IMG/VR virus record: IMGVR_UViG_3300010354_000291
Coordinates: 1 to 34,171 of that record
DNA length: 34,171 nucleotides
Strand: one strand, 5' to 3'
DNA from: a virus
In this document: positions 1-34,171 of the stretch, in pieces
Numbering within the stretch: the stretch's first letter is position 1
How the letters are laid out: every line of letters starts with the position of its first letter
Notes under the pieces: generated by a model
The model's input: the letters and a program-made list of their open reading frames with translations, nothing else
What the model was told of the DNA's origin: nothing
Databases searched by the model: none
Translations under genes and position numbers: made by a program

Positions 1-141
1 CGCAAAGCCGAGGACAAAGATTTCGTACAAATCTGGGACATAACAGCAACAACCAAATATGCTAAAAGACATCTCACAGAAAGAAAGAAATTCTATAAAG
101 ATGCAAAATATCCATTTACAATTGACAAGGTGAAATACTAA
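1..141 (+). CDS. C-terminal end of a truncated gene, function unknown
   Basis: An open frame enters from the window's left edge and gives 46 residues before TAA. The tail is lysine-rich and ends TIDKVKY. The next gene starts one base after the stop, so it belongs to the same plus-strand operon. Too little is left to assign a family. Confidence 0.7.
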   Translation, partial: RKAEDKDFVQIWDITATTKYAKRHLTERKKFYKDAKYPFTIDKVKY

Positions 142-142
142 A

Positions 143-646
143 ATGCAAATATTGACGTTAGAAAACAAAACTTTTTATCTAAACAACTTACCGGATGAAA
201 TAGATGAAGATTTACGTTTCGCTATTTTAGACAATAGCGACAATCAAAATCCTGATTATTTCTTTGTTCCGTTGATTTTTTTAGAAAGTTTTACAGGACC
301 TGCCGCTGTTTTACGCATTGGGGATAATGAAATAACCATGCCACTAGATTGGTGTACTGTAGTAGGTGATCCTGAAGGTCCAGAAATGGAAGTATTACCT
401 CTTACCAGCCTTAACGATCGAGGATTTAAAACTTTTTGTTTCAATCCTATTAGCGGATTTCGCCCGGAGTTTTTAGATATAGATATTGTCGACGTATATC
501 AAGACGTAAAATGGTATTTTCCTAAAATGCGTCCTGGTCAGCTTCTTTGTACTCCGTTAAATAATTCCTCAGAACCAATTTGCTCTTATTTTGTAAAAGA
601 AGTTAGTAGACACAGCGAGATAGTGGATTACACAAAGTGTTGGTAA
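143..646 (+). CDS. Conserved phage protein of unknown function
   Basis: A 167-residue acidic, proline-containing protein without signal peptide or membrane segment. The ATG directly follows the previous stop. Its segments (FVPLIFLESF, LRIGDNEITMPLDW, FNPISGF) resemble a hypothetical protein I associate with T4-like environmental phages, but I can name no function. Being in an operon with replication-type genes suggests an early or middle role. The frame is solid; the function is unknown. Confidence 0.8.
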   Translation: MQILTLENKTFYLNNLPDEIDEDLRFAILDNSDNQNPDYFFVPLIFLESFTGPAAVLRIGDNEITMPLDWCTVVGDPEGPEMEVLPLTSLNDRGFKTFCFNPISGFRPEFLDIDIVDVYQDVKWYFPKMRPGQLLCTPLNNSSEPICSYFVKEVSRHSEIVDYTKCW

Positions 647-649
647 AAC

Positions 650-901
650 ATGAATGTGAGCAGATTTAAACCTGGCGTATCTTATGTGTACGAAAAAGCC
701 GATGGTGTAACCTATGCTAGAGAGCAAGGAGCACCTCCAAATACTAGATTTGAAATTGGAAGGGATTACGACAGAGTTTTAAGGGACGAACAAAGTCTTT
801 GGATAGAGATTGTGAGAGAATCTAGAAACAATAATACATTGAAAGACGCAATGGAACGTGTTAAAGTATTATATTACCTGAGTAAAAATAATGGCAGCTA
901 A
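650..901 (+). CDS. Small hypothetical protein
   Basis: An 83-residue protein with balanced charge and no recognisable motif. It starts 3 nt after the upstream stop and overlaps the next gene by 11 nt, so translation is probably coupled. The neighbouring probable clamp-loader subunit hints at a replication-operon gene, but nothing in the protein itself shows this. Confidence 0.75.
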   Translation: MNVSRFKPGVSYVYEKADGVTYAREQGAPPNTRFEIGRDYDRVLRDEQSLWIEIVRESRNNNTLKDAMERVKVLYYLSKNNGS

Positions 902-1349
902 ACTGGACATTAAGAGAGAATTACAAGCCGTTAATAACAAGGATTACGACTTTTATTCCAATCTTACGGACGAGGAGAAAAAAGCATTTGCTCCTTATAT
1001 TCTAATGCGCTATGTCAGCAATCCAAGAAATCGAGATGCTCAAGAATGGTGTATAGAACGAACCAATGAATTTGTTAATAAGAATCACTGGTTACTTTCA
1101 AAAAATCATAAATCTCTGCTGTGGAAGCTTTATGCCGGTATGGGATTAGGAATGAATTTAGATTATCAATATGTAGCAGCAGGTAAAAAAGAAAAAGCCA
1201 ATAAAATAGAAAAACTACTTGTAGAACTTTATCCTGCAATGAAAATGAATGAAATAAAAATGCTGGCTGCAATGATGACTGATGTAGATAAACAAGAATT
1301 GTTTGATAAAATGGGTCTAGACAAAAAATCAAGAAAAGAATACGAATGA
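891..1349 (+). CDS. Probable DNA polymerase clamp-loader small subunit (gp62-like)
   Basis: A 152-residue, mostly helical, lysine-rich protein. After an N-terminal FYSNLTDEEKKAF comes APYILMRYVSN, which resembles the P-F/Y-I-x-N/M-R block of gp62-type clamp-loader A subunits. The C-terminal half (KKEKANKIEKLL, Y.A.K.NEIKMLA, then DKQELFDKMGLDK) follows the same family layout. In T4, gp62 works with gp44 to load the gp45 clamp. T4 gp62 is longer (187 aa). gp44 and gp45 are not in the window. The call rests on remembered motif similarity only. The stop overlaps the next ATG (ATGA). Confidence 0.5.
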   Translation: MAAKLDIKRELQAVNNKDYDFYSNLTDEEKKAFAPYILMRYVSNPRNRDAQEWCIERTNEFVNKNHWLLSKNHKSLLWKLYAGMGLGMNLDYQYVAAGKKEKANKIEKLLVELYPAMKMNEIKMLAAMMTDVDKQELFDKMGLDKKSRKEYE

Positions 1350-2041
1350 TAGAACCCGTAGAGCAACCTTTCAACTGCAATCATTGTGGCAAGAGTTTTA
1401 TGAAAGAAAAAACTCTTTATGCTCACATGTGCGAGCCAAAGCGCAGAATGATGCAGAAATCAGAAAAACGTGTTCAAGCAGGATTTTTAGCATTTAATAG
1501 ATTTTGGGTTATTTCTCAAGGTAGTAGAAAAGAAAAAACCTATGAAGAATTTTGCGATAGTCCTTACTACAATGCATTTGTAAAATTTGGTAGTTTTATC
1601 AACAATGTAAATCCGTTGTATCCAGAAAGATTCATGGACTATGTGATAAAAAGTGGTGTTAAACTCGATCATTGGTGTAGGGATGAATTGTACGAAACGT
1701 ACCTCTATGAAATTTTAAAGATTGAACCTGTAGAAGCAGCGGTGCAAAGATCTTTACAAACCATGATGCAGTGGGCAGACGAAAATAACGCAAATTTTTC
1801 TCACTATTTTAACTATGCAACTTTGAATAGAGCAGTTTTTGATATCAGAAACGGTAATATCAGCGCCTGGATTGTGCTAAATTCAAGCACAGGTCAAACC
1901 ATGCTTAACAATATGAGCGACGAACAATTGGATATGATCAGTGCCGTGATAGATGTGCAATTTTGGAAGAAAAAATTCAAGGAATTTCCTGCTGATGTAG
2001 CATTGGTTAAGGAAATTTGCAAAGAAACAGGAATAAAATAA
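1346..2041 (+). CDS. Protein with an N-terminal C2H2/C2HC-type zinc finger
   Basis: A 231-residue protein. Residues about 10-28 hold C-x2-C-x12-H-x-C (CNHCGKSF...AHMC), a zinc-finger-like knuckle followed by a basic KRR patch, as in a nucleic-acid-binding module. The rest is a helical, aromatic-rich domain with no motif I can name. It overlaps the probable gp62 gene by 4 nt and abuts the cupin gene as TAATG. I infer a DNA- or RNA-binding phage protein; the target is unknown. Confidence 0.7.
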   Translation: MIEPVEQPFNCNHCGKSFMKEKTLYAHMCEPKRRMMQKSEKRVQAGFLAFNRFWVISQGSRKEKTYEEFCDSPYYNAFVKFGSFINNVNPLYPERFMDYVIKSGVKLDHWCRDELYETYLYEILKIEPVEAAVQRSLQTMMQWADENNANFSHYFNYATLNRAVFDIRNGNISAWIVLNSSTGQTMLNNMSDEQLDMISAVIDVQFWKKKFKEFPADVALVKEICKETGIK

Positions 2042-2412
2042 TGGTTCAGAAGAAAACACAATTACATGGTTTAGTACCTAAAGGTTGGGGTAGTGAAGTC
2101 ATATGGTGCAGTAATGAAAAATACTGCGGAAAGATGATGAATTTTCACAAAAACGCAAAATTTAGCATGCATTTTCATGCCGAAAAGGATGAAACTTGGC
2201 ATGTTTTAAGCGGAAAATTTTTAGTGCGCTATATTGATACAAAAGATGCAAGTCAGCATGAAAAAGAATTAAATGTAGGTGATACTTGGCATAACCCTCC
2301 CTTGTTTCCTCACCAAGTAATCTGCCTAGAAGAGGGCACAATTATCGAAGTTAGCACCCCAGATAGCGTGGAAGACAACTATCGAGTAATACCAGGAGAC
2401 AGCCAAAAATGA
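2041..2412 (+). CDS. Cupin-domain protein of the sugar-nucleotide module
   Basis: 123 residues forming one small cupin. Motif 1 is visible as H44-x-H46...E51-x-W (MHFHAEKDETWHV) and motif 2 as GD...P...PH91 (VGDTWHNPP...FPHQV), supplying the usual metal ligands. It resembles the C-terminal cupin of type II mannose-6-phosphate isomerases. The ATG at 2041 shares its A with the upstream stop (TAATG); a TTG 24 nt upstream is less likely. The stop overlaps hldD. It probably serves as an isomerase, epimerase or accessory enzyme in phage heptose synthesis; the exact reaction cannot be read from sequence. Confidence 0.75.
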   Translation: MVQKKTQLHGLVPKGWGSEVIWCSNEKYCGKMMNFHKNAKFSMHFHAEKDETWHVLSGKFLVRYIDTKDASQHEKELNVGDTWHNPPLFPHQVICLEEGTIIEVSTPDSVEDNYRVIPGDSQK

Positions 2413-3188
2413 AAATTTTAATTACAGGACATAAAGGCTTTATTGGTAAAAATATGGTCGATGCTCTTAAAGATGAGCACGAATTAAAATTCTACGATTG
2501 GGGTGGAGAATTACCAAATTTGCGGGATACAGATGTCTGCATACATCTAGGTGCAATTAGCAGCACAGTTGAAGATAATGTAGATCGAATCATGGAACAA
2601 AACTATGATTTCAGTAAATGGTTAGTTGAGGAATGCTGGAGATTTAGAGTTCATTTTCAATATGCGAGTTCTGCAAGTGTATACGGTTCTGGCACAAAAT
2701 TTACAGAAGATAGCCCAGTAGATCCCAAATCTCCCTATGCGTGGAGCAAATATCTTTTTGAAAGATATGTTGAAAAATATACATTAAAATGGGAAATGCC
2801 TGTACAGGGATTTAGGTATTTCAATGTATACGGACCAAACGAAGGCCATAAAGGTAATCAAAGCAGTCCGTTTGAAAAATTTCGAAAACAAGCAAAAGAA
2901 ACTGGTACTATTGAAATATTTGAAGGATCACATGATTTTTATAGAGACTTTGTTCCTGTTAAAAAAGTTGTAGAAGTGCATAGAAAATTCTTTGGTGTTA
3001 ATAAAAGCGGTGTATGGAATGTTGGCACCGGTAAAGCTAGATCAATATTATCTATCGCTGAAGAAATTGCTGCAGAAACAGGAGCGATGATAAGATATGT
3101 ACCTATGCCCAAAAATATTGCTAATCAATACCAAAATTTTACCTGTGCAGATTTAACAAAATTAAAATCTACAATACCCTATGAATAA
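2409..3188 (+). CDS. hldD: ADP-L-glycero-D-manno-heptose 6-epimerase (HldD-like, SDR family)
   Basis: A 259-residue extended SDR enzyme. The N-terminal Rossmann motif is G7-x-x-G10-x-x-G13 (TGHKGFIG). The active-site pair is Y110-x3-K114 (SPYAWSK), preceded by SSAS. The block RYFNVYGPNEGHKG, followed later by FEGSHDFYRDFV, closely matches HldD/RfaD, which converts ADP-D-glycero- to ADP-L-glycero-D-manno-heptose. Cellular HldD is about 310 aa, so this is compact. It sits between the cupin and the split HldE genes with 4- and 8-nt overlaps. The neighbouring HldE homologues make this call stronger than a generic epimerase. Confidence 0.85.
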   Translation: MKILITGHKGFIGKNMVDALKDEHELKFYDWGGELPNLRDTDVCIHLGAISSTVEDNVDRIMEQNYDFSKWLVEECWRFRVHFQYASSASVYGSGTKFTEDSPVDPKSPYAWSKYLFERYVEKYTLKWEMPVQGFRYFNVYGPNEGHKGNQSSPFEKFRKQAKETGTIEIFEGSHDFYRDFVPVKKVVEVHRKFFGVNKSGVWNVGTGKARSILSIAEEIAAETGAMIRYVPMPKNIANQYQNFTCADLTKLKSTIPYE

Positions 3189-3582
3189 AGTCATTGTCAA
3201 TGGTACATTTGATATTCTACATGTTGGGCACCTTAAAATGCTTCAACAAGCTAGAAACATCAAAGACAGTTATGTTTTAGTATTAATTGACAGTGACGAC
3301 AGGGTCAGAAAGTTAAAAGGCAATAATAGGCCTATAAATTCGCAAACAGAAAGAAAGACGATGCTTGAAGCACTACGTTACGTTGATGAAGTAAAAGTAT
3401 TTTCAAGTTCGGATGAACTTGTAAGTATGATAAGGGAATACGCTCCAGACGTAATGGTCAAAGGCAGCGACTACATCGGTAAACCCATAATTGGCGAAGA
3501 GCACTGTAAAGAAATACAATATTGTAATTACGTAGATGGATATTCAACCACAAACAAAATTCAAAGTATTATTAGTCGGTGA
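3181..3582 (+). CDS. hldE (C-domain): Heptose-1-phosphate adenylyltransferase (HldE C-terminal-domain-like)
   Basis: A 133-residue nucleotidyltransferase. The signature H14-x-G-H17 (FDILHVGHLKML) binds the nucleotide phosphates, and KLKG, RP and VMVKGSDY follow as in the HldE C-terminal domain, which joins ATP and D-glycero-beta-D-manno-heptose 1-phosphate into ADP-heptose. In E. coli this domain is fused behind the kinase. Here it is a separate gene placed before the kinase. It overlaps hldD by 8 nt and the kinase by 47 nt. A CTP- or glycerol-phosphate-specific relative is possible, but the context favours heptose. Confidence 0.82.
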   Translation: MNKVIVNGTFDILHVGHLKMLQQARNIKDSYVLVLIDSDDRVRKLKGNNRPINSQTERKTMLEALRYVDEVKVFSSSDELVSMIREYAPDVMVKGSDYIGKPIIGEEHCKEIQYCNYVDGYSTTNKIQSIISR

Positions 3583-4294
3583 TTATTGTACCGATGAATA
3601 TATTATTGGAACCTGCGACAGGTTAAGTCCTGAAGCTCCGGTGCCTGTAATTAGAATAGTAGAAAGTTATACTGGCCCTGGTATGGCCGGAAATGTAAAA
3701 GTAAATTTAGATAAGTTGGGTGCGGACGTAGATTTTGTAACAGCAGAAGCAGTTATTACAAAAACAAGGTATATTGATCAAAGGTCTAGACAGCATCTTC
3801 TAAGAGTAGATTTAGAACCAAAGATCTCTAAATGGGATCGCAAAATTCCTCAAGATCTAACCAATTACGATTGCCTTATAATATCAGACTACAATAAGGG
3901 ATTTTTGTCTTACGAAGATATTGAGTATTTGATTCAAAATTACAAAGGTCCAATTTTTATCGATTCAAAGAAACCAGATCTATCTCGTTTTAACGGGGCT
4001 TTTATAAAGATTAATGAATTAGAAAATAGAAATAAGACATCTTCAAATTCTAATATGATTGTCACTCTTGGCAGTCGTGGCGCCATGTATGGAAATAAAA
4101 TATTTCCTACCAAGTCCGTAGAAGTTGTAGATGTTTGTGGCTGCGGTGATACGTTTTTAGCAGCATTAAGTTATCAATATCTAATGACAAAGTCCATTAA
4201 CGAAGCTATTATATTCGCTAATAAAGCATCTAGTATTACCGTTCAGAAAGAAGGTAATTACGCTCCTACGCTGGCGGAAATTAACAATGCCTGA
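3536..4294 (+). CDS. hldE (N-domain): PfkB-family heptose-7-phosphate kinase (HldE N-terminal-domain-like)
   Basis: A 252-residue PfkB/ribokinase-fold protein. VLLVGDYCTDEY, RLSPEAPVPV and GPGMAGNVKVNL parallel the start of the HldE kinase domain (VGD..LDRY, RISPEAPVPV, GGAANVA). Near the C-terminus VCGCGDTFLAAL matches the PfkB signature, with GCGD supplying the catalytic aspartate. It should phosphorylate D-glycero-D-manno-heptose 7-phosphate at C1. It is shorter than the roughly 318-residue cellular domain. The ATG at 3536 lies inside the adenylyltransferase gene, and the N-terminus begins right at the conserved block, which supports it. The stop overlaps the DnaE-like gene. Confidence 0.8.
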   Translation: MDIQPQTKFKVLLVGDYCTDEYIIGTCDRLSPEAPVPVIRIVESYTGPGMAGNVKVNLDKLGADVDFVTAEAVITKTRYIDQRSRQHLLRVDLEPKISKWDRKIPQDLTNYDCLIISDYNKGFLSYEDIEYLIQNYKGPIFIDSKKPDLSRFNGAFIKINELENRNKTSSNSNMIVTLGSRGAMYGNKIFPTKSVEVVDVCGCGDTFLAALSYQYLMTKSINEAIIFANKASSITVQKEGNYAPTLAEINNA

Positions 4295-4850
4295 CATTGA
4301 CATTGACTTTGCAGACAGAACAAAAATACTTGATATAATCAGGCATGTTCCTGCTACTTTAGAAGATGGAAGGAAACATAACACTGGTGTTTATTGTCAG
4401 GAGATCCCTGTCAATCCAATTACTGGTCAGGCCAGTATAGACTATAATACTGCTGAACAGAGAGGATATTTTAAAATAGATTTTCTCAATGTAGGCATAT
4501 ATCAAGACATAAAAGACGAAAACCATTTAAATAAATTGTTGGAGACAGAACCACTATGGCAGCTTTTACAACACGAAGAGTTCGTAAATCAATTATTTCA
4601 TTTGAACGGTCATGGGGATGTACTGAAGAAGACCTGCCCTACTTCCGTGGAACAGTTAGGTGCCGTCCTAGCGATGATACGCCCGGCCAAACGCTATCTG
4701 ATTGGGAAAGATTGGACGACAATTATGAACGAAGTGTGGATCAAGCCAGAGACTGGTGAATACTACTTTAAAAAAGCACATGCAATAAGTTACGCAATGG
4801 CAGTCATAGTACATATGAATTTGCTTTGCGAAAAGATAAGTTACGATTAA
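4287..4850 (+). CDS. Condensed DnaE-like protein (Pol III alpha catalytic-motif fragments)
   Basis: A 187-residue protein that strings together the conserved blocks of bacterial DNA polymerase III alpha. PDIDIDF (D5, D7) matches the two palm aspartates D401/D403 of E. coli DnaE. RKHNTGVY matches KHAGGVV. YFKIDFLNVG (D65) matches KFDFLGL with the third aspartate D555. FHLNGHG matches FQLESRG, AMIRPAK matches ALFRPGP, and KKAHAISYA matches NKSHSAAYA. The PHP domain, the long segments between blocks, tandem HhH, clamp-binding motif and OB-fold are missing (DnaE is about 1,160 aa). All three catalytic aspartates appear kept. It starts inside the kinase gene (ATGCCTGA). Polymerase activity is unproven. 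Confidence 0.75.
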   Translation: MPDIDIDFADRTKILDIIRHVPATLEDGRKHNTGVYCQEIPVNPITGQASIDYNTAEQRGYFKIDFLNVGIYQDIKDENHLNKLLETEPLWQLLQHEEFVNQLFHLNGHGDVLKKTCPTSVEQLGAVLAMIRPAKRYLIGKDWTTIMNEVWIKPETGEYYFKKAHAISYAMAVIVHMNLLCEKISYD

Positions 4851-4855
4851 TCCTA

Positions 4856-5701
4856 ATGTCTCAAAATAAAAGATATTTTGCTTTTGGTTGTAGTTATGTT
4901 CACTACGGCTGGGCCACAACTGCGGATCTAATTGCTGCTAATTTTGACAAGTATTATAATTATGGTGTATCTGGTTCTTGCAACAGCTACATTTTATCAA
5001 GGGTAATAGAAGCCAACGATACTCATCAATTTTGCGAAGAAGATTTTGTTACTGTTGGAATTACTGGGTACGGAAGATTTAATTTTTTAGACAAAGCTAA
5101 TCCCAATCATTGGGTAACTAGCGGAGACACTATTCCTCCAGATCCTAGAAAAACTATAGAAGAATACGCTCCTAGTCACGATTGGAGAGCAAAACTATTT
5201 GCTAGTCAGTTAGATTCTTATGCTTGGTGCGTACAAAGATCTTATGTATCTATTCAATCAATTTTAAATATTTTGCAAAATACAAAAGTAAAATACACAA
5301 TCTATCCTGCCATCGATAATTTTTTATTCACTCAAAATTTTAAAAAAGATACAAATTATCAAGACTATTTTAATCTCACGGAATTATATCAAAATTTAGC
5401 TAAAAAAATTCTAGATCTTTGCACAGTAAAAGAAAGTGTTGACGAATTTATTAGAAAAAATAAGCTAGCTCGTGGAGTAACATATCTAAACGGAGAATTT
5501 AGCGGTCATCCTAATCAAAGCAATCACTACGATTATTTAAAAAAGCACTTTTTAGAGTTTGATACCGATAAAACCAAAGATAGATATAATTTTGTTGAAT
5601 CAATTTTCTGCAATCAAAGTCACATTGAGCAGAGTTTAGATTTTGGAGAAAAATTTAGTGAAGTGTATAAAGAAAAAGTGCCTACTTTTTACTACGATTA
5701 A
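4856..5701 (+). CDS. SGNH/GDSL-like hydrolase fold protein
   Basis: 281 residues from the ATG at 4856, 5 nt after the upstream stop. FGCSYVHYGWA holds a G-x-S nucleophile-type block (S13), YGVSGSCNSYI has a later Gly...Asn (N43), and GHPNQSNHYDYL near residue 217 resembles the C-terminal SGNH block with H218. Such proteins can be esterases or acetyl-hydrolases acting on glycans, which would suit its place behind the heptose genes. The motifs are degenerate (GCS, not GDS), so a non-catalytic fold is possible. It converges with the next gene, overlapping by 4 nt. Confidence 0.5.
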   Translation: MSQNKRYFAFGCSYVHYGWATTADLIAANFDKYYNYGVSGSCNSYILSRVIEANDTHQFCEEDFVTVGITGYGRFNFLDKANPNHWVTSGDTIPPDPRKTIEEYAPSHDWRAKLFASQLDSYAWCVQRSYVSIQSILNILQNTKVKYTIYPAIDNFLFTQNFKKDTNYQDYFNLTELYQNLAKKILDLCTVKESVDEFIRKNKLARGVTYLNGEFSGHPNQSNHYDYLKKHFLEFDTDKTKDRYNFVESIFCNQSHIEQSLDFGEKFSEVYKEKVPTFYYD

Positions 5702-6078
5702 CGAATTGTTTTGACTTTTCTTATTAACTGAATTGACTTTCTTTTTATTCTTTTCTCTGCAATACTGCTAAGGTTTACAGCAGGACCAAACAGTAATTTA
5801 ACGTCTTTTGAATTAAAAGTTTTTACTGCAAATTTAAAATTCTGCATTTCTTTTTTTAGAAAAATGTTTATTGGAATTTTTCTATTGCTTTCCCACCACC
5901 ATGTTTCACCTAATTCTAAAAATATGCGTTTTTGATCCTGTGTTTTTAATTCGCTTATATCGTAGATAGTAGCTATTTGATTGTCAAAGTTGATTATTAT
6001 GCCTACATATTCCGAATCAGCTACTTTGATGCAGGATATAAATGGGTGTTCGTCTTGAAAGCTGATGTTAGATGGCAT
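5698..6078 (-). CDS. Conserved phage hypothetical protein
   Basis: 126 residues from the ATG at 6078; a start 51 nt upstream would run into the divergent promoter. The sequence starts MPSNISFQDEHPF and contains FLELGETWWWESN, followed by IPINIFL and a basic C-terminus. This pattern matches a hypothetical protein I recall from T4-like marine phages. There is no signal or membrane segment. It is divergent from the 6099 gene, with 20 nt between the starts. Function unknown. Confidence 0.75.
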   Translation of the reverse strand: MPSNISFQDEHPFISCIKVADSEYVGIIINFDNQIATIYDISELKTQDQKRIFLELGETWWWESNRKIPINIFLKKEMQNFKFAVKTFNSKDVKLLFGPAVNLSSIAEKRIKRKSIQLIRKVKTIR

Positions 6079-6085
6079 TTTTATC

Positions 6086-6093
6086 AATAAATA
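6086..6093 (+). promoter_or_regulatory. T4-type late promoter
   Basis: AATAAATA, the sigma-gp55-type late element, ends 5 nt before the ATG at 6099. No Shine-Dalgarno fits in the gap, so transcription would start at or next to the ATG. Confidence 0.65.
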
Positions 6094-6098
6094 TACAT

Positions 6099-6938
6099 AT
6101 GCAAACTTTACCAATCTATTTATATCCAAATACCTACAGTGTTATACTAGATTTGGACAGCACTATCCTAGGAGTAAATCGTGTTATGTATCAAAATGAT
6201 CTCAAATTACAGAGAGGCGTGAAAAACTCTGTAAAAATACAGTTTAAAAACAGTGATCAAAAAAGAATACGTGTTTATTCTACAGGAACTTATGTTTTCA
6301 ATATGTTTGATATTGCCAGTAAACAGTTAGTTACACAGAAACCATTACAGATAATAGATGACGGTGTAACAACAAGTACGAAAGGATTGGCTGTTTTAAA
6401 TCTTATTGAATCGGATACAATTGGTTTATCAAAGTCTGCTTATAACTTCAGTATTACCTATCTTGATCCCGATGATAACACAGTAAATCCTGCATATGCA
6501 AATACCTATTACGGTATGTTAGGAACAGCATATTTAGGAAATGATGCTTATCCAGAACTCAAAAACAGTCAGGATGTAACCGCCTTTAATCAAGTTCTAA
6601 ATGCAACAACTAATCTTTATGAATGGAAAAGTGGAGATACTTATTCCTACCCAGAACTTGCTACCAGTAATTCTGTGCATACAGCAGGAATTTATTTGAC
6701 AGGTTATCGAGGATCATTAAAAATAGAGGGTACATTATCAAATCAACCCAGCGACTCAAATTACTCTCTAATCAAAACATTAGATTACACAAACTTTACC
6801 GGCGTAGACTATTGTAATTTTTCTGGTGTCTACTCCTATGTTAGATTTGTGTTTATACCGGCTGTAAAACCTGGAGATAGTGTTAACGACGACCCTAGTT
6901 ATTTCGGATCTTTTGACAAAATACTCTATAGAAGCTAA
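6099..6938 (+). CDS. Putative virion structural protein
   Basis: 279 residues, rich in Thr, Ser, Asn, Tyr and predicted beta, with no membrane segment. The N-terminus (IYLYPNTYSVILDLD) leads into VKNSVKIQFKNSDQKRIRV, which resembles the opening of baseplate/neck proteins of T4-like phages that begin with an immunoglobulin-like or BppU-like domain. The late promoter directly at its ATG supports a structural, late-expressed role. It ends 9 nt before the primase start. Structural assignment is inference; no family is named with certainty. Confidence 0.5.
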   Translation: MQTLPIYLYPNTYSVILDLDSTILGVNRVMYQNDLKLQRGVKNSVKIQFKNSDQKRIRVYSTGTYVFNMFDIASKQLVTQKPLQIIDDGVTTSTKGLAVLNLIESDTIGLSKSAYNFSITYLDPDDNTVNPAYANTYYGMLGTAYLGNDAYPELKNSQDVTAFNQVLNATTNLYEWKSGDTYSYPELATSNSVHTAGIYLTGYRGSLKIEGTLSNQPSDSNYSLIKTLDYTNFTGVDYCNFSGVYSYVRFVFIPAVKPGDSVNDDPSYFGSFDKILYRS

Positions 6939-6947
6939 ACTTATAGA

Positions 6948-7946
6948 GTGAACGAAATTCAATCTGCTATCCTTAGTTTACTGCCAGCCAAGCGTAAATC
7001 AACTCCCAGCGGGTGGACCAGCTTCAATGCTGTGTGCTGTCATCATAACGGTGAATCGGCAGATAACAGACAACGTGGTGGTATACTTGTAAACGGTGAA
7101 GGTGGTATCCAATATCATTGTTTTAACTGCAATTTTAAAGCAGGTTGGTCTCCAGGAAAATTGTTATCGTCTAATACTAAAAAATTACTACATTGGCTAG
7201 GGTTAGGACAAACCGAAATCAGCAAACTAGGATTAGTGGCTTTGCGTCTCAAAGACGATCAACCTATAAGCAAGAAAGAATTACGTTTTGAATTAGAAGA
7301 ACGAGAATTGCCAGACAGAACGCAAAGCATTGAAAAATGGCTTAGCGATGGATGCGATGAAACCGACCTTATTGCTGTAATTGATTATGTTGTTAATCAA
7401 AGACGAATGAAATGGGATTGGTACAAATGGCACTGGAGTGCCGCGCCAGGATATAGGGATAGAGTGATAATTCCGTTCTATCAAGATGGAAAAATCGTAG
7501 GATACACAGGTAGAAAAATTGGAGAAGGTCGCCCAAAATATTTGGCAGACACACAGCCTGGCTATGTTTTCAATTTAGATCAGCAAAGTGATGAGAGAGA
7601 ATATATAATTGCTGTTGAAGGACAGTTTGATGCTATCGCCGTAGATGGTGTTGCTTTCATGCATAACGAGCCAAACGATGTTCAATGTGCTAGAATAATT
7701 GCATTAAACAAAGAAGTAATCGTTGTTCCAGATAGAGATCGCGCTGGCGCCAAAATATTAAATGCAGCCATTGAACATGGTTGGAGTGCAAGTATGCCGC
7801 CATGGGAAGATGACATAAAGGATGTTGCGGATGCAGTAAAACGTTATGGTCGTCTCTATGTGCTAACTACTATACTGCACTATAAAATTTCAGGTGACTT
7901 AAAATTGAATCTATTAAAGAAAAAGTTGGAATATTTAAATGAGTAA
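6948..7946 (+). CDS. 61: DNA primase (gp61-type, zinc-binding plus Toprim)
   Basis: 332 residues, GTG start. The N-terminal zinc-binding domain has C30/C31-H-H and a second pair C58-x2-C61 (HCFNCNFKAGW). The Toprim core has AVEGQFDAIAVDG with E224 and VVPDRDRAG with D262-x-D264, binding catalytic magnesium. It makes RNA primers for lagging-strand synthesis with the helicase encoded directly downstream, which overlaps by 8 nt. The primase-helicase pair is a strong T4-type replication signature. There is no clear Shine-Dalgarno before the GTG (TTATAGAGTG). Confidence 0.88.
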   Translation: MNEIQSAILSLLPAKRKSTPSGWTSFNAVCCHHNGESADNRQRGGILVNGEGGIQYHCFNCNFKAGWSPGKLLSSNTKKLLHWLGLGQTEISKLGLVALRLKDDQPISKKELRFELEERELPDRTQSIEKWLSDGCDETDLIAVIDYVVNQRRMKWDWYKWHWSAAPGYRDRVIIPFYQDGKIVGYTGRKIGEGRPKYLADTQPGYVFNLDQQSDEREYIIAVEGQFDAIAVDGVAFMHNEPNDVQCARIIALNKEVIVVPDRDRAGAKILNAAIEHGWSASMPPWEDDIKDVADAVKRYGRLYVLTTILHYKISGDLKLNLLKKKLEYLNE

Positions 7947-9381
7947 AACCAATTACAATTATGATATGCAAAAATTGTATTTGGAAATGTTTCTCAGTGA
8001 TGCAGAGACATTTACTCGTTGTCAAACAATTTTTAGTCCGCAGAATTTTGATCAAAAACTTCAAGATACGGCAGAGTTTATCACTACCTATGTAGACAAA
8101 TACAAAACCATGCCTGAAGCCAACATAGTGAATACTGCTTGCGGTGTTGAACTTAATCCTGTTGCACTACCTAAGGAACACTATAATTGGTTGTTAAATG
8201 AGTTTGAAAATTTCAGTAGACATAAGAGCCTTGAGAGAGCGATTCTTAAAAGTGCAGACTTGCTGGAAAAGGGAGATTATGGTCCTGTAGAAAAACTTGT
8301 TAAAGATGCTATTCAAATTAGCCTAAACAAGAACATGGGAACAGACTATTGGGAAGATCCTAGAGCAAGGTTGATGAAGCTGAAAGAAAACAATGGTCAG
8401 GTCAGCACAGGTTGGCCCACTGTTGATAAGAAACTATATGGCGGATTCAAACGCGGAGAACTCAACATTTGGTGTGCTGGGTCAGGCGGCGGTAAGAGCC
8501 TGTTCTTAGCTAATCAAGGATTGAATTTTGCTCTAGCAGGTCTTAATGTAATTTATTTTACATTTGAGTTGAGTGAAGAACTAGTCAGCATGCGATTAGA
8601 CAGCATGGTCACTGGTACAGCTACTAGAGAAATTTTTAAGAATCTTGATGATGTTGAAATGAAAGTCAAGATGATGCGTAAGAAAGCCAGCGAAATACAG
8701 GTTGTATACATGCCCTCAGGCAAAAATTGCAACGACCTTAGATCCTATCTAAAAGAATATCAAGTTAAATTTGGCAAAAAGCCTGATGTAATTTTGGTAG
8801 ACTATTTGGATCTAATGATGCCTTTGAGTATCAAGGTAAGTCCCAGCGATTTGTATGTTAAAGACAAGTATGTATCGGAAGAACTACGCAATCTAGCAAT
8901 GGAAACTCAGTGCGTAGTTGTAACAGCAAGTCAGTTGAATAGAGCAGCAGTTGAAGAAATTGAATTTGATCACAGTCATATTTCAGGCGGCTTAAGCAAG
9001 ATTCAAACTGCTGACAACGTAATTGGTATCTTTACAAGTCGTGCTATGCGTGAACGTGGTCGTTATCAAATTCAGTTTATGAAAACACGTTCAAGTAGCG
9101 GTGTTGGACAAAAAGTTGAACTAGATTTTAATATCGATACATTGCGTATCACTGATCCTGGTGAGGAAGAAACCGAAGCCAATTTAAATCAAATGCGTTC
9201 AAATTCCAATAATAATATCATGCAAGGATTACGCAGAACCAGCGTTGTAAGCAGCACAGCCACTGAGCAAGAATCTATAGACCCTACACAGGGTGTATCA
9301 ATAAACAAGATTAAATCAAAAAATCCATCAGCACCGCTGATTAGATCTTTCTTAACTGATATTAGTCCAGAAAAAGATTAA
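7939..9381 (+). CDS. 41: Replicative DNA helicase (gp41/DnaB-like)
   Basis: 480 residues. The N-terminal helical domain (about 1-140) is followed by a RecA-like ATPase. Walker A is GSGGGKS (181-187), Walker B is DVILVDYLDLM (about 283-293), with a following TASQLNR and an arginine-rich C-terminal block. It acts as a ring helicase unwinding the fork 5'-3' and recruits primase. Length and order (primase then helicase) fit the T4-like replisome. It overlaps primase at the start and converges with the AlgH-like gene by 4 nt. Confidence 0.92.
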   Translation: MSKTNYNYDMQKLYLEMFLSDAETFTRCQTIFSPQNFDQKLQDTAEFITTYVDKYKTMPEANIVNTACGVELNPVALPKEHYNWLLNEFENFSRHKSLERAILKSADLLEKGDYGPVEKLVKDAIQISLNKNMGTDYWEDPRARLMKLKENNGQVSTGWPTVDKKLYGGFKRGELNIWCAGSGGGKSLFLANQGLNFALAGLNVIYFTFELSEELVSMRLDSMVTGTATREIFKNLDDVEMKVKMMRKKASEIQVVYMPSGKNCNDLRSYLKEYQVKFGKKPDVILVDYLDLMMPLSIKVSPSDLYVKDKYVSEELRNLAMETQCVVVTASQLNRAAVEEIEFDHSHISGGLSKIQTADNVIGIFTSRAMRERGRYQIQFMKTRSSSGVGQKVELDFNIDTLRITDPGEEETEANLNQMRSNSNNNIMQGLRRTSVVSSTATEQESIDPTQGVSINKIKSKNPSAPLIRSFLTDISPEKD

Positions 9382-9929
9382 AAGTAAGATTTTACTTTTA
9401 TTTCTATAGATTGCTGTAGACAGGCTTCCCATAGAATGTCGTGGTCTGTATTAAACACGTTATCAATATCGGCAGGCAGTATCTCCCATTTAAACGGATC
9501 TGATGGATCCCTTTCCTTACCAAGATGCTTGTCTAATCTGCCCTCGTCAAATAACCAATAACCTGCACAGGCTTTGAGATAGGTTGGTCCTTCATCTTTT
9601 GCAATTGCCATTAGTATACTGATATCATGTGTGACGCCAATTGTATTAGTTAAGGGAACGGTTCCTATTCCTCTCCAATCTAAGCTATGTATGATATGTA
9701 CTTTATCTACAGCAATATTACCGCCGTACCAAATAGGATCGCTACCGTAATACTGTATATTCAAATTTCTAGCAATAGATGAAAGTGTATTATCGGGCTG
9801 TAATTTGTTTATTTGCAAGGCAATGCTTACGTCGTTTGTGTGGCTCAAACACAATAAAACAGCACGAGATAGGTCATCTTCTGGATTTGTAGGATTAGCT
9901 ATTAGTAAATTTCCTGCGTAATTTTTCAT
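9378..9929 (-). CDS. AlgH/YqgE-family protein (UPF0301/DUF179)
   Basis: 183 residues. GNLLIANPTN...DLSRAVLLCLSH matches the opening of the AlgH/YqgE family (GxLLIAxP...FxRxVV.LCeH). IQYYGSDPIWYGG, VHIIHS, IGVTHDISILMAIAKDEGP and CAGYWLFDEGRLDKHL follow the family order (YGGPV, LH, +T.D...l..iA.G.gP, GYaGW..GQLe.El). The bacterial role is poorly defined (alginate regulation in Pseudomonas). A phage copy is unusual. It lies between convergent helicase and divergent nucleotidyltransferase genes with its own late-type element. Confidence 0.8.
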   Translation of the reverse strand: MKNYAGNLLIANPTNPEDDLSRAVLLCLSHTNDVSIALQINKLQPDNTLSSIARNLNIQYYGSDPIWYGGNIAVDKVHIIHSLDWRGIGTVPLTNTIGVTHDISILMAIAKDEGPTYLKACAGYWLFDEGRLDKHLGKERDPSDPFKWEILPADIDNVFNTDHDILWEACLQQSIEIKVKSYF

Positions 9930-9941
9930 ATAACTGTAATG

Positions 9942-9949
9942 TATTTAAT
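9942..9949 (-). promoter_or_regulatory. T4-type late promoter, leftward
   Basis: ATTAAATA on the minus strand lies 12 nt before the ATG at 9929. Together with the plus-strand element 2 bp away it forms a divergent late-promoter pair. Moderate match. Confidence 0.45.
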
Positions 9950-9951
9950 AC

Positions 9952-9959
9952 AATAAATA
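9952..9959 (+). promoter_or_regulatory. T4-type late promoter, rightward
   Basis: AATAAATA ends 7 nt before the ATG at 9967, with no Shine-Dalgarno between. Transcripts from it would be leaderless or nearly so. Confidence 0.6.
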
Positions 9960-9966
9960 CAACAAT

Positions 9967-10665
9967 ATGCTATTACGAGAGTTTGAGCTACCTATCGGAC
10001 AAAACACAGTTTTAAATCCTAAATTGTGGGACCATGATTCTCTTAAAGGCGAAGTTAAAACTGCACTATTACGAATAGCCAAAGACTTTCTTGAATTCGT
10101 AGATGTGCCTGTAAAGGTTGTAGATGTTGTAATAGCAGGTGGTAATGCAAATTATACCTACACAAATAAGTCTGATTTAGATTTACATATTATCGCAGAT
10201 GTTGATTCCACACCCTGCGATAGAGAAGCGATGGAATTGTTTGACACCAAGAGATTGCTGTACAAAAGAGATCATAACGTTACAGTAAAGGATATACCAG
10301 TTGAACTTTATATTGAAGATGTTAAAACTCCGGCTGTGAGTGCAGCTTACAGTTTATTAAAAGATAAATGGATAAGAGAACCAGAGCGTAAAACTACAGA
10401 TTACGATAAAGAATCTGTTGCCCACATGATTACAGTTTGGAAAACTCTTTTTCGTTCGGCAGTTCAAACGGCAGATTTACAAACCTGCAGGAATGTGTTA
10501 AAGTTATTGAGAAAATATCGTAAGAAAGGTTTGTCAACTGCGGACGGAGAATACAGTGTGCCCAATCTTGTTTACAAAAGTTTACGCAACGATCAGTCTC
10601 TAGAGGGACTGGTAACACTTGTTAATAAATTACACGACAGAGAACTAAGTCTAAAAGAACAATGA
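9967..10665 (+). CDS. Nucleotidyltransferase-fold protein (pol-beta superfamily)
   Basis: 232 residues. VVIAGGNANYTYTNKSDLDLHII contains the GG...S-D70-x-D72 signature of the pol-beta/MNT nucleotidyltransferase fold, and VELYIED (about 112-118) supplies a plausible third acidic residue. A helical C-terminal half follows. Related proteins with G-S/G...SDIDLH recur in T4-like phages, but substrates are unknown; adenylylation of a protein or RNA is possible. Its stop overlaps the deoxyribonucleotidase start (ATGA). A late promoter lies immediately upstream. Confidence 0.7.
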   Translation: MLLREFELPIGQNTVLNPKLWDHDSLKGEVKTALLRIAKDFLEFVDVPVKVVDVVIAGGNANYTYTNKSDLDLHIIADVDSTPCDREAMELFDTKRLLYKRDHNVTVKDIPVELYIEDVKTPAVSAAYSLLKDKWIREPERKTTDYDKESVAHMITVWKTLFRSAVQTADLQTCRNVLKLLRKYRKKGLSTADGEYSVPNLVYKSLRNDQSLEGLVTLVNKLHDRELSLKEQ

Positions 10666-11189
10666 ACGAATTAAATATCCCAACTCTGTACATAGATATG
10701 GACGGAGTTGTAGCGGACTTCAATGGGTTCGCAGCTACAGTTCTTCGAGAACCTGTAGACTTTTCAACAGAAAAATGGACAGAAGAACAATGGTCCAAAC
10801 TTAGAAGTTATCCTTGCCTTTATAAACATCTTCCAAAGATGGCAAGGGCTGATGAGATTATGGCAATTGCTAGAAAGTTTAGAAATTACCTCGGATGGAG
10901 AGTTTATATGCTCACCGCCGTCCCAAAAGCCAACGATGTTCCTGATGCATTCTCAGACAAAATTTATTGGATGTTAAAGTATTATCCAGATATCCCTGTA
11001 AGATTTGGTCCTTTCGCCAAAAACAAAAAGGATCATTGTAAGCCCGGCGATGTGCTATTTGACGATAGAGTTAGCAACTGCGAGGAATGGAGTCAGGCGG
11101 GAGGCCGAGCAATCCTAGCCAAAGATCCGGATCGTGCAATAGCAGAATTGAAAGAACTGTTTGAAAGTGAATATCGATATGATGCATGA
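10662..11189 (+). CDS. 5'(3')-deoxyribonucleotidase-like HAD phosphatase
   Basis: 175 residues. LYIDMDGVVADF holds the HAD nucleophile pair D12-x-D14. YMLTAVPK carries the motif II threonine; K/HC..GDVLFDDRVSN gives motif III/IV (DVLFDD). This layout is the NT5C-type 5'(3')-deoxyribonucleotidase, which dephosphorylates dNMPs. It probably tunes nucleotide pools during replication. It overlaps the nucleotidyltransferase gene by 4 nt. 54 nt of AT-rich sequence follow. Confidence 0.82.
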   Translation: MNELNIPTLYIDMDGVVADFNGFAATVLREPVDFSTEKWTEEQWSKLRSYPCLYKHLPKMARADEIMAIARKFRNYLGWRVYMLTAVPKANDVPDAFSDKIYWMLKYYPDIPVRFGPFAKNKKDHCKPGDVLFDDRVSNCEEWSQAGGRAILAKDPDRAIAELKELFESEYRYDA

Positions 11190-11243
11190 TTAAAACATTT
11201 CAATGTTTAAGTTATTGATATTTACCCAAAGCTAAGTATAGAT

Positions 11244-12314
11244 ATGAATAAACTTAAGATTTGTGTCTACGCTATCTGTAACGGAGAGCGTGACTTTATA
11301 CCTAGATGGATTGAAAGCGCAATGCCCGCAGATTATATCGTTATCTGTGACACGGGCAGTAAGGATGGAGCCGGAGAACTGGCTAAAACTTTAGGGGCCA
11401 CAGTTTATAATATATCTGTAAGTCCTTGGAGATTTGACATTGCAAGAAACACTGCTGTTAGTTTGTTACCCCAAGATGCAGATGTTTGTATTAGTCTAGA
11501 TATAGATGAAATACTGCAGCCAGGATGGCGCGAAGAAATTGAACGTGTGTGGATCAAAGGTGAAACCAACAGATTAAAATACATGTTTGATTGGGGTGCT
11601 GGCATTCCATTTTATTATGAAAAAATTCATGCAAGGCACGGCTTTGTGTGGAAAAACATCATTCACGAAGTTGTAACAGCAGATCCAAGGACTGTAGAAA
11701 AATGGGCTACAACTAATTTTCTTCTAGCTGTTCATAGACCAGATCCAAGTAAGCCTCGTAGTCAATACATGCCTATGTTAGAAGCGGATGTAAAAGACAA
11801 CCCTTACAATCCTCGCAATAGTTTTTATTATGCAAGAGAATTAACCTTTCATAATCGATGGGAAGAGTGCATAAGAGAGGTAGAACGATACCTTAAACTA
11901 GACAACACCTGGAAGAGTGAAAGAATGTATGCATTGCGTATACAGGGACAGGCTTACAGCGAATTAAAACAGTTTGATTTAGCATTACAAAGTTATTTAA
12001 AATCTGTAGAAGAATGGCCGTTCAGCAGAGAGCCTTGGATCGATCTAGCCACACACTATCTCATGCACAGTAATTTTCAACTATGCCTTGAAGCAGCAGA
12101 AAAAGCCATTGCAATCACAGATAGAGAAAATACCTACACTGTTGACCCTAGTGTGTGGGGAGGTAAGGTATGGGACATGGCAGCATGGTGTTCTTGGAAC
12201 TTGGGAATTTTTGACAAGGCATATGAATACGGATCTAAGGCTGCAGAACTAGATCCCACTGTTGAACGTTATACCTTCAATCTACAGTTTTATAAAAGCA
12301 AGGTGCAGCAATGA
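11244..12314 (+). CDS. GT2-family glycosyltransferase with TPR-like C-terminal region
   Basis: 356 residues. The N-terminal GT-A domain has ICNGERDFIPRWIES, VICDTGSKDG (D36) and ISLDIDE with the metal-binding D86-x-D88. From about residue 185 to the end, repeated helix pairs (SFYYARELTFHNRW, ALRIQGQAYSELKQF, PWIDLATHYLMHSNF, AAWCSWNLGIFDKAYEYG) look like tetratricopeptide repeats. It likely transfers a sugar to a host or phage glycan, lipid or protein, and could use products of the heptose module. The TPRs may bind the acceptor. It overlaps the next gene as ATGA. Confidence 0.82.
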   Translation: MNKLKICVYAICNGERDFIPRWIESAMPADYIVICDTGSKDGAGELAKTLGATVYNISVSPWRFDIARNTAVSLLPQDADVCISLDIDEILQPGWREEIERVWIKGETNRLKYMFDWGAGIPFYYEKIHARHGFVWKNIIHEVVTADPRTVEKWATTNFLLAVHRPDPSKPRSQYMPMLEADVKDNPYNPRNSFYYARELTFHNRWEECIREVERYLKLDNTWKSERMYALRIQGQAYSELKQFDLALQSYLKSVEEWPFSREPWIDLATHYLMHSNFQLCLEAAEKAIAITDRENTYTVDPSVWGGKVWDMAAWCSWNLGIFDKAYEYGSKAAELDPTVERYTFNLQFYKSKVQQ

Positions 12315-12604
12315 AATCTTTTTTAAACAAGATCAAAGAATTTTGGGTTAGAAGTTATACCAGTGATAGAAAAGCATTCAATCTAGAAATGATTGCCAGT
12401 GTGCTAGTAGTCATCAGTACAACTAGTATTGCGTTAACAGCAGACAATCCTCCCATGCATCTAATCTATCCTATTACCTTTGCCAGCGCATTGGTAAGTA
12501 TATGGGCTTATATTAGACGTGGTGTAGCATGGCCTTTGCTAATAACTACCTACTTTAGTTTTGTGCATATATTTGGATTTGGTAGAGCTATGGGTTGGTG
12601 GTAA
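12311..12604 (+). CDS. Small membrane protein
   Basis: 97 residues with a basic N-terminus and about three hydrophobic segments (MIASVLVVISTTSIAL, LIYPITFASALVSIWAYI, WPLLITTYFSFVHIFGF). It overlaps the glycosyltransferase by 4 nt, so it may be a membrane partner of it, or belong with the downstream holin-like protein. No family recognised. Its stop TAA forms part of the late promoter for the next gene. Confidence 0.7.
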   Translation: MKSFLNKIKEFWVRSYTSDRKAFNLEMIASVLVVISTTSIALTADNPPMHLIYPITFASALVSIWAYIRRGVAWPLLITTYFSFVHIFGFGRAMGWW

Positions 12605-12607
12605 ATA
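12600..12607 (+). promoter_or_regulatory. T4-type late promoter overlapping a stop codon
   Basis: GGTAAATA, where TAA is the stop of the upstream gene. It ends 5 nt before the ATG at 12613, which has no Shine-Dalgarno. Confidence 0.5.
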
Positions 12608-12612
12608 ATCAT

Positions 12613-12852
12613 ATGCAGAAACTACTCGAACAAATCAAAAGCATGCTGGCAGATGGCCATGATGCTAATTCTATAAGCAGCAAGCGTGTAGTGACATTTT
12701 TGGCATTTACACTTTGCGCATTTGGTTTTTTGGTTGATCTTTTCAGCAACTTTCAAATCACCCAGACACTTTATGATAGCATGATGTGGATTGTGATTGC
12801 AGGTTTGGGCTTTACAGCCAGCGAAAAGTTTGCCAAGAAGACTGAAGAATAA
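12613..12852 (+). CDS. Two-span membrane protein, holin-like candidate
   Basis: 79 residues from the ATG at 12613. A basic/polar N-terminus is followed by VVTFLAFTLCAFGFLVDLF and then MMWIVIAGLGFTASEKFAKK, two membrane spans with a charged tail. Size, topology and placement before a small membrane peptide and a lipoprotein fit a holin, but many phage membrane proteins look like this. A late-type element sits 5 nt upstream. Confidence 0.6.
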   Translation: MQKLLEQIKSMLADGHDANSISSKRVVTFLAFTLCAFGFLVDLFSNFQITQTLYDSMMWIVIAGLGFTASEKFAKKTEE

Positions 12853-12872
12853 TCTGCATTAACCTGGAGGGC

Positions 12873-12880
12873 TATAAATA
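12873..12880 (+). promoter_or_regulatory. Consensus T4 late promoter
   Basis: Perfect TATAAATA. Its last A is the first base of the ATG of the 33-aa gene, so transcripts from here cannot carry that start codon intact and must serve the lipoprotein gene at 12991. A GGAGG before it serves the 33-aa gene on longer transcripts. Confidence 0.65.
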
Positions 12881-12981
12881 TGTTGGCATTTTTATTAGGT
12901 GCGCTTGTAGGTTTACTTGTCGGCTGGTACTTTCCAGCACCAGCAGTCGTAGCAAATCTACTTGCAAAATTTAAAAAGTAA
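12880..12981 (+). CDS. 33-aa single-span membrane peptide
   Basis: ATG at 12880 preceded by CTGGAGGGC, a good Shine-Dalgarno. MLAFLLGALVGLLVGWYF is a membrane span, and the tail ends KFKK. It stops 9 nt before the lipoprotein ATG. The neighbours suggest an envelope or lysis role; a signal-anchor peptide is equally possible. Read directly from the strand; confident as an ORF because of the RBS and packing. Confidence 0.6.
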   Translation: MLAFLLGALVGLLVGWYFPAPAVVANLLAKFKK

Positions 12982-12990
12982 GGAGATAAT

Positions 12991-13194
12991 ATGTTTAAGT
13001 TTGTTGCAGTATCATTGGTAGCTCTTTCATTAGCGGCTTGTGGCGCTAAGGAAGAGGAAGTAGCTCCTGCAGTTGAAGCAGCTCCGGCTGTTGAAGCTGC
13101 CTCAGCAGAAGCAGCTCCGGCTGCTGACTCTGAGGTTCCTGCTGAAGGCCTATCAGCCACAGCGGAAGTAGTTGCTGAACCAGTTGTTCAGTAA
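12991..13194 (+). CDS. Small Ala/Glu/Pro-rich lipoprotein
   Basis: 67 residues with AAGGAGATAAT as ribosome site. The N-terminus MFKFVAVSLVALSLAACG is a lipoprotein signal peptide with lipobox LAAC (Cys17). The mature part is acidic and built of repeats such as APAVEAAPAVEAA, ending PVVQ. It should be lipid-anchored in the host envelope. Candidate roles are an outer-membrane spanin-like partner, superinfection exclusion or surface masking. A strong terminator follows. Shape alone cannot tell. Confidence 0.75.
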   Translation: MFKFVAVSLVALSLAACGAKEEEVAPAVEAAPAVEAASAEAAPAADSEVPAEGLSATAEVVAEPVVQ

Positions 13195-13216
13195 TATTGG
13201 TTTAGAACCAAATTAA

Positions 13217-13251
13217 TAATCGAGGGTCGCAAGGCCCTCGATTATTTTTTT
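13217..13251 (+). terminator. Rho-independent terminator
   Basis: TAATCGAGGGTC / GGCCCTCGATTA pair over 12 bp (one G-T) around a GCAA tetraloop, followed by TTTTTTT. It closes the 12.3-13.2 kb unit. A small hairpin (TTGGTT/AACCAA) at 13198-13212 precedes it. Confidence 0.92.
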
Positions 13252-13257
13252 GCCTTC

Positions 13258-13265
13258 AATAAATA
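13258..13265 (+). promoter_or_regulatory. T4-type late promoter
   Basis: AATAAATA directly after the terminator, ending 5 nt before the ATG at 13271 with no Shine-Dalgarno. It starts the fibre-gene unit. Confidence 0.65.
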
Positions 13266-13270
13266 ACTAT

Positions 13271-13447
13271 ATGCAGGAGCGAGATATATTTAAAGTTGAA
13301 GTATGGATTGACGGACAATTTTATACAAAATTCGATGTGGATCCTGTAGGCTACAACCCTATAGCAATTATTAGAGATTTTAAAAACAAAGCTGCACAAG
13401 GTTTAATACCATCAGCAAATAGAATAGAATTAAGAAAGGCACTGTAA
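13271..13447 (+). CDS. Small hypothetical protein ahead of the fibre genes
   Basis: 58 residues (IFKVEVWIDGQFYTKFDVDPVGYNP, split here as FKVEVWIDGQ and FDVDPVGYNP). No membrane or signal segment. Probably late-expressed from the adjacent promoter and co-transcribed with the glycine-rich protein 3 nt downstream. It may be a virion or assembly protein; no family recognised. Confidence 0.7.
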   Translation: MQERDIFKVEVWIDGQFYTKFDVDPVGYNPIAIIRDFKNKAAQGLIPSANRIELRKAL

Positions 13448-13450
13448 CAG

Positions 13451-14356
13451 ATGGCAGTCACAGCACCAGTAAGTTTACAAAAAATTGTTGCAGAATTTGG
13501 CGGTCCTGCAAATCTTTCTGCATACACCAGAGGGGGTACTTATGTACCAAACAGTCCTACCAATGCAGCGATCAGTACCACGGTAGCTGGCCTAGCTATC
13601 AGTCAATTTTTAGGTGCGGCCGCTTTTACTCCTTATACCGATGTGTTTACTTCAGGATCAGCAACTATAACTGCCCCTGCAGGAGCTACCAGTTGCACAA
13701 TTAAAGTATGGGGAGCTGGCGGAGGTGCTGGTTACGGATGTAACTTTGCTCTATATGGATCTGGTGTGGGCGGTGGTGGCGGTGGTGGAGCCTACAGCGA
13801 AAGAACCCTTAGTGTTACCGGTGCTGTTACGCAATTTTTCTATTCGGTTGGTGCGGGCGGCTTGGCGGGCACTACTCAAAATGTTCCGCCAAGTGGCACT
13901 GAAGGTAGCGGAACCAACGGCGGTGAAAGCAGTGTCACTGGCGCTACAGTACCTTCACCAGGAATTATTGCAGGAGGAGGCGGTGGCGGAACCGGAGCAA
14001 GTATAAGCGGATTTGGACCCAACGCTGTTCAAGGAACTGGTGGAGCTGGTGGAACAGCTGAAGGAGGCACGACCAATACCAGCGGCACAGCTGGATCTAC
14101 TCAAACCACAGGCGTTGACGTTGGCGCTGCAGGTGGTGCAGGTGCCAATGGTGGGGCTGGAGGAGCTGGAGGTGCAGAGGGTGCAGACTTTACTCCTGGT
14201 CCATTTACAGAAGGTCAACCTGGCGGTACAGGAACTGCTGCAGGTGGCGGTGGTGGTAGTGGCGGACTCAGCGGTGTACCGGGCGTGTTCCAATATCGCT
14301 ATCCCGCAGCCAGCGGCGACGGTGCTAGAGGCGAAATTTGGTTTGAGTGGAGCTAA
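13451..14356 (+). CDS. Glycine-rich tail-fibre/adhesin-type protein
   Basis: 301 residues. The N-terminal VSLQKIVAEFGGPANLSAY is the short attachment-like motif seen at the start of many T4-like fibre or tail proteins. From about residue 75 a Gly-rich domain follows with runs GGGGGGG, GAGGAGG and TGGAGG, and the C-terminus ends in ARGEIWFEWS. Such domains fold as polyglycine-II sandwiches in T-even gp38-like adhesins and bind host receptors. It probably decides host range. The GC content is raised by GGN codons. The 14359 partner follows directly. Confidence 0.75.
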   Translation: MAVTAPVSLQKIVAEFGGPANLSAYTRGGTYVPNSPTNAAISTTVAGLAISQFLGAAAFTPYTDVFTSGSATITAPAGATSCTIKVWGAGGGAGYGCNFALYGSGVGGGGGGGAYSERTLSVTGAVTQFFYSVGAGGLAGTTQNVPPSGTEGSGTNGGESSVTGATVPSPGIIAGGGGGGTGASISGFGPNAVQGTGGAGGTAEGGTTNTSGTAGSTQTTGVDVGAAGGAGANGGAGGAGGAEGADFTPGPFTEGQPGGTGTAAGGGGGSGGLSGVPGVFQYRYPAASGDGARGEIWFEWS

Positions 14357-14358
14357 CT

Positions 14359-14688
14359 ATGGGATATTTTGTCAAAGTAGAAAACAACATTGTTACCAAG
14401 GTCGTAATGGCTGAACAAAGCTATATTGACAGCGGTGCTGAAGGTGATCCTAACCTATGGAAACTCAGTGAAGGCAATTGTTTTCCTGATTACAAAAGAG
14501 AAAATGATCTAGGTGTGGGATTTAGCTATGATCCTGCTACAAACAGATTTATAGCTCCTCAGCCCTATCCCAGTTGGACCTATGACAATGTGACCAATCA
14601 ATGGTCAGCGCCAGTGGCCTATCCCATGGACGGTCAAAAATACGAGTGGAATGAACTCAGTCAAAGTTGGCAGCTATGGAGTTGGTAA
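14359..14688 (+). CDS. Fibre-associated / virion protein of T4-like phages
   Basis: 109 residues starting MGYFVKVENN. It contains GVGFSYDPATNRFIAPQPYPSW and WSAPVAYPMDGQKYEWNE (quoted in part), a repeated pattern of Trp/Tyr/Pro turns found in small proteins next to fibre genes of marine T4-like phages. It starts 2 nt after the adhesin stop; a GTG 12 nt upstream is an alternative. Likely a virion or fibre-chaperone protein. Confidence 0.65.
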   Translation: MGYFVKVENNIVTKVVMAEQSYIDSGAEGDPNLWKLSEGNCFPDYKRENDLGVGFSYDPATNRFIAPQPYPSWTYDNVTNQWSAPVAYPMDGQKYEWNELSQSWQLWSW

Positions 14689-14697
14689 ACACGCAGG

Positions 14698-14991
14698 ATG
14701 AAACTAACTGTAGGTCAAGATCTTCAACCCGTATACGATCTAGTTTTTAGAGTCAAAAGAAATTTTCCTCATCACTTTGGTAATATCAAAATGATCGTAC
14801 ACAATGTGGATCGTTATATTGGTCAGTACAACAATAATCTATGGCAGTACTCACGCAAGCCCTGCGACAAATATCGAGATGCTGCTCAACAAGACCTAGA
14901 CAGTCTTGCTGCTCTACTTACAGTGTTAGAACGTGCGGAAATGATGGGCTATCTCAGCGGCGAAAGTCGGCAGCGCGACGGTTTATTTTGA
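14698..14991 (+). CDS. Small hypothetical protein
   Basis: 97 residues, mostly helical, beginning MKLTVGQDLQPVYDLVFRVK, with many Asn, Gln and Tyr in the middle. It follows the fibre-associated gene by 9 nt (CGCAGG before the ATG) and converges with the next gene by 9 nt. Probably late like its neighbours. Function unknown. Confidence 0.65.
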   Translation: MKLTVGQDLQPVYDLVFRVKRNFPHHFGNIKMIVHNVDRYIGQYNNNLWQYSRKPCDKYRDAAQQDLDSLAALLTVLERAEMMGYLSGESRQRDGLF

Positions 14992-15474
14992 AGTGTTGCC
15001 CCTAGCTGCCCACTTGCCCACAGCATCACTCCACAGTGCGCGACTGAGGCTGTTGTTGCTGGCCAAACTTCGCATCTGACTCATTGATATCTGTGTGTTA
15101 TAGAGTTTGTTCCAACCTCTGTTCAATCTATCCAACACAGCGTCTAAACTGGGTTCATTAGCTGAGCTGTAGAGGTCCTTGACCATGGCACGAAACAGTT
15201 CCTGCGGAGGTGGAGGATTGTCTTTGCTGTAGTTAATGGTGCGTGTGCTGACCACTTCCAGTTCGCGTACTAACACTTCGCTGACACGGCTTTGGAGCTG
15301 CGCACCCAGTTTGCGAAAGGCAAACCTACGCTGATCTCCATCCAAGTTTTTGTTTTTAATGAACTTGGCCACTGCCTGCATTAGCTCCAAATAACCCATG
15401 TTGTCGTCGTAGTAAGGACTGTTCTCAAATTCCTTGTAGAGGTCCTTGCCCGATTGAAATTCTGCACCGCGCAT
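14983..15474 (-). CDS. Hypothetical helical protein
   Basis: 163 residues beginning MRGAEFQSGKDLYKEFENSPYY. It is charged, helical and has a PPPP stretch near residue 90. No membrane segment. A late promoter lies just upstream, 7 nt from the ATG. It may be a virion or assembly protein. No family recognised. Confidence 0.7.
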   Translation of the reverse strand: MRGAEFQSGKDLYKEFENSPYYDDNMGYLELMQAVAKFIKNKNLDGDQRRFAFRKLGAQLQSRVSEVLVRELEVVSTRTINYSKDNPPPPQELFRAMVKDLYSSANEPSLDAVLDRLNRGWNKLYNTQISMSQMRSLASNNSLSRALWSDAVGKWAARGNTSK

Positions 15475-15481
15475 ACTTTTT

Positions 15482-15489
15482 TATTTATT
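15482..15489 (-). promoter_or_regulatory. T4-type late promoter, leftward
   Basis: AATAAATA on the minus strand, 7 nt before the ATG at 15474. It overlaps the 3' end of the upstream minus-strand gene. Confidence 0.6.
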
Positions 15490-15778
15490 AGATATATTTG
15501 TCTACCAAGCTGCCAGCCCAGTAGGCATACTTGTAGTTCCAATGGGCCTGCTGACGGTCCAAGGCCATGTAGCGACGATTGTCTTCCAGTTCTTTTACCA
15601 TTACGCGCTGCTGTTCTCTACGCTGTTCTTCCTGATGTTCCCATAGTCTCAACTGCTCCTGTCGCTGTTGTTCACGCTGCTGTTCCTCTAGTCTCTGCTG
15701 CTGCAGATCTCTACTTTGATTGAACTGTTCTGTAAAACTCAGTCTAGGCGTGGGCACAAAGGGTATGGGTGTAATCAT
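15488..15778 (-). CDS. Gln/Glu/Arg-rich coiled-coil protein
   Basis: 96 residues from the ATG at 15778. Residues about 18-65 are a charged coiled coil made of QQ, EEQQREQQRQ and EHQEEQRREQ, followed by a Trp/Tyr-rich tail (HWNYKYAYWAGSLVDKYI). A longer open frame upstream lies inside the glycosyltransferase-like gene and is rejected. It looks like a structural or tail-assembly helper. A late-type element overlaps the upstream stop. Confidence 0.65.
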   Translation of the reverse strand: MITPIPFVPTPRLSFTEQFNQSRDLQQQRLEEQQREQQRQEQLRLWEHQEEQRREQQRVMVKELEDNRRYMALDRQQAHWNYKYAYWAGSLVDKYI

Positions 15779-15782
15779 AACG

Positions 15783-16538
15783 TTATTTAATCCATTGGCC
15801 AAAGTCGGGTTGTCGCAGTCTAAACTCCTGTGTCCACTGACCCCTGCAGACTGTGACAGATTCACTGCGCAGCAGTTTGGCCAAGGTAAGATCGGGATGC
15901 AGTCTAGCACCTGAACAGAACGCCGCAGCTCTGTGTTCAATAGTGTTGACAATATTGATAGCTTCACTGCTGCCCATAAACAGCACATCACTGAAATGAT
16001 AGCGCACAGTGCGCAGCTGATCCCATTCCACACAGCCCGGATCTTTGGGTCCATCTGCTATGGTAATTACCTGTGGGTTCACTGTGGTGAGATCTAGGCT
16101 GCGATCAAAGGCTGCATCGGGTCTGGCCTTGATCACAAGATCATAGGCACCATGCTCTGCTTCCCACTGCTGTCGCAGAGCACCTACCATAGACCACCCT
16201 CGCCACATTGTATAGACACTGTGTAGATCTGAGTTTTCAGCCACTATGCCCTGGGGCGGACAAATCTGGGGTCTATCCGCAGCCAGGTAGCTGACCACAC
16301 TGTGATGTGGGGGTAGATTCTGCTGAAATTTTTGCAGCACCCAAGCCCTTGCGGGTAGATCACGCCATGAGTCAGGTATGAGATCCCACCACTGCCAACT
16401 CAAGCTGTCAGGTCTGGGATTCTGCTGCCAAAACACTATGTGCCATTCTACCCTGTCTGCGCCCACTAGTTGACGGGCAAATTTTGAAACCAACTCGCAG
16501 ACACGGGGCTGTCCACTGATTTCCACGGCAACCTTCAC
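15783..16538 (-). CDS. Glycosyltransferase-like protein
   Basis: 251 residues if the GTG at 16538 is used; it has AGGTGG about 8 nt upstream and begins VKVAVEISGQPR, the usual start of a family of phage and bacterial glycosyltransferase-like proteins. DLVIKARPDAAFD and HFSDVLFMGSSEAIN resemble their (I)R.RPD and F.D.l.fgs blocks. The open frame extends 39 codons further upstream over the late promoter and is unlikely to be translated there. Together with the GT2 gene it suggests active glycan modification. Substrate unknown. Confidence 0.6.
   Translation of the reverse strand: MKVAVEISGQPRVCELVSKFARQLVGADRVEWHIVFWQQNPRPDSLSWQWWDLIPDSWRDLPARAWVLQKFQQNLPPHHSVVSYLAADRPQICPPQGIVAENSDLHSVYTMWRGWSMVGALRQQWEAEHGAYDLVIKARPDAAFDRSLDLTTVNPQVITIADGPKDPGCVEWDQLRTVRYHFSDVLFMGSSEAINIVNTIEHRAAAFCSGARLHPDLTLAKLLRSESVTVCRGQWTQEFRLRQPDFGQWIK
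15784..15791 (-). promoter_or_regulatory. T4-type late promoter overlapping a stop codon
   Basis: ATTAAATA on the minus strand is made of the last codons (ATT AAA TAA) of the upstream gene and ends 5 nt before the ATG at 15778. Confidence 0.5.
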
Positions 16539-16629
16539 AGCAGGGCCACCTGTACTAGCGCGAAGCGCAAAGCGGTAACGCAGAAAAATTTCACTGTAGT
16601 TCTCTACTAGGATAATTATTAGTTCCCGA

Positions 16630-16637
16630 TATTTATA
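16630..16637 (-). promoter_or_regulatory. Consensus T4 late promoter, leftward
   Basis: Perfect TATAAATA on the minus strand, about 90 nt before the GTG start at 16538. This one leaves room for a normal leader. Confidence 0.6.
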
Positions 16638-16641
16638 AACC

Positions 16642-16761
16642 ATGAACAAAGACAATATTCAAATTTTGGTAATCAAAGCTTCGCTGGCAGCAGCACTGGC
16701 TTGGTTGACCTATAGACTGCTGTTAGAAGCATGGTGCGTGGCCTATGGATGGTTCTACTAG
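16642..16761 (+). CDS. 39-aa single-span membrane peptide
   Basis: MNKDNIQILVIKASLAAALAW continues into LTYRLLLEAW and ends AYGWFY before TAG (quoted in parts). It is one hydrophobic helix with a charged N-terminus. The ATG lies 5 bp from the divergent late element and no Shine-Dalgarno is visible. It overlaps the next plus-strand gene. Plausible but unproven. Confidence 0.4.
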   Translation: MNKDNIQILVIKASLAAALAWLTYRLLLEAWCVAYGWFY

Positions 16762-16988
16762 TGGTTATAAGCACTCAACCCTCAAGCCTACGTGAAGTGG
16801 GCGAAACTGAAAACCCTCGTCTATACAGCACAACTATACCCACTCCGCCAGGTGAACAGAACTGGTTGAGAGTGCGCGAATGGTGTCAACTGCAGTGTGA
16901 ACGACCCTATAGATACGAAGGTGAAGGAGCGTTTACCTTTGCGGGTGAACGAGACTACGCACTGTTTTTGCTGACTTGGCAGCAGTGA
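16731..16988 (+). CDS. Small protein with N-terminal hydrophobic segment
   Basis: 85 residues from the ATG at 16731 (an ATG at 16749 is an alternative). MVRGLWMVLLVVIST is a signal-peptide or anchor-like segment. The rest is polar with REWCQLQCERPYRY and DYALFLLTWQQ. The C-terminal shape (W.L...Y/F...e.dYal.L.W) resembles the next gene, so the two may be old duplicates. The stop overlaps the next GTG as GTGA. Confidence 0.55.
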   Translation: MVRGLWMVLLVVISTQPSSLREVGETENPRLYSTTIPTPPGEQNWLRVREWCQLQCERPYRYEGEGAFTFAGERDYALFLLTWQQ

Positions 16989-17236
16989 TCATAGAATGGC
17001 AGTTGTGGAGTGGTGCAGGTGGTTTGGCTGCACAACAGGGTCATAGCCGTGTACAGAGACAACTGGATAGCATAGCCAAACAGCACAAATGGCAGTTAAC
17101 ACTAAGTAAAGGTCCAGATAGATTCACACTGCGCACAGAGCTAACAGAGCAGCAGTACGTTATACTATGCTTACAGTGGAAAATTAGCTACGGCTATGAA
17201 AAGTGGCGTGTGATAGAACACAACAGCAACAGCTAG
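16985..17236 (+). CDS. Small hypothetical protein, last gene of the plus-strand block
   Basis: 83 residues from GTG at 16985, overlapping the upstream stop (GTGA), which favours it over a TTG 9 nt upstream. It contains HKWQLTLSKGPDRFTLRTEL and YVILCLQWKI, similar in spacing to the end of the preceding protein. Ends 330 nt before the convergent terminator. Function unknown. Confidence 0.55.
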   Translation: MIIEWQLWSGAGGLAAQQGHSRVQRQLDSIAKQHKWQLTLSKGPDRFTLRTELTEQQYVILCLQWKISYGYEKWRVIEHNSNS

Positions 17237-17565
17237 TATATAGATCACAGCGTTAAAACGTTGTAGAAACGTGTGTTTAGTGGGATGACGCAGTGAGCAG
17301 TGTGGACAGCGTGGCATGTGAATATTTACCCAAGAGGTCTATATAGCAGCCAAAAAAATTGCTGCGCAAAATTTTTTAGGGTGGGAATTGTTGAGGGTGG
17401 GGAGTTTTTGCAGGCCGGTCTATATATAGGGTAAAAACCTGCTGCGCAAAAATTTCTGGGTTTGGAGATCTCGGCCCCTGGTGATCTAGTCTAACTGGGG
17501 GTGGTTTTTAGGCAAGCCAAACTTCAAAAAATTTGTCAAGCTTTTTTTTACAAGCCCCTCAAGCC
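17237..17565. other. Convergent gene-free region
   Basis: About 330 nt between the end of the plus-strand late genes and the end of the minus-strand early array. No credible ORF. It holds two near-direct repeats, A/T-rich stem-loops and a weak plus-strand hairpin (CCCC 17475-17478 with GGGG 17497-17500, then GGTTTTT), which could end rightward transcription. Confidence 0.6.
17336..17456. repeat. Imperfect direct repeat, two units about 80 bp apart
   Basis: GGTCTATATA starts at 17336 and 17417, and GCTGCGCAAA at 17361 and 17441. In the first unit AAAAAATT and AATTTTTT flank the GCTGCGCA core, so it can form a hairpin with A and T runs on both sides, as in a bidirectional terminator. Confidence 0.6.
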
Positions 17566-17594
17566 AAAAAAAAAGGGCAGTGCTGCCACTGCCC
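17566..17594 (-). terminator. Rho-independent terminator of the early array
   Basis: GGGCAGT/ACTGCCC (7 bp, 6-nt loop) followed on the minus strand by nine T. It lies 28 nt past the last early gene. Confidence 0.9.
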
Positions 17595-17621
17595 CCCATA
17601 GTCTTATACTTTAGCTACAGC

Positions 17622-17948
17622 TTACGCAGGGAGTCTATACAGTATGTTTTGCTTGCTGCGCACAATGCTAATGTTGTGCTGTGCAGCATAGTAGTCGAGC
17701 TCGCGCACTTCCCTAGCAAGCTGTGCAGCTTTAGAGGGACGCTCGACTTTAACTACCATAAACTTATCCCTGTAGTTTTTGAACACACGCGCATTGTACG
17801 CAGCACACACACGCAAGTAAAACTCGTCGAGCTGTGCTTGCTGCTGTGTGCTATACTGCTTTTGATACTGCCGGCTTTTAGTTTGCGCATCGAGTGCAGC
17901 AACAAACTTGGGCAGCGCAGTTTCGTCTGTGGCAATTTCTTTATACAT
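17622..17948 (-). CDS. Hypothetical helical early protein
   Basis: 108 residues from the ATG at 17948 (AAGGAG upstream). It is basic and Gln-rich in the middle (QYQKQYSTQQQAQLDEF) with a helical C-terminal half. No family recognised. It is the last gene of the early array, with its own sigma-70 promoter and a strong terminator. Confidence 0.75.
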   Translation of the reverse strand: MYKEIATDETALPKFVAALDAQTKSRQYQKQYSTQQQAQLDEFYLRVCAAYNARVFKNYRDKFMVVKVERPSKAAQLAREVRELDYYAAQHNISIVRSKQNILYRLPA

Positions 17949-17978
17949 AAACAAGCTCCTTACTTAACTAACACTTGT

Positions 17979-18007
17979 AGTATATGCTCACCCTATCCAA
18001 AAGTCAA
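17979..18007 (-). promoter_or_regulatory. Early sigma-70 promoter for the 17948 gene
   Basis: TTGACT, 17 bp, TATACT. The TGA inside the -35 box is the stop codon of the preceding gene. Confidence 0.85.
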
Positions 18008-18162
18008 CCATCCTTAATCACAGTTTCCCACACGCCCTCAACAGCGTCTGCGTCCAGCTCTGTACGCCCCAGCTCTTCAGCCAGCTCCACAGCAGCTTCA
18101 GCCGAGGCCGCAGCAACTTCTGCGTAGTATGTAACAGTCTGCTTTACAATGTACTTCTGCAT
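18004..18162 (-). CDS. Small Ala/Glu-rich early protein
   Basis: 52 residues from the ATG at 18162. MQKYIVKQTVTYYAEV is followed by an alanine-rich amphipathic helix (AAASAEAAVELAEELG) and an acidic tail. The leader AAGGAGCACAAGCAA fits translation here. The stop lies in the next -35 box. Function unknown. Confidence 0.7.
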   Translation of the reverse strand: MQKYIVKQTVTYYAEVAAASAEAAVELAEELGRTELDADAVEGVWETVIKDG

Positions 18163-18188
18163 TTGCTTGTGCTCCTTAGTGTGCATAT

Positions 18189-18217
18189 AGTATATGTCCA
18201 CCCTATCCAAAAGTCAA
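18189..18217 (-). promoter_or_regulatory. Early sigma-70 promoter for the 18162 gene
   Basis: TTGACT, 17 bp, TATACT, followed by CACACTAAGGAGC. The terminator-like hairpin at 18218-18251 touches the -35 box. Confidence 0.85.
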
Positions 18218-18251
18218 CAGCAGCAGCACAGTTTTTTATGTGCTGCTGCTG
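18218..18251 (-). terminator. 13-bp CAG/CTG hairpin, terminator-like
   Basis: CAGCAGCAGCACA and TGTGCTGCTGCTG form a perfect 13-bp stem with an 8-nt loop, right after the 18259 stop and directly before the next -35. The T-run is short and broken (TTGACTTTT), so it may mainly insulate or protect the 3' end. Confidence 0.6.
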
Positions 18252-18258
18252 TGTTATG

Positions 18259-18558
18259 CTAGCAAAAAACTGCTTCGTGCTGTGCTTCCGCTATCCACAG
18301 CGCACCCTTGCTGTCCTTAACAGCCTGTGCTGTGCGTGTGTAGCAGCGCGTCTCCCCAGTTATCGTGCTGTGTATAACTGCAACACAGTCCACAGCCTCT
18401 TGCCCTGCAGCGTCCACTGTGTCTGCGTACACTAGCTCGTCGTCTGCAGTTGCCAGCACATAGTGTGCTAACAGCGCAGTATTCTCCCCGTCGTAGTTTG
18501 TAAGCGTGTTGCGCAGTTCTGTGTTTGCTGCTTGCTCAATTTTTAAGTAGCCCTGCAT
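18259..18558 (-). CDS. Hypothetical early protein
   Basis: 99 residues from the ATG at 18558 (AAAGGAGCAAGCAA upstream). The first half is helical, then HYVLATADDELVYAD and VAVIHSTITGETRCYTR look like beta strands. The start MQGYLKIEQAAN resembles that of the 18162 protein. No family recognised. Confidence 0.7.
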   Translation of the reverse strand: MQGYLKIEQAANTELRNTLTNYDGENTALLAHYVLATADDELVYADTVDAAGQEAVDCVAVIHSTITGETRCYTRTAQAVKDSKGALWIAEAQHEAVFC

Positions 18559-18588
18559 TTGCTTGCTCCTTTGCTTTAGTGTGCAAGC

Positions 18589-18616
18589 ATTATAGCACAT
18601 GCTGCTCAAATTGCAA
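18589..18616 (-). promoter_or_regulatory. Early sigma-70 promoter for the 18558 gene
   Basis: TTGCAA, 16 bp, TATAAT. The -35 is weaker than in its sister promoters. Confidence 0.7.
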
Positions 18617-18659
18617 CAGCTAAATTAGGGCTTGTGTTTTGGCCTGCTCTGTGTTAAAA

Positions 18660-18938
18660 TCACACATCGTCTTTGTCCAGGATTCGCCTGATGGCTTCTT
18701 TATCCACAGGCGCGCCCAGTGCAGCGGCCTTGAACAGAGCTTGCAGTTTCTGCAGGCGTTGCTGCGGGAGGTTGAGTATGAGTTCCATGCCCACTCTAGC
18801 TCCCTGCTGTGCTGCTAGATACTCCAGTATGAACAACAGCACCATGATCAGCACCGTGCTGTGCCAAGTAATGGGCAATTGGCTGAGGAACACACCAATC
18901 GCTATCCATATTGCTGCTCGCTGTAACCAATTCTGCAT
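18660..18938 (-). CDS. Small membrane protein
   Basis: 92 residues. Two hydrophobic segments (AAIWIAIGVFLSQLPI and STVLIMVLLFILEYLAA) are followed by a charged helical tail with LPQQRLQKLQALFKAAALG. A late-type element ends 5 nt before the ATG and there is no Shine-Dalgarno, so it may be a late gene at the end of the early AAA+ gene. Function unknown. Confidence 0.65.
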   Translation of the reverse strand: MQNWLQRAAIWIAIGVFLSQLPITWHSTVLIMVLLFILEYLAAQQGARVGMELILNLPQQRLQKLQALFKAAALGAPVDKEAIRRILDKDDV

Positions 18939-18942
18939 AGAG

Positions 18943-19794
18943 TTATTTACGCCTCATGCAGGTAGTACGCGCAACACTCTGCCAAGCATCGGGAAAGGAT
19001 TTGCGGAGGTCTGCGATCTTCAGCACCATTCTCAAGCTCAGTTCGCGGATGCGGTCTGCGTTGTCTGCCACAAAGTCCACAATCTCTCTCTTCTCATGCT
19101 CTTCAAACTCATATTCCTGCAGCATGCCGTCGCCCACGATCTGGCGAATGCGCAAGATTTTCTCTCTGGTGGTATCCATCTGCAGATCAATGTAGTGGCA
19201 GCGGCTTTCCAGTGCGTCCAAATGATCCCTGAGCTTCTTGCTGCGCACATGCTCAAACTTGATGTTGGTGATGAACACCGCACCCGCTGAGAACTCAAAG
19301 CGATCTGGGATGCCTTCGGTACGCAGCAGTCTGCTGTCCGTGTTCCAAGAGATCCAACGGCGCTTGCTGCTGTCCAATGCAGCCTTGAGAATGTTCAAGG
19401 ATAGGTCATCAAAGAACACTGAGTCGCAGTCGTCGAACACAACCACGTTGCCCTTGTCCTTGAACTGGAAGAGCTTGGCGTACAAGCCCAGGCTGCTCAT
19501 AGCGCCTTTCACAATCTCGTACTTGGGCGGGCGTTGTGCAAGGGTGTTGAAAAGATCTTCTTTCTGTAGAACTTCTTCCACGCCAAAGCTCTTGCCTACT
19601 CCCGGGGGTCCCGAAACGATAAGTGCTCTCACGCTGCCTTTCTTGACTGCGCGTGTCATGTCAGTGAGGATTTGGAAACGACCCCGCAAGCGTTCAACGA
19701 TTGCTTCGTCTGTTTCCTGTGCTACCTCTAGCTCACGAGCGCGAATAGCGTCAGTGTCAAATTCAATGATAGTTGCCTTGTTGTCTTTTGCCAT
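18943..19794 (-). CDS. AAA+ family ATPase
   Basis: 283 residues. Walker A is GPPGVGKS (62-69), Walker B VVVFDDCD (117-124), followed by a sensor-1 like AVFITNI and an arginine-rich region (RSKKLRDHLDALESR). It belongs to the MoxR/RuvB-like side of AAA+ rather than gp44. Such ATPases remodel proteins or DNA complexes. It has a near-consensus early promoter and GAGAGG ribosome site and is the largest early gene here. Target unknown. Confidence 0.8.
   Translation of the reverse strand: MAKDNKATIIEFDTDAIRARELEVAQETDEAIVERLRGRFQILTDMTRAVKKGSVRALIVSGPPGVGKSFGVEEVLQKEDLFNTLAQRPPKYEIVKGAMSSLGLYAKLFQFKDKGNVVVFDDCDSVFFDDLSLNILKAALDSSKRRWISWNTDSRLLRTEGIPDRFEFSAGAVFITNIKFEHVRSKKLRDHLDALESRCHYIDLQMDTTREKILRIRQIVGDGMLQEYEFEEHEKREIVDFVADNADRIRELSLRMVLKIADLRKSFPDAWQSVARTTCMRRK
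18944..18951 (-). promoter_or_regulatory. T4-type late promoter overlapping a stop codon
   Basis: CGTAAATA on the minus strand, formed from the last codons (CGT AAA TAA) of the AAA+ gene and ending 5 nt before the ATG at 18938. Confidence 0.5.
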
Positions 19795-19819
19795 GATGTG
19801 TGCCTCTCAGTGTAGAGTA

Positions 19820-19848
19820 ATTATAACAGAGGCTGGTTGAACTGTCAA
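19820..19848 (-). promoter_or_regulatory. Consensus early sigma-70 promoter for the AAA+ ATPase
   Basis: TTGACA, 17 bp, TATAAT, both perfect. The T-run of the upstream terminator ends next to the -35. Confidence 0.92.
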
Positions 19849-19850
19849 CC

Positions 19851-19880
19851 AAAAAGAATGAGCAGTTTTGCGACTTGCTC
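19851..19880 (-). terminator. Terminator after the 20089 gene
   Basis: GAGC-A-AGT pairs with ACT-GCTC, followed by ATTCTTTTT, whose end abuts GGTTGACA of the next promoter. Confidence 0.65.
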
Positions 19881-19894
19881 AGGTCGGAACTGTG

Positions 19895-20089
19895 TTAGCC
19901 GTAGACCGCGTTGCGGCGCACGACATTGTCCTTGTTCAACACAAGGCCGTTAATGCCCTTCTCGCTGATCACGAGACGCAGGCCGCCTGACGCAGTGCCG
20001 TTGCCGCTGAGCATACGAGCAACAGCTCGCTTGCTGCCAAAGCGACGAATCTGCTTGCTGTTGGGGAACTTAACAAAAATACCGTTCAT
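19895..20089 (-). CDS. Small basic protein, paralogue of the 29843 gene
   Basis: 64 residues, basic. RAVARMLSGNGTASGGLR, ISEKGINGL and KDNVVR are shared with the protein encoded at 29646-29843, so the two are duplicates about 9.7 kb apart. No known domain. Size and charge would suit a nucleic-acid or host-factor binder; this is inference. Leader TAGGAGATTGAT before the ATG. Confidence 0.75.
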   Translation of the reverse strand: MNGIFVKFPNSKQIRRFGSKRAVARMLSGNGTASGGLRLVISEKGINGLVLNKDNVVRRNAVYG

Positions 20090-20135
20090 ATCAATCTCCT
20101 AACTTTGCTGTGGTGTTTAACTAATCAACCCGTGT

Positions 20136-20164
20136 ATATTACAATCTGGAGCCCGGGTTGTCAA
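20136..20164 (-). promoter_or_regulatory. Early sigma-70 promoter for the 20089 gene
   Basis: TTGACA, 17 bp, TAATAT. The leader is longer than in the sister genes. Confidence 0.75.
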
Positions 20165-20182
20165 CCCCTGATTTACCAAACT

Positions 20183-20425
20183 TTATTGCAGCGTTGCAGT
20201 TGCGTTGACCGTGCTCAGCTTCTGCACCTGATCACGCAGATCGCTGACTGCATCCATCATGCAGTTGAAGTCGACCTCATTGAGCGAAGTCTTGTAGATG
20301 CTGGCGCCCAAGCTGACCAGTGCTGCTGCGACCACGAGGGGATCTACCCCGTTCTTGATCAGCTCGGTGGCCTTGATCAGCACCGCGCTATAGGTATCGT
20401 TCAACTCTTGATCTGTGCTATTCAT
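20183..20425 (-). CDS. Hypothetical helical early protein
   Basis: 80 residues, all helical, with GVDPLVVAAALVSLGASIY in the middle and an N-terminus rich in Asp/Ser. It starts within the stop of the 20574 gene (ATGA), so translation is coupled. No family recognised. Confidence 0.7.
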   Translation of the reverse strand: MNSTDQELNDTYSAVLIKATELIKNGVDPLVVAAALVSLGASIYKTSLNEVDFNCMMDAVSDLRDQVQKLSTVNATATLQ

Positions 20426-20574
20426 TCTGCTGCTCCATTGGTATACGCTCTAACCTGCCATTCGCCGTTGCCCATAAGCCACAGCACCATGTTAGGGTAC
20501 TGCTTGCTGGCCATGTATTGTTCAGCGTAGCGTTTGCGGAAAGTGCTGTAGAGTACCGTGTAGTTGTAGATCAC
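20422..20574 (-). CDS. 50-aa early protein, GTG start
   Basis: GTG at 20574 sits 7 nt after AGAGGAG in the conserved early leader. The product begins VIYNYTVLYSTFRKRYAEQY and ends RAYTNGAAE, with WLMGNGEWQV. Its stop overlaps the next ATG. Position, leader and coupling make it a firm gene although short. Function unknown. Confidence 0.75.
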   Translation of the reverse strand: MIYNYTVLYSTFRKRYAEQYMASKQYPNMVLWLMGNGEWQVRAYTNGAAE

Positions 20575-20599
20575 GTGCTGCTCCTCTTAGTGTGTGCTT

Positions 20600-20627
20600 A
20601 TTATAGCACAACAGCCCAAAAGGTCAA
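20600..20627 (-). promoter_or_regulatory. Early sigma-70 promoter for the 20574 operon
   Basis: TTGACC, 16 bp, TATAAT, followed by ACACACTAAGAGGAGC. Confidence 0.85.
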
Positions 20628-20632
20628 CCAAA

Positions 20633-20710
20633 TTATTTGCGCTTCTTAAGAACTCTGCGAGCAGTTGCGCGGACGCTGCGTTTGTTGGTTGCTCTCCATC
20701 CTTTAGCCAT
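20633..20710 (-). CDS. 25-aa strongly basic protein
   Basis: MAKGWRATNKRSVRATARRV with the end LKKRK, 25 residues with about 11 Lys/Arg. GAGGAGAATACA before the ATG is a good ribosome site. It lies directly downstream of tRNA-Lys. The charge suggests binding RNA, DNA or ribosomes. Some phage or ribosomal small proteins look alike, but I cannot assign it. Confidence 0.6.
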   Translation of the reverse strand: MAKGWRATNKRSVRATARRVLKKRK

Positions 20711-20727
20711 TGTATTCTCCTCGCTGA

Positions 20728-20735
20728 TATTTATG
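20728..20735 (-). promoter_or_regulatory. Late-promoter-like element at the tRNA 3' end
   Basis: CATAAATA on the minus strand overlaps the CCA end of tRNA-Lys and lies upstream of the 25-aa gene with room for its Shine-Dalgarno. Confidence 0.4.
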
Positions 20736-20809
20736 GTGGGTCCTGTGAGATTCGAACTCACGACCAACAGATTAAAAGTCTGCTGCTCTACCGACTGAGC
20801 TAAGGACCC
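20734..20809 (-). tRNA. tRNA-Lys (anticodon TTT), CCA encoded
   Basis: 76 nt. Acceptor GGGTCCT/AGGACCC, D-arm GCTCAGTCGGTAGAGC, anticodon loop CTTTTAA, T-arm with GTTCGAATC, discriminator A and encoded CCA. All stems pair. It is read with the upstream 21286 operon and probably processed by host RNases. Confidence 0.95.
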
Positions 20810-20819
20810 GGGTTGCTAT

Positions 20820-21026
20820 TTACTCTTCCTGTTCCTGCCGCATCGCCCTTAAGACCTTGCGACCTTCCTCTTTAAGCCACTGCTCGAATGCATCACGATC
20901 GATACCTTCTAGCTCCATGGGGATGTAGGTCACAACCGCAAAGCCTAACCGACGGGCTTCCTCTGTGAGATCCCGGACTTTCTTGTAATCCGAGAACTGA
21001 GCGACTGTGAGTTTCCTGGGCAGCAT
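20820..21026 (-). CDS. Hypothetical charged early protein
   Basis: 68 residues from the ATG at 21026, which shares its A with the upstream stop (TGATG) and has GGAG about 6 nt before. A GTG 3 nt upstream is an alternative. The C-terminus is a charged helix (EQWLKEEGRKVLRAMRQEQE). Function unknown. tRNA-Lys follows after 10 nt. Confidence 0.7.
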   Translation of the reverse strand: MLPRKLTVAQFSDYKKVRDLTEEARRLGFAVVTYIPMELEGIDRDAFEQWLKEEGRKVLRAMRQEQEE

Positions 21027-21286
21027 CACATGCTCCAGTAGGTTTCGCTGCTGGGGCTGCAGTAGTGAGGCCGATCGTACCGCTCCTGGTACTCCTTGCC
21101 CGTCAACAAGTTCTTGCGGGTGACATAGGTCTCATAGACAGAGTAGACGTAATCCAACCCCATCCTCGCGATTGCTTCGCGGTGGGCGTCCATCTTAGTG
21201 GCTGCTTCTACATCAAACTTGTCAACGTAACGCAGGCCGCTCTTAACTCTCTTGTCCTGCTTGCGAACTTCTACTGTGTACAACAT
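21026..21286 (-). CDS. Hypothetical early protein
   Basis: 86 residues from the ATG at 21286, in the standard early leader (AAGAGGAGCACTT). Begins MLYTVEVRKQDKRVKSGLRY, then an alanine/aspartate helix and a Tyr-rich C-terminus. It may have a ferredoxin-like alpha/beta shape. No family recognised. Confidence 0.7.
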   Translation of the reverse strand: MLYTVEVRKQDKRVKSGLRYVDKFDVEAATKMDAHREAIARMGLDYVYSVYETYVTRKNLLTGKEYQERYDRPHYCSPSSETYWSM

Positions 21287-21310
21287 AAGTGCTCCTCTTA
21301 CTGTGCAAGC

Positions 21311-21338
21311 ATTATAGCACACACAGCCAAAAGGTCAA
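21311..21338 (-). promoter_or_regulatory. Early sigma-70 promoter for the 21286 operon and tRNA-Lys
   Basis: TTGACC, 16 bp, TATAAT, with the conserved leader. Confidence 0.87.
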
Positions 21339-21340
21339 CC

Positions 21341-21369
21341 AAAAAGATAGGGGGCAGATCTGCCCCCTA
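21341..21369 (-). terminator. Terminator with perfect palindromic stem
   Basis: AGGGGGCAGATCTGCCCCCT is a perfect 20-bp palindrome, then ATCTTTTT on the minus strand, touching the next promoter. It ends the 21625 unit. Confidence 0.85.
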
Positions 21370-21373
21370 ATTG

Positions 21374-21625
21374 TTACTGACAGTCTACGCGGTTGCGAAT
21401 GTTATCCACAACCTCACGCACCTTGGCGTCAGTTGCTTCGAGATCATCGAGCTTGATGCGATAGATAACATAACCAATCCACCCAAAGCAGGCTGCGAGA
21501 ACAGCGTACTTCAGTTCGTCAGTGCCCTGATACTGCTGTGCCAAGATCAAGGTAGCAACGACCGTGGCAAACACAATGAACACCATCATGGTGAAAAGTG
21601 CTGCACGAAGTTTGAGGTTGTTCAT
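21374..21625 (-). CDS. Two-span membrane protein, paralogue of its neighbour
   Basis: 83 residues. MNNLKLRAALFTMMVFIVF starts the first span, and AVLAACFGWIGYVIYRIKLDDLE ends the second (quoted in part). The pattern MN.K.[RK]AA...two spans...Y.VY+..L.DLE is shared with the protein encoded directly upstream, so they are tandem duplicates. TAATG overlap couples them. Probably inner membrane; function unknown. Confidence 0.75.
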   Translation of the reverse strand: MNNLKLRAALFTMMVFIVFATVVATLILAQQYQGTDELKYAVLAACFGWIGYVIYRIKLDDLEATDAKVREVVDNIRNRVDCQ

Positions 21626-21843
21626 TACTTCTCCTCCGCGTCCTTGTAGATGTTAGGATACTTTTCCTGCATCTCAAGATCACTGAGGTTGAACTTGTAG
21701 ACCACGTAGGTCAAACCGGCCACTGCGATCAGTAGGGCTACCACGGGCACATAGTTCAAAAGGACAGCGAACAATCCAGAGAGTCCTATACAGACTCCTA
21801 CCATGACTGCCGTATCCATTGCTGCTTTAACTTTAATATTCAT
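21625..21843 (-). CDS. Two-span membrane protein, paralogue of its neighbour
   Basis: 72 residues with spans VMVGVCIGLSGLFAVLL and VVALLIAVAGLTYVVYKF, then NLSDLEMQEKYPN. It shares layout with the downstream protein. GGAGATTTACCCCT before the ATG is its ribosome site. An inner-membrane complex with its paralogue is an inference. Confidence 0.75.
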   Translation of the reverse strand: MNIKVKAAMDTAVMVGVCIGLSGLFAVLLNYVPVVALLIAVAGLTYVVYKFNLSDLEMQEKYPNIYKDAEEK

Positions 21844-21861
21844 AGGGGTAAATCTCCGTTG

Positions 21862-22098
21862 TTAATCGTTAAAATTCAACTCACGATAGGCCTCTTCGGT
21901 GTCAAGGAGGTCGTCATAACCGATGACGATCTCATCTTCATCCTCGTAGGTCTCATCGTAAGACTCGTGAAGATCATCCTCCACGGAGTTCTCGTCCTCG
22001 TCAAGGTGCTTGTCGAGTTCTAAATCGTCCAGCCAATCGTTGTACTCACGCTCGTACTCGGCGCGCAGTTCTTCTGGAAGGGTGTAAAAATCGTCCAT
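21862..22098 (-). CDS. Highly acidic early protein
   Basis: 78 residues, over a third Asp/Glu (DEDENSVEDDLHESYDE, YEDEDEIVIGYDDLLDTEE). Strong negative charge suggests a DNA-mimic or inhibitor of a basic host protein, but this is inference. First gene behind a near-consensus early promoter. Confidence 0.75.
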   Translation of the reverse strand: MDDFYTLPEELRAEYEREYNDWLDDLELDKHLDEDENSVEDDLHESYDETYEDEDEIVIGYDDLLDTEEAYRELNFND

Positions 22099-22125
22099 TT
22101 GGAATGCTCCTCTAAGTGTGATTAG

Positions 22126-22154
22126 ATTATACGATCAGAATGTTAGCCTGTCAA
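22126..22154 (-). promoter_or_regulatory. Consensus early sigma-70 promoter for the 22098 operon
   Basis: TTGACA, 17 bp, TATAAT. The -35 box lies in the 3' coding end of the 49-aa gene (Leu-Thr codons). Confidence 0.9.
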
Positions 22155-22292
22155 CCCCTTAAGGAAAATACCTAGGCTGCTGCCCAAACCAAACAACATG
22201 ATGTAGAACGTGATCTTCATGAACAACCACGCAGTCTCGTCGGCCTTCCGCTGCTTTCTGCTGTAGTAGTTGTTATCCTCGGGGTCAGTCAT
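22143..22292 (-). CDS. 49-aa single-span membrane protein
   Basis: ATG at 22292 overlaps the upstream stop as ATGA. MTDPEDNNYYSRKQRKADE is polar, then WLFMKITFYIMLFGLGSSLG is a membrane span, ending LKGLTG. Its 3' end carries the -35 of the next promoter. Firm because of coupling and topology. Function unknown. Confidence 0.7.
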   Translation of the reverse strand: MTDPEDNNYYSRKQRKADETAWLFMKITFYIMLFGLGSSLGIFLKGLTG

Positions 22293-22474
22293 AGCGGGTG
22301 CCTCTCATTGTGATCTTGATAGAATCGAGTAATCTCGCCAATCTTTTGACGAACAGCGTAAGGCATGCTGTCGCCGTAGGCACTATCAAGTGCGATCAAC
22401 TCTTTCAACATCCTGCGAATTTCACGCAGCTCTGCAGTAGTTCCAATGGGGTGAACTTCAAAATCGTTGCTCAT
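22289..22474 (-). CDS. Small hypothetical protein
   Basis: 61 residues, helical, with AELREIRRMLKELIALDSA. It starts as TAATG with the upstream gene and ends as ATGA with the downstream one, so the three are coupled. No family recognised. Confidence 0.7.
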   Translation of the reverse strand: MSNDFEVHPIGTTAELREIRRMLKELIALDSAYGDSMPYAVRQKIGEITRFYQDHNERHPL

Positions 22475-22752
22475 TAGTAGTGCGCTCCTAGTAGGTACAT
22501 CATGTGCATCTCCTCATGATTCTTCAAGCGTTCGTGACCTTTGCGGGCTTCCTCTTCTGTTTGGTAGTAGAAGGGACCGCTCTCAATAAACTGTGTTCTA
22601 CTGTTATTAAAGATAGTGGTCTCGTAGGCTGCACCGTGAACGCGAGCGTGTTCGCTACCCAACTTCACCGTGCTGACTGTGCGACCATCGATGCGGTCTA
22701 ACAACAGTTGTGTATTAATGTATGGGGTCATATCTCTGGGTTCTTGTTCCAT
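22474..22752 (-). CDS. Hypothetical early protein
   Basis: 92 residues beginning MEQEPRDMTPYINTQLLLDR. A beta-rich first half (TVSTVKLGSEHARVHG) is followed by a charged helix with histidines near the C-terminus (HERLKNHEEMHMMYLLG). Third gene-unit of the 22963 operon. No family recognised. Confidence 0.7.
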   Translation of the reverse strand: MEQEPRDMTPYINTQLLLDRIDGRTVSTVKLGSEHARVHGAAYETTIFNNSRTQFIESGPFYYQTEEEARKGHERLKNHEEMHMMYLLGAHY

Positions 22753-22753
22753 A

Positions 22754-22963
22754 TTAGTACCAATCCTTAAAGTTGCCGTCGCGTTCGTTATCGTTGTAGC
22801 CTGCAGCGTATGCCACGATCTCTTCCGGGGTCATGTCCTTCTCTGTTACTTCGGTGCTCATGTAGGTGTCACCCTTGAAGTAGTGAGGACGGAAACCGCG
22901 ACGATAGTAGGAATCTGCTGAACCTCTGTCGTAGGGTCCGCCGTGTCGCTTGCTGTGTGCCAT
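22754..22963 (-). CDS. Conserved small phage protein (PYDRGSADSYYRR type)
   Basis: 69 residues from the ATG at 22963 in the standard early leader. KRHGGPYDRGSADSYYRR, then PHYF and MTPEEIVAYAAGYNDNERDG followed by NFKDWY. This motif set is familiar from hypothetical proteins of T4-like and other environmental phages. Function unknown. Leads a coupled four-gene unit down to 22143. Confidence 0.78.
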   Translation of the reverse strand: MAHSKRHGGPYDRGSADSYYRRGFRPHYFKGDTYMSTEVTEKDMTPEEIVAYAAGYNDNERDGNFKDWY

Positions 22964-22990
22964 AACAGTTGCTCCTCTTAGTGTGTAAAC

Positions 22991-23019
22991 ATTATAGCAG
23001 AGGGCATTTGGGCTGTCAA
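22991..23019 (-). promoter_or_regulatory. Consensus early sigma-70 promoter for the 22963 operon
   Basis: TTGACA, 17 bp, TATAAT, then the conserved ACACACTAAGAGGAGC. Confidence 0.93.
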
Positions 23020-23024
23020 CCAGA

Positions 23025-23073
23025 AAAAGGCGTGGGCTACCATTTAAGGTTGTTCTTAACTCTGCCCCCACGC
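23025..23073 (-). terminator. Likely terminator overlapping a 28-codon ORF
   Basis: GCGTGGG pairs with CCCACGC across a long interior that contains its own TTAAG/CTTAA hairpin, followed by CTTTTT next to the -35 box of the 22963 promoter. Confidence 0.55.
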
Positions 23074-23123
23074 AGCAGAGCTTGCATTCCGTTAGACCTC
23101 ATATATCGGATAGTGCTACCCAT
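23037..23123 (-). CDS. 28-aa basic peptide, uncertain
   Basis: MGSTIRYMRSNGMQALLRGG ends RVKNNLKW before TAG. It is basic and fits between the 49-aa gene and the terminator. GTGAGAG lies about 11 nt before the ATG, a weak ribosome site. It could instead be a non-coding 3' region. Confidence 0.35.
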   Translation of the reverse strand: MGSTIRYMRSNGMQALLRGGRVKNNLKW

Positions 23124-23187
23124 ACGGACAAACTCTCACACTATCAGGATGGACCCCGCAGAGTGCACCTGGAGGCCACCAAGCCTG

Positions 23188-23337
23188 TTAATCTTCCCAC
23201 TGCCGGGCAAGTGCATCCTCCTCTGCCCAGGCCATCTCGTCGTTGTACTCTACCCACTCTTCGTAGCCCACTGCGGCCTCGTCCTCGAGGTGAGTGCGCT
23301 CTTCGTACATAGCGTCAACGTCGATGTAATCTTCCAT
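23188..23337 (-). CDS. 49-aa acidic protein
   Basis: MEDYIDVDAMYEERTHLEDE continues with AAVGYEEWVEYNDEMAWAEE and ends RQWED; about 18 acidic residues. AAGGAGCAGCAA before the ATG is a good ribosome site and an early promoter is in place. It recalls the 22098 acidic protein in charge. A DNA-mimic-like inhibitor is possible; unproven. Confidence 0.72.
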   Translation of the reverse strand: MEDYIDVDAMYEERTHLEDEAAVGYEEWVEYNDEMAWAEEDALARQWED

Positions 23338-23367
23338 TTGCTGCTCCTTGTGCTTCAGTGTAAGCGT

Positions 23368-23396
23368 ATTATATGCTCACCCTGTCCAAAAGTCAA
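23368..23396 (-). promoter_or_regulatory. Early sigma-70 promoter for the 23337 gene
   Basis: TTGACT, 17 bp, TATAAT. The TGA in the -35 is the stop of the 23716 gene. Confidence 0.88.
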
Positions 23397-23716
23397 GCCT
23401 CAATCCAACCTTCGTCCTCAACGGTTAGAATACTTTCTGCCCCGTCGTACTCCATGACACGGAACTTCATGCCTTCCGGAATCCACTCCACGGTCAAACC
23501 ATCAAGGCCGCCAAGATAGGCATCCGGCCATCTAAGTTCGGCCACGGATTCGATCTCATAGGAATCCTTGCCGGTTAAGACCATATCCACAATCACGGGA
23601 TCAAACAACATAGCAGGCCATTCTCGGTTCCAGGTAGACCAGCCGGCTCCAAAGCCCGTGCTGATCAAGACCGCTACCCTGCCGTTGAGTTTGAATTTGT
23701 CCACGTTAATCTCCAC
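23393..23716 (-). CDS. Conserved-looking early protein
   Basis: 107 residues, beta-rich with many Trp (STGFGAGWSTWN, VEWIPEGMKFRVMEYDG). No membrane segment. It overlaps the zinc-ribbon gene by 11 nt. Its stop codon lies in the -35 box of the next promoter. Function unknown. Confidence 0.72.
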   Translation of the reverse strand: MEINVDKFKLNGRVAVLISTGFGAGWSTWNREWPAMLFDPVIVDMVLTGKDSYEIESVAELRWPDAYLGGLDGLTVEWIPEGMKFRVMEYDGAESILTVEDEGWIEA

Positions 23717-23984
23717 TGTCGATCTGATAGCGATCGCCGCAGTTGTCGCAGGTGTATTCAGTGAGGCAGCGTCCTACGTTGCGGCTGCTGTACTTGTGAA
23801 CGCAGGGCTTGCCTTCCTTGTTCAACGCAACCTGACCGCGGCCTTTGCCCATCATATACTGACCGCCACAGTTGCCGCACTCCTTGTGCGTGACGCCCTT
23901 GTTCCAACTCCACTGCTTGTCGTAGTCAGTGAGGGGAACTTTTCCTTCGCCGTTGCAAACAGGGCAAGTGCCGTATTCTTTCAT
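23706..23984 (-). CDS. Zinc-ribbon protein with DnaJ-like cysteine motifs
   Basis: 92 residues. CPVCNGEGKV matches the DnaJ central repeat CxxCxGxG; CGNCGGQYMMGKGRG is a second such unit, and YTCDNCGDRYQ a third C-x2-C. It should bind one or two zinc ions and resembles a stand-alone DnaJ-type zinc-finger domain. It may interact with host chaperones or nucleic acid. First gene of its unit. Confidence 0.75.
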   Translation of the reverse strand: MKEYGTCPVCNGEGKVPLTDYDKQWSWNKGVTHKECGNCGGQYMMGKGRGQVALNKEGKPCVHKYSSRNVGRCLTEYTCDNCGDRYQIDSGD

Positions 23985-24010
23985 TTCATCTGCTCCTTTA
24001 GTGTGTCTAT

Positions 24011-24039
24011 AGTATAAGGCCAGATGTCCAAACTGTCAA
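24011..24039 (-). promoter_or_regulatory. Early sigma-70 promoter for the 23984 operon
   Basis: TTGACA, 17 bp, TATACT, then CACACTAAAGGAGC. CTTTTTCTGG of a preceding terminator region abuts the -35. Confidence 0.9.
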
Positions 24040-24063
24040 CCAGAAAAAGGGCTGCGGCCACTA

Positions 24064-24092
24064 TCGACTTTGCATTTAACCTGGGCTATCTT
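24064..24092 (+). promoter_or_regulatory. Possible weak rightward promoter
   Basis: TCGACT, 17 bp, TATCTT on the plus strand, about 30 nt before a strong plus-strand terminator. If active it would make an RNA of roughly 80 nt. Weak match. Confidence 0.25.
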
Positions 24093-24125
24093 CTCCGGCA
24101 CTTATCCCAGGCACCCTAAATAGAT

Positions 24126-24181
24126 GCCCCAGCCTGGATGAGTCCCCCTATAAAACTCGTGTCCAGGCCAGGGCTTTTTTT
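24126..24181 (+). terminator. Strong plus-strand terminator antisense to the early array
   Basis: CCTGGA-GAGT pairs with ACTC-TCCAGG, extended by GCCC/GGGC, followed by TTTTTTT on the plus strand. No plus-strand gene lies before it. It either ends a small RNA or blocks antisense transcription. Confidence 0.75.
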
Positions 24182-24183
24182 CC

Positions 24184-24402
24184 TTAATCGGCGTAGTCGT
24201 ACTGGCCGTGATCCCAGTCGTCCCCGCCCATATAATCCTGCCACTCGGTGTATTCATCGGGCTGACCGTCGCAGTCCCGGTTTTCGCAGGCGTAGTCTTC
24301 GATGTCCTTGACCTCGTCAATGCTAAGGTCTAAGTGCTTGGCGATGTCCTCAATGGACACGCCCGCTTCCAACATCTCAATCACCTGGTTCTCGATAAGC
24401 AT
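24184..24402 (-). CDS. Small HTH-like early protein with acidic tail
   Basis: 72 residues from the ATG at 24402 in the standard leader. IEMLEAGVSIEDIAKHLDLS followed by IDEVKDIEDYA looks like a helix-turn-helix of the sigma-70 region 4 or resolvase kind. The C-terminus is acidic (DDWDHGQYDYAD). It may be a small transcription regulator. The frame is secure; the HTH is a reading of the pattern. Confidence 0.65.
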   Translation of the reverse strand: MLIENQVIEMLEAGVSIEDIAKHLDLSIDEVKDIEDYACENRDCDGQPDEYTEWQDYMGGDDWDHGQYDYAD

Positions 24403-24429
24403 CTTTGTTGCTCCTCTTAGTGTGCCTAT

Positions 24430-24458
24430 AGTATAAGATCTCTTTACTAATGTGTCAA
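24430..24458 (-). promoter_or_regulatory. Early sigma-70 promoter for the 24402 gene
   Basis: TTGACA, 17 bp, TATACT, then CACACTAAGAGGAGC. Confidence 0.9.
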
Positions 24459-24459
24459 C

Positions 24460-24500
24460 CAAAAAAGAATTGGGCAGGAGTCTTGACAACACCCGCCCAA
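24460..24500 (-). terminator. Terminator after the 24859 unit
   Basis: TTGGGC pairs with GCCCAA across a partly paired 19-nt interior, then TTCTTTTTT on the minus strand, abutting the next promoter. Confidence 0.75.
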
Positions 24501-24589
24501 CCCACTAACATCACAGACCGGAGCAAGGATCTGTGGCCTAGGTTGTCCCAGGACTTACTCTGCGGGACACTACCCCCGCAAACTTGATC
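24501..24589 (-). other. Structured 3' region, candidate small RNA
   Basis: Between a stop codon and its terminator lie about 90 nt that can fold: GCGGG/CCCGC and, mutually exclusive with it, GTCCC/GGGAC; then CACAGA/TCTGTG. No ORF. The alternative pairings recall a switch or a 3'UTR-derived small RNA; unproven. Confidence 0.4.
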
Positions 24590-24859
24590 TTAGACCAGGC
24601 CCTGTGCCAGGGCGCGGTAACCAGCAGCAACAACCTCGCGGCTGGGGGTGCCGATCACGTACTCGGTAACACGCACGTTGTTACCAGCGACGCGGCTGTT
24701 AGCGTACACAGCGTAGCCGCTCTGGCGGATACGGGTCGCTTCGGCGCGAATGTTCTGGATGCCAAATCGCTTGTAAGCGTCAGCAGCAGTAACAGTGTCG
24801 CCACCGCGCAGTGCGGTATAGAGCTTGTAGGTCTTAGTGTTGGGATTGATATTTCGCAT
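24590..24859 (-). CDS. Conserved phage protein, possible winged-helix
   Basis: 89 residues. INPNTKTYKLYTALRGGDTV, then AADAYKRFGIQNIRAEATRI and AGNNVRVTEYVIGTPSREVV. This set resembles small proteins of marine T4-like phages whose first half looks like a winged helix (skip of a recognition helix IRAEATRIRQ and a beta wing). Probably binds DNA. The ATG follows AAAGGAAAATCAAA. Confidence 0.72.
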   Translation of the reverse strand: MRNINPNTKTYKLYTALRGGDTVTAADAYKRFGIQNIRAEATRIRQSGYAVYANSRVAGNNVRVTEYVIGTPSREVVAAGYRALAQGLV

Positions 24860-24907
24860 TTTGATTTTCCTTTAAGTAATTACTGCTTACTTCCGCAGTA
24901 TGTGTTA

Positions 24908-24936
24908 ATAATACAACAGTTGTTGCGTAAAGTCAA
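24908..24936 (-). promoter_or_regulatory. Early sigma-70 promoter for the 24859 gene
   Basis: TTGACT, 17 bp, TATTAT. The TGA of the -35 is the stop of the 25148 gene. The leader is about 40 nt and differs from the common one. Confidence 0.78.
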
Positions 24937-25148
24937 CTAGCAAGATCACCAAACTCTTTGCTAGTATAGTATTCCAAAAGTTGCTTACGCATGGCAATCT
25001 CCGGAACCATATGACCAGTTACAAAGAATCGATACGGGCATTCACCCCAAGCATTAGTCTGCAGATATCTAGTAAAGTGCCTGCGATGTTCCTTGCTGCG
25101 AACATCAAATTCCACGTAGGGTCTGCCAAAGGAGTTGAGCTTGCTCAT
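24933..25148 (-). CDS. Conserved small phage protein (KEHRRHF type)
   Basis: 71 residues from the ATG at 25148 (AGGGG about 10 nt upstream). GRPYVEFDVRSKEHRRHFTR, then QTNAWGECPYRFF and MVPEIAMRKQLLEYYTS. I recall similar proteins in cyanophage-like T4 relatives. An ATG at 25196 would put the hairpin at 25159-25189 inside the gene. Function unknown. Confidence 0.65.
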   Translation of the reverse strand: MSKLNSFGRPYVEFDVRSKEHRRHFTRYLQTNAWGECPYRFFVTGHMVPEIAMRKQLLEYYTSKEFGDLAS

Positions 25149-25158
25149 AACCCGGACC

Positions 25159-25189
25159 CCTACAGCGGGGTTTAGTTGCCCGCTGTAGG
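25159..25189 (-). promoter_or_regulatory. 11-bp hairpin between two early genes
   Basis: CCTACAGCGGG pairs perfectly with CCCGCTGTAGG (9-nt loop), between the stop at 25198 and the ATG at 25148. No T-run follows, so it is more likely a processing or translation-control element than a terminator. It carries the 14-mer found twice near 31 kb. Confidence 0.6.
25160..25173 (+). repeat. 14-mer repeat, copy 1 (CTACAGCGGGGTTT)
   Basis: This copy forms the 5' arm and loop of the hairpin at 25159-25189 within the early array; identical copies occur at 31105 and 31473. Confidence 0.75.
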
Positions 25190-25197
25190 TTACCATA

Positions 25198-25500
25198 TTA
25201 GGCCTCAACCGTCTCAGACTTGCGAGCACGGATTGCAGTCAGCGTAGGAGCATTCTTGTCCTGTCGCTTGTCAGCAGCCTCGTCCAACGCAGTACGTACT
25301 GCAGCGTTGCCATTGTCGAAGTTGATCGACAGCAAATACTGCACAGCCTCGAGCTTGCCCATGGGGTTCGGAAGCTCAATCACGTCGATGTCCGTGTGAC
25401 CGTTCTTGGCCAGAACCTTAACGCGAGCAGCGTCATTGGCCCAACGAACTTTGAACTCGCCCTTGTAACGGCTTACGCCGCAATGTGTAAACTTATCCAT
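25198..25500 (-). CDS. Conserved phage protein (KFTHxGVSR type)
   Basis: 100 residues. MDKFTHCGVSRYKGEFKVRW, then VKVLAKNGHTDIDVIELPNP and KLEAVQYLLSINF. This is a familiar small hypothetical protein of marine phages, beta-rich at the start and helical at the end. Function unknown. First gene of a unit with an unusual promoter palindrome; GAGAGGTAATTTGAA before the ATG. Confidence 0.78.
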   Translation of the reverse strand: MDKFTHCGVSRYKGEFKVRWANDAARVKVLAKNGHTDIDVIELPNPMGKLEAVQYLLSINFDNGNAAVRTALDEAADKRQDKNAPTLTAIRARKSETVEA

Positions 25501-25564
25501 TTCAAATTACCTCTCTGTGTGTGTTAACATGTTTATACCTCTGGGAACCATTCCCATTGTGTAT

Positions 25565-25593
25565 ATACTACAGCCAACAGTTCGAACTGTCAA
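25565..25593 (-). promoter_or_regulatory. Early promoter with a palindromic operator-like spacer
   Basis: TTGACA, 17 bp, TAGTAT. ACAGTTCGAACTGT (25577-25590) is a perfect 14-bp palindrome overlapping the -35 and spacer, placed like an operator. The leader also contains TGGGAA/TTCCCA. Confidence 0.7.
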
Positions 25594-25615
25594 CCATAAT
25601 ATTTGGTTTTGGACA

Positions 25616-26071
25616 TTAGCTGCCCGTAGTAAGGACAACCTTGTTGCCCTTTTGTTTAAATCCCTCGATGAATGCGTGATGTGCATCTCCGCTAGCACGT
25701 ATGGCCATGTCAGCAGCGAGATAAAGCGCAGCCCAAGTTGTGCCCAACACGGGCGCAGTTGTAGGCTCCTCGCCCCAATGATCTTTGTAGACCACGGTGT
25801 CCGCACCCTTGTAGGGATGTTCGGCATTGAGGTCCTCGACTTCGTAGATACTCCAAATTGACTCGAGACCCCGCAGCTTTTTAAAAGCTTGGTAGTGGTC
25901 GCTGCGTTGTTCAAATACTGCGTGATCTTGCTTACGCACATCTTCCAGCGCAGCACTGATCTTCTCAGCATATGCAGCCTTGTCTGCGTGATCGTCAAAG
26001 CGTAGATGCCACAGGGCACTCTCAATGGCTTTGAAGTCTTTGACTTTAAGCGTTGCGTCTGCGTAGGGCAT
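25616..26071 (-). CDS. Hypothetical early protein
   Basis: 151 residues from the ATG at 26071, which overlaps the upstream stop as TAATG. The first two thirds are a charged helical region (KISAALEDVRKQDHAVFEQR), then a Trp-containing middle and the helix TTWAALYLAADMAIRASGDA. No family recognised. Confidence 0.7.
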   Translation of the reverse strand: MPYADATLKVKDFKAIESALWHLRFDDHADKAAYAEKISAALEDVRKQDHAVFEQRSDHYQAFKKLRGLESIWSIYEVEDLNAEHPYKGADTVVYKDHWGEEPTTAPVLGTTWAALYLAADMAIRASGDAHHAFIEGFKQKGNKVVLTTGS

Positions 26072-26259
26072 TAGTTTATCACTCCCACAATTTGATCTTC
26101 GTAGCACCAGTGTTCGTTGTCCAGATCGTAAACGGGCTCACCATTCTTGCTGCCCAGGTCTATGATCTTAGCAGCCTTGGGAGCCTGTGTGCCCCAACTG
26201 CCGCGCCACATAACTGTTTGTCCAACTTCGTAAGCGTGAACAATATCTTCTTCGTACAT
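26071..26259 (-). CDS. Small beta-barrel (SH3-like) early protein
   Basis: 62 residues from the ATG at 26259, 7 nt after AAAGGAG; the ATG 6 nt earlier is too close. GQTVMWRGSWGTQAPKAAKI and IVGVIN suggest a small SH3-like barrel as in many phage accessory proteins. Function unknown. Coupled to the downstream gene by TAATG. Confidence 0.65.
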   Translation of the reverse strand: MYEEDIVHAYEVGQTVMWRGSWGTQAPKAAKIIDLGSKNGEPVYDLDNEHWCYEDQIVGVIN

Positions 26260-26284
26260 GGTCATGCTCCTTTAGTGTGTAAGC

Positions 26285-26313
26285 ATTGTAACAGAGGGCT
26301 ATCCAAAAGTCAA
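26285..26313 (-). promoter_or_regulatory. Early sigma-70 promoter for the 26259 operon
   Basis: TTGACT, 17 bp, TACAAT. The TGA of the -35 is the stop codon of the 26870 gene. Confidence 0.82.
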
Positions 26314-26870
26314 CCAGAATCCTGCCATTCGGATATGCTCTGTACGATGTTGAACTCGTGATCCAACTCTTCGGGCAACAGTTCCTCAATCCCATTAACG
26401 TCTAGATCACTATATTCATAGTAGTCATCATAGCCGTTCTCCCAGACTCCAGCAAAGCACATGCCGGGTTCCCAATAGTAAGCACGGACATCGTAGCCCA
26501 GTTCCGTGAGTTTGTGCAACAGTCCCAAGGGTGGCGCCCAGGCACTGTCGAAACCCAGCACCACGGAGTTCTCATCCGCTTGGATGTAGTGAGCATCTGC
26601 GCCACCCACATCCCATTTGGTGCCCCATTCGTTTATGCAGAACTCGTACCAACCAGAGTAGCCATACTTCTCTGTAAGTTGTTCACGCAGCGTGTCCTTG
26701 GCTTCTGCGTCCTCGCCACCCCAAGAGCCAGTGTCGGGATTACGCAGTTCCTCAGGAACGGGAATAAACTCTTCACAAAGTTGTCCTGCCTTGTAGGCAT
26801 CGACAAGATGTGTAATAGCGACAGCGTCCTCGTGCTTGATGTGGACACTGTTAGAACACCAATTAGGCAT
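26310..26870 (-). CDS. DUF1281/Api92-like phage protein
   Basis: 186 residues. The start MPNWCSNSVHI is the hallmark of the Api92-like ferredoxin-fold family (DUF1281), followed by FIPVPEELR, YGYSGWYEFCINEWGTKWDV, FDSAWAPPLGLLHKLTELG and an acidic YYWEPGMCFAGVWENG. The family occurs in phages and plasmids; its function is not established. It has AGGAGCATTT as ribosome site, 8 nt after the upstream stop. Confidence 0.85.
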   Translation of the reverse strand: MPNWCSNSVHIKHEDAVAITHLVDAYKAGQLCEEFIPVPEELRNPDTGSWGGEDAEAKDTLREQLTEKYGYSGWYEFCINEWGTKWDVGGADAHYIQADENSVVLGFDSAWAPPLGLLHKLTELGYDVRAYYWEPGMCFAGVWENGYDDYYEYSDLDVNGIEELLPEELDHEFNIVQSISEWQDSG

Positions 26871-26878
26871 AAATGCTC

Positions 26879-27094
26879 CTATTTGCCAATAGTGGTTTTG
26901 CTCACGCCAGCAACATCGATCGCTTCGTTAGCGGCCTTGCTCTTTGCGCGGAGATACTCCACGCGAGTCTTGGCTTTAGCGATCTCTTCTTCAGGAGCCC
27001 CAGTGCGTTTAAGCCGCTGTAGTTCCTTGGTAGCGCGATCTAAGTTGCTTTTGTGAACGATGTAGTCAAGTTGTGTAGAAAGGATCTTTTTCAT
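26879..27094 (-). CDS. Basic helical early protein on a leaderless message
   Basis: 71 residues, Lys/Arg/Ala-rich, helical: LDRATKELQRLKRTGAPEEE, KAKTRVEYLRAKSKAANEA. The only ATG lies 9 nt downstream of a perfect -10 box, without Shine-Dalgarno, so the early mRNA would be leaderless. Possible DNA- or RNA-binder; function unknown. Confidence 0.65.
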   Translation of the reverse strand: MKKILSTQLDYIVHKSNLDRATKELQRLKRTGAPEEEIAKAKTRVEYLRAKSKAANEAIDVAGVSKTTIGK

Positions 27095-27103
27095 AGTGTA
27101 GTG

Positions 27104-27132
27104 ATTATACGATCACTTTTACCAAATGTCAA
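27104..27132 (-). promoter_or_regulatory. Consensus early sigma-70 promoter for the 27094 gene
   Basis: TTGACA, 17 bp, TATAAT, then only CACTACACT before the ATG. Confidence 0.92.
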
Positions 27133-27180
27133 CCAAAAAGATAGGTACCCAAAACAGTGAGTAATAGTATAACCCAGACC

Positions 27181-27202
27181 AGGGTGCGTACCCGCACCCT
27201 GT
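27181..27202 (-). terminator. Terminator-like hairpin after the 27492 gene
   Basis: CAGGGTGC pairs with GCACCCTG (6-nt loop) just after the stop. There is no adjacent T-run; a TATCTTTTT occurs about 35 nt further on, next to the following promoter. Confidence 0.5.
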
Positions 27203-27204
27203 AT

Positions 27205-27492
27205 TCAAGCAACCTTCTTAACTGCTTCATAGCGTGGTAGCCGGCGGATGCCGCGGGCCTCCCCTGTTCTGTCATCAGTGTATACGATCTCCTCGTCTAA
27301 GCCTGCAGAATGCAACGCTGAGATAACTCGGGGCAGATCGCAGTCCTCTTCAAGGTACACATAGCCCTGGTCCTGGTAGCTGAACTCGCTGATCCGATCA
27401 GCAATGCCCAGCTCCGTGAGCAAGTTGCGGGGCACTCGTCCCCAGCCGTGACTAGGATCGCTGAAGAATACAATCTTGACAGTATTAGACAT
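27205..27492 (-). CDS. Conserved small phage protein (FFSDPSHGW type)
   Basis: 95 residues from the ATG at 27492 (GGGAG 8 nt upstream). VKIVFFSDPSHGWGRVPRNL, then ELGIADRISEFSYQ and VYLEEDCDL. A common small hypothetical protein in many phages of Gram-negative bacteria. It overlaps the upstream gene by 8 nt. Function unknown. Confidence 0.78.
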   Translation of the reverse strand: MSNTVKIVFFSDPSHGWGRVPRNLLTELGIADRISEFSYQDQGYVYLEEDCDLPRVISALHSAGLDEEIVYTDDRTGEARGIRRLPRYEAVKKVA

Positions 27493-27748
27493 GATCAATC
27501 TCCCAAAAGCGGATTGAAGGGTTTAACTGTTTGATTTCCTTGGCAACAGCGATAAGATAGCGATGTTGTTTTGCTACAACATCTGCGGACAGCTCGCCAT
27601 CGCAGGTAAGGTTCTCAGGGCTAAGATCACTCTCGACTCGCCCAGCTATACGCTGCAGGTCCTGGGGATTAGAGATATCCACAGGCGGCTCACCGAAGAT
27701 CTTGCGCCATTGGTTGTAGTTAGTGACGTAGTGTTCTAGATTACGCAT
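27485..27748 (-). CDS. Hypothetical early protein
   Basis: 87 residues, helical, beginning MRNLEHYVTNYNQWRKIFGE, with QDLQRIAGRVESDLSPENL. Leader TTAGGAGCACCT gives a good ribosome site. No family recognised. Confidence 0.72.
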   Translation of the reverse strand: MRNLEHYVTNYNQWRKIFGEPPVDISNPQDLQRIAGRVESDLSPENLTCDGELSADVVAKQHRYLIAVAKEIKQLNPSIRFWEIDHV

Positions 27749-27774
27749 AGGTGCTCCTAAGTTCCAGTATAGAT

Positions 27775-27803
27775 ATTATACCAGAACCCTAGCCAAATGT
27801 CAA
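27775..27803 (-). promoter_or_regulatory. Consensus early sigma-70 promoter for the 27748 operon
   Basis: TTGACA, 17 bp, TATAAT. Confidence 0.92.
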
Positions 27804-27809
27804 CCGGAA

Positions 27810-28028
27810 TTAGAACTTAAAGGATAACACAGTCAGCGGACGCTGACCTGTGCCCGTGCCCACGTAGAGGCTTTCGGGGTTATTCCAATCAGCTTCTTCA
27901 ACAACCCAGCCCTGGTCAATGGCCCAGCTCACTAGCTTAGGGGCTAGCTCAGGTTCTATGCTGAAGTAAGCTTCGTGCAGTCCTGCTTCGCGTATCTTCT
28001 TGATATCGTTGCTGATTCGTTCGTTCAT
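27810..28028 (-). CDS. Hypothetical early protein
   Basis: 72 residues, helical start (MNERISNDIKKIREAGLHEA), then WAIDQGWVVEEADWNNPE and a beta end RPLTVLSFKF. Part of the long 29095 unit. No family recognised. Confidence 0.7.
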   Translation of the reverse strand: MNERISNDIKKIREAGLHEAYFSIEPELAPKLVSWAIDQGWVVEEADWNNPESLYVGTGTGQRPLTVLSFKF

Positions 28029-28039
28029 GCACGTACTTA

Positions 28040-28267
28040 TCAGTCTTCGCTGTCCCCGCTAGCAAGTTCGGCATCCTGAGCAAGCTCATCATCCACATAG
28101 CTGTAGGCTATACGTAGCTCCTCTTCAAATGTGTCACTGCCGCGATCCACACCCTGCTGGCTGTCGCAGAAGTGTATAAGGTCTGCTAGTAGGTCTGCAG
28201 GGCGATCATAGTCATAGCTGTCCATAGCTTTGATGACCCGCTGTATTGCGCTCTCCTTAAAGCTCAT
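28040..28267 (-). CDS. Acidic hypothetical early protein
   Basis: 75 residues, helical, with an acidic C-terminus (DDELAQDAELASGDSED). The gap to its neighbours is 3-11 nt, consistent with an operon. No family recognised. Confidence 0.7.
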   Translation of the reverse strand: MSFKESAIQRVIKAMDSYDYDRPADLLADLIHFCDSQQGVDRGSDTFEEELRIAYSYVDDELAQDAELASGDSED

Positions 28268-28270
28268 GTG

Positions 28271-28444
28271 CTAGTACTCCTCATTGTCAAAGTCTTCGTC
28301 TAGTATATCGCGCACCTGACCCACAGTCAAGTTGTTCTTGCGGGCCAGGGTTTCTAGGGTTTCAAGCTCTTCGCCATAGGGGTCACCCATGGCGAGAGCT
28401 TCACCGCGAACCAGCATTTCAAGACTTTTAGCGTTACGACTCAT
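28271..28444 (-). CDS. 57-aa helical early protein
   Basis: 57 residues from the ATG at 28444, overlapping the upstream gene by 11 nt; GAGGAGAGCA precedes it. LETLARKNNLTVGQVRDILD looks helix-turn-helix-like; the C-terminus is acidic (DEDFDNEEY). The layout (HTH then acidic tail) recalls the 24402 protein, so they may be relatives. Confidence 0.68.
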   Translation of the reverse strand: MSRNAKSLEMLVRGEALAMGDPYGEELETLETLARKNNLTVGQVRDILDEDFDNEEY

Positions 28445-28856
28445 TGCTCTCCTCGCGCACATCCTCGAGGACGCCCGCCAGGCTACGCCAGCCTGTGTCA
28501 CGGCTGCGAGCCCACCAGATACCATCCTCGTACTTGTAGAACCATTCGCACCACATACTCTCGTAGTAGTCGTAGGCTTCGTTGATGCAGGTGAATAACT
28601 GTGCAGCACTATCCACTTCAGAGACCACACCATTGTTGAGACAATTGTAGCCACCAACGAACTTGGTGCTACTGAGTGTGTCTCCGAGGCTGCTAATGTC
28701 ACCGCAGTCCAAGAGAGCCACTACTTCATCCTCTGAGTTGTAGTGGTGTTTGAGCACGTTACCCACATAGGCAGGGTAGCCGTCCCAGTGACAGTACACA
28801 GCCTTGATAGTGTTACCATCGGGCTGTACCATGCCGATCATGCTGCGAGTGGCCAT
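28434..28856 (-). CDS. Conserved phage protein (MATRSxIG...CHWDGYP type)
   Basis: 140 residues. MATRSMIGMVQPDGNTIKAV and YCHWDGYPAYVGNVLKHHYN mark a family of small proteins widespread in phages. The centre has KFVGGYNCLNNGV, the C-terminus YKYEDGIWWARSRDTGW. Function not known. Coupled to the membrane-protein gene by TAATG. Confidence 0.82.
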   Translation of the reverse strand: MATRSMIGMVQPDGNTIKAVYCHWDGYPAYVGNVLKHHYNSEDEVVALLDCGDISSLGDTLSSTKFVGGYNCLNNGVVSEVDSAAQLFTCINEAYDYYESMWCEWFYKYEDGIWWARSRDTGWRSLAGVLEDVREESNES

Positions 28857-29095
28857 TAGCGGATGTCCTGGTAGTCGCTGGCCATGTCCTCGTACTCCGC
28901 CAAGTCAATGGGCGGGTCGTTGCGGTGCTTCCACGCATACCACATGGCCTGCGGAATGCCCAACTTGAAAGCCCAAGCAGCGTCCATAACAACCAAGCCG
29001 CCAACAAAGGCCACACCAGCGGTGCCCGCAAGAGCGTGACCCGCAACGAAAGCGCCTGCCACTGCGACAGCGCCTAATGCTAAACGTCCGTACAT
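28856..29095 (-). CDS. Small membrane protein
   Basis: 79 residues. Two hydrophobic Gly/Ala-rich segments (LALGAVAVAGAFVAGHALAG and GVAFVGGLVVMDAAWAF) are followed by a charged tail. Probably inner membrane. First gene of a five-gene unit. Function unknown. Confidence 0.72.
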   Translation of the reverse strand: MYGRLALGAVAVAGAFVAGHALAGTAGVAFVGGLVVMDAAWAFKLGIPQAMWYAWKHRNDPPIDLAEYEDMASDYQDIR

Positions 29096-29120
29096 TGTAT
29101 GCTCCTAGTGTAAGTGAAGA

Positions 29121-29146
29121 AAGGGTAGCAATTGCTCACTACCCTT
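29121..29146 (-). promoter_or_regulatory. 5' leader hairpin of the 29095 unit
   Basis: AAGGGTAG pairs with CTACCCTT (10-nt loop), starting at about the transcription start, then TTTCTT. It may stabilise the mRNA or act as an attenuator. Confidence 0.5.
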
Positions 29147-29148
29147 AT

Positions 29149-29176
29149 AGTATACAGCCTTAGGCTGTGATGTCAA
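29149..29176 (-). promoter_or_regulatory. Early promoter with palindromic spacer
   Basis: TTGACA, 16 bp, TATACT. ACAGCCT-A-AGGCTGT (29154-29168) is a 15-nt inverted repeat filling the spacer, operator-like. The -35 lies in the coding end of the 29399 gene. Confidence 0.78.
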
Positions 29177-29399
29177 GAACAGAATCCTTGCGGAAACTGC
29201 GCCAGGCCTGGTTCTCAACGTCGAACGCAACAACTACATCGTCGTTACGCGGACGATCTGAGCCCTTGGTGCCAGGGACAGCGCCCTGACGCAGAGTGGC
29301 TCGCAGGTAGCGAACTGAACCATCGTTCTTAACGAACTTGATGGTGCGCTCACCTTCCTGAAGATCCTTGACCAGCTGTGTGAAATTGAACTTTGCCAT
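29160..29399 (-). CDS. Conserved small phage protein, DUF2693-like
   Basis: 79 residues. ERTIKFVKNDGSVRYLRATL, then RPRNDDVVVAFDVENQAWRS and FRKDSV resemble the phage family with V.FTK.DG..R and W.....AWRSFR.D (DUF2693-like beta-barrel). Function unknown. Its 3' end carries the -35 of the next promoter. Confidence 0.72.
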   Translation of the reverse strand: MAKFNFTQLVKDLQEGERTIKFVKNDGSVRYLRATLRQGAVPGTKGSDRPRNDDVVVAFDVENQAWRSFRKDSVLDITA

Positions 29400-29426
29400 A
29401 ATGAAAACTCCTAATCGTGAGTGTGT

Positions 29427-29455
29427 ATTGTATGCTCACCCTGCTAGAAGATCAA
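29427..29455 (-). promoter_or_regulatory. Early sigma-70 promoter for the 29399 gene
   Basis: TTGATC, 17 bp, TACAAT. A weaker match; it lies in the 3' coding end of the 52-aa gene. Confidence 0.68.
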
Positions 29456-29602
29456 CCACACAATCAACCAAATTATGGCCACGGCTAGAGCTGCGCAGAG
29501 CAGATTGAAACCCCAAAGCTGCAGCAAGCTGTGCCGTGAGGTACAGTGGGGGCAGCGGGTGCTAGCCCAACTACGCTGCTCCATGCAGTCTGGACAATAC
29601 AT
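29444..29602 (-). CDS. 52-aa zinc-ribbon membrane protein
   Basis: MYCPDCMEQRSWASTRCPHC has two C-x2-C pairs (C3, C6, C17, C20), a complete zinc ribbon. It is followed by a membrane span near LLCAALAVAIIWLIVWLIF. Cytosolic zinc ribbon plus C-terminal anchor is a real protein architecture, which makes it convincing. There is no Shine-Dalgarno; a G/C hairpin lies 10 nt before the ATG. Function unknown. Confidence 0.7.
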   Translation of the reverse strand: MYCPDCMEQRSWASTRCPHCTSRHSLLQLWGFNLLCAALAVAIIWLIVWLIF

Positions 29603-29611
29603 AGAGAAGGA

Positions 29612-29637
29612 GGGGGTGGGCTTTTACCCCCACCCCC
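29612..29637 (-). terminator. Strong hairpin between the 29843 gene and the zinc-ribbon gene
   Basis: GGGGGTGGG pairs with CCCACCCCC (8-nt loop). No T-run follows (CTCCTTCTCT), so it may limit read-through or control translation of the next gene instead of terminating. Confidence 0.55.
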
Positions 29638-29645
29638 AGCTAGCC

Positions 29646-29843
29646 TTAGCCTGCCAGCTTGTGTCCGCGGACAACATTGTCCTTGCGGGTGGTAAGGCCG
29701 TTCAAGGCCTTCTTGGAGATCTGCTTGCGCAGACCACCGCTAGCACGACCGGTGCCGCTCAACATACGCGCCGTGGCACGGATGCTGGTGTTAACCTGGG
29801 TGTAGCCCGAAGGAAACGTAACAATAACAGGAATAGCCGACAT
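29646..29843 (-). CDS. Small basic protein, paralogue of the 20089 gene
   Basis: 65 residues. RATARMLSGTGRASGGLR, ISKKALNGL and KDNVVR match the 20089 protein. The N-terminal thirds differ. TTAGGAGTTAAATTT before the ATG. Unknown function; duplication shows it is useful to the phage. Confidence 0.75.
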   Translation of the reverse strand: MSAIPVIVTFPSGYTQVNTSIRATARMLSGTGRASGGLRKQISKKALNGLTTRKDNVVRGHKLAG

Positions 29844-29889
29844 AAATTTAACTCCTAACTAAGTGTGTGTTTACTTACTCAACTCAAAC

Positions 29890-29918
29890 ATTATACCATC
29901 TTCACGCAGCTTCTGCAA
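29890..29918 (-). promoter_or_regulatory. Early sigma-70 promoter for the 29843 gene
   Basis: TTGCAG, 17 bp, TATAAT. The -35 lies in the coding end of the 30276 gene. Confidence 0.72.
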
Positions 29919-30276
29919 CCACTTTTTGGCCTGTGCAGACATAGTTCTTGTCCCACTTGCCAATACGTATGCTGATGTAGTATGCGGTATCGAAGTGATC
30001 TGTCATAGCGTCACTGCGATCATACCACCCTGCAGCTTGCATAGCAGCGTAGACGCTGTCCAGAAACTCACGTGCCACACCTTCGTAGTGCTCGTGAATC
30101 CAGTACTGGTTAACGTCTGTGTAGGTCTTGCCAAAGTCAATAGCGCCTTCTGTGAGTGTGAGCACAATTGCAGAGTGATGTCTCACGCTCAATGTGCCCT
30201 TCATGCCATACTGTTTGAGTATGGGCTTGACCGCTGCAGCTATCTGCCGCTTACGGTCTTGGTTCATGTATGCCAT
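29902..30276 (-). CDS. Conserved phage protein (VRHHSAIVLT type)
   Basis: 124 residues. KQYGMKGTLSVRHHSAIVLT, then VNQYWIHEHYEG and YYISIRIGKWDKNYVCTG. This arrangement is familiar from hypothetical proteins of cyanophages and other T4-like phages. Function unknown. It is the first gene of the leftward early array. GGAGCTTGAA before the ATG. Confidence 0.82.
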   Translation of the reverse strand: MAYMNQDRKRQIAAAVKPILKQYGMKGTLSVRHHSAIVLTLTEGAIDFGKTYTDVNQYWIHEHYEGVAREFLDSVYAAMQAAGWYDRSDAMTDHFDTAYYISIRIGKWDKNYVCTGQKVVAEAA

Positions 30277-30306
30277 TTCAAGCTCCTAAGTATTCAGTAC
30301 CCCACA

Positions 30307-30335
30307 AGTATAGCTCCAGCTAGAGCTCTTGTCTA
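30307..30335 (-). promoter_or_regulatory. Early sigma-70 promoter for the 30276 gene
   Basis: TAGACA, 17 bp, TATACT. The spacer holds the imperfect palindrome AGCTC...GAGCT. It is divergent from the promoter at 30359. Confidence 0.72.
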
Positions 30336-30358
30336 CCAAACTTTTTACCACTTTTTGG

Positions 30359-30387
30359 TTGACTTTTGGATCCCACCCTGCTATAAT
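30359..30387 (+). promoter_or_regulatory. Rightward sigma-70 promoter into the gene-free region
   Basis: TTGACT, 17 bp, TATAAT on the plus strand. The predicted RNA starts near 30394 with AAAGGAGG, which can fold as GGAGG/CCTCC, and has no adjacent start codon. It runs into the DnaA-box-like cluster. Confidence 0.8.
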
Positions 30388-30487
30388 GCATGCACAATAA
30401 GAAAACGAACAAAGGAGGCTACCCCTCCGTAAGCGTCGATGGGCTTAACCCGGGATGGACGGCGAGCGTGCCCGATGGGATCTGAGG

Positions 30488-30636
30488 TTATCCACAGCCC
30501 AAAATGTGGCAGAAAAACCACATGACAGTTGCCAAAAAGCCACGTAGCATTTACGCCACAGTTTGGACACAGTGGCTTTTCCACAACTGGTGAGATATCC
30601 ACAGCATATCCACAGCTCTTTAACAGGTTATCCACT
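30488..30636 (+). repeat. Cluster of DnaA-box-like repeats (NNNNCCACA)
   Basis: Same-strand units: TTATCCACA 30488 (perfect DnaA box), AAAACCACA 30514, AAAGCCACG 30536, TACGCCACA 30552, TTTTCCACA 30577 (fits TTWTNCACA), ATATCCACA 30595, ATATCCACA 30606, TTATCCACT 30628. Two full matches and three with one mismatch in 150 bp is far above chance. Origin, DnaA-titration or promoter-control site. Confidence 0.7.
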
Positions 30637-31104
30637 TGCGAACAGTGACAGAATCCTGTACTATATTGGTGCCTCAGCAGCTGGGGTGGCTGCAGGGACA
30701 GCCCAAACACAGGCCCCAATAGTGTATGTGGACAGGTGTATAACACCGCGGAAGGGCCACAGCACAGCAAGCCAGTGATCCCTCACAGTATATCAAGCTG
30801 CACAAGCTTGTGGGCAGTGCTACAGTGCCTTGAGGTCCGGCTGGCATAGCTAGCGTCACGGGACCGCTGTAGCTATAATGCTCTGCTATGCTAGTGAATC
30901 TACATAATAGGTAGATACAGTGTGCTAGTGTCACTTTAAGTGACGCTTGCGTGTGTGTATTATGTACATGACATGTGCGTGTGTATACTATGCGTAACAC
31001 ATGTGTGTGCGGCTGTGTGTGCAACCTGGGGCCAACCCCCCAGACCCCTCTAGCGGGGTATTTGCAGGTTAGAGCGTCTAGGTTTCTCAATTTGGCCGCA
31101 GGAT

Positions 31105-31118
31105 CTACAGCGGGGTTT
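31105..31118 (+). repeat. 14-mer repeat, copy 2 (CTACAGCGGGGTTT)
   Basis: Identical to 25160-25173 and 31473-31486. It lies just downstream of tRNA-Met on the minus strand. Confidence 0.75.
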
Positions 31119-31132
31119 TCTGCAGTATACAG

Positions 31133-31208
31133 TGGTGGGCCCACTAGGATTTGAACCTAGACTCAAGGGATTATGAGTCCCCTGCATTAACCGTTATGCT
31201 ATAGGCCC
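31133..31208 (-). tRNA. tRNA with anticodon CAT (Met), CCA encoded
   Basis: 76 nt. Acceptor GGGCCTA/TGGGCCC (one T-G), D-arm GCAT...ATGC, anticodon stem GGGGA/TCCCT with loop CTCATAA, T-arm CTAGG-TTCAAAT-CCTAG, discriminator A, encoded CCA. G1-C72 argues against an initiator tRNA. CAT may also read AUA as Ile if lysidine-modified. It has its own promoter. Confidence 0.93.
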
Positions 31209-31219
31209 ACGGTAGGCAT

Positions 31220-31248
31220 AGTATACGATCTCCCTGATCACCTGTCAA
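31220..31248 (-). promoter_or_regulatory. Sigma-70 promoter of the tRNA-Met gene
   Basis: TTGACA, 17 bp, TATACT, with the -10 only 11 bp from the tRNA 5' end. CACGGTAG (31208-31215) and CTACCGTG (31250-31257) form an 8-bp inverted repeat around it. Confidence 0.87.
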
Positions 31249-31484
31249 ACTACCGTGAAATCACTGTAAAGTGTACCTTAAAGGCTCAGTATAGAGGGGA
31301 TTTGAGGGATTTTTGGGGCAGAACTGTGGTAAAATATTGGTAAAAATTTTTCTTGACAATTGAGGTCAAGGCAGGCTATGCGTAAATGTTATCACCCAAC
31401 ATAACTCCACCATTCAACACAGATCTCCAAAATCCCCTCACAGCGCCGCTTCGCTCGCTCTCGCCACAGTAGCTACAGCGGGGT
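31249..31484. other. Gene-free stretch after tRNA-Met
   Basis: About 235 nt without ORF. Contains TGGTAAAA twice, a CTTGAC/GTCAAG hairpin near 31354-31372 and the third 14-mer copy. GAGGGGATTT near 31295 and AAATCCCCTC near 31431 form a distant inverted repeat. Confidence 0.5.
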
Positions 31485-31486
31485 TT
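31473..31486 (+). repeat. 14-mer repeat, copy 3 (CTACAGCGGGGTTT)
   Basis: Overlaps the stop codon end of the 31937 gene, so the minus-strand mRNA reads AAACCCCGCTGTAG immediately after its stop. Same as 25160 and 31105. Confidence 0.75.
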
Positions 31487-31937
31487 ATCGTACTCGCACT
31501 GTGACTGCGCGTCTTGCCACTTCATCACTGTCTGGTGTACGTCTATAGGTAGTTCTCAGCACCAAGCGGTCAGTGTCGGGTATGCGTGTCAGCACTATGT
31601 AGACATCGTTGGCACTGTCCCACAGTCTCACTCCCGGAAACTCTGCATGCTGTTCAATCGCAGCATTCACACGACCTAGACGCTGCAGTATCTTCTTCAG
31701 TATAGCAGGTGCTATGTCACGTTCTTTAGCTCTTAGGAAAAGATGCTTGGTATCCACTAGTTCCCAGCCAGCTACTCGGGGATTGCCGTCATTTTTTGAT
31801 AATAGTTCTGCCAACAGCATAGCCGTATTTACCGCAGGTTGCTGCACCGTTTTTGCCGCTGCCGCTGCGCTTCGCGCAGGAAGAATTGTGGGTAAACTCT
31901 CTCGTCCAAAATTCTCATCTAGAGTTGCTCGCTGCAC
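31485..31937 (-). CDS. Hypothetical protein, uncertain start
   Basis: 150 residues if GTG at 31937 is used; the ATG at residue 40 (MLLAELLSKNDGNPRV) is an alternative. The second half (KHLFLRAKERDIAPAILKKI, VRLWDSANDVYIVLTRIPD, LVLRTTYRRTPDS) looks like a folded alpha/beta domain. The first 39 residues are Ala-rich and perhaps not translated. No visible Shine-Dalgarno. No family recognised. Confidence 0.6.
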   Translation of the reverse strand: MQRATLDENFGRESLPTILPARSAAAAAKTVQQPAVNTAMLLAELLSKNDGNPRVAGWELVDTKHLFLRAKERDIAPAILKKILQRLGRVNAAIEQHAEFPGVRLWDSANDVYIVLTRIPDTDRLVLRTTYRRTPDSDEVARRAVTVRVR

Positions 31938-31959
31938 TCATCGGTGTTAAACTGCTGCC

Positions 31960-32511
31960 ATGACACACTTTAACTATATGTTTTTTTATTATCGCACTTC
32001 GCCCAGAGGCAATTCCAAATTTGGTATAGCTGAATGTCCTTGGAATAGGATAAGGCACGTGCAGCAGGGCACCGACGAACCTGTAACCTTTGATCGGTTA
32101 TGGCTCACTCGCAGCACAGGTTTTCCTGCGGCTAAGCGTGTGGAATCGCAGCTGAAAAAGCTCTACGCAGACCGCTGTCTCACACTGCAAACCCGACGTG
32201 CAGGGCACACGGAATGGTTCACTTCTCTGAATTACGCTGAATGGCTGGAAAATTTCCTAGCTAGGGCTGCTGAGCAGGAAATGGATGTTGTGGCCTATTC
32301 ACAGCCCTATTCTGCCACACGTCGCAGAGACTGTCCCTTTAATTTGCCCGAGAGCCTGCGCTTCAATGACCCCTGCTATCAACGGCTGTGGACCCAGTTG
32401 GCAGAAACAGATTGCAGCGCAGAGACTGTGATACAGCTACAGGATCGCGACTCACGTGTGTTTGCTAGAGGTCTTTTTGAACTCGAGGATGCAGAATTTT
32501 CTCTGCGCTAG
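31960..32511 (+). CDS. GIY-YIG-like (T5orf172/MUG113-type) protein
   Basis: 183 residues. FFYYRTSPRGNSKFGIAECP gives a degenerate Y..Y...KFGI block, followed by WNRIRHVQQGTDEPV like the PERRLRQLQTGN of T5orf172/MUG113 proteins, an AAKRVESQLKKLYADR helix and HTEWF (the gxEWF block). The canonical GIY-YIG tyrosines are altered, so nuclease activity is uncertain. It may be a degenerate homing-type nuclease or a DNA-binding relative. The ATG at 31960 has no Shine-Dalgarno. Confidence 0.6.
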   Translation: MTHFNYMFFYYRTSPRGNSKFGIAECPWNRIRHVQQGTDEPVTFDRLWLTRSTGFPAAKRVESQLKKLYADRCLTLQTRRAGHTEWFTSLNYAEWLENFLARAAEQEMDVVAYSQPYSATRRRDCPFNLPESLRFNDPCYQRLWTQLAETDCSAETVIQLQDRDSRVFARGLFELEDAEFSLR

Positions 32512-32522
32512 AACTAGGGTGT

Positions 32523-32582
32523 TTAGCCCCAACGTATGTAGATTAGAAACACTAACCAAGCCAGGACTAGAAACAGTTTCAT
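32523..32582 (-). CDS. 19-aa membrane micropeptide
   Basis: MKLFLVLAWLVFLIYIRWG, then TAA. Its ATG overlaps the upstream stop as ATGA. The hydrophobic helix with a Lys at one end and Arg at the other is a plausible single span, or a lysis-like or anchor peptide. Coupling supports it; length makes it uncertain. Confidence 0.45.
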   Translation of the reverse strand: MKLFLVLAWLVFLIYIRWG

Positions 32583-32776
32583 AGCCAAGGATCCACACAG
32601 CCCTCACACCATGTTTCCACAATGTCTACCAGCTTGCTCACAGTGACATTGGGCAGTGCTAGGGGTTCGATCCAAGCATCATAGAGCTTGCGCTTCACTG
32701 TATAGCCCTTGCCGTCATCGTGCTGCCACACTTCTGCTACTCTGTTGGGTCCGTAATAGCGTGTGATATAGCGCAT
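32579..32776 (-). CDS. Small hypothetical protein
   Basis: 65 residues from the ATG at 32776 (GTG and TTG just upstream are alternatives). MRYITRYYGPNRVAEVWQHD is beta-like, then helical with VDIVETWCEGCVDPWL, containing a C-x2-C. Coupled by ATGA to the 19-aa peptide. No family recognised. Confidence 0.6.
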   Translation of the reverse strand: MRYITRYYGPNRVAEVWQHDDGKGYTVKRKLYDAWIEPLALPNVTVSKLVDIVETWCEGCVDPWL

Positions 32777-32790
32777 CAACACTAATTATT

Positions 32791-33114
32791 TCACTGTGTT
32801 TGTGAGGGGTCTGTAAAACGGTTTATCACCCTGATACCACCGTAGAGTCCCAGCAGCAGTGACAGTATCTGCGCCACTGTGCGCCATTCACTGTCAGCTG
32901 GCCAGCTCAGGTTCACACCTTCTTTGGTGATTGCTAACTCTGCAGTGCCCGGAGGCGGTGGTGGGGGTGGGCTAGATTTCACTGCCTCGGACATGCTCTG
33001 TCTCTGATGATAGCTCACGTATTCTGCTGCAGCCAAACTGGTGATCAACAGCGCAGCCACTAGTATCAACACAAATTTGGCAATGCTGCTTTCTGTCACT
33101 GTTAATCTACGCAT
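32791..33114 (-). CDS. Membrane protein with polyproline linker
   Basis: 107 residues. FVLILVAALLITSLAAAEYV is an N-terminal span, PPPPPPP a linker near residue 50, and VAQILSLLLGLYGGIRVI a second span. The layout fits a spanin-like or holin-like envelope protein, but also an unrelated membrane anchor. A late-type element lies 7 nt upstream. Late expression and topology favour a lysis role; unproven. Confidence 0.6.
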   Translation of the reverse strand: MRRLTVTESSIAKFVLILVAALLITSLAAAEYVSYHQRQSMSEAVKSSPPPPPPPGTAELAITKEGVNLSWPADSEWRTVAQILSLLLGLYGGIRVINRFTDPSQTQ

Positions 33115-33121
33115 ATATTGA

Positions 33122-33129
33122 TATTTAGT
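33122..33129 (-). promoter_or_regulatory. Late-promoter-like element, leftward
   Basis: ACTAAATA on the minus strand, 7 nt before the ATG at 33114; divergent from the next element. Confidence 0.45.
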
Positions 33130-33139
33130 GCAGTGTACC

Positions 33140-33147
33140 AGTAAATA
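33140..33147 (+). promoter_or_regulatory. Late-promoter-like element, rightward
   Basis: AGTAAATA, 5 nt before the ATG at 33153 with no Shine-Dalgarno. Confidence 0.5.
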
Positions 33148-33152
33148 TTCGC

Positions 33153-33914
33153 ATGAGAATAGCCATTGTGGGAGATAGTTGGGCTGACCCTGGATTGTTT
33201 GATCATCTAGATTCCATACCCTGCAAGGGCTATAGCAAGCAGGGTCATATTGATGGTAGACTGCGAGCCAGAGGCTACACCGTGGGCAACTTCAGCCGCT
33301 GCGGAGCCAGTAATCTCCACACATGGCGGCAGTTTGCACAAGCAGCAAGAGAACCCTGGGATTGGATCATTTGGTTCCACACTGAGCTGGCCAGAGACTG
33401 GAATTGGCCTGACATGGCCGCACCACACTGTGCTCTGCGCTGCACTTTTGCTGCGGATCTCAAACCCAGTTATCAAGCTTGGAGCTATCAGGCCAGCATT
33501 GATCATGCTGCACTCACAGTCTACAGTGAAATTGCTGCTGTATTGGCTCTACACCCCCGCAGCAAGCTCATGGTCATAGAAGGGCAGAGCGTGTGCCTAG
33601 AACCTCAATTCTCACAGTGGATCACACCTCACTATTGGCTAAGAGATTGGCGCAGTGAGCTAGTGGGTCGCAAGCTGCCTGCTTCACAGCTTATCACAAC
33701 TCTCAGCAGCAGCCGCGGTTGGTGCAGGGATGGCCTGTTCTTTGATCGCTGTATAGACGGCCACGAGCTGCAGTTTAGGTTGCTGGCCGCTGTGGAAGAG
33801 AATCTCACTGCCATGGCCAGCTCAGAGTGGTTTGTGGATCGTGCGCATCCCGGAGACAGGGCCTATGCAGCTCTGTTTGATCGCATTGAGCCCATTTTAG
33901 AGGGCTTGGTGTAA
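33153..33914 (+). CDS. SGNH/GDSL-type hydrolase
   Basis: 253 residues. MRIAIVGDSWADPG carries block I GDSW with the nucleophile S9. FSRCGASNLHTW suits the Gly/Asn blocks (Gly-x-Asn), DWIIWFHTELA a further conserved stretch, and WFVDRAHPGDRAY the C-terminal D229-x-x-H232 dyad. So nucleophile and dyad are visible. Likely an esterase or deacylase acting on glycans or virion substrates. The TAA stop lies in a late-type TAAATA element. Its relation to the 4856 protein is only fold-level. Confidence 0.75.
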   Translation: MRIAIVGDSWADPGLFDHLDSIPCKGYSKQGHIDGRLRARGYTVGNFSRCGASNLHTWRQFAQAAREPWDWIIWFHTELARDWNWPDMAAPHCALRCTFAADLKPSYQAWSYQASIDHAALTVYSEIAAVLALHPRSKLMVIEGQSVCLEPQFSQWITPHYWLRDWRSELVGRKLPASQLITTLSSSRGWCRDGLFFDRCIDGHELQFRLLAAVEENLTAMASSEWFVDRAHPGDRAYAALFDRIEPILEGLV

Positions 33915-33917
33915 ATA
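33910..33917 (+). promoter_or_regulatory. Late-promoter-like element overlapping a stop codon
   Basis: TGTAAATA, with TAA as stop of the SGNH gene. Unlike most others it leaves a leader with AAAGGAG before the ATG at 33948. Confidence 0.45.
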
Positions 33918-33947
33918 GCAGTAAACCCAAACCAAAGGAGATCTACA

Positions 33948-34171
33948 ATGGGAATCAAAATGCCAAAAGTCAAAGTGCCCAAGGTCAAAATGCCCAGCAC
34001 CAAAGATATTGATAATGCGTTCAAGGACGCAGGTAAGGCCATCACAGACACTGCCAAGGACGCAGGCAAGGCTGTGGAAGACACTGCCAAAGATGTGGCC
34101 AAGGAAGCAGAAAAGACTGCCTATGGAATTGAAAAGGCCGCAACAGATGTCTACAAGGACGCTGCAAAGGC
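33948..34171 (+). CDS. Amphipathic repeat protein (LEA-like), truncated at window end
   Basis: About 74 codons before the window ends. The start MGIKMPKVKVPKVKMPS is built of K-x-P repeats; then KDAGKAI, TDTAKDAGKAVEDTAKDV and KEAEKTAYGIEKAA show roughly 11-residue repeats of Lys, Asp, Ala, as in LEA or apolipoprotein-like amphipathic helices. AAAGGAG lies before the ATG. It may be a virion or envelope-associated protein. Role unknown. Confidence 0.65.
   Translation, partial: MGIKMPKVKVPKVKMPSTKDIDNAFKDAGKAITDTAKDAGKAVEDTAKDVAKEAEKTAYGIEKAATDVYKDAAK

Follow-up and report, generated by a model that had tools for sequence, protein, structure and literature searches.

The window analysed here (a 34,171-nucleotide stretch of DNA from an uncultured phage, IMG/VR record IMGVR_UViG_3300010354_000291) contains an ORF of 187 residues, which begins with an ATG overlapping the stop codon of the preceding gene and whose product carries sequence blocks of DnaE, the bacterial DNA polymerase III alpha subunit. 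The question raised by this locus is what so short a protein can be: a polymerase condensed into one chain, an enzyme acting unaided, an inhibitor of the host replisome, a decaying remnant or one part of a larger assembly. Based on the evidence described below, it is very probably the C-terminal, metal-binding subunit (hereafter the C half) of a two-protein minimal C-family polymerase of the DnaE type, belonging to the RaK2/Wroclawvirus/Atu_ph07-like jumbo phages.

A split Pol III has already been described in the “group 2.2” jumbo phages by Iyer et al. 2021 (PMC7824862), who considered a possible role on one strand or in repair and suggested that it may resemble an ancestral form (PMC7824862); the ORF of the window is, given this description, an additional member of a known family. 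One component of the split enzyme (the N half, CBB_328) was reported as a truncated alpha subunit in the CBB genome paper (PMC5259590), and gp316 was noted in the Atu_ph07 paper (PMC6102473). In the literature searched, we found no experiments on a split minimal Pol III.

When aligned with E. coli DnaE, the ORF product is collinear with it, and the blocks that the first-pass annotation had listed are indeed present and in order. MPDIDIDF corresponds to residues 399-406 (the start methionine falling on M399), RKHNTGVY to HAGGVV (511), KIDFL to KFDFL (553), FHLNGHG...IRPAK to FQLES...RPGPL (609-643) and KKAHAISYA to NKSHSAAYA (757). The metal-binding catalytic aspartates of C-family polymerases are D401, D403 and D555 in E. 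coli (PMC3919608) and, with the first and third of these blocks placed at 399-406 and 553, their counterparts are D3, D5 and D65. All three catalytic aspartates are therefore retained, as had been proposed, whereas the numbering originally given to them (D5, D7 and D65) has to be corrected. D7 corresponds to E. coli D405, an additional aspartate of DnaE that is replaced by Asn in PolC, and its presence thus assigns the product to the DnaE type.

Although a Pfam scan of the C half alone returned zero matches, the protein belongs to phrog_11778 (“DNA polymerase”; E=1.2e-62, residues 3-183), and its relatives, found in 63 phage records and at more than 550 places in IMG/VR, carry no annotation other than “DNA polymerase” or “hypothetical protein”; the phages that are named are overwhelmingly jumbo phages. 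A PDB search with a profile built from 67 relatives (E<=10) gave eight matches, all of them to Pol III alpha (best E=1.7e-5), in which the blocks follow the order seen in the ORF. The phrog_11778 and PDB matches are far beyond chance. Given these profile matches and the breadth of the family in phages and in IMG/VR, the original observation is real. Outside recognised phages, 12 matches were found in genome_contigs, all in metagenome-assembled genomes (MAGs), which we read as misbinned phage contigs, and none in 72,556 plasmid records. Two of the contigs (PBPT01000016.1 and PBPT01000082.1, of 335 kb and 153 kb) are assigned to a Neomarinimicrobiota MAG and resemble jumbo-phage sequences that ended up in a bacterial bin.

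The residues expected to form the active site are conserved throughout the family. In the 67 close relatives D3, D5, D7, D65, H31, G34, K63, K135, K162 and H165 are invariant, and the four aspartates are also kept in the window and in ten divergent phages (Atu_ph07, Vibrio phage 2.275.O, XaC1, SCTP-2, XacN1, CM1, RaK2, Phosso, Paride and PBECO4), even where identity falls to 33%, with H165 retained in all the divergent phages compared. The aspartate codons switch freely between GAT and GAC. The dN/dS of the C half is 0.028 against its nearest relative (L001); across 341 usable pairs the median is 0.16 and the highest value 0.30. The protein is thus under purifying selection and its aspartates do not vary, which, together with the fact that all significant relatives of solved structure are Pol III alpha, bears out the earlier proposal of a selected mini-protein rather than a random fragment. 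The coordinates of the main features are collected in Table 1.

Table 1. Features of the window relevant to the putative split polymerase (positions refer to the whole 34,171-nucleotide stretch).
Feature	Position	Strand	Remark
Conserved neighbour, phrog_11058	1346..2041	+	Upstream of the C-half gene in relatives
Putative C-terminal half of split minimal Pol III alpha (DnaE-type)	4287..4850	+	187 aa; phrog_11778
Codon of D3 (E. coli DnaE D401, catalytic)	4293..4295	+	Invariant; GAT and GAC both occur
Codon of D5 (E. coli DnaE D403, catalytic)	4299..4301	+	Invariant
Codon of D7 (E. coli DnaE D405; Asn in PolC)	4305..4307	+	DnaE-type marker
Codon of D65 (E. coli DnaE D555, catalytic)	4479..4481	+	Invariant
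KKAHAISYA block (DnaE NKSHSAAYA), remainder of the fingers	4770..4796	+	K162 and H165 invariant in 67 relatives
Conserved convergent neighbour, phrog_11637, small gene	5698..6129	-	Directly downstream of the C-half gene in most relatives examined
DnaG-type primase	6948..7946	+	Synteny conserved
DnaB-like replicative helicase	7939..9381	+	Synteny conserved

The structural model of the C half (mean pLDDT 88.6) agrees with this assignment. In VIA alignments Pol III alpha and PolC entries occupy the first 14 ranks (Z 5.0-8.2, up to 186 residues aligned), the next, unrelated entry having a Z of 3.2, and the model aligns with residues 403-784 of E. coli DnaE (Z 8.2). The rmsd of 5-6 Å reflects the large insertions that are missing from the C half. 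Foldseek gave zero matches at E<=0.001 for either half, its best match for the C half having an E of 0.012, with 12 Pol III alpha chains ranked at the top. The likeness of the modelled C half to cellular DnaE is weak by these two measures (the Foldseek E and the VIA rmsd); the structural assignment of both halves relies on VIA, collinearity and profiles taken together. The model nevertheless matches Pol III alpha, and the refuting result named in the first-pass annotation (a model unrelated to the Pol III palm) did not occur.

Much of DnaE is missing from the C half. D5 and D65 are separated by 60 residues, compared with 152 in E. coli DnaE, and the segment between RPGP (639) and NKSH (757) of the latter is reduced to about 28 residues; from these shortened segments, and with domain limits that we take from general knowledge of DnaE, the thumb and much of the fingers must be missing. 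PHP, clamp-binding and OB domains are also lacking. Searches for PHP were negative in all eight records searched, and the Pol III finger domain (PF17657) gave nothing outside the C half and only weak matches inside it. The palm segment bearing the GRGS motif is also absent from the ORF and is found in relatives as a separate protein, so that the 187-residue product alone lacks half of the active site. This bears directly on the suggestion that the protein is a minimal nucleotidyltransferase acting unaided on a DNA, RNA or protein substrate. The three metal-binding aspartates, several invariant Lys, His and Arg residues and the confidence with which the protein is modelled alone would all suit such an enzyme; however, in every contiguous DnaE examined the GRGS segment precedes the aspartate strand, and here that segment is a co-occurring protein which ends exactly where the C half starts, making unaided action improbable.

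The partner was identified by a PF07733 search: in Phosso, Paride and PBECO4 this domain matches another protein, encoded by its own ORF far from the C half. This N half (165-185 aa, phrog_11127) has the GRGS motif, contains WGVGRGSSVASY and terminates in ..LDWREFLR directly before its stop codon. It aligns with E. coli DnaE 319-392, while the C half begins at 399, and in PF07733 coordinates it stops at 95-101, where the weak matches of the C half begin (88-101). In phmmer comparisons with E. coli DnaE, the two halves score 14.5 and 8.0 bits separately and 28.3 bits when joined, the alignment of the joined sequence running as a single stretch through the junction. The model of the N half (pLDDT 85) aligns with E. 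coli DnaE 271-393 (Z 10-11; best Z 12.1, on 5lew), and the two models thus match abutting, non-overlapping parts of one DnaE chain. According to these alignments and models, the C half comprises shortened fingers and the palm strands on which the three catalytic aspartates lie, the N half (encoded elsewhere in relatives) the preceding palm segment with GRGS, and the two together an uninterrupted, near-complete DnaE palm, broken only in the short loop at 393-399, between FERFL and MPDxDxDF. The locus is therefore not one condensed DnaE, as the first-pass annotation had it, given that the GRGS-bearing first half of the palm belongs to a second protein encoded at a distance.

The two halves occur together in genomes, but not side by side. 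The N half is present in 59 of the 60 C-half phage records listed (the exception, PP728206, being a 109-kb record) and in all four IMG/VR contigs of at least 180 kb, where the halves are far apart, whereas shorter IMG/VR fragments usually carry one half only; co-occurrence and synteny of this kind are equally expected from shared descent alone. None of the 190 loci compared has both halves, so that the two genes are not neighbours, and in the seven records compared they lie tens to hundreds of kb apart (about 31 kb in PBECO4, 44 kb in Paride and 224 kb in Phosso). No N half was found on the window's own 34-kb record, and its presence in the phage of the window is inferred from these relatives.

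We also searched for fused forms, using a junction pattern validated on E. coli dnaE. The scan returned at least 80 phage loci with contiguous DnaE, in which the stretch from FERFL to MPDxDxDF is unbroken. Among the matches listed, the closed ORFs are mostly of at least 870 aa, the only short ones being a 704-aa ORF in L266 and a 310-aa ORF in L227, where DnaE is interrupted, and none is a fused N+C mini-polymerase. Between 4390 and 6900, L227 carries a phage DnaE in pieces, one ORF encoding the PHP part (331 aa) and another the palm part (310 aa), the latter stopping shortly before the third aspartate, and the interruption may be an intron, an intein or a frameshift.

Such an interrupted phage DnaE is a precedent for reading the C half as what is left of a full-length host DnaE that was captured, was broken up by rearrangement and is now decaying. 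Against this stand the identical split point in jumbo phages of many hosts, the invariant active site, the retention of both halves at distant sites and the strong purifying selection (dN/dS <=0.30). The selection data contradict decay, and we regard this as the least credible of the explanations considered.

The C half is encoded among genes for DNA replication and recombination. In Phosso, Paride and PBECO4 it is preceded by genes for SSB, UvsX, UvsY-like proteins, an exonuclease and a helicase and followed by a small convergent gene, a virion-annotated gene, primase and DnaB, a block whose annotation is incomplete (some genes being unannotated in individual genomes). UvsX/UvsY/UvsW-like genes, primase and DnaB are syntenic with the C half, and the gene order from a 167-aa gene onwards is common to the window and 17 compared loci, with additional genes inserted in the window's clade. 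The N half lies a few genes away from the clamp loader in PBECO4 and adjoins a clamp-loader-like ORF in Paride. A family-B polymerase is encoded in all seven large relatives, and none is found on the 34-kb fragment of the window.

This context is also relevant for another proposal of the first-pass annotation, a dominant-negative replisome inhibitor, taken here as a catalytically dead or regulatory mimic of DnaE which would compete with the host Pol III alpha for template or partners and stop host replication. Phages can inhibit host replisomes, and the C half does resemble part of the host DnaE. Yet such a mimic would need neither three invariant metal ligands nor a co-conserved, phage-specific dNTP-binding half, its expected tools (the parts of alpha that bind the clamp, tau and epsilon) are missing, and the gene sits among the replication genes of the phage itself. 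The proposal finds no support in these data, and we consider it even less probable than that of an enzyme acting unaided.

Several other features of the window deserve mention. A sugar cassette at 2017-4294 (cupin, NAD-dependent epimerase, HldE-like cytidylyltransferase and PfkB kinase, the two HldE-like activities being on separate overlapping ORFs) is inserted between a conserved 231-aa gene and the C-half gene; it is shared with close relatives (L001-L003, L005-L007 and L022) and missing in L012, L047, L053, L058, L069, L074, Phosso, Paride and PBECO4. A 280-aa ORF at 4859-5701, with zero Pfam or PHROG matches, is inserted between the C-half gene and the normally adjacent convergent phrog_11637 gene; it is 61% identical in L001, where nearly all compared neighbours exceed 92%, and its relative in L005 sits elsewhere, between primase and DnaB. 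A functional link between the phrog_11637 gene and the C half is possible. Beside DnaB, an AlgH-like (DUF179) protein is encoded at 9378-9929 on the minus strand (PF02622, E=5.6e-14), and a T5orf172 domain (PF10544), associated with GIY-YIG-type nucleases, is found at 31960-32511.

Compared with known systems, the window ORF is closest to the split Pol III of group 2.2 (phrog_11778 and phrog_11127 for the C and N units, respectively), having the same size, motifs, phage lineage and predicted role as the half that binds Mg2+ and template, with PolB present in the complete relatives. It differs in coming from an uncultured phage, with the N half and PolB outside the fragment, and in the sugar cassette that its clade carries upstream of the gene. 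With E. coli DnaE it shares, in the same order, the palm metal site (D401/D403/D555), D405, the HAGG-like strand and the RPG and NKSH blocks, but it has 187 aa instead of 1160, lacks PHP, thumb, most of the fingers, clamp-binding and OB domains, and leaves the N-terminal palm to another polypeptide. PolC, the Gram-positive C-family replicase, has the same palm fold (3f2b, Z 7.5) but Asn at the position of the extra Asp. The full-length DnaE of group 3.2 jumbo phages and others is likewise phage-encoded and has a C-family palm, although it is contiguous, usually 900-1,270 aa long, equipped with a PHP region at the N-terminus (PMC7824862) and unsplit at the C-half junction. To what was already described, the present analysis adds the exact junction, the corrected aspartates, the D405 (DnaE-type) signature and the co-occurrence count. 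It also provides estimates of selection, models made independently for each half and the observation that none of the matches listed is a fused form.

For the two-protein polymerase that we favour, the mechanism would be as follows. The two polypeptides would co-fold in trans to create a single nucleotidyltransferase active site, in which GRGS would grip the dNTP phosphates and D3, D5 and D65 would hold two Mg2+ ions. On balance we think that the pair is an active polymerase, even if activity is not assured, because the thumb, like the fingers segment corresponding to DnaE 643-757, is almost entirely missing. Since PHP, thumb, clamp-binding and OB domains are lacking, the pair might extend 3' ends over short stretches only (in gap filling, primer extension or recombination-linked repair), a role that we propose with lower confidence, and it could do so as an auxiliary polymerase beside the T4-like family-B replicase of the phage; the C-half gene lies within the recombination, primase and helicase block and the N-half gene near the clamp loader. 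More speculatively, the halves could be the smallest working two-subunit C-family polymerase known so far and share genome replication with the family-B replicase, in a mixed replisome of bacterial and archaeo-eukaryotic type, although we are inclined to doubt this. If active, the pair would reveal the minimum of Pol III alpha that is needed for catalysis and would provide a tractable minimal C-family polymerase, and it would raise the question of why phages possessing a family-B replicase retain a second, split polymerase.
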